From positions 1 to 64,000 of the forward strand of contig SLPX01000035.1 in NCBI GenBank assembly GCA_007131745.1: a stretch of 64,000 nt of DNA, read 5' to 3'. The DNA comes from Myxococcales bacterium. GTDB lineage: Bacteria; Myxococcota; Polyangia; HGW-17; SLPX01. The notes beneath the pieces are model-generated. The model saw nothing but the letters and a program-made list of their open reading frames with translations. It was not told the origin of the DNA and made no database searches. The translations under genes were made by a program, and so were the position numbers. Shown one piece after another: positions 1-64,000 of the stretch (positions are counted from its first letter, which is position 1; the number at the start of each line of letters is the position of its first letter).

Positions 1-2
1 TG

Positions 3-656
3 ATCGTATCGGCCTTGAACCGGGAGGTTTTGTGGCGGGGGACCCCGACCATCGGGGAGGTGTTCAGGAAAAGCCTCCGGATCCTGGGAAGCGATGAAAC
101 AGCGAACCCCCCGGAAACCGAGGAAATCGAGGCCCTTGCGAGTTTGGTCTGGAAAAAAAATAAAAGAAATGAAATGAAAGTAGAACACCTCAGCTTGTAC
201 TCTCTTTACGGCGATCCGGGGTTGCGTCTGCCTTATCCTGAAGGCCGCATCGAACTCAGCGCTCACAAAGATGCTTTCTCGCCGGGAGAAACGGTTTTTT
301 TGTGCGCGCGGATCGCTGGTCCGGTGGCGGGTCATTTGAAAGTGACGGTTGAGACCCCCAGGGAAGTCATGGCTCACGAACCGGAGCGATGGACGGACAA
401 GATGCCGGAAAGAAACTTTATCATCGAACAAAACTGGAAGCAGGCCAATGACAAGACATTGATGACAAAACATGTGGCGTATGAAAAAGGATACAGCGCT
501 TTTCCCTTGCGCCTTCCTCGGAACCTGCGACCGGGGGTTCACCTGATCAGGGCCGAGTTGGCGGGAAGCCGGGTGGACGCGGCCGGGTCAATCCGGATCA
601 TGGTGGAGGGACCTTCGGCCGAGGCCGGAGCGGAAGCGCCCTCCCCTCCGGGTTGA
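3..656 (+). CDS. C-terminal part of a probable C25 (gingipain-like) peptidase, 5' end outside window
   Basis: The reading frame is open to the left window edge (codons for Ile-Val-Ser-Ala precede the first possible start), so only the C-terminal part of a larger protein is present. The segment SLYSLYGDPGLRLPYP resembles the end of the catalytic domain of secreted C25-type cysteine peptidases, where a 'GDP..L..P' motif is followed by a beta-sandwich domain; the remaining 130 residues look like such a beta domain (short alternating hydrophobic strands, rich in Pro and Gly) and the tail is Glu/Ala/Pro rich. The catalytic His and Cys would lie upstream and cannot be checked, so the family call is an inference. 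Confidence 0.45.
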   Translation: MVSALNREVLWRGTPTIGEVFRKSLRILGSDETANPPETEEIEALASLVWKKNKRNEMKVEHLSLYSLYGDPGLRLPYPEGRIELSAHKDAFSPGETVFLCARIAGPVAGHLKVTVETPREVMAHEPERWTDKMPERNFIIEQNWKQANDKTLMTKHVAYEKGYSAFPLRLPRNLRPGVHLIRAELAGSRVDAAGSIRIMVEGPSAEAGAEAPSPPG

Positions 657-708
657 TTCTATTCGAATCCAACACAAGAGCGACTTTGTATCAACGGAAG
701 GCATCTTC

Positions 709-2136
709 ATGAAAAAGCAGGATTTCAGACGGTATGCACACGAAACAGTCGACTGGATGGCTGACTACCTGGAACAGGTTGAGAACATGAAAGTTTTTTC
801 CAACCCGGAACCGGGATCGATCAAGGCGGTTTTAGATAAAAACCCACCGAAAACAGGAGAATCCTATAAAGCTATCATAGAGGATTTTCAAAACATCATC
901 GTGCCTAACATGACCCACTGGAACCACCCGCGGTTTTTTGGATACTTTCCGGCAAACACGAGCCCACCGTCGATTCTGGCGGAAATGCTGACCGCGGCCA
1001 TGGGCGCGCAATGCATGAGCTGGCTCACTTCACCGGCCGCGGCCGAACTGGAAGAGCTTGTCATGGAATGGCTACGAGAAATGACCGGGATACCGGCACA
1101 CATGACCGGCGTGATTCAGGACACGGCTTCCACCTCCACCCTCACTGCTCTCATTTGCGCGCGTGAAAGAGCAACGAGTGGGCGGTTTTCCCGCGTGGGC
1201 GGAAGTTGCCTGGAGGGAACCCGGTTGATTGTTTACGCTTCAACAGAAGCTCATTCGTCTGTATTCAAAGCGGCCGCGCTCGCGGGGTTTGGTTCTGAAA
1301 ACATCCGGTGGATCCCGGTGGATCAAGATTACGCGATGCGCGCGGACAAGCTTGAAGAATTTTTGGAAGAAGATATTCGTCAGGGATTCAAACCCGCGGC
1401 CGTGGTAGCCACCATCGGTACAACCGGGTCAACCGGGATCGATCCGCTCCAAGAAATCGCGTCAATCGGACAAAAGCACGGAATCTGGGTGCACGTAGAC
1501 GCTGCTCTAGGAGGAACGGCCGCAATTTTGGAAGAGAAAAGACATCTTTTCGCCGGAATCCAACATGCCGACAGTTTTGTCTTCAACCCGCACAAATGGA
1601 TGTTTACCAATTTCGATTGTTCGGCCTATTTTGTGCGCGACGTGGACGCGCTCCTTCGGACCATGAGCACACAGCCTGAATACCTGCAAACCGCGCACGA
1701 CGAAAAAGTGAACAATTACCGTGACTGGGGGATACCCCTGGGACGAAGGTTCAGGGCGCTCAAGCTCTGGTTCGTCATCAGGAGTTACGGAATCCAAGGA
1801 TTGAAAGAAATGGTCCGAAACCATTTGCGCCTGGCCGCGGACCTTGCCGAGAAGATTCGCAATACCAAGAACTGGGAGCTGCTGGCTCCTGTTGCGTTGA
1901 ACCTGGTCTGCTTCCGATATAAACCCGACTTGCCCGGGTTGGACGAAGAAGCCCTGGACCGGTTAAATGAAACCCTGCTCGCTGAAATAAACCGTACCGG
2001 CTTTTGCATGCTCACCCACACCAGGCTGGCCGGACGTTATGCATTGCGAATGTCCATCGGCCAGACCTACACCGAGAAACGCCATGTCGAAGAAACATGG
2101 AAGTTGATACAGGACACGGCCATTAAAATGGCTTAA
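709..2136 (+). CDS. PLP-dependent group II amino acid decarboxylase (aromatic-L-amino-acid decarboxylase-like)
   Basis: Cytosolic fold-type I PLP enzyme that removes the alpha-carboxyl group of an amino acid; 475 residues is the normal length for the DDC/TDC family. Visible active-site elements are the PLP-stacking His182 (STEAHSS), Asp264 in WVHVDAA and the Schiff-base lysine Lys296 in FNPHKWM. The N-terminal signature HWNHPRFFGYFP at about 70-81 is also typical. After HVDAA the usual Tyr-Ala-Gly is Leu-Gly-Gly, a small departure near the cofactor. The substrate cannot be read from sequence; tyrosine, tryptophan or phenylalanine are all possible. It stands alone with no amine transporter next to it, convergent with the downstream ATPase gene. 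Confidence 0.85.
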   Translation: MKKQDFRRYAHETVDWMADYLEQVENMKVFSNPEPGSIKAVLDKNPPKTGESYKAIIEDFQNIIVPNMTHWNHPRFFGYFPANTSPPSILAEMLTAAMGAQCMSWLTSPAAAELEELVMEWLREMTGIPAHMTGVIQDTASTSTLTALICARERATSGRFSRVGGSCLEGTRLIVYASTEAHSSVFKAAALAGFGSENIRWIPVDQDYAMRADKLEEFLEEDIRQGFKPAAVVATIGTTGSTGIDPLQEIASIGQKHGIWVHVDAALGGTAAILEEKRHLFAGIQHADSFVFNPHKWMFTNFDCSAYFVRDVDALLRTMSTQPEYLQTAHDEKVNNYRDWGIPLGRRFRALKLWFVIRSYGIQGLKEMVRNHLRLAADLAEKIRNTKNWELLAPVALNLVCFRYKPDLPGLDEEALDRLNETLLAEINRTGFCMLTHTRLAGRYALRMSIGQTYTEKRHVEETWKLIQDTAIKMA

Positions 2137-2181
2137 GAAAACCGGTGAAAAAACGATAAAGAAAGGTTATGGAAAAGACGG

Positions 2182-3357
2182 CTACAGAAATTTTCCCATG
2201 TTGCGTTCAAAGGAATCGGCGTTTACCCAAACTGTCTCTTGCGCGTGCGGAAAATTTTCATAAAAATCATCCATCGCCTCGTAATGCCGCTCGGAAGGCT
2301 CGTTCCATGTAACCTGAAACGGAATTATTCTTCCGTCCTCACGGTCATGAACCACGAAATCCACTTCCCCTTTTCCGCGCCAGTAAAACACTCGGCCGAA
2401 CCTGCGTCTAAGCGCCAGGTAAACCGCGCATTCCAATGATTTGCCCCGGTCTGCTCCCGATCTGCTCACCACAGCACGCCGAAGCCCTGTATCAGCCGGA
2501 TAATATTTCCGGTTTCTGCTGGATCGCCGTCGCTCTGAGAATGCAAAGAAAGGACAGCTATGCAACAAATAGGCTTGCTCGCCCGCGTTGAGATATGCAG
2601 AAGCCGTGTCTACTGCTATGCCGCACGCGGCCGCGACGCGGCGGATGCTCATTTCCGCCCCGGCCGACTCAAAGACCATCTGCACCACTTGTCGAATAGG
2701 CAGACTCGATCGCGCGTGAAGCCGCTCACGAATATCTTTTTCTACAATGTCGTTGAAGTACTGCCTCAACAACCACTCGTTGTCCCCTGTCATGAGAGGT
2801 TCGGGGAATCCGCCGGATTCCAGGTATTCCAGGATTCCCATCTCGGGCCGAAAAGAACGGAGTTCTTCAAAATCGAATGGAAACAATTCGACCGTCAGAT
2901 GACGTCCGGTGAGCGAGGATGACAATTCACCCGAAAGAAGCTCTGAATTGGATCCGGTTACCACGAAGATATCGCCGGAAGGACGCTCAAGCCGAGTACG
3001 CAACCATTGCCGCCAACCTTTTACGACTTGTATTTCATCAAGAAAAAAGAAGAGCCGTGAAACACCGGGGCGGATACTCCGGAATTTTTCTCTAACACTT
3101 TCAAGGGTTTGATACGTCAGGTGTTGTATCAACCTAGGGTCTTCGAAATTCACAAAAGCGCAATTTTTTGGATCAAGGGTGTATCTTCTGATCAGTTGTT
3201 GAAGGAGCGTGGATTTGCCGCATCTTCGCACTCCCTGAATCACCAGGCAAATCTTGTCTCGGAGCTCTTTCGGCAACTCAACATTTCGCGGAATGGATGC
3301 AGGTATTTCACCATCCCAGAAACTCCATGAATTCATTATGTTATGCAGCTCATCCAT
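2182..3357 (-). CDS. AAA+ ATPase with DUF4143 C-terminal domain
   Basis: Predicted AAA_14/DUF4143 protein, a large prokaryotic family of unknown cellular role with a C-terminal nuclease-like fold. A Walker A motif (GVRRCGKSTLL) and a Walker B motif (FFFLDEIQ) are clear, followed by an ATPase lid and a C-terminal part containing the nuclease-like signature GEVDFVVHD. The frame is open up to an ATG at 3399, but a promoter-like TTGACA / 17 bp / TACGAT lies inside that extension (3365-3393, minus strand), so I start at the ATG at 3357, which would make the transcript nearly leaderless. The same stretch contains two 19-bp direct repeats that could serve as operators. Such genes are often isolated accessory elements. 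Confidence 0.75.
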   Translation of the reverse strand: MDELHNIMNSWSFWDGEIPASIPRNVELPKELRDKICLVIQGVRRCGKSTLLQQLIRRYTLDPKNCAFVNFEDPRLIQHLTYQTLESVREKFRSIRPGVSRLFFFLDEIQVVKGWRQWLRTRLERPSGDIFVVTGSNSELLSGELSSSLTGRHLTVELFPFDFEELRSFRPEMGILEYLESGGFPEPLMTGDNEWLLRQYFNDIVEKDIRERLHARSSLPIRQVVQMVFESAGAEMSIRRVAAACGIAVDTASAYLNAGEQAYLLHSCPFFAFSERRRSSRNRKYYPADTGLRRAVVSRSGADRGKSLECAVYLALRRRFGRVFYWRGKGEVDFVVHDREDGRIIPFQVTWNEPSERHYEAMDDFYENFPHAQETVWVNADSFERNMGKFL

Positions 3358-3358
3358 G

Positions 3359-3406
3359 GTGTCCATCGTATTCGACAACCCAAATAGTGTCAAGTACATT
3401 CGACAC
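3359..3406 (-). promoter_or_regulatory. Promoter-like element with two 28-bp-phased operator-like repeats
   Basis: Two copies of GTGTC(N9)TTCGACA on the plus strand lie at 3359-3377 and 3387-3405, exactly 28 bp apart. Each is an imperfect inverted repeat with GTGTC and GACA(C) ends. On the minus strand a TTGACA (3388-3393) and TACGAT (3365-3370) with a 17-bp spacer overlap both copies and point into the ATPase gene. The arrangement looks like a promoter covered by a repressor site, possibly autoregulatory. Function is inferred. Confidence 0.4.
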
Positions 3407-3454
3407 CATTGGTTTTGTCGAGCGTGCTGGACAGTTCTGAATCCAGAAACCGGA

Positions 3455-5209
3455 TTACCTGCAAGGAACCAGGGCTTCGGCGCCGAAGATACATATGTAT
3501 TCCGGGTAAACCCCGCTGCAAATCAATTTGAGTTTGCACTCGTCACTGAAGGGACAAAGCCGCCTGGCCTTGAGAAACATTCCCCTTTCAGGAGCTTCAC
3601 CCGGCTTAAACGGTTCCGATGCTCCGCCCGACCCCTTGGCCGAAGCTGCTCCGCGGGTTAGTGAACCGATTGAAAAACTCTCTGGAAAATGTCTCTGCAA
3701 CACGCAAAAAGGAATTTTTACCGGCAACAACTTCAGGCAATGTTTGACCAGGTCCCGGCTGAAATCAGCCGCGGAATCCGCCAGGTGTTTTACGGCTGCA
3801 TCAAAGTCAAAAGCTATTTCACGATACACATCCAGGTTCCAAGATGCGGGCGCGGCCAAGGTAATGCTCTCCAGGGAGCGGCCCGAAAGCCGCTCTGCCT
3901 CTCGGGCCGTCCCGAATAAAAAGTCACAATTCTGCTTCACCATCACCATGTGAAAAACAATGTTTCGAAAACCCAGGTTCTTCAGGTTTTCCACCCCGGT
4001 TATGGTTTCATCGAAAGCCCCATCGCGCCCGGCCACAAGGTCATGAACCTTGGAATCCGGCCCGAACAGCGGAACTTCAAGCCGGCCCATTCCGAAGCGC
4101 AAAATCTCTTTTGCGAATTCCCTGTCCGCAAGCATTCTCCCGGATGATCCAATCCAGACCTTTTGTCCCGACAACAACCTAGCCGCCGCTGAGATCGCGG
4201 CGATATCAGGGTGTTCCAGCGGCTCCATGGCCACGAACTTCACGACTCCTCTCTTGGGATCTTGTTTAAACTCGACCGTTTTTTGTTCCAGTTCCCGGAT
4301 CACGTCTTCAGCCCTGTCCACGACCCAAGGGTGTCCCCGATCTTCATGGATGATCCTGGTCGTGCAGAAATTACAGTTGTTTTTGCAGGTCGTCCGCACA
4401 ACAACGTCAATAGTCGAGAGCGGCAAACCACCGGAACCGGTCGAACCGGAAAACAAATCTTCATCAATAAATTGAGATGCCATTTCACCCGGTTCTTCCA
4501 ACAATCCCCAACGGCAATCTTTCAGCAATCCCGCGGAAAGACCGAAAAGCTTGTCCGCGCAAACACCGTGAATCTCGGTTTTGATTCCTTTTGCAGATGC
4601 AATCCTGAGAGCGATTCCAAGATACGGACCCAGCAGCATCCACTCTCTGCCCGAGTCACGGGCAATAACATCGTTTGCGGATTTTTCGTCGGTATAAAAG
4701 ACAAATCGGATCCCGATCCCGCCCAACTCTTCGACCGATTCCACGAGGGCCGGCAAAACACGGATGTTTTTCTCGGTCACTAAAACCCGCAGCCATACGG
4801 AGACACCTGCATCCACAAGGTTTCGAATCCCGCTGATGGTCTGTGCATGACTTCCTTGAACACGCGTGAACGAATCGTGCAATTCCGGCCGGGTGTGATG
4901 AACGCTTACCAAAGCTCCTTTCAAACCCGCAACGAACCCGTCGCTAGCCGCTTTTTTGTATGAAAAAAAACGCGCGTTTGTATGGAGATTCACTCCATCT
5001 TCATTGTATCGGCGCAGACGCTCGAAAAAACCAGGCGCCAAGGTGGGTTCCCGACCGCGGAAAACAACGGGTCCGCGCCCCGGCGACAAGGAAAACCCTT
5101 TTTCTTCCGGATCAGAAACAAGCACTCCAGGACCGGAGCATCCAGTACAAACTCGGCAGTTGTTATTACACTCCCCTTGGAACCGCAGAATTCTCACATC
5201 GGATGACAA
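3455..5209 (-). CDS. Radical SAM protein with two radical SAM motifs and a C-terminal Cys cluster
   Basis: 584 residues carrying two CX3CX2C radical SAM motifs, at Cys14/18/21 (CNNNCRVC) and Cys275/279/282 (CKNNCNFC), each beginning a partial TIM-barrel-like half. The C-terminus has four spaced cysteines (552, 558, 564, 573), compatible with an auxiliary iron-sulfur cluster of the SPASM/twitch kind. Each half could bind a [4Fe-4S] cluster and cleave S-adenosylmethionine. Substrate unknown; no recognisable precursor peptide lies beside it. The start is a TTG with AAAGGA about 8 bases upstream; a GTG five codons on is an alternative. It follows the lysine-ketoglutarate reductase-like gene by 36 bases, so the two are probably co-transcribed. 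Confidence 0.8.
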   Translation of the reverse strand: MSSDVRILRFQGECNNNCRVCTGCSGPGVLVSDPEEKGFSLSPGRGPVVFRGREPTLAPGFFERLRRYNEDGVNLHTNARFFSYKKAASDGFVAGLKGALVSVHHTRPELHDSFTRVQGSHAQTISGIRNLVDAGVSVWLRVLVTEKNIRVLPALVESVEELGGIGIRFVFYTDEKSANDVIARDSGREWMLLGPYLGIALRIASAKGIKTEIHGVCADKLFGLSAGLLKDCRWGLLEEPGEMASQFIDEDLFSGSTGSGGLPLSTIDVVVRTTCKNNCNFCTTRIIHEDRGHPWVVDRAEDVIRELEQKTVEFKQDPKRGVVKFVAMEPLEHPDIAAISAAARLLSGQKVWIGSSGRMLADREFAKEILRFGMGRLEVPLFGPDSKVHDLVAGRDGAFDETITGVENLKNLGFRNIVFHMVMVKQNCDFLFGTAREAERLSGRSLESITLAAPASWNLDVYREIAFDFDAAVKHLADSAADFSRDLVKHCLKLLPVKIPFCVLQRHFPESFSIGSLTRGAASAKGSGGASEPFKPGEAPERGMFLKARRLCPFSDECKLKLICSGVYPEYICIFGAEALVPCR

Positions 5210-5245
5210 CCCAAAGTCCTTTCCCGCTTGTCTAACAGCTCACCG

Positions 5246-6544
5246 TTATAAGTACTCCTGCATGTATTCGAAATCAGGAGTCAAGACGCCCCTGTGCAAT
5301 ATGAGCGCTCTTTTCAGTTCCGGAGCGAGTTCCAATTCATCGAATGGCTTGTCCAGGTCTGAAAGCGAAAGATTTTCAATAAAAGGTTTTAGAGCATTGG
5401 AGAAATGAAGGGACGCCTCCCGAGGCAATTCGCAAGGAAGATTATCCACCGCCAGGATCGCGACCCCCGGCCCCGCAAATCCCATGCGATGCTCGCTGGA
5501 CGCGGGGTCGTAGACAAAAACCGGGTCATCGGGCTGAGTTGCCTTTACCGTGGCTTCAACTCCTCCCTTCACGTCACAGGATATATCTCCGATAATTTTA
5601 AGCTTAGGGGTTTCACTTGCAAAAAGCTGTTCAAGCGATTCAAGGGGAACGATGCGGGGATATTTTTCGTCCCAATACACGCAGTTCATCAGAATCGTCA
5701 AGAAGGGAAGATAGCGATCAAAGACCCCGCGATAGAGTTCGGGTTTGTCATAGTACTCCTGGAGATCAAAGCTCCCCTCCGGATTCCGCGGCTCCACGAT
5801 GTGTTCCTCTTTGAACACCACCTTGAATAACTTTGTATCGCCTTGTCCAAAATTTTGTCCGAGCAGCTCTTGGGGTGTGATTTCTTTTACGGGCAAAAGG
5901 TCGAAAATCTCTTGAGCGCCGACCGACACGTTTCCATAACCAGTAAATCCACAGACCAAAGGCGAACCGGGAATTCCCTCTGCCGATATTTTATCCCCTG
6001 CCTTTCGCACCGCTTCTTTTGCTTCATCCAGGCTGTCATACGCATGGGAAGGTTTGATATCCGCAAAAGGAGTTTTCAGGTTTTCATCTTCCAAAAGGCG
6101 TCGTCCCAAAGCCCAGAGTGAATCTATCATCCCGGCCAAGCCCGCGTGGGTGCCGAAAAAAATAAGCCGGCGGCCTTTTTCATCCGCGACTTTTTCGTAG
6201 TCAATAAGATTGCACTCAAGTTCCATCAACCTCCGCAGAGCCGGCATATTGTAACTCTGTCCCTTTATGGTGTGGGAAAAATAAAGATAGGTAACCCCAT
6301 CTCGCAAAAGGTCGATCGGTATCTCCTTTACACCCAGAACCACTCCACACGAAGAAAGGTCCGGACTCACCTCGGCCCCGGCTTCCCGGTATTGATCATC
6401 GCGGAAAACCCTTTTTTTGGAGGGTTGAACAACAAAAGGTATTCCCATCGCGGCTAAAGCCTTGACGTCCATTGGCGCAAGAGGCGTACGTCTTTCCCAT
6501 TCACTTTTGTCTTCTCTTCTGATACCGATTTTTTTTCTCACCAT
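5246..6544 (-). CDS. Lysine-ketoglutarate reductase-like protein (stand-alone LKR domain)
   Basis: Resembles the lysine-2-oxoglutarate reductase half of the bifunctional LKR/SDH (aminoadipic semialdehyde synthase). The N-terminus IGIRREDKSEWERRTPL is the alanine dehydrogenase/transhydrogenase-type N-terminal domain, followed by a segment including FGTHAGLAGMIDSLWALGRRL and a C-terminal half with IGDISCDVKGGVEAT; the protein ends where the LKR domain normally ends, so the saccharopine dehydrogenase half is missing. Expected reaction: lysine plus 2-oxoglutarate plus NADPH to saccharopine. The frame opens 11 codons earlier, but AAGGAG sits just before the ATG at 6544. A partner saccharopine dehydrogenase is not in this window. 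Confidence 0.72.
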   Translation of the reverse strand: MVRKKIGIRREDKSEWERRTPLAPMDVKALAAMGIPFVVQPSKKRVFRDDQYREAGAEVSPDLSSCGVVLGVKEIPIDLLRDGVTYLYFSHTIKGQSYNMPALRRLMELECNLIDYEKVADEKGRRLIFFGTHAGLAGMIDSLWALGRRLLEDENLKTPFADIKPSHAYDSLDEAKEAVRKAGDKISAEGIPGSPLVCGFTGYGNVSVGAQEIFDLLPVKEITPQELLGQNFGQGDTKLFKVVFKEEHIVEPRNPEGSFDLQEYYDKPELYRGVFDRYLPFLTILMNCVYWDEKYPRIVPLESLEQLFASETPKLKIIGDISCDVKGGVEATVKATQPDDPVFVYDPASSEHRMGFAGPGVAILAVDNLPCELPREASLHFSNALKPFIENLSLSDLDKPFDELELAPELKRALILHRGVLTPDFEYMQEYL

Positions 6545-6677
6545 CGGACTCCTTTTTCCTTCAAATCCGGCAAGCATGCAAAAAGATACACATCATCGAA
6601 TACACAAAAAAGGGGCGGACTTCAACAGAAGCCTCTCTTTTCCCCTTTTCTTTTCGCAACAAACGCCAGGTTGAGGT

Positions 6678-7262
6678 TCATTGCCCCCCAAAGGCCGCGG
6701 TCAGATAATCGCGGTAACCGCCTGAAATGTTGTAGTAGCCCAAGCCCACCTGGGAAAACCCTTCTTTCATGATATTTGCACAGTGTCCAGGGCTGTTCAT
6801 CCACATGTCGAACTGAGTGTCGGCAGACCCTCCCCCGGCTGCAATGTTTTCACCCCACCCCCTGCCGCTCCACCCGGCCTTCTGAAACCTCTCGGTCGGA
6901 CCTTCCCCCTCCGGGCTGAAGTGGTCAAAATATCCCCTCTCGGCCATGTCCATGGAATGAACCCTGGCCGCGCACCTGAGAGCCGGATCCACTTCCAGCG
7001 GCCCAACGGACGGCATAGTGTTAGTTCCACACACCGCGCCCGCGGCCCGGGCCTGGTTCATGAGTTTCACAACCCTGGCTTCCCACTCGACCCACTCCGG
7101 GTCCCAGTTCGAAACCGGGCTGCAATAGGGAACATCCGGCACACTGTCATCAGACCCGCCGCTTGAGCCGCAACCAAAAGCAAGCAACGCGATTGCCGAC
7201 ACAAAAAAGAAAAAACAAACTCTAAAACCCAGAGCAGACCCAAAGCGACAATCTTTCTTCAT
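6678..7262 (-). CDS. CAP/SCP-domain lipoprotein
   Basis: A 194-residue exported lipoprotein with an N-terminal hydrophobic stretch ending in the lipobox LAFGC (Cys31). The mature part is a CAP (cysteine-rich secretory protein/antigen 5/PR-1) domain: conserved elements are the helix EARVVKLMNQARAAG, CAARVHSMDMAERGYFDHFSP (with the HFSP motif), GWGENIA and MWMNSPGHCANIM. Bacterial CAP proteins are extracytoplasmic with varied or unknown roles (spore coat, cell-wall binding, lipid binding). Linker residues GSSGGSDD after the Cys are typical of surface lipoproteins. It sits next to the LKR-like gene on the same strand but with over 130 bases between them, so it is probably its own unit. Confidence 0.8.
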   Translation of the reverse strand: MKKDCRFGSALGFRVCFFFFVSAIALLAFGCGSSGGSDDSVPDVPYCSPVSNWDPEWVEWEARVVKLMNQARAAGAVCGTNTMPSVGPLEVDPALRCAARVHSMDMAERGYFDHFSPEGEGPTERFQKAGWSGRGWGENIAAGGGSADTQFDMWMNSPGHCANIMKEGFSQVGLGYYNISGGYRDYLTAAFGGQ

Positions 7263-7383
7263 TTCCGTTCTCTCCTTTTAAAACCCTTATCCTGTAACAT
7301 TTCCCTCTTTTAGACAGGATTATAATTTGAAATCCCGCACCACTCAACGGCTTTATGTCTGAAAACGCCTCGCCTCGAAACTT

Positions 7384-7405
7384 GTAGAAAAGAGCCTTTT
7401 TCTAC
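7384..7405. repeat. Perfect 8-bp inverted repeat upstream of ccmA
   Basis: GTAGAAAA (7384-7391), a six-base loop and TTTTCTAC (7398-7405) form a perfect palindrome in the 295-base gap between the divergent CAP lipoprotein and ccmA. It could be an operator for either gene; there is no T-run after it, so a terminator is unlikely. The rest of that gap shows no gene. Confidence 0.3.
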
Positions 7406-7557
7406 CGCTTGCTATGGGAAGATCGAGCGAATCAAGGAAACGCTGACAAACGCCGGCCCGAAGGGATCAAGAGCTTTTCTCTCCTGGTCCGGCGCCGGGG
7501 GGACGGAGTTGAAACACGGGACTCGACCACGCCGGTGTTTTTCTATAAAACAAGTTC

Positions 7558-8250
7558 ATGCACGCGGATTTCACCAAAAATACGATTGCGCGCGTCATGG
7601 GTCGAGGAATCTGTTACAGGTACGGTGATCGCTACGCGCTTTACGAAGTGGATATCGACATTTCAACTGGTGCGGTCTGCGTTTTGGCCGGGCCGAACGG
7701 AAGCGGAAAGACGACCCTTCTGGATATCCTGAGCATGGCAAAAAAACCTCAAACAGGAACCCTCGTTGCAACGGATGAAAAGGGTGGGGAATTGAGCTCG
7801 GCTCGGTTCCGTTCCATGACCACGGCTCTGGGACATGAACTTCTCAGCTACCCTGAATTGAACCCATTGGAAAACGCGTTTCTGTTTTTAAAAATGTGGG
7901 GGCACGGCCATCCGGACTCCCTGGCCGCGGAGACATTGGAGTCCATGGGCATGGATCCTTGCGAAAAAAACCCTGTGGGCCGGTTGAGCGAAGGAGAAAG
8001 GCGGCGGGTGGATCTTGCGATCATCCTCGGGTTGCAGGGCCGGGCGCTGTTTCTGGATGAGCCTTTTTCCGGCCTGGACGCATCGTCCAGGGAGCGCTTG
8101 TTGGCGTTTCTGAGAAGTAGAAGCAACAAGAGCTTGGTGGTTTTATCGACCCACGACAAAGAGGTGATAAAAACACTTGGTGATCAACTCATCGTCATGG
8201 ATGGAGGCCGGGTGGCTTCCGCGCACAGTTCGGAAACAGCGGGCAAGTGA
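7558..8250 (+). CDS. ccmA: Heme exporter ABC ATPase CcmA
   Basis: ATP-binding subunit of the CcmABCD system, which chaperones heme to the periplasm for cytochrome c assembly; CcmA releases holo-CcmE from CcmC. Walker A GPNGSGKTT is at residues 45-53, the ABC signature LSEGERRRV near 143 and Walker B ALFLDEPFSGLD near 162. Identification as CcmA rather than a generic ABC ATPase rests on short length (230 residues) and the adjacent ccmB. It ends with TGATG shared with the ccmB start, so translation is likely coupled. The start ATG at 7558 lacks a clear Shine-Dalgarno; an ATG at 7597 is possible. Confidence 0.8.
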   Translation: MHADFTKNTIARVMGRGICYRYGDRYALYEVDIDISTGAVCVLAGPNGSGKTTLLDILSMAKKPQTGTLVATDEKGGELSSARFRSMTTALGHELLSYPELNPLENAFLFLKMWGHGHPDSLAAETLESMGMDPCEKNPVGRLSEGERRRVDLAIILGLQGRALFLDEPFSGLDASSRERLLAFLRSRSNKSLVVLSTHDKEVIKTLGDQLIVMDGGRVASAHSSETAGK

Positions 8251-8942
8251 TGTCAAATCATCGAGCGCCAAGATGGTGGAAACAAACCATTGGTCTCATT
8301 GGAGCCGAGATTTCCTCGGAAATCAGGCGGGCTGAAATGTCGATCACCGCGGGTCTGCTGACCCTTGGAGCGGTTTTGATTTTCGCGTTGGGCGGGGTGG
8401 AAAGAAACCCGGAAGTTGCAAGCGCCATGATATGGACAGTGGTCATTCTTGTATCTGTCGCCTCGACGCAGAGGCTTTATCACAGAGAGGGGGAGCCTGG
8501 TCGTATCCGCCTCTTTCTTTCAGGAGCTGAAAGTCCGGTTCCTCTTTACCTTTCGAAAATGTTCGCGGTGTTCGCTGTTATCACCGGCTCCGGCGTTCTT
8601 TCAACTATTTGCGCCCGTCTTTTTTTCGGCTTTCCACTACAAAATTCGCCTGCTGCACACTTCTCGGGGTTGATTTTCGCTTCACTGGGATTGAGCGCGC
8701 TTGCAGCCCTTCTCGGAGCGTTGACGGAAAAAAAATCCCCTGACATGTTTCTTGCAGTTCTATTGATGCCGCTCGGATTTCCCATAATCATTGCGGGTTC
8801 CAAAATCAGCGCGGGCTTGTATGAAAACAACGGTGTGATTCCGGATAACACATGGACCGTTTGGCTGCCTTTGCTGGTATTTGTTGATATCGTATTTATT
8901 CTTGCCGGCTTGTGGCTCTATGAACCACTTCTCAGGAAATAA
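8250..8942 (+). CDS. ccmB: Heme exporter membrane subunit CcmB
   Basis: 231-residue polytopic inner-membrane protein with about six hydrophobic segments, coupled to ccmA through a one-base TGATG overlap. The N-terminal part (ETISAEISSEIRRAEMSITAG-like pattern of charged residues before the first membrane helix) and the segment TQRLYHREGEPGRIRLFLSGA match the cytosolic loop pattern of CcmB, in which an early loop contains acidic and Arg residues followed by 'L.LSP'. It works with CcmA as the ABC-type component of cytochrome c maturation system I. Position and size support the call more than any single motif. Confidence 0.75.
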   Translation: MSNHRAPRWWKQTIGLIGAEISSEIRRAEMSITAGLLTLGAVLIFALGGVERNPEVASAMIWTVVILVSVASTQRLYHREGEPGRIRLFLSGAESPVPLYLSKMFAVFAVITGSGVLSTICARLFFGFPLQNSPAAHFSGLIFASLGLSALAALLGALTEKKSPDMFLAVLLMPLGFPIIIAGSKISAGLYENNGVIPDNTWTVWLPLLVFVDIVFILAGLWLYEPLLRK

Positions 8943-8962
8943 CGAAGGAATTCAATCGCTCT

Positions 8963-9415
8963 CTATTCACACTTGCAGACCTTCAGGTTGACCGTACCGA
9001 AACTGCCCGTCCTTGAAGACGTACTGCCGGGCTGCCGCTCAACTCGCTTGTAAAATTTTAACTTGCATTCACTTCCCTTTTTTTCGATTCCAAAATGGGC
9101 TTCATACTGAATTCCGTCCCGGGCATAATTTTTGCCCACCTTGCCGGTTTCAAAAATAGCGTCTGCATCCTCCTTGGTCGGCTGGAAATTAAGCCCCATG
9201 TCGCGGGCGAACGCGCCGAGCGCGCTCACCAACTCGGCCGAACACTCATCGGTCTTGGATGATTCAGCGATCTTGCCTCCCGGCGCACAGGCTGAAATCA
9301 ACGCCACACAACAGGCGCATATGATTGTCCGAACGACATGACAGTTACAGTTCGATTTCAATTCTTTTCCGTGAGAAAACCCTTCATGCAAACCATTGCT
9401 CGATAATAAAGACAT
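8963..9415 (-). CDS. Small hypothetical lipoprotein
   Basis: About 150 residues; unrecognised. It has a long charged N-region, a hydrophobic stretch with several cysteines and a lipobox-like LISAC followed by Ala-Pro-Gly-Gly. The mature part is charged, with a predicted alpha region (SAELVSALGAFARDMG) followed by short beta strands ending in KVCKCE. I use the ATG at 9415 because AAGGAGG lies five bases ahead; an adjacent ATG at 9418 and an upstream extension to 9439 are also open. It is encoded opposite to and between ccmB and ccmC, with its start facing the ccmC promoter region, so it may share regulatory DNA with ccmC. Function unknown. Confidence 0.6.
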   Translation of the reverse strand: MSLLSSNGLHEGFSHGKELKSNCNCHVVRTIICACCVALISACAPGGKIAESSKTDECSAELVSALGAFARDMGLNFQPTKEDADAIFETGKVGKNYARDGIQYEAHFGIEKKGSECKLKFYKRVERQPGSTSSRTGSFGTVNLKVCKCE

Positions 9416-9482
9416 CATCGCCTCCTTTTTGGTGCACACGGGTTTCCATTATAAGGGTCCGCTGAAAAAATGAAAGGCGAAC

Positions 9483-10643
9483 TTGCCCGCGTCAACCATG
9501 GATCGTTTTCTTCCCGGCTATTGGTACCTGTTGTTTTTTTTCCTTCGTTCTGTTTCTATCCAATCCATGACGAAGCGCTTATTAAAATCGTTCAAATGCG
9601 TCTTTCCCGTAGTCACGGGATTGTTGATCGCTGTTTCTCTCATCATGGTCTTTTTTTGGGTTCAGGATGTAGAAGGCCTGGGCTTGGATTTCAAAATTTT
9701 CTTTATCCACGTGCCCGCAGCGTGGCTGATGCTCCTTTCGGCTCTGGTATCCGGAACTGGAGGAGTCGTGTTTCTTGCTAAAGGAAAAGGCGCTGAGATT
9801 TCGCGAGCGGGAGCAACCGCTGCTTTTGTTTACGGACTGATCGTTTTGACCACCGGGCCGCTCTGGGCGTGGAGGGCATGGGGAACTTTCTGGGTGTGGG
9901 AATCGAGACTGACCACATCACTCGTTTGCTGGTTGACTTTTGCTTGTTCCACCGCTGTGTCCGCCCGGGGGGGATCCCGCCTTCGCACGTTGTCCATTGC
10001 TCTCAACATTTTGGGAGCGATCAATGTACCGATCGTATATTTCTCGGTACGGTTCACAGAGTGGGGTCACCATCCGGGAATCGGCGTTGTCCCCGGCCTT
10101 GAAAGCGGATTCGCCCTGACACTGATCTTTTGTTTGGCGGCGATGACTTTGCTCTGGGGTCTTTTATTTAGGGAAACCGTAGCGCTTTACACCCTCGAAG
10201 AGCGCATTTCAGAACTCACGGCAAGAATCCGCGTCTTGGCAGCATCCCGGAAAAATCGCTCTGGAATAGCGGTTCTTGCAATCGCTATTATTTCGGCTGC
10301 AGGCTACGGCCGTGCACACGCGGATACTGCGCACGAAGAAACAGCTTCAATTCAAGTGCCCTCCAACTCGCTGGTTGAACATGGCGATGCATCCAAAGAA
10401 CTTCTGTACTCATCCCCCGTCGGCACCGGCGATCCGGGAGATGTTTTCGTCTCCGCGGGAACGCTTGGAGCAGTGCTTTCAGCTTACCTTCTCTTGTGGG
10501 GGATCCTTCTTGTCTACCTGATAAGACTCCGACAAAAAACCGGGAGATTGAGACGGAAAACGCTTGAGTTGAATGAAGCAGTGGGCGCACTTCAAAAATC
10601 AGAACAGGATAGAAAGCAGACAGCTGAAAAAGATCCTGTTTAG
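9483..10643 (+). CDS. ccmC: Cytochrome c maturation protein CcmC fused to a CcmD-like tail
   Basis: Inner-membrane heme-handling protein that loads heme onto CcmE. The tryptophan-rich periplasmic motif is WGTFWVWE (residues 133-140), where the last residue of the canonical WGxxWVWD is Glu; the heme-ligand His is in FFIHVPAAW and the second His lies in EWGHHPG. CcmC proper ends near residue 240. Downstream are a signal-like hydrophobic segment, a periplasmic linker and a final transmembrane helix (LSAYLLLWGILLVYLIRL) with an Arg/Lys-rich tail that resembles CcmD. So CcmC and CcmD appear fused. The TTG at 9483 has AAAGG upstream; family comparison would favour an ATG at 9567. The stop overlaps the convergent kinase stop by four bases. 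Confidence 0.75.
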   Translation: MPASTMDRFLPGYWYLLFFFLRSVSIQSMTKRLLKSFKCVFPVVTGLLIAVSLIMVFFWVQDVEGLGLDFKIFFIHVPAAWLMLLSALVSGTGGVVFLAKGKGAEISRAGATAAFVYGLIVLTTGPLWAWRAWGTFWVWESRLTTSLVCWLTFACSTAVSARGGSRLRTLSIALNILGAINVPIVYFSVRFTEWGHHPGIGVVPGLESGFALTLIFCLAAMTLLWGLLFRETVALYTLEERISELTARIRVLAASRKNRSGIAVLAIAIISAAGYGRAHADTAHEETASIQVPSNSLVEHGDASKELLYSSPVGTGDPGDVFVSAGTLGAVLSAYLLLWGILLVYLIRLRQKTGRLRRKTLELNEAVGALQKSEQDRKQTAEKDPV

Positions 10644-12169
10644 AAGATCATCTTGAGCAAAAACACGGCGCCCGCGCCCAGCACAAACCCGAGCATCACC
10701 CCCATGGCAAAAGCCCTTGTTGAAAAAGTATTCGCCCCGGCCTCTTCTCGGGCCGTTTTCTCGGAAGCTCGCAGAGAAATCTTTTCGGTCTTTTCTTTTC
10801 TCCCTTCTTTCGCCGGATGTTCCGGCTTTTGCGAAGGAGAAAAGCCTTCGGCTTCAGGGTCCGCATCTCCCGAAACCTTTCCTGAGAATATTGCTTCCGT
10901 CCTTGTTTTCTTCCCTTGCTCCGGCTCGCTGTCAACGAAGTTACCAACGACTTGCGGATCAACTCCTTCCTCTGCTCCGCTTTCAACACACCCCTTTTCT
11001 TGATCAAGAGATTCTTCCTCCGAAGTTTCAGGCCCGGATGAATCACCTCCGAAATCTTCTTTGGAAGCGTCCCTTTCCTGATGCTGTTTTTCAAAAATGT
11101 CTTGTTGGGCCTTGCCGAGCAAATCCGCTGTTGTAGCCAGCAAATCGGTAAAAGAAGAAACTTGCCGCCCTTCTGCTTCCTGGAAATTGCTTTCTATGGC
11201 TTCTATTCGGGCTATCAGTCCATTCATGGTTTTGGGACGCTTTTCAGGCGGCTTGCTAATACACTCCATGATCAGCTTTTCAATCTCTTCAGGCACGTCG
11301 CACCAAAAAGATGGGGGATCCGGATCTTGGTTAAGATGCATAAAAAGCACATCCACTGCATGCTCTGCGAAAAAAGGAACTCTTCCGGTTATCATCTCAT
11401 AAAACATGATTCCCAGAGCGTAGATGTCGGTTCGCGCGTCAACAGTGCGTCCCCTGCACTGCTCCGGCGCCATGTAATAAGGAGTTCCCACGGTCGCGCC
11501 CATGCGCGTATTGGGACCCTTGCTGAACTTGTCTTCGACCAGTTTGGCCAGGCCAAAGTCCAAAAGCTTCATGTCCGGAGGCCACGTGACGTTTTTCGCG
11601 ATGAGAAGAAAAACGTTTTCCGGCTTCATGTCCCTGTGGATTACACCCTTTTGATGGGCGGCCTCCATCGCACCCGCTATCTTGCGGACAAGTTGACAGG
11701 CTTTCCAAGGATCCAGCGGCCCTTTTTCATTCAAATAAGAAAGCAGGTGACACCCTTCAAGAAACTCCATGATGATGTATTGCCTGCCATCGGTGAATTT
11801 ACCGAAACCGAAAACATCGACGATTTCCGGATGGCCGATAGCATTCACCGCTCGGGCCTCCTGGATAAACCTTGCAACCGAAACCTTCTGGCGGGCCACG
11901 TGAGGATGCAGCAGTTTTATGGCCACTCTCTTGTCTATTACAGGGTGGACTCCTTCGTAGACCACTCCCATTCCACCCTCATCCAGTTTCTTGACGACTC
12001 GGTAGTCGCCTATCATGGTTCCGGGTTCAATGGTCACGGACACCAGCTCTCCGGAAGAAGCTTTCTCAACGCGTCGCTTACCCGCAGAACTCTTTGCTCT
12101 CCCTTTGCCGGACCTTGGAGGCTTGGAGGCCTCCGGCGCCCCGTGTGGTTTCTCGTCTTGAGACGTCAT
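10640..12169 (-). CDS. Membrane-anchored Ser/Thr protein kinase
   Basis: Hanks-type kinase: glycine loop LDEGGMGVVYEG, VAIKLL lysine, catalytic loop HRDMKPEN, DFG magnesium motif, GTPYYMAPEQ activation segment, and DIYALGIMFYEM. The kinase domain spans about residues 55-320 of this 509-residue form and is followed by an acidic, low-complexity linker of about 150 residues and one C-terminal transmembrane helix, so the kinase faces the cytoplasm and any sensor role comes from the linker or tail. No PASTA or other extracellular domain is present. The ATG at 12169 has AAAGGA upstream; a TTG 12 codons earlier, with AGGAGG, is an alternative. It is divergent from the bamD-like gene. Confidence 0.85.
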   Translation of the reverse strand: MTSQDEKPHGAPEASKPPRSGKGRAKSSAGKRRVEKASSGELVSVTIEPGTMIGDYRVVKKLDEGGMGVVYEGVHPVIDKRVAIKLLHPHVARQKVSVARFIQEARAVNAIGHPEIVDVFGFGKFTDGRQYIIMEFLEGCHLLSYLNEKGPLDPWKACQLVRKIAGAMEAAHQKGVIHRDMKPENVFLLIAKNVTWPPDMKLLDFGLAKLVEDKFSKGPNTRMGATVGTPYYMAPEQCRGRTVDARTDIYALGIMFYEMITGRVPFFAEHAVDVLFMHLNQDPDPPSFWCDVPEEIEKLIMECISKPPEKRPKTMNGLIARIEAIESNFQEAEGRQVSSFTDLLATTADLLGKAQQDIFEKQHQERDASKEDFGGDSSGPETSEEESLDQEKGCVESGAEEGVDPQVVGNFVDSEPEQGKKTRTEAIFSGKVSGDADPEAEGFSPSQKPEHPAKEGRKEKTEKISLRASEKTAREEAGANTFSTRAFAMGVMLGFVLGAGAVFLLKMIF

Positions 12170-12262
12170 TTCATCCTTTCCGGGATCATTCAAAACTCCT
12201 CCTGAAGAATAACAGCAAAAAACGAATGATTTCAATCAAATGATCAAACCGGATTTCACTTG

Positions 12263-12291
12263 TTGACAAGGCCATGGACGCCGAAATAGAC
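12263..12291 (+). promoter_or_regulatory. Possible sigma-70 promoter for the bamD-like gene
   Basis: TTGACA (12263-12268), a 17-base spacer and ATAGAC (12286-12291) lie in the gap between the divergent kinase and bamD-like genes. The -10 element is weak, so this is tentative. Confidence 0.3.
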
Positions 12292-12334
12292 TCCCCGAGT
12301 CTTTTGTTTGAAACATATTATATATCAAATGGTT

Positions 12335-13174
12335 ATGACTTCATCACGCATGACAATCAAAACAACTGCTAGATTCGGAGTGTTTTCGGTGCTTTTTGCG
12401 CTTGCCGTAATGAGCCTTCCTGGTTGCGCAAGCGGTCCGTCGACAACGAAAAAAACCGCATACTCAGACACTGCAAAAGAAAACTACGAAAAAGGAGTCA
12501 CCGCGCTCGAAAAAAAGCGGCTTGAAGAAGCAAAGAAATTTTTTGATTTCGTGCGGTCACGGTTTCCTTTGTCTCAATACGCGGTGCTCTCAAAACTCCG
12601 CCAGGCGGACCTGTTGTTCCGGGGAGGCAAGTTTGTCTCAGCCATAACGGCCTACGACGCTTTCATGAAAGATCACCCCACGCACAGAGAGGTGTTAAAC
12701 GGTTACGTGCCGTTCAGAATAGGCCTGGCGCATTACCGGATGGTGCCGGATGACTTTTTCCTCTTCCCTCCCTCTTTTGAAAAGGATCTTGCCCCCGCGC
12801 TTGCCGCGGTAACTGTTTTCAGACGTTTTCTGGAAAGGTTTCCGGACTCGAAATACACCGAAAGAGCTCGCAAGTATTTCACCAGGTCCATCCAACTGCT
12901 TGCAAGACACGAATTGTACGTAGCACGTTTTTACCTTGCAAAGGGCAAGCCCAAGGGCGCCATATTGAGATTGGAGCATGTCATAAAGACCTATCCCGAA
13001 GCCGGTTTTGAGCCTTCTGTGATGCTTCTCCTGGGAAGAACTTATCTCAAAATGAAAGATATCGAACGCGCCAAATCAATATTCACGGATTTAACCAAAA
13101 AACATCCGGAGGATCGAAACGCATCCCAGGCCCGGCTCTATTTGAAGCATATCAAGAGACGGTTCGGCAAATGA
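12335..13174 (+). CDS. bamD: BamD-like outer-membrane assembly lipoprotein with TPR repeats
   Basis: Exported lipoprotein (hydrophobic stretch ending in MSLPGC) of about 280 residues with an array of tetratricopeptide-like helices, the architecture of BamD/ComL, the essential lipoprotein of the BAM complex that folds outer-membrane beta-barrels. Typical elements are YEKGVTALEKKRLEEAKKFF for the first TPR and FRIGLAHYRMV and FLERFPDSKYTERA in later repeats. The exact start is uncertain: TTG 12308 and ATGs at 12329, 12335 and 12350 are in frame and none has a strong Shine-Dalgarno. A TPR gene follows 25 bases later. Related YbgF-like proteins are the main alternative. Confidence 0.7.
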   Translation: MTSSRMTIKTTARFGVFSVLFALAVMSLPGCASGPSTTKKTAYSDTAKENYEKGVTALEKKRLEEAKKFFDFVRSRFPLSQYAVLSKLRQADLLFRGGKFVSAITAYDAFMKDHPTHREVLNGYVPFRIGLAHYRMVPDDFFLFPPSFEKDLAPALAAVTVFRRFLERFPDSKYTERARKYFTRSIQLLARHELYVARFYLAKGKPKGAILRLEHVIKTYPEAGFEPSVMLLLGRTYLKMKDIERAKSIFTDLTKKHPEDRNASQARLYLKHIKRRFGK

Positions 13175-13199
13175 TTATGAGAAATGGAGTCATCGCCCC

Positions 13200-13913
13200 A
13201 TGGAAGAACGAATAAAAAGACTGGTCAATGCGGGCAAAGAACATTTTCAGCACGGTGAGTACGCAGAGGCGGAGAAGATTTTCAAGGCCATCTTGAAAGA
13301 ATTTCCGGGATTTGCAGACATCTTGAACCTTCTGGGAGTGATATACCATAACGAAGGCCGCATAAGTGAAGCTCAAAAGTGTTTCGAGGAATCTCTGAAA
13401 GTAAATCCGAATTACACGGACGCTGCACTGAACCTCGCTGTTACATACAACGATCTGGGTAAATACGAGGACGCTAGAAGGGTTTACACACAAGCGGTAG
13501 CCAGATCGCGGGCAACCTCCAAAAAAATGGACCCATACGCAAAAGGCAAACTGGCCAACATGCACGCGGACTTGGGATCAGCCTATCACGGCATGGGGCT
13601 ATACGACGAAGCCATCGAGGAATTCAAAAAGGCGCTCACCCTGTGTCCCAACTTTGTAGATATCCGCACAAAGGCCGGAACCACCTACCAGGACAAGGGG
13701 GATCTCGAGAAGGCCGAAGCTCAATTCAGACAGGTTCTTGAAGAGAAAGAAAATTACGTGCCGGCCCGGATACATCTCGGTTTTACCCTTTACTGCAGGA
13801 AAAAAACCGATGAGGCGAAAAAACAGTGGGAACGAGCATTGGAGACTGACCCTCAAAACAAACGCTGCCGCCTTTACCTTGAAATGCTGAAAAAAGAAAA
13901 ATCACAGGATTGA
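13200..13913 (+). CDS. Cytosolic TPR-repeat protein
   Basis: 237 residues made almost entirely of tetratricopeptide repeats: EAEKIFKAILKEFPG, SEAQKCFEESLKVNPN, DEAIEEFKKALTLCPN, EKAEAQFRQVLEEKEN and DEAKKQWERALETDPQN are five recognisable helix-B/helix-A junctions with the usual Ala, Gly, Pro pattern. There is no signal peptide or membrane segment, so it should act in the cytoplasm as a protein-protein scaffold. It lies 25 bases behind the BamD-like gene and is probably co-transcribed; similar TPR genes accompany motility and assembly loci in Myxococcota. Specific partner unknown. Confidence 0.8.
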   Translation: MEERIKRLVNAGKEHFQHGEYAEAEKIFKAILKEFPGFADILNLLGVIYHNEGRISEAQKCFEESLKVNPNYTDAALNLAVTYNDLGKYEDARRVYTQAVARSRATSKKMDPYAKGKLANMHADLGSAYHGMGLYDEAIEEFKKALTLCPNFVDIRTKAGTTYQDKGDLEKAEAQFRQVLEEKENYVPARIHLGFTLYCRKKTDEAKKQWERALETDPQNKRCRLYLEMLKKEKSQD

Positions 13914-13966
13914 GCAAATTGAAAAAAGTGGGGGGAGCTATGATGTGTTGAGGGTGGACTTGTCGT

Positions 13967-15712
13967 CTAATTACTGATCCAGAGCCAGATTTCCGACCAG
14001 AAAATATGGGTATTGTCCCATGCGCCCGCGGTTATCTTGGCGTCTACATAACACTTCTTGGCACCGCAGAGCATGTATGGGTCTGGATTTGAAACAGCGT
14101 TGAAATAGATTTTCTTATCGGAACCTATTCTCTGATCCGGGAGCAGATCCCAGTTCCAGGTATCCCAGTTACGAATGTACATCCTCGCGCCCCCGCCGAA
14201 CCACGAGTCATCATACCCATAAGCCTCGACTTCTATGGATTGCACGCAATCCTTGAGCTTGGAACCGAACTCCAACCATATCTCTGCCGATCCCGATGAC
14301 ATTCCCGGGCTCAAAAGCACCCACGGCGCGCCTTCGTCCGGATCGGGGTTTTCGTATGAATCGTACAGGTACATTTGATCTCCGTAACGCCATCCAATGC
14401 TCATCCAGCGCGTCCTGCAGGGGTCCACCCCGCAATCCGGATCGACCCCGACTCCTTCGGTCGGGCAAAAAGTATCACAGTGACCATCGTCCGAGCACGC
14501 TCTATCATTCAACAAACAGTCGGGATCGCACGGACACGTTTCGTACGATCCTGGAGACTCAGCTTCGCAAAACTCGTTGTAGTCGCAATAGCAACCACCA
14601 TAGTCGCAGTCCGGATCGCTTCCCGGCGGACACCATGTGTCACAGTGACCATCGGCCACGCAAGGTTGCTTGCCGCCGTCGCAATCAGGATCACATGGAC
14701 ACGGATTAAGGGAACCGGGAGCGTCGGGCTCACAGATTCCAACGTTGTAATCGCAATAACAAGGCGCAACGCATTGCCCGCTCTGGCAGGTTTCGCCCGC
14801 GTCACAGGAAACCACGGACCCCCAACTGTAACAAGGGGTTGCATCGTGATGCAGGCTGCACACTCTGTAGCCGTCACCGGATGAAGTGCATTCCTGCGCT
14901 CCCTCGGTGTCGCATTCATCCACGCAATCTATGTCGCAATAACCTCCGGAACAGGTTTCACCCGCAGGACACAGGATTTTCGGCCCCCACTCAAGGCAAG
15001 GATCGCTGTCATAATCTCCACAGAGTTGATAGCCGTCCGAACCGTCACATCTTCTCTCCCCCAAGGCGCATTCATTAGTGCAGTCCGCGCCGCAGTAACC
15101 ATTGGAGCATGATTCTCCCGGAGGACAATCAACAACCGGTCCCCATTCCAGGCAAGGATCACTATCGAAATCCCCGCAAATCTGGTAGCCGTCTCCCGAG
15201 CACCTCCTAGAGCCGGCCGAGCATTCATCCACGCACCCTTCCCTGCACTGGCCGCCTGAACAACTCTCGCCCTCTTCGCATTCCTCGGTCGCGGACCAAA
15301 CAAAACATCCATCCCCGCCCATCTGGCAGGTCTGCACCCCGTTCGTGGTGGGATCGGGGTCGCAACGAACCGACCCTGGCGAACACGCATCCGTGCACAC
15401 CGCCTGGCATAAACCATCAACACACTTCTGTCCGGGATCACAAGCTATCACCGGCCCCCAGGTAAGACATCCTCCGCCATTGTATACACCGCACACCTGG
15501 AAACCGCCGGTTACGCACTGAACCTCACCCGCCTGGCATCTGTCCACACAAGCCGCTGCATCGGGTCTCGGCCTGGCGTCCGGAAACACGTAGGCGTCCG
15601 TTTGGTTATCATTGTTATCACCCGGGGAACCACCCGAGGGACTGCAGCCGGCCGCGGCCAGGCTCAAAAATAAAAGCCCTGCCGATATTCTAACAAACCC
15701 TAAACGTTTCAT
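13967..15712 (-). CDS. Surface lipoprotein with tandem Cys-rich repeats
   Basis: 581 residues. The start at 15712 is set by AAGGAGG eight bases upstream. A signal peptide with lipobox LAAAGC is followed by an Asp/Pro-rich linker and five roughly 48-residue repeats, each with about eight cysteines in a fixed pattern (for example C..EC..GSRRC...GYQICG....DPCLEWGP..DCPPGESC..GYC), two or three shorter Cys-rich modules with CDPDC and DGHCD, and a C-terminal beta-rich region of about 130 residues rich in Trp and Tyr. Disulfides would stiffen the repeats, as in many Myxococcota and Bradymonadales surface proteins. No enzymatic motif seen; a cell-surface or adhesive role is plausible but unproven. 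Confidence 0.75.
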   Translation of the reverse strand: MKRLGFVRISAGLLFLSLAAAGCSPSGGSPGDNNDNQTDAYVFPDARPRPDAAACVDRCQAGEVQCVTGGFQVCGVYNGGGCLTWGPVIACDPGQKCVDGLCQAVCTDACSPGSVRCDPDPTTNGVQTCQMGGDGCFVWSATEECEEGESCSGGQCREGCVDECSAGSRRCSGDGYQICGDFDSDPCLEWGPVVDCPPGESCSNGYCGADCTNECALGERRCDGSDGYQLCGDYDSDPCLEWGPKILCPAGETCSGGYCDIDCVDECDTEGAQECTSSGDGYRVCSLHHDATPCYSWGSVVSCDAGETCQSGQCVAPCYCDYNVGICEPDAPGSLNPCPCDPDCDGGKQPCVADGHCDTWCPPGSDPDCDYGGCYCDYNEFCEAESPGSYETCPCDPDCLLNDRACSDDGHCDTFCPTEGVGVDPDCGVDPCRTRWMSIGWRYGDQMYLYDSYENPDPDEGAPWVLLSPGMSSGSAEIWLEFGSKLKDCVQSIEVEAYGYDDSWFGGGARMYIRNWDTWNWDLLPDQRIGSDKKIYFNAVSNPDPYMLCGAKKCYVDAKITAGAWDNTHIFWSEIWLWISN

Positions 15713-15880
15713 GGATATCACCTCCTTGAACTCCATGTATTTTTTACTACATCTTCCCAACCCAAAAACCTTCTCCACCCGTGCAGGCATTTGTTGCATT
15801 ATGTTCCTATTTCGTGTCAAAAAATGCTGCGCCTTGCTTAACATCAAATCAGTAAAGAGTTTAAACCCGTCTACGGAGAA

Positions 15881-17215
15881 ATGTCAATGCCGCCTGCACA
15901 TGATGAAATATTGAAACAAATCAAAGAAGAAAACATAAGCCGCATCTGGTTCTGGTTCACCGACATTCTGGGCATGATGAAAGGGGTTGAATTGGCTCCG
16001 CAGGAAGTCGAAGGCGCCCTGGAGGACGGAATGGGCTTTGACGGATCATCCATAGAAGGTTTTGCGCGCGTGGAAGAAAGCGACCTTATGGCGGTCCCGG
16101 ATGTAGAAACGTTCTCCGTTTTCCGCGATCCGGAAACCGGCAAGGCTCTGTCAGCCCAGTTTTTCTGTGATCTTTACACCCCGGACATGAAACCCTTTGA
16201 AGGCGACCCAAGGGGCGTGCTCAAGCGCCACACAAAACAGCTTGCCGCCGAGGGCCTTACATTTTCAGTTGGCCCTGAACTAGAATACTTTTACACCAAG
16301 AATCCGCATTCAACCGAAGGTTTCGACCAGGTCGGCTACTTCGACGCGTCCATGACCAACAAGGGAACGGAACTTCGAAACAAGACCGTCATGGCCCTTG
16401 AAGCCATGGGCATCCGCTGCGAGTATTCCCATCATGAAGTAGCTCCCGGGCAACACGAAATCGATGTCCGCCACATGGATGCACTGAAAATGGCCGACAC
16501 CGTAATGTCCATACGGTACATGGTCAAGGAAATCGCTTCAGCCAACGGGGTTTATGCCACCTTCATGCCCAAACCCGTTTTCGGTGTGAATGGATCCGGC
16601 ATGCATGTGCATCAATCCATAATGAAAAACGGTCAAAATCTTTTTTTCGATCCCGATCATCCTTATCACCTCAGCGACTTCGCCCTGAAATACCTTGCAG
16701 GAATCCTACACCACATAAAGGAGATAACCGCTTTCATGAACCAATGGGTCAACAGTTACAAACGCCTCGTACTCGGCTACGAAGCTCCTGTATATATCGC
16801 TTGGGGCCAAAAGAACCGCTCCTCCTTGGTGCGAGTGCCTCGTTACCGCGCAGGCAAAGAGCAGGCATCCAGACTGGAGTTGCGCAGTCCGGATCCGGTA
16901 TGCAATCCTTACCTGGCGTTTTCTCTCATGCTTGCCGCGGGAATGAAGGGCGTGGAAGAAAGCTATCCTTTGCCCGACCCGGTGGAAACGGATCTGTTCC
17001 GCCTGGGACAATACGAACGACAAAAACTGAACATCGATACCTTGCCCGGAGACTTGTACGAAGCGGTTCAGGAAATGGAAAAAAGCACCTTTGCAAGAGA
17101 GTGTGTCGGAAACCACATTTTCGACAAATTCATTGAAAACAAACTGATTGAATGGGAGAAATACCGCGCTCAGGTGACCGATTACGAACTTAACAATTAT
17201 CTGCCGATTCTTTAA
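15881..17215 (+). CDS. glnA: Glutamine synthetase type I (GSI-alpha)
   Basis: Converts glutamate, ammonia and ATP to glutamine. Signature GFDGSSIEGFARVEESD at residues 51-67 and the ATP-binding KPVFGVNGSGMHVHQS are visible; 444 residues is the GSI-alpha length. The C-terminal pattern LPGDLYEA and WEKYRAQVTDYELNNYL is of the Bacillus/Thermotoga subtype, which lacks the adenylylation tyrosine loop of GSI-beta, so regulation is more likely by feedback or transcription than by GlnE. The ATG has GGAGA four bases upstream. It is transcribed away from the Cys-rich lipoprotein, with about 170 bases of shared upstream DNA and no clear promoter motif. Confidence 0.93.
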   Translation: MSMPPAHDEILKQIKEENISRIWFWFTDILGMMKGVELAPQEVEGALEDGMGFDGSSIEGFARVEESDLMAVPDVETFSVFRDPETGKALSAQFFCDLYTPDMKPFEGDPRGVLKRHTKQLAAEGLTFSVGPELEYFYTKNPHSTEGFDQVGYFDASMTNKGTELRNKTVMALEAMGIRCEYSHHEVAPGQHEIDVRHMDALKMADTVMSIRYMVKEIASANGVYATFMPKPVFGVNGSGMHVHQSIMKNGQNLFFDPDHPYHLSDFALKYLAGILHHIKEITAFMNQWVNSYKRLVLGYEAPVYIAWGQKNRSSLVRVPRYRAGKEQASRLELRSPDPVCNPYLAFSLMLAAGMKGVEESYPLPDPVETDLFRLGQYERQKLNIDTLPGDLYEAVQEMEKSTFARECVGNHIFDKFIENKLIEWEKYRAQVTDYELNNYLPIL

Positions 17216-17356
17216 TTCACAACAACGATCTGAACATCGCTAAATTTGCCCTTTAAGACGGGTGAGGCTATACTTGGACATGTTTGAAGGAAATGTGTCC
17301 TTTTCAACAAAAAAATGTTCAGCTTCGTTTTGTAGTAAGTTTTCAACTGGTGGAGA

Positions 17357-18229
17357 ATGCCGAAAAAGAACGCCGTTCAGACTTCCTTCTCGTTTGTTTC
17401 TCCGCCTTCTTCCCTTAGCCACAGGACCAGGACAAAAGGGAACAAGAAAACCACCCCGGGAAGAAACGCCGTTTTACCTGAAAACTCAGAAGACGACCTC
17501 CAGTGGCGACTTCCACTGGAAGGGGTTCCGGAGGAAAATGCGCGCAAGCTGCTGGAAAAAAGGGTAAGCGCCCACATGAAAGGGTCCCTGGAACTGGTAA
17601 TCACCGACAACCGCTACAGCATCATTACAGTGAAAAGAAAAGGGTCCCACTTCCGCCTGAGAGTTCACCACATGTTCCTGCATGCAAACGTCGAAGTTGT
17701 AAGAGCGCTGGCCAGATATGTTGAAAAAAGCGATTCAAAGTCCTCGGAAACGCTGAATGATTTCATCGACAGAAACCAAGACAAGATCAAGGCGGCGGAT
17801 CCTAAACTGGCAAGAAGGCCCAAGCTTACGACAAAAGGCAAATACTACGACATCCAGAAAATTTTTGACAAATTGAATGATCTCTTTTTTGAGGGCGCAT
17901 TGAGAATCGACATTACATGGGGGCGTTCGCCGAAGCGCTCATCCAGAAATTCCATGAAAAAACACCGATCGATAAAAATGGGATCCTATTCGGTCGAGGA
18001 TCGTCTCATCCGCATTCACCCCGCGCTGGATCGAAAATTCGTGCCCGACTATTTTATAGAAAGCGTAATCTACCATGAAATGCTCCACCATGTTCATCCG
18101 ATACCGGTCAAGGGTGGCAGGAGACAGTTCCACACGGATGAATTCAAGGCACAGGAGAGAACTTTTCCACTCTATGAAAAAGCGAAAAAGTGGGAGCGAT
18201 CGAACATAGATCGTCTCTTATTGTTTTGA
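17357..18229 (+). CDS. SprT-like zinc metalloprotein
   Basis: 290 residues. The C-terminal half is a SprT-like domain: KLNDLFFEGALRIDITWGR, then the zinc motif YHEMLHHVHP (HExxH) and a third ligand in FHTDEFKAQ. SprT/Spartan relatives in eukaryotes degrade DNA-protein crosslinks; bacterial ones are poorly characterised. The N-terminal third has no recognisable family; its first 40 residues are basic and Ser/Pro rich and may be disordered. The ATG at 17357 has GGAGA close upstream but a later start cannot be excluded. The gene ends convergently with ispG, ten bases apart. Confidence 0.75.
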   Translation: MPKKNAVQTSFSFVSPPSSLSHRTRTKGNKKTTPGRNAVLPENSEDDLQWRLPLEGVPEENARKLLEKRVSAHMKGSLELVITDNRYSIITVKRKGSHFRLRVHHMFLHANVEVVRALARYVEKSDSKSSETLNDFIDRNQDKIKAADPKLARRPKLTTKGKYYDIQKIFDKLNDLFFEGALRIDITWGRSPKRSSRNSMKKHRSIKMGSYSVEDRLIRIHPALDRKFVPDYFIESVIYHEMLHHVHPIPVKGGRRQFHTDEFKAQERTFPLYEKAKKWERSNIDRLLLF

Positions 18230-18239
18230 AGACCTGATG

Positions 18240-19304
18240 TCACTTGCGAGAATCTTCCTCCTTGAAAACCTCTTCAATCAATCTTTGGGGTCCTTTTCGC
18301 GGGCCGCACCTTTCCATGATCTTTCCCCGGGAAAACAACAGCCAACCATTACGAGCAGCCGCTATTCCAAGATCACACCTGCTCGCTTCCCCCGGCCCGT
18401 TGATTTCACAACCCATGACTGCAACGGTCAACGAAACACGACACCCCTCAAAAGTTTCTTCAAGCTCTCGGGCTATTCCGGAAATATCCTCCCTGGTGCG
18501 ACCGCACATCGGGCAGGCTATGATCTCCACGCCTTCATCCCGAAGCCCCACCGCCTTTAACAGGCTTTTCGCCGCCCTGATTTCATCAATGGGAGCTCCG
18601 GACAATGAAATGCGAAGAGTGTCTCCAATCGACTCGGAAAGAAGAGGAGCCAAGGCTAAGACTGAACGAACCGTTCCCTGCACACCGGCTCCGGATTCGG
18701 TGAAGCCCAAATGTATCGGCCGGTCCCCCCCTGCTGCAAGCGCCCTGTTCAGCCTGGCATTCAGGTCTATGTGTGAAGATTTGGCGGAAATCTTTATGTT
18801 TTCAACCCCGTCATCGGCAAGTCGATTCACCGTCTCCCAAAGAGGATTCAGAAGGGATTCCAAGGTGACTTCCCTGCCCGGTTTCAAGGTGCCCGCGTTT
18901 ACACCCACTCTTACCGCACTGTTTGTCTTTCTGAGAACGCTGGCCAGCTTTTTTTCCACCGTTCTATCGGCTGGAAACAAGGGATTTATTCTTACACCAG
19001 CGACTCCCGCGTCCAGGGCTTTTACTGCAAGTTCCAACGGATAATGGACATCCGCTATTACAGGAACGGGGCTTTCAGCGATTATGGTTTTCAAGGCGGA
19101 GATTTCGGACTCACGCGTCAAAGCAACCCTGACAAGGGACGCTCCAGCCGCGGTCATCTTTCTAATCTCCTCCACAACGGACGCTGCATCCTCGGTGGGA
19201 CGCCTGGCCATGGACTGAATTGCTACGGCCGCGCCTCCCCCAACAGGTACGTTGCCCACGTAGATCCGTCTGCTTCTCCGCGATGATGTTGCGCCGGGAG
19301 CCAT
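18240..19304 (-). CDS. ispG: 4-hydroxy-3-methylbut-2-enyl diphosphate synthase
   Basis: Penultimate MEP-pathway enzyme, reducing methylerythritol cyclodiphosphate to HMBPP using a [4Fe-4S] cluster. The start motif VPVGGGAAVAIQSMA, ADVHYP, GVRINP, KISAKSSH and the three cluster cysteines in CPMCGR and MGCEINGPGE identify IspG; about 354 residues is the usual bacterial length. It is the last gene of a closely spaced minus-strand run beginning near 24.0 kb, an odd location for a housekeeping isoprenoid gene; the upstream stop at 19324 is only 20 bases from this ATG. An earlier TTG two codons upstream is possible. Confidence 0.93.
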   Translation of the reverse strand: MAPGATSSRRSRRIYVGNVPVGGGAAVAIQSMARRPTEDAASVVEEIRKMTAAGASLVRVALTRESEISALKTIIAESPVPVIADVHYPLELAVKALDAGVAGVRINPLFPADRTVEKKLASVLRKTNSAVRVGVNAGTLKPGREVTLESLLNPLWETVNRLADDGVENIKISAKSSHIDLNARLNRALAAGGDRPIHLGFTESGAGVQGTVRSVLALAPLLSESIGDTLRISLSGAPIDEIRAAKSLLKAVGLRDEGVEIIACPMCGRTREDISGIARELEETFEGCRVSLTVAVMGCEINGPGEASRCDLGIAAARNGWLLFSRGKIMERCGPRKGPQRLIEEVFKEEDSRK

Positions 19305-19323
19305 GAACAAGGTGCTCTACCGT

Positions 19324-20751
19324 TCAAGCTCTTCGACGCAAGAAAACAGGTAAAAAGAAAAGGACGAAAAGAAACAAGAAAAACGATCCGCTGCTTCCAA
19401 GTGGAATTCCACCGCATCCACATCCCGAAAGCTGGCGGGAAAGATCCCCATCCAGATCAACTCCATTGTCGTTTCCGTTGTCGTTTCCATTGCCATTGCC
19501 GTTTCCGTTCCCGTTTTCAACTGCACATCCGGGTTTCGGCCACCCCGGCTCTTCGGGGGAATCCGCCTTGTATCCCAAAACCAGATTGTTTTCACCCGCC
19601 ATGAATCCAGCGTTGGGTGATGGAAACGCCATGGCAAACATACCGGAAGCCCTGACCATATCACCGAACGGCCCAGCGTTCATGTGTTCTTCATAATCAG
19701 GATCCATCTCCCAGGTTGATCCCCCGTTTTGAGTCCAGCTCAGCACCGTATAATAAGAAGGGCTGTCTTCATCTTCGGGTTCACAGTTTCCCGTACATGC
19801 AAGACAGAGCGCGACGCCTCGCATGTCATCGAAAAAACGAACATCCCTGCACTCGGTTACCGGGGATGTGCTCGAACCAAATACCGGGTTATCGTGATCC
19901 GGCAGGCTTTGAGGCGTCCAGTTCCTGCCTCCATCGGTTGTTTTCAAAACATACCCCGCATCAGCTCCCTTTGCAGCAATCCACCCCATGTCCGCTGTCA
20001 CAAAAGAGATTCCGCCCAGCATGTACGGAAGCCCCTGTGCTCTGATTTCCCACGTCCGGCCGCTGTCCGTGGTCCACAAAACAGCTCCCGTCACCGGCCC
20101 GTCTTCCGGAGATGTGGAAGCAACCGTAAAACCACACTCCGCATTGAACATAAAAATATCCGACAGAGAATGACCCGCAGGAACAGGCACTGTTATTTCA
20201 CTGTAGCCTTCTCCGGGAGTGAAAATCAGAATCGTATCTTCCCCTACGGCAAAAAGTTCTCCCGTGGGTATTGCCTGCATTTTGTGTATTTCCTCGGAAG
20301 GCTCATAATCCTCGCTCCATGACATTCCGCCGTTACTGCTTTTCCACAAAACATGTTCCGCCCCCATGAAGGAAACTTTCGAGCTGAAAAGCCATCCGTT
20401 TTGACTATCCGAAAAAGCAATGGATGAAAAAAACGTGAATTCAAATTGGCCGCCGCCCATTGAAGGAAGAGACATCCGGCCGAAACTCCGGCCATCGGTT
20501 GATCTCAAACCAACGGAGGGGCTTCCTGTACCTTGATCCTCAAATCCAACAGCCCAAACATTTTGTTCATCCACTGCATACAGGTCAAATATAACGTTGC
20601 CGTCACCTACGGTATCATAAAGCAAATCCCAGGATTTTTTGGCATCCGCCTCGCCACTCATTGCAAGCAGGACAACTGCCAAAACCCAAACTGAAGTTCT
20701 TGTGAACAACCCATCGCCTTTGCGTGCAAATCCTCGTCTATACCTTTTCAC
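19324..20751 (-). CDS. Secreted beta-propeller protein with MYXO-CTERM-like anchor
   Basis: Predicted exported protein of about 475 residues. GTG 20751, with GGGAGAG upstream, gives a clean signal peptide ending near MSGEADA. The body has BNR/photosystem-stability-type blades marked by SSNGGMSW, TTDSGRTWE, TTDGGRNWTP and TQNGGSTWE, expected to form a beta-propeller. A low-complexity Asn-Gly-Asp linker leads to a C-terminal tail with SGCGCGG, one hydrophobic helix and Arg-Arg-Arg-Ala, the layout of the MYXO-CTERM sorting signal that directs proteins to the cell surface in Myxococcota. Longer starts (TTG 20778, ATG 20769) are open but less good. Confidence 0.78.
   Translation of the reverse strand: MKRYRRGFARKGDGLFTRTSVWVLAVVLLAMSGEADAKKSWDLLYDTVGDGNVIFDLYAVDEQNVWAVGFEDQGTGSPSVGLRSTDGRSFGRMSLPSMGGGQFEFTFFSSIAFSDSQNGWLFSSKVSFMGAEHVLWKSSNGGMSWSEDYEPSEEIHKMQAIPTGELFAVGEDTILIFTPGEGYSEITVPVPAGHSLSDIFMFNAECGFTVASTSPEDGPVTGAVLWTTDSGRTWEIRAQGLPYMLGGISFVTADMGWIAAKGADAGYVLKTTDGGRNWTPQSLPDHDNPVFGSSTSPVTECRDVRFFDDMRGVALCLACTGNCEPEDEDSPSYYTVLSWTQNGGSTWEMDPDYEEHMNAGPFGDMVRASGMFAMAFPSPNAGFMAGENNLVLGYKADSPEEPGWPKPGCAVENGNGNGNGNGNDNGNDNGVDLDGDLSRQLSGCGCGGIPLGSSGSFFLFLFVLFFLPVFLRRRA
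19461..19520 (-). repeat. Low-complexity NGN/NDN linker repeat
   Basis: Minus-strand codons for alternating Asn-Gly and Asn-Asp (about seven copies of a 6-bp unit) form the linker before the C-terminal anchor of the propeller gene. Short near-identical units of this kind can expand or contract by slippage. Confidence 0.6.
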
Positions 20752-20782
20752 GATCGTCTCTCCCGTCATGGAGCACAAATAA

Positions 20783-21142
20783 TCAAGGGCTCTCGTTTTG
20801 CGCCACGGTCAAAAGCCTCTGCAAATAAACCCTGCTCTCCTGATCCATGTCCGAAAATTTCAACCCTGCAAGGTAGCTCTCTTTGTCGATGCTTTTGCAC
20901 CACACGATATCAGCAGCCAACTCCAAGGGATCGGTTCCCAGGTCCTCAATATCATCCACCACAACAAAAAGGGTCACCAGGGCAGGATGCCCCACAGTAA
21001 GCTCCCGATCACATGTAACCCCCACTCCCCCGATACTTAAATCCTTGGTGGTACATGTAAAAACCACGCCCCCTGAAGCAACTTCCGCGCTGATTCTTAT
21101 ATCGTAGCGACTATGCGCTCGCGTTTCATGAAAGCTGTTCAT
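20783..21142 (-). CDS. PilZ-domain protein
   Basis: 119-residue single PilZ domain. The c-di-GMP-binding motif RxxxR is RAHSR at residues 7-11 and the DxSxxG motif is DLSIGG. PilZ proteins change partner activity on binding cyclic di-GMP and often control motility, polysaccharide or type IV pili. The gene overlaps the upstream PilZ gene by 17 bases, so the two PilZ genes are translated from one transcript. The C-terminal segment (GLKFSDMDQESRVYLQRLL) is the usual end of the family. Confidence 0.87.
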   Translation of the reverse strand: MNSFHETRAHSRYDIRISAEVASGGVVFTCTTKDLSIGGVGVTCDRELTVGHPALVTLFVVVDDIEDLGTDPLELAADIVWCKSIDKESYLAGLKFSDMDQESRVYLQRLLTVAQNESP

Positions 21143-21524
21143 TGATTTTCCCGTTTTCTCCTTCTTGATCTTCTTCGGGTTGAAAGCCGTTAGCCAAGAA
21201 ATTCAAAAACAGTTCAAGATATTGCCTGGTCTGCTCATCAAGTGATGAGAACGCGGCTCCCATTTGATACCCGCCGTCGACCGGAGTGCACCAGATAATT
21301 TTTCCCTGGACGGACAATGGTTCCGAGAACGCGTTTTCTCCCAGAACCAAGGCCATTTCCATGGTGAATTTCATGCCTATCTTGAGCGGAGTAGGAAGGA
21401 CAAAACAAAGACCGCCCCGGCTTAAATCACGAGTTCGCGCTCTCTGGGAACCGAGAGCCGTCAAAACCCTGGCTTCTATATCAACATCAAAACGGGGATG
21501 TCTTCTTTTCTTCCCGTATTGCAA
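21126..21524 (-). CDS. PilZ-domain protein (paralogue of neighbour)
   Basis: 132-residue PilZ domain: KRRHPRFDVD contains RxxxR and RDLSRGG contains DxSxxG, so c-di-GMP binding is plausible. It ends with the same GAAFSSLDEQTRQYLELFL pattern as its downstream neighbour, pointing to tandem duplication, plus an acidic tail. The start is TTG with AGGAA five bases upstream. It lies between a TolC-like outer-membrane gene and the second PilZ gene. Confidence 0.87.
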   Translation of the reverse strand: MQYGKKRRHPRFDVDIEARVLTALGSQRARTRDLSRGGLCFVLPTPLKIGMKFTMEMALVLGENAFSEPLSVQGKIIWCTPVDGGYQMGAAFSSLDEQTRQYLELFLNFLANGFQPEEDQEGENGKINEQLS

Positions 21525-21642
21525 GTGCTTCCTGCCAATCTTGCCTTAGACAAATCATTTTTCAGCCGTCAGGTAAAACGGCTTTCAGCAACCGCTCCTC
21601 ATCGACGAACATTACGCCTGTTTCGGTTAAAAAGCAAGGCGG

Positions 21643-22485
21643 TCAAAAAGCCCGACCTGATTTTCCAGGCAATGGAGGACGGCGTTTTTTCAATTCTTTC
21701 CCATACCATCCACCCGTTATTCCGTCCAGCAGGCTTTCCAAACGTTCTATGGCAAGTCGTCGCGAAACCGCGGTTCGGGCGGTCCTGGGGGGATTCAAAT
21801 AATCGTTTATCTGAAGCCGTCTTCTTTCAAAAAAAACCCTCGTGACTCCATGCACGACGTCCTCGCGCATTTGTGCGATGCGCTGTGCCTCCCTGTGAAC
21901 CTTCAGTTCATCCGCGTTGAAAACAAGTCTTCCCAGGGTCCATGTCAACTGTATCCCGTAACTAAGACCATCTCCCTCTTTTTCAGCCCACTCGCCGGAC
22001 GTTCCATGTATTCCCTTAAGCCTGTATTCCGCCCCGCGGTTCTGATCGAATTTTACTCTCAAATCAGGCAGCCAAGCAGCCGACCGGACCCTCCTTGTCC
22101 ACGATGCAACAATCGACCTGTTTAAGAGTGCATACCTTATCGCAGCTTCCTGCAATTCCCTGATCCCTGGTTCCCATTCGTAAAGAGCCGATATTTCCGA
22201 AATCTCTTGACCTCTTCCGGTTTTTTTTTCGTTGGTGCTCTGCCGGACGGTTTTATTCCAGGTTTTCTCATCAACTTCCTTACCCCAGCCATCTTCCTCT
22301 TCGAAGTCCCCGGTGTCCGCCCTCTTTTTCTCCGTCCCCCTTTCTTCCGCTGCATCCGGAGGGTCTTCTCTCAAAGCAATTTTTTCTTTTCTGCGGACGA
22401 TTCTCCGTGCCGAGCTTCGTCCTTGTGCTGTTTGAGTCCAGCAAAACAAGAAAAGACAAACAAGAAAAAATTTTTTCTTCTTCAT
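21643..22485 (-). CDS. Exported protein with a strand-helix module shared with its neighbour
   Basis: About 280 residues; unrecognised. A signal peptide (KKKKFFLVCLFLFCWTQTAQG) precedes a charged, low-complexity region, then a module of about 150 residues with alternating strands (LPDLRVKFDQNRG, GLSYGIQLTWTLGRLVF) and long helices (HREAQRIAQMREDVVHGVTRVFFERRRLQ, RRLAIERLESLLDGI). The pattern resembles TolC-type outer-membrane proteins. The next gene upstream (22529-23995) ends in a similar module, also with LP.(F/L)R, W.LGR and an Arg-rich helix, so the two look paralogous. ATG 22485 is favoured by GAGGAGG eight bases upstream. Confidence 0.6.
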   Translation of the reverse strand: MKKKKFFLVCLFLFCWTQTAQGRSSARRIVRRKEKIALREDPPDAAEERGTEKKRADTGDFEEEDGWGKEVDEKTWNKTVRQSTNEKKTGRGQEISEISALYEWEPGIRELQEAAIRYALLNRSIVASWTRRVRSAAWLPDLRVKFDQNRGAEYRLKGIHGTSGEWAEKEGDGLSYGIQLTWTLGRLVFNADELKVHREAQRIAQMREDVVHGVTRVFFERRRLQINDYLNPPRTARTAVSRRLAIERLESLLDGITGGWYGKELKKRRPPLPGKSGRAF

Positions 22486-22528
22486 TTGCACAACCTCCTC
22501 AAGTCAATGTATTGCCGACATGTTTGGA

Positions 22529-23995
22529 TCAATATCCTCTTCCAGTGCGACGAGGATTGTGAATAACCTCGCTTCCAAGCAAGGTTCGAATTTCCTCGAT
22601 TTGCAACTCCAGGGTTGCGCGTTGAAAAAGGTTAAGATTGCAACCTTTTTCCTTTACAAAATTGAGCTGCCGCAATGCGCGCATCAAAGCGCGGCGGTAT
22701 TCCATCTTCCTCCGGATGCGTCTTTGCCGGTCCCTTGCATAGAGCTGCAGCGACGAACCGCTCATGGACCTGCGGCCCAGAGGCCACACGAGGGCCGCCC
22801 AGACCCGCACATTCGCTCTCCTCATACGCTGATCCCAAAAATCAATTGTTTCTGAGATCCTGACATCCAATGAAAGCCTGAATCGAGGAAGATATTCGCT
22901 CCACCTGATTCGCTTGAAAGAAAACGGAAAAGAAACATGCTCAAATTCGGGAACCAATGAAAAATCAATCTCATCTTCCGACCAATGGACTTTGTCGCCG
23001 GTGGAACGGATTCGAATCCAAAATGATTTGAATATCCCGTTTTCTGTTGCAATCCATGCGGCCGGTTTCTGTTCCAATCGCTCCGCCGCCGGCACAAAAG
23101 CACCCGCAGAAGGACGTCCTATCAGCCCCACCGCTGTTCCCTTGATCCCGGAATTCAAATCCGCAGTCATCCAGGCGGATTCCCCCCACAACAGCCAACT
23201 CCGCCTTCCCCCGGAAGCAGGTTCCAGTCGGACGACAACAGCACCCGGGCGAATTCTTTTTTCGATAGAAAAGGGGCTCTTTTCTTTCCGGGCTGTTTCG
23301 ATGCCATCCCGGGTCAGGACGGCAAGGACAACCGTGGATCCGGGACCCGTTCCAAGAGCTGCATCGAGCGGACGGGAAGAAAGGGCAATTTTTTCAAAGG
23401 TGCGCCCCCAATCAGCGGAAATGTGAACGTTCCTTTCACCAACCACTGCCAGGAAACGGGAGTTAAAAGGTCCGGGGGCAATCGATCGTATCTTTTCCTC
23501 GAAAACCGCGATGCAGGATTTCCATGTCCCGGCCGTTCTCTTCCATATGCGGTTTCCCCCGGCAACCATGAACCGGTCGGTTTTTCCATTTAATCGAATC
23601 AATGCTCTTATTTGAAACGAGTCGGAAAAAGCCTTTTCTCTTCGAAGAGGACCCTGCAAAGGCCCTGAATAAACCCCACCCGCGTCCGCTACGAGCAACT
23701 CCTTCTTTCCGAGGGCAACGCCCCGCACATCTGTTGATCCGGTTCTAAATACGAGGGTCCATGTGGCGGCTCCATCAAAGCTCATATACACGGCCCTCCG
23801 GGTCGCAGCGACCAACACTTCCGGATCGGTCGGATGCACAACAAGTTTTTCGACTCTGCCGGGAGGACCTGCAGAGATCCTGATCCATACTGTTTCCCCC
23901 GAACCGCAAGCTGCATCCTCGGCAACAGCACTCAACGGCAACATCAAAAATGCAATGAATGTGAAAGCTGCAAACAGAATCTTCCTGGAATACAT
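22529..23995 (-). CDS. Exported propeller protein with a C-terminal strand-helix module
   Basis: About 488 residues. The signal peptide (YSRKILFAAFTFIAFLMLPLSAVA) is followed by an N-terminal region with propeller-like repeats (YMSFDGAATWTLVF; NVHISADWGRTFEKI; FKSFWIRIRSTG) and then a C-terminal module of about 150 residues (FSLVPEFEHVSFPFSF, LPRFRLSLDVRI, WPLGRRSM, long basic helices) that looks homologous to the next gene's C-terminal half. The combination suggests an outer-membrane protein with a soluble propeller domain. ATG 23995 has GGAAGGG eight bases upstream. First gene of the minus-strand run that includes both PilZ genes. Confidence 0.6.
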   Translation of the reverse strand: MYSRKILFAAFTFIAFLMLPLSAVAEDAACGSGETVWIRISAGPPGRVEKLVVHPTDPEVLVAATRRAVYMSFDGAATWTLVFRTGSTDVRGVALGKKELLVADAGGVYSGPLQGPLRREKAFSDSFQIRALIRLNGKTDRFMVAGGNRIWKRTAGTWKSCIAVFEEKIRSIAPGPFNSRFLAVVGERNVHISADWGRTFEKIALSSRPLDAALGTGPGSTVVLAVLTRDGIETARKEKSPFSIEKRIRPGAVVVRLEPASGGRRSWLLWGESAWMTADLNSGIKGTAVGLIGRPSAGAFVPAAERLEQKPAAWIATENGIFKSFWIRIRSTGDKVHWSEDEIDFSLVPEFEHVSFPFSFKRIRWSEYLPRFRLSLDVRISETIDFWDQRMRRANVRVWAALVWPLGRRSMSGSSLQLYARDRQRRIRRKMEYRRALMRALRQLNFVKEKGCNLNLFQRATLELQIEEIRTLLGSEVIHNPRRTGRGY

Positions 23996-24303
23996 TTCAT
24001 CATTTCCCTTCCAAAAAAACATCGTCCAAAAATCCATGCAATTTAACTGCCAGTTTTTTTCATCAATTTTTTCAACTGGTTAATTGACTTTCTGCCACCC
24101 CCCCTTCTTTTCGTCCCGGTTCTAAAGTCCAAAAAACCTCAGGGAACAAACCGGCGGAGCTGAAACTTGTTGACATGAGATCGGAATATCTGTTTTGAAA
24201 CCGGACGCGGACAAAACCGTCCAAATCGTCGTTGCCCACAACAAAACCCGGAAACCGAATGACACACGACCTAAGAAGACCGGGAGATAGGAGTTCCTGA
24301 ATA

Positions 24304-25791
24304 ATGAACGTGCTCTATGCTGTTTCCGAAATTTTTCCAATGATTAAGACCGGGGGCCTGGCCGACGTTGCAGGGGCACTGCCGTCCGCGCTTACCGAAA
24401 CGGGTGTTTCCATCAAAATTCTTGTGCCGGGATATCCTCAGGTCCTGGAAAAAATGGGGAAAACCAGCGATCCTTTATTCATCTGCGATATCAGCGATCC
24501 GCTTTTCCCCGGACGGACGCGCTTACTGGAAGGAAAGCTTCCGGATGGATCTTCAAACCCACCGGATGTATGGGTGGTTGAAAATTCTTCGCTCTTCGAA
24601 AGAGATGGCGGACCCTATAACGATATTTACGGCCACGACTGGCATGACAATGCCATCCGGTTCGGCGCGTTTTCCAGAGCAGCGGCCATTTTATCGACCG
24701 CGGACAGCCCTGCCGGCTGGATTCCATCCATTCTGCACTTAAACGACTGGCAAACCGGCCTCGCCGCAGCCTATCTTCATTATCTTCCGTCCGACTCAAA
24801 GGCACGTACCGTACTCACCATTCATAACATCGCTTATACGGGTATTTTCGACCGTTACTGGCTCGGGCCGTTGAATCTTCCTCCTGAATCTTTTTCCATG
24901 TACGGCGTCGAATTTTTCGGCAGCATCTCGTTCCTCAAGGCAGGGATATTTTTCTCCAATGCCATAACAACCGTCTCACCGACCCATGCATGGGAGATTC
25001 AAACTCCTGAAGGAGGTCACGGGCTGCACGGACTCCTGGCAACTCGAAGAAACGATCTTACCGGCATTTTGAACGGCGCGGATTACAAGACATGGAATCC
25101 CGCAGAAGATCCTTTTTTGGAACAACATTACGGCCCAAGAAACCTCACCCGGAAAGAAGACAACAAGACCGCTCTGAGAAAAGAAACCGGCTTGTCCGAA
25201 GACCACCCGGGACCTCTGTTCGGGATGGTCAGCCGTTTAAATAGGGACAAAGGCACGGATCTAATCATAGATGGGCTGCCGGCGATACTGGAGGAAGGCC
25301 AACTTGTCGTGCTCGGCTCAGGAGATCCGGAGATGGAACTTTCTTTTCGCAAGAAAGCCGAAAAATACCCGGTCCGTATCGCGGCACGAACCGGATACGA
25401 TGAAACTCTTGCACACCGCATCATCGCTGGATCCGACTTCTTTCTCATGCCGTCGCGAATGGAACCCTGCGGCTTGACCCAGATGTATGCCATGAGATAC
25501 GGAACGCTTCCCATTGTGAGAAAAGTCGGAGGCCTCGCGGATTCGTTGGAAAATATCCCCGAGGATCAAGACGGATCCGGGAAAACGCCGAATGCCGGCA
25601 CAGGCATAGTATTCGAAGACCCCTCCCCTGCAGCCCTTTCCCACGCAGTGAAACGCGCCGGTTCCCTCTACCGGAACCAGCGGAGCATGAACAGTGCACG
25701 CAAACGGGCGATGTCAAAAGATTTCAGCTGGACGCAATCAGCGCTCCGATACCGCGACCTGTACGAAACCCTCCTCCACAAAAAACACTGA
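24304..25791 (+). CDS. glgA: Glycogen synthase
   Basis: ADP-glucose (or UDP-glucose)-dependent GT5 glycogen synthase, 495 residues. The N-terminal KTGGLADVAGALP motif binds ADP-glucose, HLNDWQTGL is the central signature, and the C-terminal GT-B domain has MPSRMEPCGLTQMYAMRYGT with the catalytic Glu region. It adds glucose to the growing alpha-1,4 chain. The 265 bases upstream separate it from a divergent exported protein gene; the Shine-Dalgarno AGGAG is ten bases before ATG, rather far. It heads the aroDE-aroC run by position only; no functional link is evident. Confidence 0.92.
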   Translation: MNVLYAVSEIFPMIKTGGLADVAGALPSALTETGVSIKILVPGYPQVLEKMGKTSDPLFICDISDPLFPGRTRLLEGKLPDGSSNPPDVWVVENSSLFERDGGPYNDIYGHDWHDNAIRFGAFSRAAAILSTADSPAGWIPSILHLNDWQTGLAAAYLHYLPSDSKARTVLTIHNIAYTGIFDRYWLGPLNLPPESFSMYGVEFFGSISFLKAGIFFSNAITTVSPTHAWEIQTPEGGHGLHGLLATRRNDLTGILNGADYKTWNPAEDPFLEQHYGPRNLTRKEDNKTALRKETGLSEDHPGPLFGMVSRLNRDKGTDLIIDGLPAILEEGQLVVLGSGDPEMELSFRKKAEKYPVRIAARTGYDETLAHRIIAGSDFFLMPSRMEPCGLTQMYAMRYGTLPIVRKVGGLADSLENIPEDQDGSGKTPNAGTGIVFEDPSPAALSHAVKRAGSLYRNQRSMNSARKRAMSKDFSWTQSALRYRDLYETLLHKKH

Positions 25792-25836
25792 AAAGGATCA
25801 ACACACCTTGAGCGCGGTGAATAAATGAAATAATAC

Positions 25837-27357
25837 ATGGTTATGATATGCATCACCGGCCGGGAAAAAACGACTCAAGCTCTCAATGATCGATTGGCGC
25901 GTTTTTCTAACGCACCACTCCAGGAAATCCGCCTGGATTTTGCGGATCACCCCTCATCCTTCCTGGAAATCCCGACAAAACAAGGCAATAAAGCCGGAGA
26001 CCTGATCATAACCTGCCGCACGGAGTCCCAGGGAGGAAAGTACAGGGGAGATGAAAGACAACGCGCGGAGTTGCTGGCGCGCGCGTTTTCCCAGCCCAAT
26101 CGCTTAGTGGATATTGAATGGACTGCAGGACCGGAACTCGCAACTTTTCTCGCCGAAAAAGGCCGCGTCATCGTATCTCATCATGTCTTCGACGAAAACT
26201 GGGAACTCTCTGAAATGATTCGAATCCTGGATGACATGGTTCAAGGGCCGGCCCATGTCATGAAACTGGCATTAAACGTATCGGATGTGGCCCGCTATGC
26301 CGACATAAAAACTCTGCTCCATCGTTTTCCCCAAAAACCCCTTGTCTTTGCTCCCATGGGAGACGGTGCATCGATAGGAAGGGTTTTTTACAGGTTCTTC
26401 AAAAGCCCTTGGACTTATGTAGCAGCGGACAAGGAAAACCAAACCGCTGCCGGCCAGCTGTGCACTGATGAACTGGAAAATCTCGGCATTGATCTGCAGC
26501 ATACCCACGCGGATGCACAAAATGAAAACAAATTGCTCGTACTCCTTGGCGGGTCACAGACAATCCATTCGCCCGGGCCTCCCGTATACAATTTTTTATT
26601 CAGAAAGGCAGGGCTTCCATATGTTTATCTTCCAGCCCCCACCGCGAATCCCAAAAAAGCGATAGCCGCGTTGAAGCCCATGGGGCTTAGCGGCGCGGCC
26701 GTCACCATGCCCCACAAGGATGCAGCGGCCGGCCTGTGCAAATCCATGAAAGGTCCCGCCCGCATCTTGGAATCAATAAACACGATGGTCCTAACGGACA
26801 ACGGATGGGAAGGCTTCAGCACCGACGGCCAGGGCGCGGTCTCCGCCCTTGAAGATCACCTGAAACGGTTGTCCAAGGAAACCTGTTCACCTGTCGAGGT
26901 TTGTGTTCTCGGGGCGGGCGGAGCCGCGAGAGCAGCAGCCCTCTCATTAAAAGAAGCCGGCGCGAATGTAACCCTTTTCGCACGACGGCCGGAAAAAGCA
27001 CTAAAGCTCGCCAAGGGCTTGCGCGTAAAACCCTGGAACCCAGAAAAACACACGTCGTGGGATGTGCTCATCAACGCTACTCCCGTGGGAAGTCGCAAGG
27101 GGGAAGAAGCCTGCTCACCGCTTGCCTTTCCGGAACAACTCGACCTCTCCGGGCGTGTGGTCATGGATATGATTCACCGACCTGTAACAACCACTCTTTT
27201 GAAGGATGCCAAGGAACGCGGTGCCGCCATTGTCCCCGGCATTGAAATGTGGATTCACCAGGGCATCGAACAGCTACAGCTCTGGACCGGCGAATGTTTT
27301 ACCGCGGACATGATCCGCCCGCCAGCGCTCTCCATCCTGAAAAACAACCCCGAATAA
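25837..27357 (+). CDS. aroDE: 3-dehydroquinate dehydratase / shikimate dehydrogenase fusion
   Basis: 506-residue fusion of two consecutive shikimate-pathway enzymes. Residues 1-220 are a type I dehydroquinase with the Schiff-base lysine in HVMKLA (Lys143) and the active-site His pair in IVSHHVF (115-116). Residues 230-506 are shikimate dehydrogenase with the substrate/base motif VTMPHK (Lys294), STDGQG and the NADP-binding VLGAGGAARAAALSL. The fusion could channel dehydroshikimate. It lies in an aro block missing aroB. The start ATG at 25837 is close to an ATG at 25843. Confidence 0.92.
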   Translation: MVMICITGREKTTQALNDRLARFSNAPLQEIRLDFADHPSSFLEIPTKQGNKAGDLIITCRTESQGGKYRGDERQRAELLARAFSQPNRLVDIEWTAGPELATFLAEKGRVIVSHHVFDENWELSEMIRILDDMVQGPAHVMKLALNVSDVARYADIKTLLHRFPQKPLVFAPMGDGASIGRVFYRFFKSPWTYVAADKENQTAAGQLCTDELENLGIDLQHTHADAQNENKLLVLLGGSQTIHSPGPPVYNFLFRKAGLPYVYLPAPTANPKKAIAALKPMGLSGAAVTMPHKDAAAGLCKSMKGPARILESINTMVLTDNGWEGFSTDGQGAVSALEDHLKRLSKETCSPVEVCVLGAGGAARAAALSLKEAGANVTLFARRPEKALKLAKGLRVKPWNPEKHTSWDVLINATPVGSRKGEEACSPLAFPEQLDLSGRVVMDMIHRPVTTTLLKDAKERGAAIVPGIEMWIHQGIEQLQLWTGECFTADMIRPPALSILKNNPE

Positions 27358-27393
27358 TGAACCCCTTATTCTGATCAACCTCAAAGACATCCA

Positions 27394-27422
27394 TTGCATC
27401 CCGACTCAAACCGGGTTAGATA
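27394..27422 (+). promoter_or_regulatory. Sigma-70-like promoter upstream of the serA-like gene
   Basis: TTGCAT (27394-27399), a 17-base spacer and TAGATA (27417-27422) sit 36 bases before the ATG. This would give a separate promoter for serA, aroA, aroK and aroC within the aromatic block. Confidence 0.45.
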
Positions 27423-27457
27423 GGTCTCAGCACAATTCTACATTGAGGAGGTTTTTC

Positions 27458-28390
27458 ATGTCTAAGAAGGTTTTGTTGGCGACCGTTAAGCCCTTTTCCC
27501 CGATTGCCCGCGACCAGGTGACCGCTATCTTGAAAGAAGCGGGATATGATGCCCCGGTCCTGGAATCATATCCGGAAAAGAGCGACCTGCTAAAAGCGGT
27601 TGCGGATGCGGACGCTATGATAGTTCGCAGCGACGAAGTGGATGAAGAAGTTTTAGATGCAGCAAAAAAACTCAAACTGGTCGTACGCGCGGGCGCTGGG
27701 TATGACAATGTGGACTGTGAAGGAGCCAAAAAGCGGTCAGTGCTCGTAATGAACACGCCCGGACAAAACGCGAACGCTGTGGCCGAGCTGGCCGGTGGAA
27801 TGATGGTCTACATGGCCAGGGGTCAATTCAACGGAAAACCCGGAACCGAACTAAAAGGAAAGCGTCTCGGCCTCCTGGCAATAGGCGCTGTGGGAAAAGC
27901 GGTCGCTGATATAGCCAAGGGATTCGGAATGAAGGTGAGAGCTTTTGACAAATTCGTGGACGAAAAAAGCATCCGGGAAATGTCCGTGGAACCCAAGGCA
28001 TCCGCGGAAGAGCTGTTTGCAGACAGTGACTATCTCTCGCTTCACATCCCGGCAAACTCGGAAACAAAGGGCTCCATCGGCCGGAGTCTCTTGAGCCTGC
28101 TCCCTGAAAACGGTGTTTTGGTCAACACGGCTAGGGCCGAGGTCATTAATGAAGCCGAGCTTGTTGAAATGTTCGGCGAGCGTACGGATCTGCGATATGT
28201 CACCGACATAGCTCCCAAGGATGAGACCCACAAAGTGTTGATGGAAAAATACTCGGCACGTTACTACGCCACTCCGAAAAAGATGGGAGCGCAGACAGAA
28301 GAGGCCAATGTGAACGCCGGAACAGCAGCCGCTCGCCAAATCGTTGATTTCTTTGAAAACAACATTCGGAAATTCGTGGTAAACGACTAG
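27458..28390 (+). CDS. serA: D-3-phosphoglycerate dehydrogenase-like 2-hydroxyacid dehydrogenase
   Basis: 310 residues, NAD-binding D-isomer-specific dehydrogenase (MNTPGQNANAVAELAGG; nucleotide-binding GLLAIGAVGKAV; NTARAEVINEAEL). It is the short form without regulatory ACT domains. At the position of the catalytic His (normally TPHxGxxTxEA) it has TPKKMGAQTEEA, so His is replaced by Lys, a change I recall from Bacteroides/spirochaete-type short SerA proteins; this may be a known subfamily rather than a broken enzyme. GAGGAGG six bases before ATG fixes the start. It starts the run serA-aroA-aroK-aroC. Confidence 0.85.
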   Translation: MSKKVLLATVKPFSPIARDQVTAILKEAGYDAPVLESYPEKSDLLKAVADADAMIVRSDEVDEEVLDAAKKLKLVVRAGAGYDNVDCEGAKKRSVLVMNTPGQNANAVAELAGGMMVYMARGQFNGKPGTELKGKRLGLLAIGAVGKAVADIAKGFGMKVRAFDKFVDEKSIREMSVEPKASAEELFADSDYLSLHIPANSETKGSIGRSLLSLLPENGVLVNTARAEVINEAELVEMFGERTDLRYVTDIAPKDETHKVLMEKYSARYYATPKKMGAQTEEANVNAGTAAARQIVDFFENNIRKFVVND

Positions 28391-28419
28391 AACCGCGTAC
28401 AACCCTCCGCAGGCGGGAC

Positions 28420-29721
28420 ATGTCAAAAAAAAACAATCACCCGGTTTTTTGTCCCTGTGACAAAAAACCGATCTCCACAATGACGGATCTACTGTCGGTC
28501 ACGGTTCCTTCATCGAAAAGCCTTACCCAGAGGGCGATCCTGGTAGCAGCCCTAACCCCGGGACAAAGTTCCATCTTGAATCCACTGGACTGCGACGATT
28601 CGAGAGTTCTCATAAAAGCCCTCAGAAAAATGGGCGTCCAGGTGAAACACACCACAACGCGCGACGGAACAACCGATGTTTCGGCTCTTGAAATCACCGG
28701 GCCGGAAAAGTTGCTCCCTCCGGGAGAAACCCTGTTTCTGAACAACGCCGGCACGGCGGTACGGTTCCTGGCACCCATATCTCTGCTGCTCAGAGCCGGG
28801 GAATCCATGACCATCGACGGCGTTGAGGCCATGAGGAACCGCCCCATGAAAGGGTTGCTCGAAACCCTCGACCGGATGGGGGTGGAGATCGAGTGCCTTG
28901 AAAAACCTTTCTGTCCGCCAGTGTGCTTTAAGAAAAAGCTTTCGGATCATGCGCCCCATGTCGTAACACTGGATCCCGCAGGTTCCAGTCAGCAACTCTC
29001 CGGCATGTTGATGATCGGACCAAAAATGGAATCAGGATTGAAAATTCAACTCACATCGGCCGTACCGTCTTCGCCTTACGTTGACCTAACGGTAGACGTG
29101 ATGAAATCATTCGGAATCACAGTTAAAAGATCCGCGGGCAAAGCCGCAAAGAACGAGGATGTTTTCTCGGTTCCGGCCGGAGATTACCTCGCCGCGAAAT
29201 ATTTCGTGGAAGGAGATCATTCCAGCGCTTCATACATGCTGGCAGCGTCGCTGCTCACGGGAAAACCTGTTCACGTGACAAATGTCTCCCCAAAATCCAA
29301 GCAGGGCGACCGAGTTTTTAGCAACATCCTGGAAGAATTGAAAAGCCCCGGCCCGAAAGAGATTGACATGCATGAATGTCCTGACGTGGCGCCCACCGCG
29401 CTTGCATGCGCTCTTTTTCGCGAAGATCCCACGAAGATCCTGAATGTTTCCCATTTGAAAATCAAGGAATGCGACCGAATAGAAGTGCCGGCCAAAGAGC
29501 TGAGCAAGCTGGGCGCTAAAATCAAAACCCTTGATGACGGCTGGATCATTAATCCCTCGCCGCTTAGCGGCCCGGCCCAATTGGATCCCCATGGGGATCA
29601 CCGCATGGCGATGATTTTCGGAATCATATCGCTCCGGGTGGATGGTATAACGATCCTTGACCCCGGCTGCGTTGACAAGTCTTTTCCCCATTTTTGGGAA
29701 AAACTGGAGCTTTTTAAATGA
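28420..29721 (+). CDS. aroA: 3-phosphoshikimate 1-carboxyvinyltransferase (EPSP synthase)
   Basis: Transfers the enolpyruvyl group from PEP to shikimate-3-phosphate. Signatures: PSSKSLTQRAI (substrate), NNAGTAVRFLAP (usually NAGTAMR), LDPAGSSQQLSGMLM, KECDRI and DHRMAM; 433 residues is normal. The first 20 residues before MTDLLSV look non-homologous, so the real start could be the ATG at 28480, but that ATG has no Shine-Dalgarno; the earlier ATG follows CAGGCGGGAC. Its end overlaps aroK by 4 bases (ATGA). Confidence 0.93.
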   Translation: MSKKNNHPVFCPCDKKPISTMTDLLSVTVPSSKSLTQRAILVAALTPGQSSILNPLDCDDSRVLIKALRKMGVQVKHTTTRDGTTDVSALEITGPEKLLPPGETLFLNNAGTAVRFLAPISLLLRAGESMTIDGVEAMRNRPMKGLLETLDRMGVEIECLEKPFCPPVCFKKKLSDHAPHVVTLDPAGSSQQLSGMLMIGPKMESGLKIQLTSAVPSSPYVDLTVDVMKSFGITVKRSAGKAAKNEDVFSVPAGDYLAAKYFVEGDHSSASYMLAASLLTGKPVHVTNVSPKSKQGDRVFSNILEELKSPGPKEIDMHECPDVAPTALACALFREDPTKILNVSHLKIKECDRIEVPAKELSKLGAKIKTLDDGWIINPSPLSGPAQLDPHGDHRMAMIFGIISLRVDGITILDPGCVDKSFPHFWEKLELFK

Positions 29722-30290
29722 TTCGTTCAGACCTCCCATGTCGCCTGATCCTGGTTGGACTCCGGGGCTCGGGGAAAACATCGGCAGGAAAACTTCTTTC
29801 CAGTCGAATCGGCGCGGGCTTTTTCGATACTGATGAGTGGATCGAAAAAGAAAGGGGAAAAACAATACAAGAAATATTTCGAACGGAAGGAGAATCCGCG
29901 TTACGTTCTTTGGAGCGCCGCAGCCTGGAAACTCTTCAGAAGAGACCCACCCCGGAAGTCGTATCCACGGGCGGAGGAATCGTGCAATCAACGACAAACC
30001 GCAACCTCATCACCGCGCTGGGTCAAGTGGTATACCTCCAGGCAAATTGTGAAACATTGGTAAAGCGCATTCAATCAACTCCACGGCAAAAATCTTCCCG
30101 TCCCAAGCTCACTAACCTCTCGCCCGAAGATGAAATGAAGGCGATGAACCTTAAAAGGCATCCCTTGTACCTGGAAGTCGCGCATGCAATAGTCGACGCG
30201 GAACCAAGCATTGAAGAAGTCGTGGAAAAACTCGCTGTGATCTGGAAGTCGTTGTGTTTTTTGCAACATAAAAGGTCTGCTGATCGATGA
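29718..30290 (+). CDS. aroK: Shikimate kinase
   Basis: 190 residues, P-loop kinase phosphorylating shikimate at O3. The Walker A is GLRGSGKTSAGKLL, followed by the shikimate-binding DTDEWIEKERGKTIQEIF and GESALRSLERRSLETL, and the GGG motif VSTGGGIV. The start overlaps aroA by ATGA, and its own stop overlaps aroC by ATGA, so all three are translationally coupled. The residues after about 160 are a little longer than in E. coli AroK but otherwise normal. Confidence 0.93.
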   Translation: MIRSDLPCRLILVGLRGSGKTSAGKLLSSRIGAGFFDTDEWIEKERGKTIQEIFRTEGESALRSLERRSLETLQKRPTPEVVSTGGGIVQSTTNRNLITALGQVVYLQANCETLVKRIQSTPRQKSSRPKLTNLSPEDEMKAMNLKRHPLYLEVAHAIVDAEPSIEEVVEKLAVIWKSLCFLQHKRSADR

Positions 30291-31576
30291 GTAGAGGTCC
30301 CAATTCATTTGGAAGCTTTTTTCGCATAACCACTTTCGGAGAATCTCACGGATACGGAGTGGGAGTGGTTCTGGACGGGGTACGGCCAGGCATAGAATTC
30401 GACATACGGGAAATCCAGAAAGAGCTGGATCGCAGAAGGCCCGGTCAAAACGAACTGGTGTCACCGAGAAAAGAACCGGACCGGGTGGAAATCGTTTCAG
30501 GCGTTTTCAACAACCGAACCACGGGAGCGCCTTTGTGTCTTCTGATAAGAAACTTAAACGCGGATCCCAAAGCGTATGAACATCTGAAAAACATCTTTCG
30601 TCCCGGTCACGCGGATTTCACTTTTCTTGCAAAATACGGCATTCGGGACTGGCGCGGAGGCGGAAGATCATCAGGACGTGAAACCGCTGCGCGGGTAGCC
30701 GCCGCAGCGATGGCAAGACAACTCCTGAAAAAAAAGAAGGTATCCGTAATCGGTTTCACCCGGCGAATCGGCCCCATCCAGATTTCACATTCAACCATCC
30801 GGCAGTTTGAACGAGCCTGCGAAAACGGAGATTTTACGGAAGCCGCCCGGATGATTGAAAGTTCCCCGGTGCGCTGCCCGGATCACGAAGCGTCCGAATC
30901 CATGAAGAACCTGGTGGCCGAAACTCGTAAAGCCGGTGACTCGATCGGCGGGGTGATTGAACTTCGGGCCTACGGCGTACCCCCGGGGTGGGGGGATCCG
31001 GTTTTTTGCAAACTGGATGCAGAACTTGCCTCGGGCCTCATGTCTATCGGCGGGGTCAAGGGAATCGAGATCGGCGCGGGTTTCGCGCTCTCAGAACAAA
31101 AGGGATCAGAATCAAATGACCACCTGTGCCCCGGCGGGTTTGAAACAAACATGGCAGGCGGCCTGCTGGGCGGGATTTCGAATGGATCCCCTATTGTCAT
31201 CAGGCTTGCCGTCAAACCCACCCCATCCATAGGGATTCCGCAAAAGAGCGTGGACACAAAAAACAACCCTTGCATCGTTAAAACCGTGGGGAGACACGAT
31301 CCTTGCCTTGCACCCAGAGTGGTGACCGTAGCGGAAGGAATGATGTGCCTGGTTCTCGCGGAAGCATCCCTCCGGCAGGACGCTCTTATGAACGAACCTG
31401 CCGACGCTCACGCTTTACAACTGGCGGGTATTCGCTCGTGGGAGGATCTTTTCAGCGCACTGAAAAGAATGCAAACTCTTCGGCAAATCGGTCTAAATCA
31501 CGAAGTCATACAAAAACTAGCCATGGAATACGGGATTTCTGAAAAAGATCTGCATGGTCTCAAAAAGATTCTTTAA
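30287..31576 (+). CDS. aroC: Chorismate synthase
   Basis: Makes chorismate from EPSP by anti-1,4-elimination using reduced FMN. The N-terminal FGESHGYGVGVVLDG, the basic segment RRRPGQ and the ends DWRGGGRSSGRETAARVAAAA and NEPADAHALQLAG are diagnostic. At 429 residues it is somewhat longer than the usual 360 to 390, with insertions of about 40 to 60 residues in the middle. It is the last gene of the aromatic run, converging with the RlmI-like gene; the 38-base gap shows no terminator hairpin. Confidence 0.92.
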   Translation: MSRGPNSFGSFFRITTFGESHGYGVGVVLDGVRPGIEFDIREIQKELDRRRPGQNELVSPRKEPDRVEIVSGVFNNRTTGAPLCLLIRNLNADPKAYEHLKNIFRPGHADFTFLAKYGIRDWRGGGRSSGRETAARVAAAAMARQLLKKKKVSVIGFTRRIGPIQISHSTIRQFERACENGDFTEAARMIESSPVRCPDHEASESMKNLVAETRKAGDSIGGVIELRAYGVPPGWGDPVFCKLDAELASGLMSIGGVKGIEIGAGFALSEQKGSESNDHLCPGGFETNMAGGLLGGISNGSPIVIRLAVKPTPSIGIPQKSVDTKNNPCIVKTVGRHDPCLAPRVVTVAEGMMCLVLAEASLRQDALMNEPADAHALQLAGIRSWEDLFSALKRMQTLRQIGLNHEVIQKLAMEYGISEKDLHGLKKIL

Positions 31577-31614
31577 AAAATGATCGCCTATACAGCTCCG
31601 ATCCAGCCGCAAGA

Positions 31615-32904
31615 TTAATCGGCCGCCATGAAAAAAGCTTTCAAGTATGATCCCTCCCTGAATCCGACCGGTTGGGGAAAATCCGCCGGCATGCCCATTT
31701 TTTCCAATATTTTCAAAGTCCTGCCTGCCCGGACAGCCCCTTGGGCGATAAGCTTCTGAAACCCTTCCTCGTCCACGCCTTGCGTGTTGCAACACGCAAG
31801 GATAAATCCGCCGGGTTTTACTATTTTCAATGCCGTCTCCATGAGCACGGGATAGTCGTTTTTCAGGACAAAACTTTTTTTTCCAGCAGAGTAAGTCGGT
31901 GGATCAAGGATAGCGATATCATAGGGGCCGCGTCCTTGTTTCGCCAGCCGGGCCATTGCAGCGACGGCATCCAGCGCCATGAATTCGTATTTGTCGGGAT
32001 CCAGTTCGTTAAGGCGAAAATTCTTTTTCGACCAGGCAAGATATTTTTTTGAAATATCTATGGATACGACCTCTTCGGCGCCCGCAGCGGCAGCGTAAAC
32101 ACTGAAACTACCCGTGTGAGAAAAACAGTTTACAACTTTCTTGTTTTTCGAGATCCGACCAACAAGAGAACGGGCTTCACGCAAGTCGCAATAAAAACCA
32201 ACACTTACCGGAGCGCGCACATCCACGAGAAACTTCAATTCGTTTTCGTGCACTACCTCTTCCATGTCCGCTCTCCGCCCCCATACCAAGGATGCTGCCG
32301 AATGCTGCTTTTCATGGGAAAGCGGGCGAAACCTCTTTTGCAAGTATACACCTTCGAGATCTGTTTTTTCAGCCATCACTTTGCAAATGTCTTCAACTAA
32401 AAAGCCTCCTTCTTCGCAATACTGAGTGATCACGGCGAAGCGCGCGAAGCGATCCACCGCGAACCCCGACAAGCCTTCGCCTTCTCCGTGAACCAGCCGG
32501 TATACGGAAAGACCCTTCGGTAAGAGTTTTTCCCTTAAAGCCAAAGCTTTGACTATTGAATTTTCCACCAATCCGGTTTTGTGTCGGGGTGCTTCTCTTG
32601 TTGACAATATTCGCATGGCCACGGCCCCCTCGGAACACAAGTAGCCCCGGCCTATAAACTTTCCTCTGGAATCCACTGCTTCCAAAAGCCCTTTTTCCCG
32701 CATGGAAAAGTCGGTTCCCACTCCGTGCTTCAGTGTATTTCGATAAACCCACGGATGCCCCGCCTTGACCCACCAGGCTCCTTCGCTGTCAAGCCTGATA
32801 CTTCCCCTGCGCACTCCTACGGTTTTTTGGACGCTCCTATCTTCTTTCCGAACTCCGCCTCTTCTGCCGAATCCGCCTAGCTTGGTTTTTTCTGATCTGG
32901 TCAT
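31615..32904 (-). CDS. RlmI-like rRNA large-subunit methyltransferase
   Basis: 429 residues: an N-terminal PUA-like region (GHPWVYRNTL, GRGYL) and a class I SAM methyltransferase domain with NCFSHTGSFSVYAAAAGAEEVVSIDIS (SAM-binding motif I/II), AILDPPTYSAG (motif IV, DPPxY-type) and CCNTQG near the catalytic Cys. The family methylates C5 of specific cytidines in 23S rRNA (RlmI, C1962 in E. coli), with YccW-type relatives of unknown target, so I leave the symbol empty. The first 25 residues are basic and may be an uncertain extension. Confidence 0.85.
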   Translation of the reverse strand: MTRSEKTKLGGFGRRGGVRKEDRSVQKTVGVRRGSIRLDSEGAWWVKAGHPWVYRNTLKHGVGTDFSMREKGLLEAVDSRGKFIGRGYLCSEGAVAMRILSTREAPRHKTGLVENSIVKALALREKLLPKGLSVYRLVHGEGEGLSGFAVDRFARFAVITQYCEEGGFLVEDICKVMAEKTDLEGVYLQKRFRPLSHEKQHSAASLVWGRRADMEEVVHENELKFLVDVRAPVSVGFYCDLREARSLVGRISKNKKVVNCFSHTGSFSVYAAAAGAEEVVSIDISKKYLAWSKKNFRLNELDPDKYEFMALDAVAAMARLAKQGRGPYDIAILDPPTYSAGKKSFVLKNDYPVLMETALKIVKPGGFILACCNTQGVDEEGFQKLIAQGAVRAGRTLKILEKMGMPADFPQPVGFREGSYLKAFFMAAD

Positions 32905-33288
32905 AATCTTTCAGGCTCTCTTCTCTGTTTTTCATTTCTTCGAGATCACTGATTTCTCAAAAAATCTCATTCTTGTCATTCCGAATTAAATTGCCAAACT
33001 CCGCGCTTCAATCCGAATGGTTTTTGAAACAACTTGTCGTTTACACAATTTTCGTGGAAAATACTCGTGTTTTTTTGGATTTTGTGATAGTTCTTCAAAC
33101 ATTCGAGGTCTTTGTAGTGTCCAATACTTCGTAACAGCCCCGGACAAGCCTTGGCACTGTCGAAACAATGCCTGGAAAATGCCGGACATTGGATGAAAAG
33201 CAGAGAACCAAACAAAGAAGGTATTAAAGCTGAAAAAACTGTTGTCCCGAAGATTCAAAATGGATTATAAGATCGACTTTGTTGATTT
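32905..33288. other. Intergenic region with no supported gene
   Basis: Between the divergent methyltransferase and the 33407 gene I see no credible coding sequence, rRNA or tRNA. Only short AT-rich frames without recognisable product are present. The final 110 bases before the GTG of the next gene look structured and are described separately. Confidence 0.5.
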
Positions 33289-33400
33289 GAGTGGATTGTT
33301 CGGACCGAACGTACCGCTGCCGACGTAGGCATGTTTGCTCTTCGTCGGCTGAGGGTTCGTTGCCTAAGGGACATGGATCCGGGAACCAGCGAGCCGGGAG
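33289..33400 (+). ncRNA. Candidate structured 5' leader or small RNA
   Basis: A 7-bp perfect stem, GCCGACG (33319-33325) with CGTCGGC (33343-33349), encloses GGCA/TGCT pairing; an upstream near-palindrome GTTCGGACCGAAC (33298-33310) and a following G-rich segment with short complementary blocks complete the stretch, which ends at the Shine-Dalgarno of the next gene. I could not assign it to a named RNA family; 6S-like and riboswitch-like folds were considered. Covariation would be needed for any claim. Confidence 0.3.
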
Positions 33401-33406
33401 GTAGTT

Positions 33407-34330
33407 GTGCAGACCGAAGAAACAAAAGACATCAAAAAGGCAGCTAAAACCCCTGAAGTAGACATTCTGGGAGAACCGGCGGGTGAAGAGATCGTCGATG
33501 CTTTCGTGAAAGACGCTCATTCGTGGTTTGAAGAAGAAGTACAGGAAGCCAAAAACGCAAAAGCGCAACAGGAAGCGGATCTCAAGGCCAAGCAAGACGC
33601 CGAGCTGCAGGCCAGGCTGGAAGCAGAAGCACGGGCGAAGAAGGAGTTGGCCGAAAAGCTTGAGGCTGAAAAGAGAGCACGGGAGGAGGCCGAAAGAAAG
33701 GCAAGGGAAAACGCCGAAAGAACCGCTTCTGAAAAAGCCGTTGCCAAAGAACCTGTGGAAACCGCTGTGCAAGGAGCGCCTGTTGCTGCATCACCCGCGG
33801 TCGTTTCTACCGCAGGGCCGGCGGTGGCTCCGGCTGGAGGCGACTCTTCTCAAACCATGAAATGGGTGGCCATGTTCGGATCCGCGGTCATCTTGGCCGG
33901 CGCCCTCGTATTTGTGGGCGTTCAGTTGGGAAAAGGGGCGGATGGACCCAAGGAACAACCTGCACATGCGCCTGCTCCTGAAAAACCGGTTGAGCAAACA
34001 GAAGTCCAACCCAAAGAGACACAAGAACCGGTGGAAAAACCCATCGAAAAACCTGAGTTCAGAGTTCAACCGCTTGATCCGCAAGAGGACCGAGTAGAAA
34101 CGACTCAGCCGGAAACCGCTGAGCCGGAAACCGCTGAGCCGGAAACCGATGTTGCCGACACAGCCGAACCCGAAGAAGACCCGGTGGAGAAAAAAGCTAA
34201 AAAACCCGCTCCTCCGAAAAAACGGCCGACAACCGTAAAGAAAACGACACCAAAAACAAAACAACCGCAAAAGAAACCTCCGGCAAAAAAGAAACCGGGG
34301 GCAAAAGAAGTCTGGGAAAGCCCGTTTTAA
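33407..34330 (+). CDS. Single-pass membrane protein with coiled-coil and Pro/Glu-rich linker
   Basis: 307 residues, unrecognised. GTG 33407 with GGGAGG upstream is the start because a stop lies 14 codons earlier in frame. Residues about 35-105 are a charged Ala/Glu/Lys coiled coil (ARAKKELAEKLEAEKRAREEAERKARE), followed by a hydrophobic helix near 151-173 (WVAMFGSAVILAGALVFVGVQLG) and a long Pro/Glu/Lys-rich segment including three copies of EPETA, ending in basic TKQPQKKPPAKKKPG. The layout resembles TonB- or TolA-type periplasm-spanning linkers with a cytoplasmic coiled coil. Two further envelope genes follow closely. Confidence 0.5.
   Translation: MQTEETKDIKKAAKTPEVDILGEPAGEEIVDAFVKDAHSWFEEEVQEAKNAKAQQEADLKAKQDAELQARLEAEARAKKELAEKLEAEKRAREEAERKARENAERTASEKAVAKEPVETAVQGAPVAASPAVVSTAGPAVAPAGGDSSQTMKWVAMFGSAVILAGALVFVGVQLGKGADGPKEQPAHAPAPEKPVEQTEVQPKETQEPVEKPIEKPEFRVQPLDPQEDRVETTQPETAEPETAEPETDVADTAEPEEDPVEKKAKKPAPPKKRPTTVKKTTPKTKQPQKKPPAKKKPGAKEVWESPF
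34108..34152 (+). repeat. Three direct copies of a 15-bp unit in the linker
   Basis: GAGCCGGAAACCGCT-type units encode Pro-Glu-Thr-Ala-Glu three times in the Pro/Glu linker of the upstream envelope protein, indicating local tandem duplication. Confidence 0.6.
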
Positions 34331-34399
34331 AGAGGCTTCCCGGATTCGGCGGGCTCAGACACGGAAAACCATCCTGAACACAAGGGATCAAGAGGGAAA

Positions 34400-35674
34400 A
34401 TGATGCAAGATATGAAACGAATGCTTGGCTTTTTCGCCCTGATAGTCTGCATGACGGGCATGGCTGGTCTCGCGCAAGGGCAGGAAACGCCCCGAGATCA
34501 AGCAAAAGAGGCGTTTCAAAAAGGCTTCGCCCATTACCAGGCAGGTCAGTACCTGCAGGCGGTCAGGGAACTGCGCAGAGCATACAACATACGGCCGGTT
34601 CCATTGGTGCTCTATTACATAGGTAAAACATATCAAGCGGCCGAATTGGTGGAAGAAGCGATCGCAGCTTTTCAACAGTTTTTGGATGAAGCCCGCTTGA
34701 CGGAACCCAGAAGAAAAGAGGCGCAGGAAGCAATTGAGGCTCTAGGAGGCACGATTAAAACAAAGCCGTCCGAACCGGATCATCCGGTAAGAACTCCTGA
34801 TGTTCGGCCTGAAGAAGAACCGAAACCGGAACCCAAGAGAATCGTTCGCCGCGTAAAACCAGGCGAAATAATTCATGAAATCATCGAGGAGGCAAGGCCC
34901 AACCTGCCTCTCTTGATAGAAGCAGAGTTACCCGATGACATCGAATGGGCCAGGCTCTATGTGTATTATCGAGCTCCTGGTAGAGAAGAGTTTGAAAAAA
35001 AGCTGATGCCCCCGGGCCGTAGGGGAATTTACAGCTATCTTATTCACCACAGCGTACTTAAAGGAACATCGCTCCAGTACTACATTGAAGCGGTTGGCAG
35101 AACCGGAAAGAGAATCGCCGGTTCGGGAACGGCCACATCCCCGAACATTATTCTCCTCAGCCCCGAGGCCCCCATGCAGCCGGGAGGACGAATGGACGAT
35201 TCGGGCCAGGACCCTGCAGTAACCACCAAGATTGTGAAGGGCGTGTCCGTTCCCATTGAAAGACCTGATGAAGAAACGGTGCGTCCCTGGCGGATGTACG
35301 GTGCAATCGCCCTAACAGCTGCTACTGTCGCTCTTGCAGGCGCGGGCATCGGTCTGGGCATACAATCCCGCTACAAAGCACAAGACATTGCTGACTCGGG
35401 AACAGCAAGGTTGCCCGGAGGAGGGTGGGATTTTCCGCCCTTTGCGGTTTTCGACTCATCTTTGCAAGACACCGAAAACAAGGGAAGATCGTACGAAGTC
35501 GGAGGGATCGTCTGTTTGTCTTTCGCAGCGGTTGCAGCTGGAGGAGCGATTTACTTGTGGCTTAACCACTTCGGCGTCTTCGGTTCAAAAAGAGAGAAAG
35601 CTGAAAAATCTTCATCCGTAGCGCCTATTGTGGGCAGAGGAACCGCTGGTTTCACCTATGGACTGAATTTCTAA
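34400..35674 (+). CDS. Exported TPR protein with C-terminal membrane segments
   Basis: 424 residues: an N-terminal signal peptide (MLGFFALIVCMTGMAGLAQG), TPR repeats (DQAKEAFQKGFAHYQAGQYLQAVRELRRAY and EEAIAAFQQFLDEA), a Pro/Glu linker, a beta-rich middle region (LLIEAELPDDIEWARLYVYYRAPG) and two hydrophobic helices near 300-320 and 375-395. This composite type is common in Myxococcota but without defined function. Neighbours on both sides are envelope proteins on the same strand. The start could be the ATG at 34403, three bases downstream. Confidence 0.6.
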   Translation: MMQDMKRMLGFFALIVCMTGMAGLAQGQETPRDQAKEAFQKGFAHYQAGQYLQAVRELRRAYNIRPVPLVLYYIGKTYQAAELVEEAIAAFQQFLDEARLTEPRRKEAQEAIEALGGTIKTKPSEPDHPVRTPDVRPEEEPKPEPKRIVRRVKPGEIIHEIIEEARPNLPLLIEAELPDDIEWARLYVYYRAPGREEFEKKLMPPGRRGIYSYLIHHSVLKGTSLQYYIEAVGRTGKRIAGSGTATSPNIILLSPEAPMQPGGRMDDSGQDPAVTTKIVKGVSVPIERPDEETVRPWRMYGAIALTAATVALAGAGIGLGIQSRYKAQDIADSGTARLPGGGWDFPPFAVFDSSLQDTENKGRSYEVGGIVCLSFAAVAAGGAIYLWLNHFGVFGSKREKAEKSSSVAPIVGRGTAGFTYGLNF

Positions 35675-35694
35675 TCATTTTGAGGAACGACCCC

Positions 35695-36603
35695 ATGAAA
35701 AAAAGTCTCACGATATTTGTAGGTTTTATGATCGCCGGCCTTTCCGGATGTTACAATCCGGAACTCGCTCCGGCACCGTTTCTCTGTGGCCCCGGCGGAG
35801 CCTGCCCAAAAGGGTATACTTGTTATGGAGGCATCTGCATGGACTACCTGCCGGAGTGCATGATGGACGGTTACATATTTGACGGCAAACAGGACGCGGA
35901 CTTGGAACCCAACAACACGCCCGAGATGGCGGTCACTCTGTTTTGCGGTCTTCCGCCGGACGATCCGGAGTATAATCCTTGCGTATGTCCCCCCATGCCG
36001 ACCATTGAGGGTTTTCGGCGGAAAAACTATTCAAACGGTCTGGGCAGTCTGGCCATATGTCCACCGGGTGATCATGACTGGTACAGATTTTACCTTCTCC
36101 CGAACGAGACTCTCAAGGTGAAGGTTCTATACAGGTATCACCTGGGCAGGGATCTCAACTTGGAGATAGGGTATTTCGACAGCGAAGGCAGATACGTACG
36201 GATGAAAGAATCCAAGACACCGAATGATAATGAAGAGCTGGAAGTTGATGCAACCCATAGAGGATGGCACTATATCCTCGTTTACCCTGCAAGATCACAG
36301 AATCAATATGATCAGTTCGGCCAGATTACTCATCCAGCGGATGTAAACGAATATGTCCTTCAGTACGAATTGAATCCGAACAACAAGTGCAACAACAATG
36401 GAGTTTGCGACCCATATGAAACGCACGCTAGTTGCCCTAACGATTGCCCGGATCCATTCTGCGGAAACAAAGTTTGCGAACCGACTGAAATGGGCGCAAA
36501 TGCTTGCGATCTCGATTGTGTCTGTGGAAATGGAACATGTGACGTACATGTAGGACAATCCCCCATGAACTGTCCCCAGGACTGTCCCCCCGATTGCTCC
36601 TGA
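35695..36603 (+). CDS. Cys-rich lipoprotein with PPC-like domain
   Basis: About 302 residues. Signal peptide with lipobox LSGC, a Cys-rich stretch, then a middle region with DADLEPNNTPEMAV and GDHDWYRFYLLPNETLKVKVLY that resembles bacterial pre-peptidase C-terminal (PPC) beta domains, ending in Cys-rich repeats CNNNGVCDPYETHASCPNDC, CGNKVCEPTE and CGNGTCD. Such 'CGNGVCD' modules are frequent in surface lipoproteins of Myxococcota and relatives. ATG 35695 has GAGGAA eight bases upstream. It follows the TPR gene by 20 bases. Confidence 0.65.
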   Translation: MKKSLTIFVGFMIAGLSGCYNPELAPAPFLCGPGGACPKGYTCYGGICMDYLPECMMDGYIFDGKQDADLEPNNTPEMAVTLFCGLPPDDPEYNPCVCPPMPTIEGFRRKNYSNGLGSLAICPPGDHDWYRFYLLPNETLKVKVLYRYHLGRDLNLEIGYFDSEGRYVRMKESKTPNDNEELEVDATHRGWHYILVYPARSQNQYDQFGQITHPADVNEYVLQYELNPNNKCNNNGVCDPYETHASCPNDCPDPFCGNKVCEPTEMGANACDLDCVCGNGTCDVHVGQSPMNCPQDCPPDCS

Positions 36604-36613
36604 TTCGGCGGTG

Positions 36614-36631
36614 ATTCTTTGCTCCAAGAAT
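36614..36631 (+). terminator. Weak candidate hairpin before a T-rich tract
   Basis: ATTCTT and AAGAAT (36614-36631) form a six-pair stem, followed by TTTTTCTTTTC about ten bases on. It could terminate the envelope gene run before pilB, but the stem is AT-only and the T-tract is not immediate. Confidence 0.3.
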
Positions 36632-36718
36632 GAATGCTCTTTTTCTTTTCTCTTTCCAAATATTAGGCGGGTCTGATATGAGGGTATCGGTGAAAACAAA
36701 CTGAAAGAAGGTGATTGC

Positions 36719-38413
36719 ATGGGAAATCGTCTCGGCGAACTCTTGGTGAGAGAAAATCTCATATCAATGGAACAGCTTCGCCGCGCCCAGGGCGAACAAA
36801 ACAAATCGGGAAAGCGGTTGGGTTACAGCCTCACCAAGCTCGGTTATATAGCGGAAAACGATCTTACTGATTTTCTATCCAAGCAATACGGCGTCCCTTC
36901 CATCAATCTTACAGAGTTCGAAATTGATCCGGAAATCATCAAGATCGTACCTGAAGACGTATGCCGAAAGCACATGGTGATCCCGGTGGACCGCCAGGGA
37001 GCCTCCCTGATTGTGGCCATGAGCGATCCATCCAACATCTTCGCCATAGATGAACTTAAATTCATTACAAATCTTTCGATCGAAGTGGTCGTGGCTTCTG
37101 AAGTAGCCATAGAAGAATCCATAGAGAGCTGTTACTCCCAACAAGTATCCTACGACGACGTCATGGGTGACTTCGAAGAATCCGAGATTTCTTTCGGCGC
37201 GGATGATGACGATGTCAACATCGTGGACCTGGAAAGAGCTTCAGGGGAAGCGCCGGTGATCCGGCTGGTAAACTACATTCTTCTAAACGCTATCAAGAAA
37301 GGCGCCTCCGACATTCACGTCGAACCTTATGAAAAGTCTTTTCGAGTGAGATATAGAATCGACGGGGTTTTGTATGCAGAACTCAATCCCCCTCTCAAGC
37401 TCAAAAACGCCATCATATCCCGACTCAAGATCATGAGCCAACTGGACATAGCGGAAAGGCGATTGCCCCAAGACGGCCGAATCAAGCTCAAGCTCGGAAA
37501 GGGAAAAGAGCTGGACTTCAGGGTATCGGTATTGCCTACGTTGTTCGGCGAAAAGGTTGTTCTTCGTCTCCTCGACAAATCCAATCTGCAGTTGGATATG
37601 ACAAAACTCGGCTTTGAAACAGACCCGTTAAAGAATTTCACGGACGCCATTCATATGCCGTACGGGATGGTTCTTGTCACCGGACCCACCGGTTCAGGAA
37701 AAACCACCACCCTATATAGTGCATTGACCGAATTGAACAAGGTAACAGAAAACATATCCACTGCCGAAGATCCCGTAGAATATAACCTCCCGGGAATCAA
37801 CCAGGTGCAACAAAGAGAAGACATAGGACTAAATTTTGCAGCGTCTTTGCGGTCCTTTCTCCGCCAGGACCCGGACATAATCATGGTCGGCGAGATCCGA
37901 GATTACGAAACTGCCGAGGTTGCGATCAAATCAGCTCTTACCGGCCACTTGGTGCTTTCGACCCTGCATACAAACGACGCTCCCTCCACGGTGACAAGGT
38001 TGCTTAACATGGGGATCGAACCATTCCTTGTAACCGCATCAGTCAACCTTGTTCTGGCCCAGAGACTGGCCCGCAAGGTTTGTCCCGAATGCAAAACACC
38101 CGTAGAAGTAAACCCGCAAACGATGATTGACATGGGCATGAAACCCGAAAGTGCCACAAAGGCCCAGTTGTACAAGGGCGTGGGTTGCCGCCATTGCAAC
38201 AACACCGGCTACAAGGGAAGAATAGCTCTCTACGAAGTTATGCCTTTCCGGGACGAGCTGAAGGAACTGGTGCTTCAGGGTTCTTCATCCGCTGAACTCA
38301 AGGCGGAAGCCATCCGCCTGGGAATGAAAACTCTCCGAATGGCGGGCCTGACCAAACTCCTTGAGGGTGTGACCACGGTTGAAGAGGTTTTAAGGGTAAC
38401 CTCCGCTGATTAA
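36719..38413 (+). CDS. pilB: Type IV pilus assembly ATPase PilB
   Basis: Extension motor of type IV pili (GspE/PulE family), 564 residues. The N-terminal domain (GNRLGELLVRENLI) precedes the NTPase core with Walker A GPTGSGKTT (322-330), Walker B-like DPDIIMVGEIRD, and zinc tetracysteine CPEC...CRHC near residues 450-485, as in PilB and GspE. ATP hydrolysis drives pilin polymerisation. AAGGTGA five bases ahead of ATG. pilT follows 40 bases later; pilA, pilC and pilS are not in this window. Confidence 0.95.
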   Translation: MGNRLGELLVRENLISMEQLRRAQGEQNKSGKRLGYSLTKLGYIAENDLTDFLSKQYGVPSINLTEFEIDPEIIKIVPEDVCRKHMVIPVDRQGASLIVAMSDPSNIFAIDELKFITNLSIEVVVASEVAIEESIESCYSQQVSYDDVMGDFEESEISFGADDDDVNIVDLERASGEAPVIRLVNYILLNAIKKGASDIHVEPYEKSFRVRYRIDGVLYAELNPPLKLKNAIISRLKIMSQLDIAERRLPQDGRIKLKLGKGKELDFRVSVLPTLFGEKVVLRLLDKSNLQLDMTKLGFETDPLKNFTDAIHMPYGMVLVTGPTGSGKTTTLYSALTELNKVTENISTAEDPVEYNLPGINQVQQREDIGLNFAASLRSFLRQDPDIIMVGEIRDYETAEVAIKSALTGHLVLSTLHTNDAPSTVTRLLNMGIEPFLVTASVNLVLAQRLARKVCPECKTPVEVNPQTMIDMGMKPESATKAQLYKGVGCRHCNNTGYKGRIALYEVMPFRDELKELVLQGSSSAELKAEAIRLGMKTLRMAGLTKLLEGVTTVEEVLRVTSAD

Positions 38414-38453
38414 AGGCTGATAGAAATCACGCCGGGAATTAAGGACATGCACA

Positions 38454-39554
38454 ATGCCCAGAATGGATCAACTTCTCAAAATACTGCTTGAAAAAGGTGG
38501 TTCGGATCTTCACATAACATCAGGCAGTCCTCCTCAACTGCGTATCGACGGCGACATAATCCCGTTCAAAACACCCCCGCTGGATTCGGTTGAAGCAAAA
38601 AAGCTTTGCTACAGCGTGCTGACAGATGCTCAAAAAGCGCGATTCGAGGAAGAGCATGAACTGGATCTTAGCTTTGGAATCAAGAGTCTTGCGCGCTTCA
38701 GGGCGAATATTTTTTACCAAAGAGGATCCGTGGCCGGGGCCTTTCGGGTCATACCCTTTCAAATAAAGACATTGCCCGAACTGGGGCTTCCTCAGGTGGC
38801 CGAAGACCTGGCCCGCAAACCCAGGGGGCTGATCCTGGTTACCGGACCCACGGGTTCAGGAAAATCCACAACGCTCGCTGCGATGATCGATCTTATCAAT
38901 ACGGAGAGGCGCGGCCATATAATCACCATCGAAGATCCGATTGAATACCTTCACCCGCACAAGGGATGCGTTGTAAATCAAAGAGAAGTCGGGTCGGACA
39001 CGGACAGTTTCAAAAAAGCTCTCAAATACATTCTCCGCCAGGATCCTGATATTGTTCTGCTGGGCGAAATGCGAGATCTGGAAACAATCGAAGCAGCGTT
39101 GACGACTGCGGAAACAGGGCACTTGTGCCTGGCCACCCTGCATACCAACAGCGCTGTGCAGACCATCAACCGGATAATCGACGTTTTTCCCCCATATCAA
39201 CAAACCCAGGTTCGCACCCAACTTTCGTTCGTGCTTGAAGGAATAGTCAGCCAGCATCTCATTCCTCGGGCCGGAACTTCCGGCCGCTGTCTCGCCGTGG
39301 AAGTAATGATTCCGAACCCCGCCATAAGGAATCTTATTCGAGAAGAAAAGATTCACCAGATTTACTCCCAGATGCAGATCGGCCAGTCGAAACACGGCAT
39401 GCAAACACTAAACCAATCGCTTTTGCTGCTGTTCCAAAAGAGATTGATAACCTTGGAAGAATGCCTGAGCAGGAGCAATGATGTTGACGAATTGAAGTCA
39501 ATGATCTCTGCAACAGGGGTTGCAGTGCCGAGGGATCAAAACTATCGGGGCTGA
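38454..39554 (+). CDS. pilT: Type IV pilus retraction ATPase PilT
   Basis: Hexameric motor that powers pilus retraction and twitching-type motility; 366 residues. Walker A GPTGSGKST (131-139), Walker B QDPDIVLLGEMRD and the PilT signature AIRNLIREEKIHQIYSQMQIG are present. There is no N-terminal MshEN domain, which separates it from PilB. Its direct neighbourhood with pilB and the pilMNOPQ block indicates an active retracting pilus system. Confidence 0.95.
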   Translation: MPRMDQLLKILLEKGGSDLHITSGSPPQLRIDGDIIPFKTPPLDSVEAKKLCYSVLTDAQKARFEEEHELDLSFGIKSLARFRANIFYQRGSVAGAFRVIPFQIKTLPELGLPQVAEDLARKPRGLILVTGPTGSGKSTTLAAMIDLINTERRGHIITIEDPIEYLHPHKGCVVNQREVGSDTDSFKKALKYILRQDPDIVLLGEMRDLETIEAALTTAETGHLCLATLHTNSAVQTINRIIDVFPPYQQTQVRTQLSFVLEGIVSQHLIPRAGTSGRCLAVEVMIPNPAIRNLIREEKIHQIYSQMQIGQSKHGMQTLNQSLLLLFQKRLITLEECLSRSNDVDELKSMISATGVAVPRDQNYRG

Positions 39555-39626
39555 AGCCGGCTTTCTTCCCGACCCGGCTCGGAGAATCGCTTTTTTCTGT
39601 AATGGTCGCAGCACGGGGAGGAGAAT

Positions 39627-41012
39627 ATGGAAATAATCGTTAAATCCATCGACTTCTACAACAACTATATCGGCCCGTGGGCACTGTTGCTGCTTCTGCT
39701 GCCGACCGGAATTTTGCTTACCGTAATGCTGAAGTTCATCCAAATAAGACGGTTGGGACATGCAGCCGCCATTACGGCAGGTCTTTACGACAACCCTGAA
39801 GATGAAGGCGATATCAGCCATTTCCAAGCGTTGTGCGCTGCGCTGTCGGCAACCGTCGGCATTGGAAACATAGCCGGTGTGGCTCTTGCGATCCACTTCG
39901 GAGGACCGGGCGCTGTTTTCTGGATGTGGGTTACCGGAGTCCTCGGAATGAGTCTCAAATACGGAGAATGTACCCTCGCCCTGAAGTATCGGGACGTACA
40001 TGAAGACGGTTCTGTTTCCGGCGGACCAATGTATTACATAAAAAAAGCATTGGGTCCGCGTTTCGGCAAACCGGCTTACGCTGCCGCCATGATTTTCGCG
40101 CTCGCGGGAATCATTTGTTCGTTCGGCACCGGTAATATGGCTCAGTCGAATTCAATGGCCGACGCGCTTCATGCATCCTACGGCGTCCCCAAAATTCTTT
40201 CGGGCCTCATGATAGCCGGAATGGTGTTCATGGTAATCATCGGCGGAATCAAGAGAATCGGCGCGGTGGCTTCAACGCTTGTTCCTTTCATGGCTGCTTT
40301 CTATATTCTCTGCGCTCTGGGGGTGATATTTGTACACATACAACTCGTTCCCTCCGCTTTCAGGCTGATATTTACCGATGCCTTCACCGGCCGGGCCGTG
40401 GGCGGAGGTTTCTTCTGGACCATGATCTGGGGCATAAGACGAGGTTTGTTTTCCAACGAAGCCGGCCAAGGGTCCGCTCCAATCGCCCATGCTGCTGCAA
40501 AAACAAAATGGCCCGTAAGGGAAGGGCTCGTGGCCATGATGGAACCCATGATCGACACATTGATCATCTGCACCATGACTGCTCTGGTGGTGATTCTTTG
40601 TGGAGATTACGCTCAACTCAAGGGCGCTCCTCTTACCACGCAAGCATTCAACGCCGGGCTGGAACCAATCGGGTTAGGCGCGGCCGGCCGCCATGTGGTT
40701 ACTCTTGGAACAATATTATTCGCTCTATCCACGTCGATAAGCTGGTCATACTACGGCGATCGCTGTGTGAAATACATCTTTGACAAACCCAGGATCATCA
40801 CGATTTACCGGTGCGTCTTTTGTGTTTTTCTTTTCATCGGAGCAATCTGGAAACTCACGCTGGTCTGGAATTTTGTTGATATGGTGATCACGTTCATGGC
40901 AATTCCCAATCTGATAGCCCTCATTTTACTTAGAAAAGATCTCCTGCGTACAACCAAAACCTACTTCGCCCAAACCCACAAGCGATACAAAAAGATTCCG
41001 AAATCAGCCTGA
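39627..41012 (+). CDS. Sodium:alanine symporter family protein
   Basis: AgcS/GlyP family amino acid symporter, 461 residues with about ten transmembrane helices. The family signature segment around residues 70-110 (LSATVGIGNIAGVALAIHFGGPGAVFWMWVTG) and the later GLFSNEAGQGSAPIAHAAA are clear. It imports alanine or glycine with sodium. Its place between pilT and the NtrC-type regulator has no obvious pilus role. The start has GGAGGAG six bases upstream. Confidence 0.92.
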   Translation: MEIIVKSIDFYNNYIGPWALLLLLLPTGILLTVMLKFIQIRRLGHAAAITAGLYDNPEDEGDISHFQALCAALSATVGIGNIAGVALAIHFGGPGAVFWMWVTGVLGMSLKYGECTLALKYRDVHEDGSVSGGPMYYIKKALGPRFGKPAYAAAMIFALAGIICSFGTGNMAQSNSMADALHASYGVPKILSGLMIAGMVFMVIIGGIKRIGAVASTLVPFMAAFYILCALGVIFVHIQLVPSAFRLIFTDAFTGRAVGGGFFWTMIWGIRRGLFSNEAGQGSAPIAHAAAKTKWPVREGLVAMMEPMIDTLIICTMTALVVILCGDYAQLKGAPLTTQAFNAGLEPIGLGAAGRHVVTLGTILFALSTSISWSYYGDRCVKYIFDKPRIITIYRCVFCVFLFIGAIWKLTLVWNFVDMVITFMAIPNLIALILLRKDLLRTTKTYFAQTHKRYKKIPKSA

Positions 41013-41106
41013 ATTAAAAGATCCTCTCGCATAATCCACGCAAAATCCCAATCCCTATTCATCCACGAATTGGACCTAATCATATACGGAAGGTAAAATA
41101 ACCGGG

Positions 41107-42561
41107 ATGTCTGAGAAAACACAAAAGACCAGCGATCCCGGGAAAAACGAAGATCCGGAAGAAACCTGGTATCGCAGAATACTGGTTGTTGATGACGATG
41201 AAGGCGTCCGGCGAATGCTTTCAGTCATGCTAAAGCGCGAAGGCTACCATGTAGCATCCGCGCCTGGAGGAAGAACAGCCCTCGAAATACTTCAGAAATC
41301 CGCTTACGACGTGGTCCTTTCAGACGTCAGGATGCCCGACATGGATGGAATGGAGCTTCTGGAATCAGTTATGACCGAACACCCGGATTCGACCGTTATT
41401 TTGATGTCCGCTTACGGCAACGTGGACGGAGCGCTCGCGGCCATCAAGAAGGGGGCTTATGACTACATATCCAAACCATTTAAGAAAGATGAAGTGATCC
41501 TTGTACTTAAAAAAGCGGAAGAAAGAGAGCGGCTTCGGACCGAAAACAGGCGTCTAAGAAATGCACTGGGCAGGGACGTGGGTTTTGGAGATTTTGTCGG
41601 TCGCTCTGAAAAAATGCAGGAGGTTTTTCGAACGATCCGGAAAATCGCGGATTATAAAACCACTGTGTTGATTACCGGAGAATCCGGAACCGGCAAAGAG
41701 CTTGTAGCTCGGCGACTTCACAACTTGAGCTGTCGATCAAACGCAGCATTCGTACCCGTGAATTGCGGCGCCATCCCTGAACAATTACTCGAATCAGAGC
41801 TTTTCGGCCACCGCAAAGGCGCGTTTACCGATGCCTCGGCAGACAAGCAAGGCCTTTTTGCAGAAGCCGATGGGGGAACTCTCTTCCTGGATGAAGTAGG
41901 AGAATTGCCTCTTGGACTCCAGGTTAAACTTCTCAGGGTTCTCCAGGAGGGAAATGTCCGAAGGCTTGGAGATACAAAGATAGAACCGGTGGACGCCCGA
42001 ATCGTTGCGGCCACTGCAAAAAACCTTCAAGACATGGTAGCCCAGGGATCTTTCCGGGATGATCTTTTCTATCGCCTGAACGTTTTTCCCATACACCTTC
42101 CTCCGTTGAGAGAGCACATGGATGATCTGCCGGTACTGGTGGAATATTTCATAGAAAGAATAAACAAGCGCCTTGGAACCAAGATCGAAGGAATGAGTTC
42201 CGACGCGGGCAGAAAGCTGATGAAATATGAGTGGCCGGGCAATGTCCGTGAACTGGAAAACACCATTCAGCGCGCCATCATTCTTTCCGAATCAACGAAG
42301 ATAACAATCCACGATTTACCAAGCAGGTTCAAAGAACAAGAACAAGGAACTTGTGACCATTACGAAGATGCGGGTTATTCGATAAAAAAAGCGTCACGTG
42401 TCATGGAGGCGGACCTGATCAAGAAGGCTTTGAAAGAAACCGGCGGCAACAAGACACAAGCATCCAGGTTGCTGGAGATCAGCCACCGGGCGTTGCTATA
42501 CAAAATGAGAGATTACAGAATCAACGAGTATGATAGCTCGGAAAAAGATCCAAAAAGTTGA
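41107..42561 (+). CDS. NtrC-family sigma-54-dependent response regulator
   Basis: 484 residues: receiver (phosphoacceptor Asp73 in VLSDVRMPDMDG), AAA+ domain with Walker A GESGTGKE (191-198) and the sigma-54 loop GAFTDA (238-243, instead of GAFTGA), and a C-terminal Fis-type HTH with NKTQASRLLEISHRALLYKM. In many Myxococcota and Pseudomonas such a regulator (PilR) controls pilA from the pil locus; the location after pilB/pilT makes that role plausible here, but no sensor kinase is adjacent, so I leave the symbol empty. Phosphorylation would be needed for activation. Confidence 0.9.
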   Translation: MSEKTQKTSDPGKNEDPEETWYRRILVVDDDEGVRRMLSVMLKREGYHVASAPGGRTALEILQKSAYDVVLSDVRMPDMDGMELLESVMTEHPDSTVILMSAYGNVDGALAAIKKGAYDYISKPFKKDEVILVLKKAEERERLRTENRRLRNALGRDVGFGDFVGRSEKMQEVFRTIRKIADYKTTVLITGESGTGKELVARRLHNLSCRSNAAFVPVNCGAIPEQLLESELFGHRKGAFTDASADKQGLFAEADGGTLFLDEVGELPLGLQVKLLRVLQEGNVRRLGDTKIEPVDARIVAATAKNLQDMVAQGSFRDDLFYRLNVFPIHLPPLREHMDDLPVLVEYFIERINKRLGTKIEGMSSDAGRKLMKYEWPGNVRELENTIQRAIILSESTKITIHDLPSRFKEQEQGTCDHYEDAGYSIKKASRVMEADLIKKALKETGGNKTQASRLLEISHRALLYKMRDYRINEYDSSEKDPKS

Positions 42562-42900
42562 CAGTTGAGAGAACCGGGCGTACCCTGTAATCAAAGGTGG
42601 TATAAAAGCTCACTTGTGGTTTAGTTTTCATGCCATCATGCGGACAAACAACCTCTCCGGATCTCCGAGAGGAAAAAGGACTTTTTGTCCGGGAAGAGAA
42701 AAACCCGTGTAAAAACCAACATTTTGCACCATGACAGTGCAATCTGGAGGATTGAGGATAGTGAATCAGCGAACAGAACTAAATAACCGAATTTTTTCGG
42801 CCGTTTATTTGGGTTTGTCTTTAGTGATAATTCGAAAGGGTTCCAAAAACCTAAAGATAGATACCATGTGATTTAATTTTAGTATAATTGAGTATAAAAA
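42562..42900. other. Intergenic region with no supported gene
   Basis: About 440 bases separate the sigma-54 regulator from the small HTH gene. No credible protein or RNA gene is seen. It holds a 6-bp hairpin CCTCTC/GAGAGG (42652-42672) without a following T-run and, at its end, a good promoter (listed separately). Confidence 0.5.
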
Positions 42901-42916
42901 GATATTGACATTCGGC

Positions 42917-42946
42917 TTGACAGAAACACCTGGTTTTGACCATAAT
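42917..42946 (+). promoter_or_regulatory. Sigma-70-like promoter upstream of the HTH/pilM gene run
   Basis: TTGACA (42917-42922), an 18-base spacer and CATAAT (42941-42946) sit about 50 bases before the HTH gene and could drive the whole pilMNOPQ transcript. Confidence 0.5.
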
Positions 42947-42998
42947 CTTCCCGTTCCTGCGAATGTGTATCCACTTTTCGTGGCAGAATGGATTGAAA

Positions 42999-43370
42999 AT
43001 GGCAAACCAGCAAACTGATCAAGAAAAGCGTGCAAATGAGAAAACGGAATTCGAGTTTTCAAGAGAAGCACGCGCCGCGGAAACGGTACAGGAGAACCCG
43101 GTGGAAAAAGAAGCAAAGTCTTCTGAGTCCGAAGAAGTGAAAACCGGCAAACGTGAGAAAAAGAAGCGCATCGCGAACAATGTCAGAAAGTTCCGGATGG
43201 AGCGCATGATTAGCAAGGCGGAACTTGCACGCCGAGCTGAAGTTTCTCCGTTGACCGTGGATCGCGTGGAACGCGGGTTGAACTGTCGAATGGATACAAA
43301 ACGAAAGATCCTTGAGGCCCTTGGGTTACAGCCCTCGGACCGAAAGCTGGTCTTTCCAAAAGACGATTGA
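42999..43370 (+). CDS. Small XRE-type HTH protein ahead of pilM
   Basis: 123 residues: the first 60 are charged and low in complexity (Glu/Lys rich), then a helix-turn-helix resembling Cro/C1 (IANNVRKFRMERMISKAELARRAEVSPLTVDRVERG) and a short helix ending LQPSDRKLVF. It may be the local regulator of pilM-pilQ, supported by its position and the preceding promoter, but there is no direct evidence. The ATG at 42999 has only a weak Shine-Dalgarno; earlier in-frame starts lie inside the promoter. Confidence 0.7.
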   Translation: MANQQTDQEKRANEKTEFEFSREARAAETVQENPVEKEAKSSESEEVKTGKREKKKRIANNVRKFRMERMISKAELARRAEVSPLTVDRVERGLNCRMDTKRKILEALGLQPSDRKLVFPKDD

Positions 43371-43442
43371 CATCACCCGAGAAGTTGCAGACCTGTATTT
43401 TTCTTCACTGGGTGATGGAATATCGTCAACGCGGGAACACCC

Positions 43443-44498
43443 ATGGCGAGAAATTGCGTAGGTCTGGATATTGGTTCTTCCTCCATCAAGGTGGTACAGG
43501 TTCGTGAAACCAAAAAAGGTCTCACGCTCCTTAACTTCGGAATTGAACCCATCTCACCCCAATCCATCGTAGACGGCTCCATCATCGATCAAGCGGCCAT
43601 TGTGCAGGCCATAAAGAATGTGTTCACCCGTCTTCACATCAAGCAAAAGGATGTTGCAATAGCAATTGCCGGTCATTCCATAATCATAAAGAAGATTTCC
43701 GTTCCACCCATGTCTCCGGATGAACTGGAAGAACAGATTTCATGGGAGGCCGATCACCACGTTCCATTCGACAAGGAAGATGTTGAACTTGATTACGAGG
43801 TATTGAGGCAAGACAACGGCCAGGGACAAATGGAAATCCTGTTGGTGGCTGCAAAGAAAGAGGTGGTTCACGATTATGCTGCGGTGGTCAGGATCGCTCA
43901 ACTGAATCCACAGGTAGTGGATGTCGCCGCGTTCGCCGCGCAAAACGGGTTTGAACGAGCTTATCCGCCGGAAGAGGTGGAATCCGCGGTTGTCGTTAAC
44001 CTCGGGGCCAGCATATCAACGATGAACATCCTGCAAAACGGCATCAACGCGTTTACCCGCGATGTGACAATCGGCGGCAATGCCTTTACGGAAGAAATCC
44101 GGAAACAACTCAAGGTAGGCTACGAAGAGGCTGAAGCTTACAAGGTGGGCTCTGCGAATCCTCTCGAAGCGGACGTGGTGCCGCAGGAGGTTCACCGAGT
44201 CATGGCGCAGGTAGCCGACTTGATTTCAGGGGAACTGCAGAGATCCTTGGATTTCTATTTGGCTACGACGGCCGGGGCTGCAATCAAAAAAATCTTTCTC
44301 AGCGGCGGAACAGCGCGCGTTCCTAAACTCAGAGAAGCAATTGAAAGACGCTCGCGCCTGCCGGTTGAAATAGTAGACCCCTTTAGAAACGTTCGAATAG
44401 ACGAGACCCGATTTGACACTCCATACTTGCAGGCGCACGCGCCCATGGCCACGGTTGCATTCGGGCTCTCTCTGAGAAAACCGGGAGACAATTTGTAA
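43443..44498 (+). CDS. pilM: Type IV pilus assembly protein PilM
   Basis: Cytoplasmic actin/FtsA-like ATPase, 351 residues: GLDIGSSSIKVVQV phosphate-1 motif, DVAIAIAGHSIIIKKI and the later FLSGGTARVPKLREAIERR adenosine motif. PilM binds the N-terminus of PilN and links the cytoplasmic side to the PilNOP inner-membrane complex. Stop shares TAATG with the pilN start. Confidence 0.95.
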   Translation: MARNCVGLDIGSSSIKVVQVRETKKGLTLLNFGIEPISPQSIVDGSIIDQAAIVQAIKNVFTRLHIKQKDVAIAIAGHSIIIKKISVPPMSPDELEEQISWEADHHVPFDKEDVELDYEVLRQDNGQGQMEILLVAAKKEVVHDYAAVVRIAQLNPQVVDVAAFAAQNGFERAYPPEEVESAVVVNLGASISTMNILQNGINAFTRDVTIGGNAFTEEIRKQLKVGYEEAEAYKVGSANPLEADVVPQEVHRVMAQVADLISGELQRSLDFYLATTAGAAIKKIFLSGGTARVPKLREAIERRSRLPVEIVDPFRNVRIDETRFDTPYLQAHAPMATVAFGLSLRKPGDNL

Positions 44499-45205
44499 TG
44501 CTCAAGATCAACCTTCTTCCGGTAAAAGCAGCTCGACGTTCCCAGATGGGAAAACGTCAACTTCTGCTGTTTATCGTTTCCATTTTCATCGTCATAGGGC
44601 TGCTCCTTCTGATCCACAGCAAGTATGTAAAAGAAGATACAAGCGCCTTGTCACAAGAACTGGCAGCTCTGAAGAAGAGAACCCAGGCGGTTTCTGCCAA
44701 AACAGGTAACACTTCCAGATACCAAAAGCTGGAAAAACGTTACCTGTCACGGCGCGACGCATACAGCCAGGTGTTAAGCGGCTGCTTTTGCAGGTGCAGC
44801 GGAGAAAAAGAAATCGTGGACTGTACGTCAGAATGTGGGTCGGCAAAAAGAATGCTCCGTTTCTGCCCCGGGCCGGTCCTGGTGATGAGGGAAATCAGCC
44901 GGGTTCTGAGTGAGCGATGGGGTCCCACCCTGAGAGAAGGGTTGGACCCGAATCGCCGAGTGGATTATTACAACCCCAACTGGGATCCCACGACCCTTTG
45001 GATTACTTCGTTTCAGGAAGAAGGCGGCGTTTTCAGGATTATGGGAGGCGCCAAGGCCAATGGAGACGTGGCGGAATTCGAAAAACGGCTGAAAGTATCG
45101 AAATACTTCGCCGATGTATCCGTAATCAAAACGTCTCTTGTTTCCGGCAGGCAAGACGAATTGCATTACTATCAGTTCGAAATCACCGGCCGGGTTTTGT
45201 ACTGA
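44498..45205 (+). CDS. pilN: Type IV pilus assembly protein PilN with an unusual Cys cluster
   Basis: 235 residues. The N-terminal KINLLPVKAARR is the PilM-binding motif; one transmembrane helix follows (LLLFIVSIFIVIGLLLLIH), then a periplasmic part. Between the usual coiled coil and the ferredoxin-like domain lies a segment with six cysteines at about 97, 99, 101, 110, 114 and 124 (GCFCRC, DCTSEC, RFCPG), not found in PilN proteins I know. In the oxidising periplasm these could form disulfides or bind a metal. The C-terminal part resembles PilN (WITSFQEEGGVFRIMGGA). Confidence 0.9.
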   Translation: MLKINLLPVKAARRSQMGKRQLLLFIVSIFIVIGLLLLIHSKYVKEDTSALSQELAALKKRTQAVSAKTGNTSRYQKLEKRYLSRRDAYSQVLSGCFCRCSGEKEIVDCTSECGSAKRMLRFCPGPVLVMREISRVLSERWGPTLREGLDPNRRVDYYNPNWDPTTLWITSFQEEGGVFRIMGGAKANGDVAEFEKRLKVSKYFADVSVIKTSLVSGRQDELHYYQFEITGRVLY

Positions 45206-45223
45206 AAAGGCGGGAGAGAAGTC

Positions 45224-45829
45224 ATGGAGGCTGTTTACGATAAAATAGGAAAGATGGATCTTGCGGCGAAACTGGCCATCTGGTTGGGTGTGCAGGCAAT
45301 TATCGGCTTGGTGTATTTTTTCGGCTTCTATAAGGATATCAGCGATCAAAAGGGGCAGCTGGAAAGAGCGATCTCAGAAGAAAATAACAACCTGAAAGCA
45401 GCAGAAAGCCGGTACAAAGAATATAAAAGCATCAAGGCAAGAGTGCAAAAACTGCAGGATCTGAACAAGCGTCTCGCCAGAAGTCTGCCGGAAGAATCCT
45501 TAATTCCTCTCGGTGAAATCCATAAGCGCGCGGAAGCTTCCGGTGTACAACTCGCAGCCATAACAAGGCAGGAAGAGGAAATGACATCTGTGTACGCGCG
45601 CATTCCCATTTCAATCACTGTAAGAGGAACGTATCACAGCGTGATGGACTTCTTCTGGAAACTCGGCCAAATGGATCGAATAGTTAAAATCAGCAACATT
45701 AAGATAGATCGGCCGACACGAAGAGACGGCGAAGTTTTCGTTGAAGTGTCATGTCAAGCAGCCACCTTCCGGTACCTTGCAGCAGAGGATCGTGACAGAG
45801 GGTCCGGCGGCGCAAGGAGGGGAAGATGA
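45224..45829 (+). CDS. pilO: Type IV pilus assembly protein PilO
   Basis: 201 residues: short cytoplasmic N-terminus, one transmembrane helix (LAIWLGVQAIIGLVYFFGFY), a periplasmic coiled coil and a ferredoxin-like domain with the typical end VSCQAATFRYL. PilO pairs with PilN in the inner-membrane alignment complex. GGGAGAG lies nine bases before ATG; stop overlaps pilP by ATGA. Confidence 0.92.
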   Translation: MEAVYDKIGKMDLAAKLAIWLGVQAIIGLVYFFGFYKDISDQKGQLERAISEENNNLKAAESRYKEYKSIKARVQKLQDLNKRLARSLPEESLIPLGEIHKRAEASGVQLAAITRQEEEMTSVYARIPISITVRGTYHSVMDFFWKLGQMDRIVKISNIKIDRPTRRDGEVFVEVSCQAATFRYLAAEDRDRGSGGARRGR

Positions 45830-46446
45830 AAAACAACACTTTTCTTCTGCTTGTTTTTTTCTTTGTCGCACCGGGGTGCTCGGCCGAAATAGAAAGCACC
45901 GGCCGCAGGGGCGTAGAAGGAGCAACGCCTGCTCCGAGCAAAACGCCGAGTACAGCAAAGCGCGCCAAGCGAAAACGAACAAAAGACGATCCCACCATTC
46001 CAGCGGAAATACCCGACTTGTCTGAACGGGATTTTGTTGAAGACACCGAGTCCAACAGGGATCCGTTCAGGAGCTTCCTTGTTCCCGAGGAACTGGATGT
46101 AGAGCAGGCAAGCTTTGAAGACACCAGAGTTGTCTTGTTGGACCGGTATGAACTCACTGAATTACGCCTTACCGGAATAGTGGGAGGACGACACCGCTTC
46201 GCCATGTTCAGGGCACCCGACAACAGGACAACAAACGTGACAAGGGGAGTGCGAATCACAAAATCCAGGGCACTGGTGGTAGAGATCGCTGAGGATCATG
46301 TGATTCTACAAATCCCTCAATTAACCGACGATCAAAGACCTTCTTTCGTCGAAAGAATAGTATGGGTGGATCCCAGCAGAAGAATAATAGAAATCGGCCG
46401 CACACCGCTTAGGGCGGACGAAGAAGGAATACGGTATTCCAGATGA
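45826..46446 (+). CDS. pilP: Type IV pilus lipoprotein PilP
   Basis: 206 residues with signal peptide and lipobox VAPGC, a Pro/Thr-rich linker and a C-terminal beta domain (SNRDPFRSFLV; LRLTGIVGGRHRFAMFRAP) that binds the PilQ secretin N-domains. It bridges PilNO in the inner membrane with PilQ. The stop shares ATGA with the pilQ start, so pilP and pilQ are translationally coupled. Confidence 0.92.
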   Translation: MKNNTFLLLVFFFVAPGCSAEIESTGRRGVEGATPAPSKTPSTAKRAKRKRTKDDPTIPAEIPDLSERDFVEDTESNRDPFRSFLVPEELDVEQASFEDTRVVLLDRYELTELRLTGIVGGRHRFAMFRAPDNRTTNVTRGVRITKSRALVVEIAEDHVILQIPQLTDDQRPSFVERIVWVDPSRRIIEIGRTPLRADEEGIRYSR

Positions 46447-49400
46447 CGGTCTCACGGCAGAAAGAGAGTAGAACAATGATAACCTCAAACAGGGCCGGTC
46501 ATTTGTTTCGATTCATCGCTACGGCGACAATGATTCTTGTACTGGGGATATCCCCGCAAGCACACGGCGCACGAGGCTTAAACGCGCTCCGGGGAATAAG
46601 TTCGACAAAATCAGGAGCTACAACAAAGATATTTTTGCAGCTTGAGTCCAAGCCTACATTTACCGTCTATCGCCTGGAACGGCCTCAGCGCATCATAGTA
46701 GACTTGGCTAACACAACCGTCGAGGGATACGAAGATCCGGTTGACATCGACAGTTGGGCGGTGGGACAAGTGGCGGTCGCAAGATTTACTCACACCGGCT
46801 CAACCATCACACGGGTACTTATCGGGTTCAAGCGCCAGTCTTCCTATACTGTAGAAGCGGGGGAAAACCGCGTTGTCATAACCGTGACAGCGAACACCGA
46901 ACCGCCAGCGGATCTCGAACAAGCAAAAGCGAAACAAGCGAGAAAAGAAGCCCTGGCAGCGGAAGCTCGGGCCAATAAAGCAAAACAGCATGTAGTTAAA
47001 GCCAGAAAACAGACCGAACAGGTTAGAAAAGAAGCCCAAAGAGCGCAGAAGGAAGCGGAAGAAATCAGATCCCGCATGATCCAAGCAGAAGAACAACTGA
47101 AAGCAGCCGAGCTAAGAGCTAAGAATCTGGACACAGCGTCGAAAACAACGGCTAAAAACCTCACTGCAATGCGTTCCAGGCTGCAAAGCCTCAGAAAGGA
47201 AGCCGATCGGGCACAAAAGGAACTCGAAGAATCCAGAAAAGAAACGACCCGCCTTGAAGAAAGGGCCCGCTCCCTCAAGGGAACCACCGAAGAAGCACGA
47301 GCCGAAATGAGATCCGCGCGCGCTCAAGCCAGGCAAGCCCAGGCGGAAAGAAAGGCCGCGGAAATCGAAGCGGAAAAAGCTATAGCGACCCGTCGGGCGG
47401 CTCGTCTTTCGGCTGAAGCAGCCCTCAAAGAAAGAAAAGCTGCTCAGGCGGAAGCCGATCGCCTTAGACGACTTGCAAGAAAATTGAAAGGCACAGCGAA
47501 CGAAGCCCAGGCCAAACTGAGATGGGCCCAAGCCGAAGCGAACGCCGCCAGGCTGGAAATGGACCGAACACAACGGGAGGCCCAATCCCTTAGAAGCCAA
47601 GTTTCCCGTTTGAGAAAAGAAGAACAAGAACTCAAAATAAAAGCAGAACGTGCCGGCAAAAGAGCCGCCAAGTTAAGAACGGAAAACGCCCGCGCTGAGG
47701 CCAGGGCGGCAAGAGCCCTATGGGAAAAAAAGAAGGAAATGGCAGCCGCAAGAGAAGCGAAACGTCTTAACGCGGATCTGGCCAAAACGCGGGCAGAAGC
47801 TGAAAACGTCCGGGCCGAACTCAGACGGTTGAGACTGGAAGCTGAAGAGGCGAAAAAGCAGGCCGCCCAAAACAAGGCTGAAGTTTCTCAAACCAGGGCA
47901 CTGCTGAACCACCTCGGAGAAAGAGTAGAGAGCGCACGAGGAACTGCACTCCAAGCTGAAGCCAAAGCGGAAAAAGCAGCGGAAAAATATTCTGAAATCA
48001 AAAACAAGACTGCAAATGCTCGAAGAGCCGCTAACAAGATTCAAAAAGAACTGCACCGACTGGAGCATCGCAGACAGGCTTTGCGGGTAGAAACCGCATC
48101 TCTCTCAAGGCAGGTTACAGAGGCGAAAAAGCAGGCCGCGGCGGCCCGAAAACTGTCCCAAAACATGCAAAACAAGTTTCTTTCGGCCCGCAAAAATGTA
48201 GACCAAGCGCTTGAAGAAGTGAACAAGGCCCGCGCAAGGGTTCAAGCCCTCGAAAAACACCGCCGGGCTCTCAAGGGACAATCAGAAAACATCGAAGATC
48301 GTTTCGCGAAAGAGCGCATCGTGCGGGAAAGAGCCCTTGGTGAAGCTCAACGCCGTCTCGAAGCAGAGAGAAATGCTTTGCGGGAAGTAAGGCAAAGCAG
48401 GCTTTCAGCCGAAAAAGCCAGGGATGGAGCCATCGCTGCACTTAAAGATTTGGAAGAGAGAAAGAATCGTAATATCCGACTTGAAAAAGAAGCTCTCTCA
48501 CAGGCGCGCCGCGCCTCAAAAATGCAGGAAGCAGCCCTGACAAGAGCAAGAGCCCTCGAGCAAAAAAATGCCGAGCTGACCGAAAGACATCAAAGACTTC
48601 TGAAAGCAAGCCGCAGTGAAAGAGCAAAACATCAAGAGCTGCGAAAAGCCCTGGTAAAGCTGCAAACAAACGTCAATCAACTTCGCTCAGCTCTCAAAGA
48701 AGAAATGTCGAGAGCAGAAAAAGCCAGAACAGCCCGAGAACGCGAAGAGATGTTGGCAAGAAGCGCCAGAAAGGCGAGGCAAAATCTTCAGGAACACAAT
48801 AGGAATCTGGAGAACCAAATCAACCGCCTTAAGAAGTTAAAAGAAACCCTGTCCATGGAAAGACACCAGGATCAAAAAGCTCTTGAACAAGCCACGGCGG
48901 AACAACAAAAAGCCGAACGCAGCCGTCGACAAAAACGCGAAAAACAACGCGCTCGGGAAATACAAGAACTCGAAAGAGAAATCGCTCTTCTCAGAAAGCG
49001 GAAAGATCATGCTGCATCGACTCTGAATACCGTTACCAGGGAACACGCATCAGCCCAAAAACTGGTGCGCTCTTTGGACAACCGCCTCGCAGAGGCTCAA
49101 GCAGCGTTAAAACGTGCGGATCGAGAAAAAACGAATGCCGAAAAAGCCGTAGCAAACGCAAGAAGACAGCTCGAAGAAACCTTGCAGAGAAGGGAGAAAG
49201 AGCAGCGTTTTGTTCAAAAACTGGAGACTGAAAGAAAGGCCGAAAGCAAAAAGTTGAGAGAACTCCAAGAGCGGCGAAACCAGGTCACCGCGCAGATGAA
49301 GGGCCTCAAGACAAAACTCGAAGAAGAAAGACGCGAAATGTCGGAACTCGGCAGGGAAAGAACGCGCGTCAGAAAAACAATACAGAAAGTGCACGCCGAA

Positions 49401-51410
49401 CTCGCCCGCCTGAAGAAAAGAAAAAAGGGGGAAGAAGCCGAAAGCCGACGCCTCGAGGAAAAAAGAAAACAAATCGAAAAACAACTCCTTCAGGCCAGAG
49501 CCGAACTCAAAAAGACGCGCGCATCCTCTAAGACAGCACAAAGGCCGAACAAGAAAAAAACAAACGTAAAACGTGAAGTCACCGGAGAAATGGCCTTGGT
49601 GAATTTTCGAGATACAGGCGAAACACACCGGGTTGAATTGAAAGTTGAAGGAGACTTCGACTACAACATACAAAAAACCGGAGATAACAAGGTGTTGCTC
49701 CGCCTTTACGGGGTCAAGATTCCCAGGAAATTGGAACAAAGACTCGATACATCAGCTTTCCGAGGCCCGGTGGAAACAGTAAGCGCCTATCAGAACGACC
49801 GGAACCGTAACACTGCTGATCTGCTCGTAACACTCAAGGAACCTGCTCGATTCCGCATCAATCGAAAGGGTGAATTTCTTTGGGTGGATTTCATAAAAGG
49901 CTCCAGGGAAAGGTGGCGGGAACGTCTTGCCGAAGCCAACAGCAAAGCTCCAACCGACGCTGCCGTGGAAGTATCCGCTTCCAGAGTAAGCGGTTACAGG
50001 TCAAGAGGAACACCTCAGGGCCGGCAAAATCTTGGAAGACGTCTTGATGACGCGGCTACAAACCCATTGCGCGGCCGAGATCTCGGCCCCAGGGTGGACA
50101 TGGATTTTAAGGACGCTGATCTTCACAATGTCTTGCGGCTCATAGGACAGGTCTGGAAAAAGAATATCGTCGTACCCGATGACGTCTCAGGCAGTGTAAC
50201 CATAAGAATGGTAAACGTCAGGGTCGGCCGCGCTCTGGATGTTGTTTTGAGATCCAAAAACCTGGGCTTGGTGTGGGAAGACGCAAATATCATAAGAGTG
50301 GCAAGAGTGGAGGATATTCAGAGAGAAAGAGACCGAATAAGAGAAGAGGAGCAAAAAGCCCGCGAGGCAAGAATCCAGCAACGAGAATCCGCTCCCTCTG
50401 TGAGAGAGATTTTCCGGGTAAGTTACACGGATGTGGGTGAATTAGCGGACAAGATCAGAACCATCCTATCCCCGAGAGGCACGATCGCGGTGGACTCGCG
50501 GACAAACACGATTATCATCACGGATTTACAAGACAGGATCGAGTCCGCAAGGGATCTCACTCGAACGTTGGACATTCCAACTCCCCAGGTGATGATCGAA
50601 GCCAGGATCGTTGAAGCACGGTCTTCGTTCATGCGTGAAGTCGGTGTGCAGTGGGGCGGATCAGTGCTGGCTTCACCGGCTACCGGAGTGCCGACAGGCC
50701 TCGTGTTCCCTTATTCCGTCGGCGCATCGGGCGGAGCGACCGACGCGATGGCACCGACGAGCGGCCTTATGGGAGCAGGAGCCACCAATCCGGCCTTTGC
50801 CGTCAACCTGCCGGCAACCGTGGGAACCGGACAAGGTGGAGCGCTTGGATTGAGCCTCGGCACACTTGGAAACGTGGCGAATATCAACCTGCGTCTTTCC
50901 GCAATGGAGGAAACGGGTCAAGTCAGAATCATATCTTCACCGAAAATCACCACGCTGGACAACGTGGAAGCAAAAATCGAACAAGGTGTTCGAATTCCGA
51001 TAAGCCAAGTGTCCGCCCAGGGCGTAAACACAATCTTTGAAGAAGCTTCCCTTGGATTCACGGTCACCCCTCATGTCACCGCGGACGGCAGGGTTAGGCT
51101 TAAACTGCTCGTAGACAAGAGCGAACCGGATTTCGTCAATACCGGAGCGCGTGGTGATCCCACTATCCTGAAAAAACAGGCTCAAACTGAAATGCTGATA
51201 CCCGACGGAGACACCGCGGTAATCGGCGGAATCTACACCCGTACTACGGCAGTCGCCTATTCCAAGGTGCCCTGGTTCGCGGATATTCCAATCATCGGAT
51301 GGTTGTTCAAGAAAAAGACTCAATCCGACGACAGATCCGAATTGTTGATTTTTATTACCCCCCGAATCATAAAACAGGGTAAAGTAGAAGAACGGCAAGC
51401 AGGGAGGTAG
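46443..51410 (+). CDS. pilQ: Giant type IV pilus secretin PilQ with coiled-coil insertion
   Basis: Outer-membrane secretin through which pili pass. 1655 residues, about twice the length of typical PilQ. Order: signal peptide (ending SPQAHGA); an AMIN-type domain about 45-150; about 890 residues (about 153-1040) of Ala/Glu/Lys/Arg-rich heptad-like coiled coil; a second AMIN domain about 1042-1155 (KVEGDFDYNIQKTGDNKVLLRL); a secretin N-domain about 1218-1290 (DMDFKDADLHNVLRLIGQ); a second N-domain about 1318-1385; and the beta-barrel secretin domain ending SELLIFITPRII. AMIN domains normally bind peptidoglycan. The repetitive insertion is plausible coding DNA because both ends join known domains in one frame. 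Confidence 0.93.
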   Translation: MTVSRQKESRTMITSNRAGHLFRFIATATMILVLGISPQAHGARGLNALRGISSTKSGATTKIFLQLESKPTFTVYRLERPQRIIVDLANTTVEGYEDPVDIDSWAVGQVAVARFTHTGSTITRVLIGFKRQSSYTVEAGENRVVITVTANTEPPADLEQAKAKQARKEALAAEARANKAKQHVVKARKQTEQVRKEAQRAQKEAEEIRSRMIQAEEQLKAAELRAKNLDTASKTTAKNLTAMRSRLQSLRKEADRAQKELEESRKETTRLEERARSLKGTTEEARAEMRSARAQARQAQAERKAAEIEAEKAIATRRAARLSAEAALKERKAAQAEADRLRRLARKLKGTANEAQAKLRWAQAEANAARLEMDRTQREAQSLRSQVSRLRKEEQELKIKAERAGKRAAKLRTENARAEARAARALWEKKKEMAAAREAKRLNADLAKTRAEAENVRAELRRLRLEAEEAKKQAAQNKAEVSQTRALLNHLGERVESARGTALQAEAKAEKAAEKYSEIKNKTANARRAANKIQKELHRLEHRRQALRVETASLSRQVTEAKKQAAAARKLSQNMQNKFLSARKNVDQALEEVNKARARVQALEKHRRALKGQSENIEDRFAKERIVRERALGEAQRRLEAERNALREVRQSRLSAEKARDGAIAALKDLEERKNRNIRLEKEALSQARRASKMQEAALTRARALEQKNAELTERHQRLLKASRSERAKHQELRKALVKLQTNVNQLRSALKEEMSRAEKARTAREREEMLARSARKARQNLQEHNRNLENQINRLKKLKETLSMERHQDQKALEQATAEQQKAERSRRQKREKQRAREIQELEREIALLRKRKDHAASTLNTVTREHASAQKLVRSLDNRLAEAQAALKRADREKTNAEKAVANARRQLEETLQRREKEQRFVQKLETERKAESKKLRELQERRNQVTAQMKGLKTKLEEERREMSELGRERTRVRKTIQKVHAELARLKKRKKGEEAESRRLEEKRKQIEKQLLQARAELKKTRASSKTAQRPNKKKTNVKREVTGEMALVNFRDTGETHRVELKVEGDFDYNIQKTGDNKVLLRLYGVKIPRKLEQRLDTSAFRGPVETVSAYQNDRNRNTADLLVTLKEPARFRINRKGEFLWVDFIKGSRERWRERLAEANSKAPTDAAVEVSASRVSGYRSRGTPQGRQNLGRRLDDAATNPLRGRDLGPRVDMDFKDADLHNVLRLIGQVWKKNIVVPDDVSGSVTIRMVNVRVGRALDVVLRSKNLGLVWEDANIIRVARVEDIQRERDRIREEEQKAREARIQQRESAPSVREIFRVSYTDVGELADKIRTILSPRGTIAVDSRTNTIIITDLQDRIESARDLTRTLDIPTPQVMIEARIVEARSSFMREVGVQWGGSVLASPATGVPTGLVFPYSVGASGGATDAMAPTSGLMGAGATNPAFAVNLPATVGTGQGGALGLSLGTLGNVANINLRLSAMEETGQVRIISSPKITTLDNVEAKIEQGVRIPISQVSAQGVNTIFEEASLGFTVTPHVTADGRVRLKLLVDKSEPDFVNTGARGDPTILKKQAQTEMLIPDGDTAVIGGIYTRTTAVAYSKVPWFADIPIIGWLFKKKTQSDDRSELLIFITPRIIKQGKVEERQAGR

Positions 51411-51415
51411 AGATC

Positions 51416-52132
51416 ATGAAGAGTGTCGGATTGCTATGCACCATGTTTTTTTTCACTTTGGGATGCCAAGAAAACATTTCTCTGTTAATCTTGCAAAATC
51501 AAATGCCGGGCGCGGGTTGTGCCATCGAGGATTCGGAAGCCGGCAATCACCGATCCGAAGGCACCCTGGATGTTTCGTGGTATCTCAGGGCCGGACAACC
51601 TACGGGATACTACATGTTTCCGCTCTTGAAAAACAACATGATGCCGACGGCAGGCACCGGTGAAGGAGAGCAGAACTGCATGACGGTAAGAGAAGCCGAA
51701 GTGGATCTCAAGCTAGGGGCATTGGGAGATGCGGTCGAAACGACCAAGTACAAGGTTCCAACTGCAGTAACAGTCTGTCCGGGACAAACCCGGGCCGTTC
51801 AGCTGCTTGTGATACCTCCCCAAATAGTAGAGTCGATTGCGTCCAGGATACCTGAAAACGGGTCGGAATACGCAAGTGTAAAGATCAGGATGATTGCAAA
51901 GCGAGGACGCACGACAATCAAGTCCAATTCATTTACCTTTCCTATCAATATTTGCAATGGATGTCTCATTAAGAACTTGGGAAATTGCGATTCTCCCGCC
52001 ATTCCCAACGATCCCGACATAGGAAACGATTGCAATCCGGCGCAAGACGACCGCCTGGAATGTTGTACGTCCGGCGTAGAATGGATTTGCCCCGCGGAAT
52101 CTACGTATGAACAACGTCCTCCGGATGGCTGA
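51416..52132 (+). CDS. Lipoprotein behind pilQ, unrecognised
   Basis: 238 residues. Signal peptide with lipobox FTLGC (Cys17), about 14 cysteines in the mature part, and short beta strands (LDVSWYLRAG, VDLKLGALG, AVQLLVIPPQIV). It starts six bases after the pilQ stop, so it is in the pil transcript and could be an outer-membrane pilot or accessory lipoprotein for PilQ, by position only. The C-terminal 60 residues are Cys and Asp rich. Its end overlaps the Roadblock gene region by a few codons if the latter uses its earlier start. Confidence 0.55.
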   Translation: MKSVGLLCTMFFFTLGCQENISLLILQNQMPGAGCAIEDSEAGNHRSEGTLDVSWYLRAGQPTGYYMFPLLKNNMMPTAGTGEGEQNCMTVREAEVDLKLGALGDAVETTKYKVPTAVTVCPGQTRAVQLLVIPPQIVESIASRIPENGSEYASVKIRMIAKRGRTTIKSNSFTFPINICNGCLIKNLGNCDSPAIPNDPDIGNDCNPAQDDRLECCTSGVEWICPAESTYEQRPPDG

Positions 52133-52151
52133 AAAGCACACAGGTGAATTC

Positions 52152-52514
52152 ATGTTCAAAAAGCACCTCCGCAAACTTGTGGATAATGTAGAAGGAGGGT
52201 CGGCGGCTCTTTTAATGGGATTTGACGGAATTTCCGTAGATCATTACGTGAAAGACGGTTCGGATAATCCCATTGATATCAAAACCATCGGCATGGAATT
52301 TTCCTTTGTAATGACCCAAATGCTCAAGGCGGCGGAAATACTTGAAGTAGGCGGCATGGAGGAAGTTACCATCAAGGCCGAGAAGCTGATCCTTGTTTTG
52401 CGATTACTTACCCCGGAGTACTTTGTGGCCGTTGCAATGCAACCAGGCGGCAACTTCGGCAAATGCCGTTTTCTTCTTAGAATTCAAGTTCCGAAAATCC
52501 TGGAAGACTTGTAG
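52152..52514 (+). CDS. Roadblock/LC7-domain protein (MglB-like)
   Basis: About 120 residues of the Roadblock/LC7 fold: KKHLRKLVDNVEGGSAALLMGFDGISVDHYV is the typical beta-strand/helix opening, followed by the long central helix (EFSFVMTQMLKAAEILEVG) and strand FVAVAMQPGGNFGKCRFLL. In Myxococcus, MglB is the Roadblock GAP of the polarity GTPase MglA; here no MglA lies nearby, so whether it is MglB or another Roadblock family member is open. AGGTGA five bases before the ATG at 52152 favours this start over an earlier one at 52107 overlapping the upstream gene. Confidence 0.8.
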   Translation: MFKKHLRKLVDNVEGGSAALLMGFDGISVDHYVKDGSDNPIDIKTIGMEFSFVMTQMLKAAEILEVGGMEEVTIKAEKLILVLRLLTPEYFVAVAMQPGGNFGKCRFLLRIQVPKILEDL

Positions 52515-52560
52515 ATGTTGAATCCGCTTCCTCTAAACAGGAAAAAAGAAAGGCCAATCG

Positions 52561-54435
52561 ATGAGTTCCCAAAAGGCGCTGATAATCGAAAGTGACCACG
52601 CTTTTGCCTCTTCTATCGAAAGCATGTTGGAACCCTACGGTTTTCAATCCGACATAATCAACGACGGAGCAGCCGGTCTCCAGAGAGCAAAAGACCAGCC
52701 TCCCGATCTCATAGTCCTGTGTGTCGAACTTCCGAAAATGAGCGGCTACGCTGTTTGCAACAAGCTCAAGAAAAGTAAGGGTCTGAAAAAAGTACCCCTT
52801 ATCATTATGTCAGCGGAGGCGACTCCGGAAACGTTTGAACAGCACAAGAAGCTGAAAACTCGGGCCGATGCTTATGTGCTGAAAAACGAGGAGTTTACAC
52901 AGGAAGTGTTTATCGGCGCAGTAGGGAAACTCGTAACCCTTGAAACAGCTCAACAGGAGGAAAGCCCGATAACGGAACAAGATCCCGACCTGGATAATGA
53001 AACCGACGCTGCTTTTTCCGAACTTGAAGTTGATAATGAAGAAAACCCCATAGAAGAGATTTCTTCAGAAGAAACCGAGATCCATGATTTTGAAATGGGC
53101 GACATTGACGAAGACGTGCTCGAGATGGATGAAGAACCCATCGAAGAAGAGATCATTGAAGAGGAAGTGTCTATTGATGATGACATGATGGACCTTGGGT
53201 TGGACGAAGTGCTGGAAGAAGTCGGTTCGGAAGAAGATCAAGCACCCGACGAAACGTATGCAAAAGAAGAAACGGGTGTTCCAAACCAAATCGCAGATGA
53301 GCTCAAGGCGCTGAGAGAAGAACGGGATGCGCTTGAAAAGAAATTAGAAGAGGCTCTTTCCGGAAAAGAAGCGGTAGCGGAAAAAACCTTTGACCGGGAA
53401 CGGGAATTCCTGAACCTGAGAGAAACCATCAATAAGAAAGAGCGCCAACTCCTGGAATTAAATGAAACCTTGGATGCCAAGGAAAGAGAAATACTGGACA
53501 AAAAGGAAGCCCTCCGAAAGCACGAAAGAACCAAACAAGAGCTGGATGCTAAAATCCTGGATCTGGATCGTGAAAAGTTCGAGGTTCTTGAAAAAGCCGA
53601 AGGGTTGAACAAGGAGCTTCAAACAACAAAAGATCTTTTGGCAAAAACCATCAGTGAAAAGGAAGAACTTGAAAAAGAACTGAATTTGACAAGAAATTCT
53701 GCCCAAGAAGCCGAAGAAGTGCATAGAAACGATTTAGCATCTCTCAAGTCGGCCCATCAGCAGGAACTCGAAAACACCCGAAACGTACACAGGGCTGAGA
53801 TAGATTCCCTCAAATCACAGCACGAAGAATCCTTAAATGAACTCAACTCGGCTCATCAAAAAGAGCTTGAAAACACCAAGAATGAACTCAACTCGGCTCA
53901 TCAAGAAGAGCTTGAAAACACCAAGAATGAACTCAACTCGGCTCATCAGCAGGAACTCGAAAACACCCGAAACGTACACAGGGCTGAGATCGATTCCCTC
54001 AAATCACAGCACGAAGAATCCTTAAATGAACTCAAGTCCGCTCATCAAGAAGAGCTTGAAAATACAAAGAATAAACTCAACTCCGCGCATGCTGAAGAAA
54101 CAACCTCTCTAAAAGAGCGTTTTGAGAACCGAATCCAGGAAATTGAAACCGACTTTTCTGGAAGACAGGAAGAGCAGAAAACTTTATATGAAAATCGAAT
54201 CGCCGACTTAGAAAACAATATCGAGAATCTGGATCGCGTGCTTAAACAAACGACAAAAGAAAAAGAGACTCTTTCCGAGCATTACGATTCATTAACCATG
54301 AAATTTGAAGAAGCAGAGCAACGAATGTCCGGGAACGCAGCTGTAGTAGATCGGACAAAGCAGGCGCTTGCAGTTGCATTGACCCTACTGGATGAACAGT
54401 TCGCATATGCTGAAGAAGAGTCCGATCAGGAATAG
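52561..54435 (+). CDS. frzS: FrzS-like pseudo-receiver and coiled-coil protein
   Basis: 624 residues: an N-terminal CheY-like receiver (residues 1-125) followed by an acidic linker and a long coiled coil, as in Myxococcus FrzS, the polar protein needed for S-motility (type IV pilus) control. Internal match to FrzS: KALIIESD, GYAVCNKLKKSKGLKKVP and QHKKLKTRADAYV. The phosphoacceptor Asp is Cys54 (DLIVLCVEL), so it is a pseudo-receiver, as FrzS also lacks the Asp. Residues about 400-510 contain tandem repeats of a 15- and 63-residue unit. Gene proximity to pilQ and the Roadblock protein supports a pilus polarity role. Confidence 0.8.
   Translation: MSSQKALIIESDHAFASSIESMLEPYGFQSDIINDGAAGLQRAKDQPPDLIVLCVELPKMSGYAVCNKLKKSKGLKKVPLIIMSAEATPETFEQHKKLKTRADAYVLKNEEFTQEVFIGAVGKLVTLETAQQEESPITEQDPDLDNETDAAFSELEVDNEENPIEEISSEETEIHDFEMGDIDEDVLEMDEEPIEEEIIEEEVSIDDDMMDLGLDEVLEEVGSEEDQAPDETYAKEETGVPNQIADELKALREERDALEKKLEEALSGKEAVAEKTFDREREFLNLRETINKKERQLLELNETLDAKEREILDKKEALRKHERTKQELDAKILDLDREKFEVLEKAEGLNKELQTTKDLLAKTISEKEELEKELNLTRNSAQEAEEVHRNDLASLKSAHQQELENTRNVHRAEIDSLKSQHEESLNELNSAHQKELENTKNELNSAHQEELENTKNELNSAHQQELENTRNVHRAEIDSLKSQHEESLNELKSAHQEELENTKNKLNSAHAEETTSLKERFENRIQEIETDFSGRQEEQKTLYENRIADLENNIENLDRVLKQTTKEKETLSEHYDSLTMKFEEAEQRMSGNAAVVDRTKQALAVALTLLDEQFAYAEEESDQE
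53755..54090 (+). repeat. Tandem DNA repeats in the FrzS-like coiled coil
   Basis: A 45-bp unit (Asn-Glu-Leu-Asn-Ser-Ala-His-Gln...Glu-Leu-Glu-Asn-Thr-Lys) occurs at 53836-53880, 53881-53925 and from 53926, and a longer unit of 189 bp (starting CAGGAACTCGAAAAC) recurs at 53761 and 53950. The near identity indicates recent internal duplication of whole heptads. Confidence 0.85.
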
Positions 54436-54533
54436 GGCTGCATGATAAATCTCAACACGCTCAAATCGACGGCTCTGCAAACATATTTGTCCGGATCTCA
54501 ATGTGAGGGTTTCTCATTCAAAGGTAATCAAAA

Positions 54534-56156
54534 CTGCCGTCGGTAACAGGTCACATATCCGGCCTCAAAGCCCATCAACTCAAAGCGCTGGAGAGGATAT
54601 ACCGAAGAAAGGTACCTTCTTCTGCTGTCTTGACCCATGATTTGGCAAGGTTTTTGTGTCTTCTCTCCAGGGACATGGGAAGACAGATAGGTCTTTTTAT
54701 TGATCGCAAGGGACAAGTTGAAAACGTTTTCGTGGGGGATGCCGACAGAATTTACCTTCCTGATTTCGGCAGGGTAAGAGCTGGAAAAGGAAGATTTAGG
54801 GGACTCAGGCTCGTACATACACACCTAAGTGGTGAACCTGTCAATGAAGATGACTTGACGGATCTTACCCTCTTGCGTTTGGACATGGTGGCCGCTGTAT
54901 CACTTGAGGCCGAAGATCAGCCGGTACAGATAAGTCTCGCATATCTTCTACCGGAAGGAAGTACTTCCGAATTTCAGCGCTTGGGACCTGTTCCACTGGA
55001 CAAACTGGACCTGGATTTCGGAGAAACCATAAGTTCTCTCGAAGAAGAGTTTGCAAGAACCAGGGATGAACAATATTCCGCAGAAAAACTTCCTTGGGCC
55101 ATCCTGGTTCATGCAAGCAATCTACCGGCAGTGGAGGCCGAAAGCAGAATCAAAGAAATGCGAGACTTGGCCCGAACGGCAGGCCTCGCAATCGTGGACG
55201 TGGTCAGACAACGTCGAAAATCTCCTGACCCCAAGTATGCGGTAGGAAAAGGGAAACTTGAGGAAATCCTGCTCAGGGCCATGCAAAAAGGAGTTGATAC
55301 TCTAATTTTCGAACCCGATCTCAGGGCAAGCCAGGCACGTGCGATCACCGACATGACCGATCTGAAAGTCTTGGACAGGACGATGCTGATTCTTGATATC
55401 TTCGCCCAGAGAGCAGTGACAAAAGCCGGCAAAGTCCAAGTGGAGCTGGCCCAGTTAAAATATGCATTGCCTCGCTTGGTAGCAAAAAACACCATGATGA
55501 GCAGGCTCACGGGGGGCATCGGCGGAAGAGGCCCCGGAGAAACCAAGCTCGAGATCAACCGCCGCCGTGCCAGAAAAAGAATACAGGACCTTGAGAAGGA
55601 TATAGAAAAAATCTCACAACAACGAACGCTGAGAAGAAAGCGACGCAATAACAAGAACCTGCCAGTAGTTGCGCTTGTCGGTTACACCAACGCGGGAAAA
55701 TCCACCCTGTTAAACACCTTGACGAAAAGCAGCGTTCTGACCGAAAACTCTCTTTTTGCCACCCTTGATCCCACAAGCCGCAGACTCCGATTCCCACAGG
55801 ATCGACAGATTATCATCACAGATACCGTCGGTTTCTTACACGAATTACCCGAAGAACTTGTGAAAGCCTTCAAGGCTACACTGGAAGAACTTTATGACGC
55901 CCATTTAATTGTACATGTGGTGGATGCAGCAGATCCGCGGTTCGAAGAAAAGCAGGAAGCGGTGGAACAGATTCTTGAGCATATGAATCTCGCACAGACA
56001 CCCCGAATAACCGCATACAACAAATTCGATAAAATCGGTGAATCTGTCCGGAAAGAGCAATTCAGGCGCAACGCGGATATGCTCATTTCAGCCCTTGACG
56101 CCGAAACAACCCGCCCCCTTCTCGCCCAAATCGAAAAAACAATCTGGGCCGGCTGA
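54534..56156 (+). CDS. hflX: Ribosome-associated GTPase HflX
   Basis: GTPase that rescues or splits ribosomes. N-terminal HflX domain (SGLKAHQLKALERIYRRKVP), GGRGPGETKLE before the G domain and GTPase motifs G1 GYTNAGKST, G3 DTVGF and G4 NKFDK; about 540 residues is normal. The reading frame at its 5' end has no ATG, GTG or usable TTG before the conserved N-terminus: CTG 54534 and TTG 54630 are the only candidates, and the upstream stop is at 54525. The frame shifted by one base instead starts with GTG 54503 and reads RVSHSKVIKTAVGN, which fits the family. A base error or frameshift near 54545 is therefore likely; coordinates here are a compromise. Confidence 0.8.
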   Translation: MPSVTGHISGLKAHQLKALERIYRRKVPSSAVLTHDLARFLCLLSRDMGRQIGLFIDRKGQVENVFVGDADRIYLPDFGRVRAGKGRFRGLRLVHTHLSGEPVNEDDLTDLTLLRLDMVAAVSLEAEDQPVQISLAYLLPEGSTSEFQRLGPVPLDKLDLDFGETISSLEEEFARTRDEQYSAEKLPWAILVHASNLPAVEAESRIKEMRDLARTAGLAIVDVVRQRRKSPDPKYAVGKGKLEEILLRAMQKGVDTLIFEPDLRASQARAITDMTDLKVLDRTMLILDIFAQRAVTKAGKVQVELAQLKYALPRLVAKNTMMSRLTGGIGGRGPGETKLEINRRRARKRIQDLEKDIEKISQQRTLRRKRRNNKNLPVVALVGYTNAGKSTLLNTLTKSSVLTENSLFATLDPTSRRLRFPQDRQIIITDTVGFLHELPEELVKAFKATLEELYDAHLIVHVVDAADPRFEEKQEAVEQILEHMNLAQTPRITAYNKFDKIGESVRKEQFRRNADMLISALDAETTRPLLAQIEKTIWAG

Positions 56157-56192
56157 CCGCATAAAGGTCCGCAAAAAAAGGGGCAATCGTTT

Positions 56193-56966
56193 CTATTTTG
56201 GAACCGCCTTCAAAATCGCCTTACCCTCTTTGACAACCACGCAAAACTCTACGTTCCGGGAACCGTGTTTTTCACGGATGGATGAAAGTTGCTTGTCTAT
56301 GGATCGAACCATCTTGTCGTAGGTCAAACCCTTGATCGGTTGCCCTGTTTTCTTTCTTGCATCAATGTAAGCATCATAGAGCCCCTTAAAAGATCCGTCC
56401 GCTTTGGATTCTTCCTCTTTGATGCGCGGTGCCAAAGCCTCAATAGGAAGTGGGGGCGGAGATGCTTTTGTCGGTGGTTGAGTGGGTTGTTTCACTGCCG
56501 GCCCGTTTTGATCCGCTTTGGTAGACGCTTCCTGCACACCATTTTCGCGGGCGGCTTTTTGCGCCTCTATTTCACGCGCCTCTTTCATGTATTTCATCAA
56601 GGCCACTTCCACCTCACTCGCGGTACGGGCCTTTAGCAGATCTTTGGCCTGAACACCCCGCTTCCTCAAATCTCTCTGTATCCTTGCCAGATCCCTTCTG
56701 TATCTACCTTCGTCTATTTCCCTCTGAATCCGGTTCCAGTGACTTTGATAGGTCGTGTACCGCTGAATGAGCATTCGAAGTTTGAATTTCTGAGCTGTGT
56801 TGCCCATCACCTCTGAGCGAAGCGCCCTGATTGTTCGTTCCGCTGCTTTAGCGTCTTTTATAGGCGCAAACCTCTCCAGCCCCAAAAAATAAAGCTCATA
56901 ACGCACCTTGAGCTTCTCAATGGATTCTTCAAGTTGAGATAATATCTTTCCAAAATGTACCGACAT
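56193..56966 (-). CDS. Hypothetical coiled-coil protein (MXAN_5187-like)
   Basis: About 257 residues, cytosolic by absence of signal peptide. The N-terminal 120 residues form an extended charged coiled coil (QLEESIEKLKVRYELYFLGLERF; FKLRMLIQRYTTYQSHW), then a Pro-rich linker, and a C-terminal globular part (YDAYIDARKKTGQPIKGLTYDKMVRSID) ending in short strands (VEFCVVVKEGKAILKAVP). The overall pattern resembles a Myxococcota family that I associate with M. xanthus MXAN_5187, but this is a recollection, not a search result. The ATG at 56966 lacks a Shine-Dalgarno; an ATG six codons earlier is possible. Confidence 0.6.
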   Translation of the reverse strand: MSVHFGKILSQLEESIEKLKVRYELYFLGLERFAPIKDAKAAERTIRALRSEVMGNTAQKFKLRMLIQRYTTYQSHWNRIQREIDEGRYRRDLARIQRDLRKRGVQAKDLLKARTASEVEVALMKYMKEAREIEAQKAARENGVQEASTKADQNGPAVKQPTQPPTKASPPPLPIEALAPRIKEEESKADGSFKGLYDAYIDARKKTGQPIKGLTYDKMVRSIDKQLSSIREKHGSRNVEFCVVVKEGKAILKAVPK

Positions 56967-57106
56967 GACATGACATTCTAACATGAATTTCGTATGAGGG
57001 CGTATTTTTGGTTTCGATAACTGTTTCCCGCCACTTTTTAAAGTATCCGAAAACCAGGCATACGATTTCTTTGATCTTGCTTAGGTTTTTACGTATCTTG
57101 TTTAGT

Positions 57107-57799
57107 ATGACTTTAAAACTTTCATATTTTCCGCTCGTTTTACTATTACTATCCCTCATCCCGCATTATACAGCCTGCGGGGATGTAGACGGGGGAAAAG
57201 GCGGGTTTTCCGGCATGAGCACCTGCCAAGACATTGAAGAACGGTTTCATTTTCGGGTTTTCGTGCCTCCATGGAAACATGTCAGGGAATACCTGTGCGA
57301 GGATGGAGATTTCCGCAGTTGCAATCTCTGGACCCCGACAGGCCGTTTCGTGTTTGTTGTTTCAGACTCTCCGTTCGTGAGTTTTGACTCAGAAATAATA
57401 ACCTCCCTGACGATCGAAGAAATCTCTTCATCAGGTTCGACTTCGACGGAAAAGCTTTTGAAAGAAATTGCAGCCGACGCGAATGCATTTTTGGATCCTT
57501 TCTCCGAAGAAGAAGATGTTCAAATACATGAAACCCTCGACGGACTGAAAGTCTACGATGTATACTGGCGACAGATCCGGTTTTTCGAGGGAAAAACATA
57601 CGACTGGCATAGGCGGGATTCGTTTATCGAAATAATTCCAGGCCTGGTGTATCATCTGGAGTTCTTTTCGCTGTTTACGATGAAACGTCCCGAGTTTGAT
57701 TTGCTGGTGAAATCTTTTACGCTCGGCCCTGCTCCGGACGGCGCGCCTCGCTGCCATTGCATGGACGAAAGGGCTGATCCTCCAGAGCCTTGTATTTAG
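57107..57799 (+). CDS. Hypothetical lipoprotein
   Basis: 230 residues; unrecognised. Signal peptide (LSYFPLVLLLLSLIPHYTAC) with lipobox TAC (Cys21), followed by a Gly-rich stretch and a single folded part with two cysteine pairs (STCQDIEERF, CEDGDFRSC) and mixed strands (FVFVVSDSPFVSFD, VYDVYWRQIRFF). The C-terminal CHCMDERADPPEPC adds four cysteines. An ATG 33 codons earlier would add an untypical N-terminal helix, so I choose 57107. It ends two bases before the next outer-membrane-like gene. Confidence 0.55.
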   Translation: MTLKLSYFPLVLLLLSLIPHYTACGDVDGGKGGFSGMSTCQDIEERFHFRVFVPPWKHVREYLCEDGDFRSCNLWTPTGRFVFVVSDSPFVSFDSEIITSLTIEEISSSGSTSTEKLLKEIAADANAFLDPFSEEEDVQIHETLDGLKVYDVYWRQIRFFEGKTYDWHRRDSFIEIIPGLVYHLEFFSLFTMKRPEFDLLVKSFTLGPAPDGAPRCHCMDERADPPEPCI

Positions 57800-57800
57800 G

Positions 57801-58526
57801 ATGCACATGCAAAAAATCGGGCTTCAAAGCATCAAAGCTTGCCCAAAAAACAAATTTTCGTACCCCAAGGCATGTCTGTGGATAATGCTAACCGCGGGTT
57901 TTCTCTTTTGCCGACCGGGTTTCGCTTCCCCTGATTTTCTCATCGATGACGATCCCGGGCTGGACCTGGCCCTAAAACAACAGATGAAGACCCCCGAAAA
58001 AAGCCGTCTTGAAAAACTCTCGGATCGGATGTGGCAATTCGGCCCCCGGATGACCCTAGGATACCGCTGGAGCAAATCAGCGTGCGCTGTTTCTGCATGT
58101 CCATTTCATCAGTTCTCTCTGGTGTTTCATCCGTTCGCTATAGCGGGTCCGAAAAATCCGGTTTTCCGCACCGTTCGGCTCGGCATCGGAATCGAAGGGG
58201 GCGGAGAAACAACCCAGACCAGGGAAAAGTGGTGGAGCCGCAACCATTCTCTGGCAGCGATTCTCTCCTTCGGTGTTCAGTTTCCACAAAGGGTGACTCC
58301 TTTTGCGGATTTCGTAATGACGCTAGGCGCTTTGCATCGCAACATATACAATCAGGATTTGTTTCATTTCGCTCATTCAATGGGTATCGAGGCAGGCGTC
58401 TCGATTTTTCCATTGTCGAGACTCCAAGTCACCGCAGCCGTGGGATGGCGCAGATGGGTCATCAAGACAGACACGGATTCCTTGTATTATGATTCCTTTA
58501 CATTTATTACCGGCGTGGGTTTTTAA
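57801..58526 (+). CDS. Predicted outer-membrane beta-barrel-like protein
   Basis: 241 residues; signal peptide (ACLWIMLTAGFLFCRPGFA), then alternating strands typical of small barrels or surface proteins (RMTLGYRWSKS, FSLVFHPFAIAG, VRLGIGIEGGG, HSLAAILSFGVQFP, FADFVMTLGAL) and an aromatic-Phe C-terminus (FITGVGF), a common outer-membrane targeting end. It follows the lipoprotein with a one-base gap and probably shares its transcript. Function unknown. Confidence 0.5.
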   Translation: MHMQKIGLQSIKACPKNKFSYPKACLWIMLTAGFLFCRPGFASPDFLIDDDPGLDLALKQQMKTPEKSRLEKLSDRMWQFGPRMTLGYRWSKSACAVSACPFHQFSLVFHPFAIAGPKNPVFRTVRLGIGIEGGGETTQTREKWWSRNHSLAAILSFGVQFPQRVTPFADFVMTLGALHRNIYNQDLFHFAHSMGIEAGVSIFPLSRLQVTAAVGWRRWVIKTDTDSLYYDSFTFITGVGF

Positions 58527-58547
58527 AGGGGTTTGACACATTTTTTT

Positions 58548-58562
58548 TTCAGTTTCCGATAA
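58548..58562 (+). promoter_or_regulatory. 15-bp motif shared by two promoters (copy 1)
   Basis: TTCAGTTTCCGATAA occurs here, 36 bases before the sctU-like start, and again identically at 59774-59788 before the next gene. It overlaps a possible -10 (GATAAT), with TTGACA 19 bases upstream. Likely a shared promoter or operator. Confidence 0.5.
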
Positions 58563-58597
58563 TGGGATCAACATTCGCTCGTCGTTAGGAGGAAGAA

Positions 58598-59665
58598 ATG
58601 GCGGATCCTAGACCAGGCGGAGAGCCGACTGAAAAACCAACCCCAAAAAGACTGCGGGATGCGCGAAAAAAAGGACAGGTCGCAAAAAGCAGGGATTTTT
58701 CCGGTGTGTTCGTTTTCTGGGCTGGTTTGACGGTTATCATAATGACGGCATCCAACAGCGCGGCTCGCATGATGTTGATTTTGAGAACCTGTTTCACGTC
58801 CGCAGAAAACCCAAGCTCTTCCCTGCTGCGTGCACATCTTGATTTGAGCTTGACCCAGATGTTTTTGATCCTTGCGCCCATTGTCGGCGCTGTGTTTGTC
58901 GGCTCCATTGCGGCGGGCTTTCTTCAAACCCGGGGACTATTCACACTGGAACCACTGAAGCCCAAGTTGAGTCATCTAAACATCATGAAAGGACTCGGAC
59001 GACTCGTAGGCAAACAAAGCCTCTTTACTATGGCTAAAACATTATTGTTTTTCTGCGCGGCGGGTTTCCTGGCCTATTTCACGATAAGACAACAACTTCC
59101 CTCCCTGATGCGTACTTTGGGAGCACACCCTCGGGGTATAACCACCGTAATTTTTGAAGTGTTTCAAACGCTTTGTATCAGGATGGGACTTCTGTTTGTT
59201 GTGGCTGGTATAGCAGACTATGCTTTCAACCGGCACAGCCATCAAAAGAAAATGATGATGACAAAATACGAAGTACGCAAGGAAATGAAAGAATCCGAGG
59301 GAGATCCCCAACACAAAAACCGCCGCCGAGAAGTGCACCAGGAAATACTCGAAAGCGCAATGATTCAAAGCGTAGCAGATGCGGATTTCGTGGTCTGCAA
59401 TCCTACTAAACTGGCTCTGGCTCTCAGATACCACAGGGAAAAAGATAACGCTCCTGTAGTAATCGCCAAGGGTCAAAACCTGCTGGCCAAAAAAATCCGA
59501 GAAGCCGCCCAAAGCGCGGGTGTTCCTATTTTTCACGATGTATCTCTCGCCCGGGCACTGTGGGAACTGGACTTGAATCGAGAAATTCCTCAAGAACTTT
59601 ATGAAGCAGTCGCCGTTATTCTGAAAACCATCAGTGAAGAATCTGAAAGCAACGGGCGGAAATAG
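58598..59665 (+). CDS. SctU/FlhB-family export switch protein with NPTK instead of NPTH
   Basis: 355 residues with the FlhB/YscU layout: N-terminal PTPKRLRDARKKGQVAKSRDF, four transmembrane segments (about 35-55, 86-109, 145-163, 182-210), then a charged cytoplasmic domain. The autocleavage motif normally NPTH is NPTK here (Asn268-Pro269-Thr270-Lys271); Asn and Pro, which drive cleavage, are kept. The next residues LALALRYH and EDxAP-like pattern follow as usual. It switches substrate specificity in flagellar or injectisome type III export. No other clear export gene is in the window, so injectisome versus flagellar is undecided. AGGAGGA lies upstream of ATG. Confidence 0.85.
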   Translation: MADPRPGGEPTEKPTPKRLRDARKKGQVAKSRDFSGVFVFWAGLTVIIMTASNSAARMMLILRTCFTSAENPSSSLLRAHLDLSLTQMFLILAPIVGAVFVGSIAAGFLQTRGLFTLEPLKPKLSHLNIMKGLGRLVGKQSLFTMAKTLLFFCAAGFLAYFTIRQQLPSLMRTLGAHPRGITTVIFEVFQTLCIRMGLLFVVAGIADYAFNRHSHQKKMMMTKYEVRKEMKESEGDPQHKNRRREVHQEILESAMIQSVADADFVVCNPTKLALALRYHREKDNAPVVIAKGQNLLAKKIREAAQSAGVPIFHDVSLARALWELDLNREIPQELYEAVAVILKTISEESESNGRK

Positions 59666-59773
59666 CATCTCCACCAGCCTGAACCACCACATATCAACTT
59701 CGCAAAACACGCAAGCGCATCCATGACCAGGCGGCAATGGGTGAATCGAGTTATTTTTTCAGCAACATTTTCG

Positions 59774-59788
59774 TTCAGTTTCCGATAA
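59774..59788 (+). promoter_or_regulatory. 15-bp motif shared by two promoters (copy 2)
   Basis: Identical TTCAGTTTCCGATAA to the copy before the sctU-like gene, 50 bases before the next small gene, embedded in a T-rich stretch. Confidence 0.5.
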
Positions 59789-59837
59789 CAGAAGCAGATT
59801 CACTCTTTTAGATGCGAAGACTAAAGAGGTGTTTGCA

Positions 59838-60233
59838 ATGCATATAGTTCAAAAAGGAGCCGTCGGGTTGACAAAAAACCGGCACGATCTTCTTTATGGA
59901 ATATCAAAAGCAGCAAGGCACAAAAAACCTCGTTCGGCCGCAGGTTTGCAAAGTACAAGCTCAAAAAAGGGCAGGGTTTCAAAATATTGCTTGGCTTCAT
60001 TTCGTTCGGACAAGCGATCGTCTTCACCTGCTCTGAAAATCATACAATCTCTAAGACAAGAGCTTAATGAAAGAAGAGGCTCATCTGAATGCCGAAAGAG
60101 AGCGAGCGAATACTTACCCTCTGTCCTTAAAATCATCCAGGGACAAAAAAACCGCCTCGCGGATATGCTCGAATCATACCTGGCGGACAAACGCAGAGCC
60201 GGCGCTTTCTCAGGTTCGGTCATAATGGGGTAG
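59838..60233 (+). CDS. Small basic protein near sctU-like gene
   Basis: 131 residues, rich in Lys, Arg and Ser, no signal peptide or transmembrane helix. Not recognised. The C-terminal half has two amphipathic helices (PALKIIQSLRQELNERRG; PSVLKIIQGQKNRLADMLESYLADKRRAG). It shares the upstream 15-bp motif with the sctU-like gene and precedes the TPR gene by 25 bases, so it may be an export accessory protein (needle, regulator or substrate), as inference. ATG 59838 has AGAGGTG upstream. Confidence 0.5.
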   Translation: MHIVQKGAVGLTKNRHDLLYGISKAARHKKPRSAAGLQSTSSKKGRVSKYCLASFRSDKRSSSPALKIIQSLRQELNERRGSSECRKRASEYLPSVLKIIQGQKNRLADMLESYLADKRRAGAFSGSVIMG

Positions 60234-60258
60234 AACCTGTCGTTTCAAGGAACAAAAA

Positions 60259-60555
60259 ATGCAATCGATAATGAAAAAGAAACAAGAAGAGATATCCGGA
60301 GTTCTCCTGGACTGGTCCATGTCATATCTTGAATCGGGACGCTTTATTGAAGCTGTTTTTGCACTCGAGGAAACAACCCGCTTGAACCCGGGAGACCCCC
60401 TGGCCTGGGCAGCCCTGGCCATGGCCGCTGCACTGTCGGGCGACAGAGAAAAAGCCCGGAGATATTTCCTGGAACTGAAGGCGCGAAACCCGAACGGAAA
60501 ATACGTAAACCGGGTGCTGCCCTTTTTGGGCCATGTTTCAAACGACGAGATCTGA
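60259..60555 (+). CDS. Small TPR protein, possible export chaperone
   Basis: 98 residues with two tetratricopeptide units (RFIEAVFALEETTRLNPGDPLAW; DREKARRYFLELKARNPNG), a size and pattern like SycD/YscG-type small TPR chaperones of type III secretion. Its position behind the sctU-like gene and the basic protein supports, but does not prove, this. AAGGAA six bases before ATG. Confidence 0.55.
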   Translation: MQSIMKKKQEEISGVLLDWSMSYLESGRFIEAVFALEETTRLNPGDPLAWAALAMAAALSGDREKARRYFLELKARNPNGKYVNRVLPFLGHVSNDEI

Positions 60556-60590
60556 ACCCACGCTTCCGCACAAATACGCGTTGGACTTTT

Positions 60591-62165
60591 CTATTCAAAA
60601 AATCCTTCTCCGGGATCCATTTCAAATTCGTCACGCGCCAGTTTTCTTTTGATACGATCGGGGTTGAAAGCAAACCCGTGTCGGCTCCATTCGCTTTCCA
60701 TTCTCACAAAGTCCTCGGATATCCGCTCCAAAGTCCTCCGGAAGGCTATTTTTTGTATCTCCATCCGGTAATTGTACTTCAGCGGGGATCCACTCATGAG
60801 ACGCATATCATCCTGTTCGGGCTTAAAAATGTAGAAATCCGTATCAGGATGTTTTTCCAACACACCTCCAAGCCCTTCGGTGAAACGGGTGTGAACGAGA
60901 GCTTTGAGTCCCTGAATCGCGGCGAAAACTCCGCCTTTTTCCTTCACGTATCCCGACACTGTTGAACGAATCGGGATCAGGGGATCTACGATAACAATCA
61001 TTTTCGCTCCTTTTTCAAGAGCGACCTCTGCTTCGGTTGTTCGAGTATAGCTTCCATCCACGAACCAGCGACCACGTATCCATTTTGGTGAATAGAAAGG
61101 CACCAAAGCCATAGAAGCCCTGACAGCATCCGGGATCGGCACATCCTCCCACCCCTTGTCCCCAAACACAATGTGCTCGGATGTGTCCTGATCCGTTGCT
61201 CCTATGTAAAGTTCTTTTCCTAGTTTTCTGAAATCAGCCGACCTGCCTTCCCTGGCAAGCTCATTGCGGGTATGTTCCTCGATTCGATCTCCTGCAAAAA
61301 AACCACCCGGCACCGAACGAAGCGACAACGCCATTATGCCGGGAAGCCCTTTTTTGACGCGGCCCAACCCGGAGAAGAGATGTCCAATACGGGAGAGATA
61401 TTCTTTCACGTCAAAATCAAATATCACGGATTGCCCGATTGGAGCGATAGCTGTTGAATCCTGCTCAAAAGCCCTGATGAACTGTTCAGGTGGAACCCCG
61501 TTCGCAAGTACGGAAGCAAGAATCGCACCAGCGCTTATGCCGCAATATATATCAAAATCCAACACTGACTTTCCTTCGAGGGCAAAATCCAGTGCCCTCA
61601 AAACACCCATTTCATATATGAGCCCTTCAATACCTCCCCCGGCCAAGCATATCGCTGTTTTGCCGACCTCAGACCTTATTTCCGCTACATTGGTGACCGC
61701 TTGAAAAAAACCGTCCGGATTCGTGGGACGAAGGCAGTAATCCCCCAGCCTCAAGCGGCCCAGACCAAAGGTCAAAGGCAATCGACACGGGTCTTCGGGA
61801 AGCAATACAAGGGTGCGCTCCCACCTCCAAGGCATTCTCCCCTGTAAGTCGATTCCCTCCTGTATCGCCTCATGAAGGTTAAATGTTCTTGTCTCCTGTA
61901 TTTCTTTTCGGTCGGATTCATCCACAACCAGCACATTGAAATAATCGCTTCTTATCCGCTGGCGCGTCTCTTCCACTGTCTGGGCAAATGAGACATGGAA
62001 TCTCAACTCCTGTCCATCAATGGTTCGGTTTATCTTCAGGGTTTCTCCGGAACCTTGTGTAAGCATAATGTCGGTGAGACCGATCTCGTTTATCAAGTCG
62101 GATTTGGTTTCGGCTCCGCAAAAGATCAATACCCTGATTACGGGATTTAGAAAACGCCTCTTCAT
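60591..62165 (-). CDS. Patatin-like phospholipase
   Basis: About 524 residues, patatin fold: oxyanion box GGGIEGLIYEMG near 172, nucleophile GISAGAI near 206, and the catalytic Asp in DGSYTRTTE near 377, forming the Ser-Asp dyad. An N-terminal stretch of about 165 residues (DIMLTQGSGETLKI; FNVLVVDESDRKEIQETRTFNL) has no clear family. The ATG at 62165 overlaps the epimerase stop (ATGA), arguing for coupling and this start. It hydrolyses acyl esters of lipids, possibly in membrane turnover. Confidence 0.85.
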   Translation of the reverse strand: MKRRFLNPVIRVLIFCGAETKSDLINEIGLTDIMLTQGSGETLKINRTIDGQELRFHVSFAQTVEETRQRIRSDYFNVLVVDESDRKEIQETRTFNLHEAIQEGIDLQGRMPWRWERTLVLLPEDPCRLPLTFGLGRLRLGDYCLRPTNPDGFFQAVTNVAEIRSEVGKTAICLAGGGIEGLIYEMGVLRALDFALEGKSVLDFDIYCGISAGAILASVLANGVPPEQFIRAFEQDSTAIAPIGQSVIFDFDVKEYLSRIGHLFSGLGRVKKGLPGIMALSLRSVPGGFFAGDRIEEHTRNELAREGRSADFRKLGKELYIGATDQDTSEHIVFGDKGWEDVPIPDAVRASMALVPFYSPKWIRGRWFVDGSYTRTTEAEVALEKGAKMIVIVDPLIPIRSTVSGYVKEKGGVFAAIQGLKALVHTRFTEGLGGVLEKHPDTDFYIFKPEQDDMRLMSGSPLKYNYRMEIQKIAFRRTLERISEDFVRMESEWSRHGFAFNPDRIKRKLARDEFEMDPGEGFFE

Positions 62166-62581
62166 GGTTTTGCGCACTTGGATGATTCCTGGCAGAGTTC
62201 AACCAGGACCCCATGGCCGGCCTTCGGATGTATGAAGGCTATTTGTGCCCCGTGCGCTCCTTTTTTCGGCTTATCGTCTATAAGGGGTACTCCCAAAGCT
62301 TTCATGCTTTCCAAGTCTCCATTGATATCATCCGTCCGTAGAGCCAAATGATGAATACCTTGCCCCTTTTTTTCCAGGAACTTGCCAACCGGGGAATCGG
62401 GACTCATCGGCTGCACCAACTCGATGCGAACCTGTCCGATGTTGATAAATGCCACACGAGTCTTTTGTTCGGGAACATCCTCCCTTCCGGAAACTTCAAG
62501 CCCCAAAACCTTGCTGAAAAAGACAGCTGCTTCATCGATGTCTTCGACTGCAACGGCAATGTGATCTATTTGCGAAATCAT
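62162..62581 (-). CDS. mce: Methylmalonyl-CoA epimerase
   Basis: About 139 residues of the vicinal-oxygen-chelate (glyoxalase) fold: IDHIAVAVEDIDEAAVFF, IELVQPMSPDSPVGKFL, GIHHLALRTDDI and LVELCQ carry the metal-binding His and Glu pattern. It interconverts (S)- and (R)-methylmalonyl-CoA, linking propionyl-CoA carboxylation to the mutase. GGAGGACTCA directly before the ATG at 62581 sets the start, rather than an earlier one at 62599. Its stop overlaps the patatin start, and it follows the mutase gene by 14 bases. Confidence 0.92.
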   Translation of the reverse strand: MISQIDHIAVAVEDIDEAAVFFSKVLGLEVSGREDVPEQKTRVAFINIGQVRIELVQPMSPDSPVGKFLEKKGQGIHHLALRTDDINGDLESMKALGVPLIDDKPKKGAHGAQIAFIHPKAGHGVLVELCQESSKCAKP

Positions 62582-62595
62582 TGAGTCCTCCGCTT

Positions 62596-63999
62596 TCAAA
62601 CGGCAACATATACACCGAAAACTTCTCTCAGCGCATCCGATATTTCTCCCAGAGTTGCATACGCCTGCACTGCTTTCAAAATGGGAAACATGAGGTTCTC
62701 TTTTCCTTTGGCTGTTTCCCGTATTTCTTCAAGGCACTCCTTCACCTTGATATTGTCCCTCTTTTTCTTCAGATCCTCAACTGCACGAACCCGGGCCTTT
62801 TCAATTTCAGGATCAATTTTGAGCGTCTTCATCGGCGCAGTGGTTTTTTCGCTTTTAAACCTGTTCAGTCCTACAATCACCCTATCCTCTTTTTCGATCG
62901 CCTTTTGCGTTCGATACGAAGCTTTGGCGATTTCATCCTGCATGAATCCTTTTTCAATGGCGCTGGCCGCGCCTCCCAGTTCATCTATCTTCCGAATATA
63001 TGCTTCAGCCTCCGATTCGATCTCGTCCGTACGCGCTTCCACCGCGTAAGAACCGGCCAACGGGTCTATCGTATCAGCTACTCCGCTTTCATGAGCCAGG
63101 ATCTGCTGAGTCCTCAAAGCCAACGTGACCGCCTCCTCGGTCGGCAAGGCAAGAGCCTCATCCTTTGAGTTGGTATGAAGAGATTGCGTTCCTCCCAAAA
63201 CCGCTGCAAGCGCCTGAAATGCAACGCGAACCACGTTGTTTTCCGGTTGTTGAGCCGTAAGGGTATGGCCGCAAGTTTGAGTGTGAAATCTGAGAGTGCA
63301 GGATCGATCTTTCTTGGCAGCAAACCTTTCCTTGATTATCCGCGCCCACAATCTCCTCGCAGCGCGGAACTTGGCGACCTCTTCCAGGATGTCGGTATGC
63401 GCGGCAAAGAAAAAAGAAAGTCTTCCGGCAAAAGAATCTACTTCCAATCCGGCATTCAGAGCCGCTTCCACGTAGGCTATTCCATTCGCCAAAGTGAATG
63501 CTATCTCTTGAACAGCGGTGGAACCCGCCTCCCTGATATGATACCCACTTATGCTGATGGGATTCCATTTCGGCAGGTTATCCTTGCAATACGAAAAGAT
63601 GTCTGTGATGACTCTCATCGATGGCTGTACGGGGAAGATATAAGTTCCCCTTGCAGCGTACTCTTTCAATATATCGTTTTGTATGGTCCCTTGGATGCGA
63701 TCGGCCGGCACATCCTGACGCTCGGCAAGCGTAACGTACATCGCCAGAAGAATCGCCGCTGTAGAATTTATGGTCATCGAAGTGCTGATTCCGCCCATGG
63801 GAATCTCTTTCATAAGCATCTCAAAATCAGCCAAGCTGCTGATCGCTACCCCCGTTTTTCCGACTTCGCCCCGCGCTATTTCGTAGTCTGAATCATAACC
63901 CATTTGAGTGGGCAAATCGAAAGCCACTGAAAGTCCGGTTTGTCCCTGGTCCAAGAGATAGCGATAGCGTTCGTTCGTTTCCTCCGCGGTTGCAAATCC
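62596..63999 (-). CDS. Acyl-CoA mutase large subunit (methylmalonyl-CoA mutase-like), 5' end outside window
   Basis: Catalytic subunit of a B12-dependent acyl-CoA mutase, at least 468 residues visible and open to the right edge. Segments [65 protein letters not shown] and [19 protein letters not shown] are family hallmarks. It ends without a B12-binding domain, so the cobalamin domain would be a separate subunit. Methylmalonyl-CoA versus isobutyryl- or 2-hydroxyisobutyryl-CoA cannot be decided; the adjacent methylmalonyl-CoA epimerase favours the first. Confidence 0.88.
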
Positions 64000-64000
64000 C

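What the first reader, a model, noticed from the sequence alone, without database searches (positions are those of the whole stretch)
46443..51410. Giant PilQ secretin with about 890 residues of coiled coil inserted between two AMIN domains
Typical PilQ proteins are roughly 700-900 residues. This one is 1655, with a charged heptad-like helical region from about residue 153 to 1040 and intact AMIN, N-domains and secretin barrel. As PilQ forms a ring of about 12 to 15 subunits, that insertion would make a very large coiled-coil basket or tether in the periplasm, possibly extending the envelope span, binding peptidoglycan over a distance, or recruiting other factors. The DNA is in one frame throughout and joins known domains, so it is not an obvious artefact.
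Basis: partly seen in the sequence, partly recalled or inferred. Interest (0 to 1): 0.8.

Follow-up and report, generated by a model that had tools for sequence, protein, structure and literature searches.

The report
Giant coiled-coil pilus gate in Myxococcota
The outer-membrane gate of the type IV pilus in this bacterium really carries a coiled-coil arm of almost 900 residues, and similar arms (up to about 1,700 residues) are common in one large group of Myxococcota but were not found in the Myxococcus-type relatives examined, so they may be an overlooked long-range anchor of the pilus to the cell wall.

Summary
Window 46443-51410 is one intact 1655-aa frame after pilMNOP. It is a real PilQ (TIGR02515 387 bits, cut-off 284) with two AMIN domains and an 879-residue proline-free heptad coiled coil between them. 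No DNA repeat arrays suggest an assembly error.

It is not a one-off. In a tree of 117 PilQ cores, one clade (support 98) has the coil in 51 of 73 scorable rows, and the 22 without it all fall in one subclade (99). The longest is 2472 aa. Eight Myxococcus/Anaeromyxobacter-type rows lack it. Another phylum had no frame of 1200 aa or more among 150 listed.

The envelope-widening idea gains little support: PilO and PilP lengths do not follow coil length; PilN is slightly longer. A tether is supported. The distal AMIN1 has the AmiC AMIN fold. Pooled over 135 coils, g-to-e' charges are complementary (z -14), as in parallel in-register coils, unlike SMC arms. The window's own coil shows no such signal.

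Best reading: neighbouring PilQ subunits zip their coils into long parallel cables that carry peptidoglycan-binding AMIN1 domains away from the ring. Geometry and function are inferred. No listed paper described it. New variant of a known kind.

The parts
46443..51410 (+). pilQ, 1655 aa, giant type IV pilus secretin
46581..46895 (+). AMIN1 (residues 47-151), beta-sandwich at the far (N-terminal) end of the coil
46908..49544 (+). coiled coil, residues 156-1034, proline-free, heptad period 3.5, net charge +96
49584..49895 (+). AMIN2 (residues 1048-1151)
50100..50300 (+). N0 domain (residues 1220-1286)
   Evidence: Pfam PF21305, 27.1 bits at a cut-off of 27
50406..50588 (+). N1 / Secretin_N domain (residues 1322-1382)
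   Evidence: Pfam PF03958
50901..51374 (+). secretin barrel domain (residues 1487-1644)
   Evidence: Pfam PF00263, 158 bits
43443..44498 (+). pilM
   Evidence: PF11104, TIGR01175
44498..45205 (+). pilN, 235 aa
   Evidence: PF05137
45224..45829 (+). pilO, 201 aa, ordinary length
   Evidence: PF04350
45826..46446 (+). pilP, 206 aa, ordinary length
   Evidence: PF04351
51416..52132 (+). pilQ-linked lipoprotein-like gene, 238 aa, no Pfam/NCBIfam family; possible partner of PilQ

Best explanation
Pilus secretin with a very long, homotypic, parallel coiled-coil tether. SHOWN by sequence: layout AMIN1 - coil (879 residues) - AMIN2 - N0 - N1 - secretin barrel, in a pilMNOPQ operon. The coil is under constraint as a heptad coiled coil and is the common state in a large Myxococcota clade. 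INFERRED: PilQ forms the usual ring (12-15 subunits, PMC10653833). AMIN2 and the N domains sit in the ring as in other PilQs. The coil leaves the ring at AMIN2 and pairs in parallel and in register with the coil of neighbouring subunits, giving cables about 130 nm long if fully extended (879 x 0.1485 nm, textbook rise). These end in AMIN1, which binds peptidoglycan as other AMIN domains are reported to do. Since 130 nm exceeds even the 70-nm periplasm of T. thermophilus (PMC4463427) and PilO and PilP are of normal length, the cables should run sideways along the cell wall, or bend. They would act as long-range roots that recruit the ring to peptidoglycan and spread pilus retraction load over many anchor points.
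Against: In the window's own coil the g-to-e' signal is absent (z 0.3, n 122) and only weak in seven near relatives (z -2.4). The SMC control has seven times fewer pairs, and 21 of 36 arms also lean attractive. The AF2 helical part has block pLDDT of 39-81 and breaks into long helices 157-277, 284-411, 414-550, 626-816 and 819-994, so the model says nothing sure about extension or hairpins. PilN is longer with the coil (227 against 212) and in the group with the longest coils (L119-L121) it is 362-363 aa, with PilO about 243 from its likely start, which leaves room for some envelope adjustment. Coil length varies widely between lineages, so no fixed distance is being measured. Multiples of 7 could also come from slippage between heptad-coding repeats. 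PG binding by this AMIN1, lateral course and load bearing are untested.
Confidence: 0.5

Rival explanations
1. The coil of each subunit folds back on itself (antiparallel hairpins), bringing AMIN1 next to AMIN2 and making a compact helical skirt or basket round the pilus inside the periplasm.
For: As a monomer AF2 breaks the coil into five long helices with a low-confidence gap near residues 551-625, close to the middle. Register breaks exist at 429, 632 and 838. A hairpin would fit a thin periplasm better.
Against: No obvious turn: 1.3% Gly and no Pro in the coil. The pooled charge signal is of the parallel in-register kind and differs from SMC arms, though not seen in this coil alone.
Confidence: 0.25
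2. The coil spaces the outer membrane ring from the inner membrane, i.e. these bacteria have a wider envelope at the pilus machine.
For: Coiled-coil OM-cell wall spacers of this sort exist (SlpA/OmpM; PMC9388160). PilN is longer in coil loci (227 against 212 aa, p 4e-4, rho 0.39) and 362-363 aa in L119-L121, which have the longest coils.
Against: PilO 208 against 206 and PilP 215 against 212 aa, no correlation with coil length. 130 nm, and over 250 nm if the longest is extended, exceeds any periplasm I know of.
Confidence: 0.07
3. The coil is a charged matrix for ligands: in the window's clade it is strongly basic and could hold incoming DNA during uptake, or bind anionic wall polymers.
For: Net +96 in P0001 and +156, +179, +154, +206, +212 in P0004-P0007 and L003, spread along the whole coil of P0001, while its AMIN domains and C-terminal core are near neutral.
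Against: Median over 170 coils is only +0.025 per residue and some are acidic, so it cannot be the general role; no competence evidence was sought.
Confidence: 0.08
4. A weakly selected, expandable low-complexity region with no distinct role, tolerated because it hangs in the periplasm.
For: Length varies from 233 to 1725 residues; L122 shows recent-looking internal repeats; coil identity 51% against 79% in the N0-secretin core; heptad signal weak in L127.
Against: In 12 coils tested the best period for strong hydrophobics was 3.5 or 3.57 in all 12. No proline over hundreds of residues, no indels over about 340 residues to L001, coil kept across most of a clade.
Confidence: 0.1

Closest known systems
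Type IVa pilus secretin PilQ of Myxococcus xanthus (three AMIN domains; secretins of 12-15 subunits; PMC10653833, passages read)
   Different: M. xanthus itself was not fetched; in my tree the eight Myxococcus/Anaeromyxobacter-type rows are 756-969 aa and none has the coil
SlpA / OmpM outer membrane-peptidoglycan connectors (PMC9388160, abstract and one section read)
   Same: Outer membrane barrel, long parallel coiled coil, cell-wall-binding domain at the far N-terminal end: same functional layout
   Different: Porin-like barrel and SLH domain instead of secretin and AMIN; no homology claimed
Thermus thermophilus PilQ (PMC4463427, passages read)
   Same: PilQ with an enlarged periplasmic part in a wide (about 70 nm) periplasm
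   Different: 757 residues (abstract of PMC5745081 in a search listing); ring-shaped N domains, no such coil mentioned in the passages seen

Membership tests
PilQ type IVa pilus secretin | TIGR02515 above curated cut-off | tested here: met
   387 bits against 284
PilQ type IVa pilus secretin | N0, N1 and secretin domains in order | tested here: met
   (N0 only just over its cut-off)
PilQ type IVa pilus secretin | AMIN domain(s), frequent but not universal | tested here: met
   two: Pfam and fold
PilQ type IVa pilus secretin | Gene next to pilMNOP | tested here: met
PilQ type IVa pilus secretin | Forms an outer membrane ring that passes the pilus | not testable with these tools
   needs experiment
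SlpA/OmpM connector | SLH domain | tested here: not met
   no SLH match at E <= 0.001 in the Pfam scan
SlpA/OmpM connector | Parallel homo-oligomeric coiled-coil stalk | tested here: inconclusive
   pooled family signal yes, window's own coil no signal
Single alpha-helix (SAH) domain | charged helix without a hydrophobic heptad seam | tested here: not met
   a and d positions 64% and 83% hydrophobic including Ala, period 3.5

The most novel reading that the evidence does not exclude
Many Myxococcota outside the Myxococcus-type and Polyangiaceae-type lineages build each type IV pilus on a crown of parallel coiled-coil cables, 35 to 250 nm long if extended, zipped between neighbouring PilQ subunits and running sideways through the periplasm to peptidoglycan-binding AMIN1 heads: a root system that spreads retraction force over a large patch of wall and decouples pilus strength from local wall strength.
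Probability: 0.3. Interest if true: 0.85.

Novelty: new variant of a known kind. Interest (0 to 1): 0.62.

Why it matters
How a machine that can pull with well over 100 pN (abstract of PMC3724824, seen in listings) is held in the cell wall is an open mechanical question. A PilQ form with a tether of hundreds of residues, common in one clade and missing in one subclade of it, offers a natural experiment and a simple genetic test. The Myxococcus-type rows examined lack it, so the best studied myxobacterial pilus machine may be a form without this part (M. xanthus PilQ is about 900 aa, recalled).

Full report

THE INSERT. Residues 156-1034 contain no proline. Of 11 periods tested, hydrophobic residues repeat best at 3.5, with z 15 (ILVMFYW) or 18 (with Ala) against shuffles; the signal falls to z 8 at 3.6 and 0-2 at 3.67. 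A simple register assignment needs three breaks, and positions a and d are 64% and 83% hydrophobic including Ala. This is a true heptad coil and not a single alpha-helix domain. Tandem Repeats Finder reports only three 2-copy scraps in the region. Against L001, the closest contig of the genome scan (74% best-segment identity), the overlapping coil part (352 codons) is 51% identical, with third-position changes dominant (pS 0.83, saturated; pN 0.33) and no indel in about 340 residues. The N0-secretin core is 79% identical.

IT IS NOT UNIQUE. A search with residues 1070-1655, which admits only proteins of 0.55-1.75 times the full length, returned 1262 proteins (7996 candidates scored); the best 120 were listed. 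Of eleven whose sequences I printed, ten show by eye AMIN1, coil and AMIN2, and the eleventh (P0003) starts inside a coil. A survey of the phylum of L003's genome (377 genomes, 311 with a match at E <= 1e-80) listed 150 open frames: 56 of 150 were at least 1000 aa, 25 at least 1200, 5 at least 2000, the longest 2478. These are the best-scoring 150, not a random sample, and open frames can overstate length. The same survey of the phylum of L077's genome, a record titled Thermodesulfobacteriota (198 genomes, 136 with a match; 150 frames listed), had a longest frame of 1097, 7 of at least 1000 and none of 1200 or more; those sequences were not inspected for coils. In eight coil-bearing genomes searched, one match per genome passed the PilQ cut-off, so the giant seems to be the only PilQ there.

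PHYLOGENY. A tree of 117 PilQ cores without the insert, with labels corrected, has 54 coil, 55 coil-less and 8 unknown rows and needs four changes. One clade (support 98) of 78 rows holds 51 coil, 22 coil-less and 5 unknown (truncated) rows. All 22 coil-less rows lie in one subclade of 23 (support 99), which by record titles includes Polyangiaceae and Labilithrix MAGs; its 23rd row, a truncated Sandaracinaceae contig, is unknown. The simplest history is one gain and one loss there; the tree cannot strictly tell gain from loss. Three further coil rows (L049, L057, L054) lie outside that clade. The group with the Myxococcus and Anaeromyxobacter MAGs has no coil in any of 8 rows. The longest examples (L119-L121, 2249-2472 aa; up to 1728 residues without proline) sit on the other side of the 78-row clade from the window.

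TESTING THE ENVELOPE-SPACER IDEA. I compared PilN, PilO and PilP upstream of coil and coil-less PilQs (repeated on 104 full-length rows without doubled contigs and L139: 50 with coil >= 150, 50 with < 60, 4 between). PilO: median 208 (n 43) against 206 (n 47), p 0.36, rho 0.00 with coil length. PilP: 215 (n 44) against 212 (n 45), p 0.96, rho 0.07. PilN: 227 (n 43) against 212 (n 46), p 4e-4, rho 0.39, not corrected for relatedness. Against my reading, L119-L121, which have the longest coils, have a PilN of 362-363 aa and a PilO of about 243 aa from its likely start. Over the whole set PilO and PilP do not lengthen with a coil that grows from 0 to 1725 residues.

HOW THE COILS ASSOCIATE. In a parallel, in-register coiled coil, a charge at position g faces position e of the next heptad of the partner (i to i'+5), so identical chains show opposite charges at g and e five residues on. 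In 135 non-redundant coils this is strong (effect -0.07, z about -14, with two register methods). The other six i+5 positions have z between -0.8 and +6.7, and the sign is attractive in 101 of 135 proteins. 36 arms of 18 SMC proteins from the same phylum, which pair antiparallel within one chain, show nothing (effect 0.003-0.006, z 0.3-0.4; 1590 against 11,000 pairs; 21 of 36 arms lean attractive). The window's coil alone shows no signal (z 0.3, 122 pairs) and seven near relatives only z -2.4, so for this protein the parallel reading is by family. Relatedness and internal repeats inflate the z-scores. Indels between 39 disjoint coil pairs are multiples of 7 in 34 of 129 cases (p 2e-4; with other gap penalties 30 of 145, p 0.02, and 26 of 85, p 9e-5). 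Slippage between heptad-coding repeats could contribute.

MECHANISM. AMIN domains of PilQ are proposed to bind septal and polar peptidoglycan and are needed for polar recruitment of PilQ in M. xanthus; secretin barrels have 12-15 subunits and that machine a width of 15-20 nm (PMC10653833; passages read). Putting an extra AMIN at the end of a coil of some 130 nm contour length, in a machine whose PilO and PilP are ordinary, suggests tethers that run sideways to the wall. The closest functional parallel is SlpA/OmpM: outer membrane barrel, parallel coil, wall-binding N-terminus (PMC9388160; outline with abstract and one section read). Coils that diverge in sequence but keep length act as spacers (PMC5082667; passages). 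Within the window's relatives lengths stay at 835-993, but between lineages they do not, so any spacing function is lineage-specific.

CHARGE. The window's coil carries net +96 and its relatives' up to +212, while over 170 coils the median is +0.025 per residue. The basic character is a trait of this clade and some others, unexplained.

LITERATURE. Paper searches were made; most listed only their best papers (for example 20 of 37, 10 of 584). No title or abstract start in those listings describes a coiled coil in PilQ. Two surveys of myxobacterial pilus genes (PMC6060248 and PMC13190605; passages only) do not mention it in the passages shown; the word 'coiled' does not occur in PMC6060248. The library lacks most subscription journals, so this is no proof of absence from print.

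VERDICT. Real, constrained, common in one clade and, as far as my searches go, undescribed; function inferred.

Noticed in passing
window 51416-52132; homologues in L001-L004, L006, L008, L014, L015, L018, L137, L146 and others: Family of lipoprotein-like genes (invariant Cys after a signal-like start in the 30 aligned, CxGCL motif in many) directly or closely 3' of pilQ, without Pfam or NCBIfam match. Found within 3.5 kb in 28 of 28 coil loci and 16 of 38 coil-less loci with enough flank (includes contigs held twice, confounded by kinship), weakly also in a Myxococcus MAG (L046, E 7e-6). AF2 pLDDT 92, mostly beta, no strong PDB match. Possible PilQ partner.
   Followed up: partly
window 52561-54435: 624-aa protein: receiver domain plus coiled coil, second gene after pilQ, an architecture like FrzS/AglZ (names recalled); homologue at the same place in L001.
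   Followed up: partly
window 58598-59665: SctU/FlhB-like type III secretion export protein downstream of the pilus region (335 bits, under the SctU cut-off of 358).
   Followed up: no
L119-L124: PilQs of 1906-2472 aa with proline-free stretches of 1179-1728 residues (measured in L119, L122-L124); L122 with recent-looking internal repeats; L119-L121 also have an unusually long PilN of 362-363 aa.
   Followed up: partly
window 46908-49544 and P0003-P0008, L003, L004: Coil strongly basic (net +91 to +212 per subunit; P0003 is partial) in this and some other lineages, near neutral in most.
   Followed up: partly
L056, L158: PilQs over 1100 aa without coil that carry Pro/Ala-rich stretches instead: other lineages may enlarge PilQ in a different way.
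   Followed up: no
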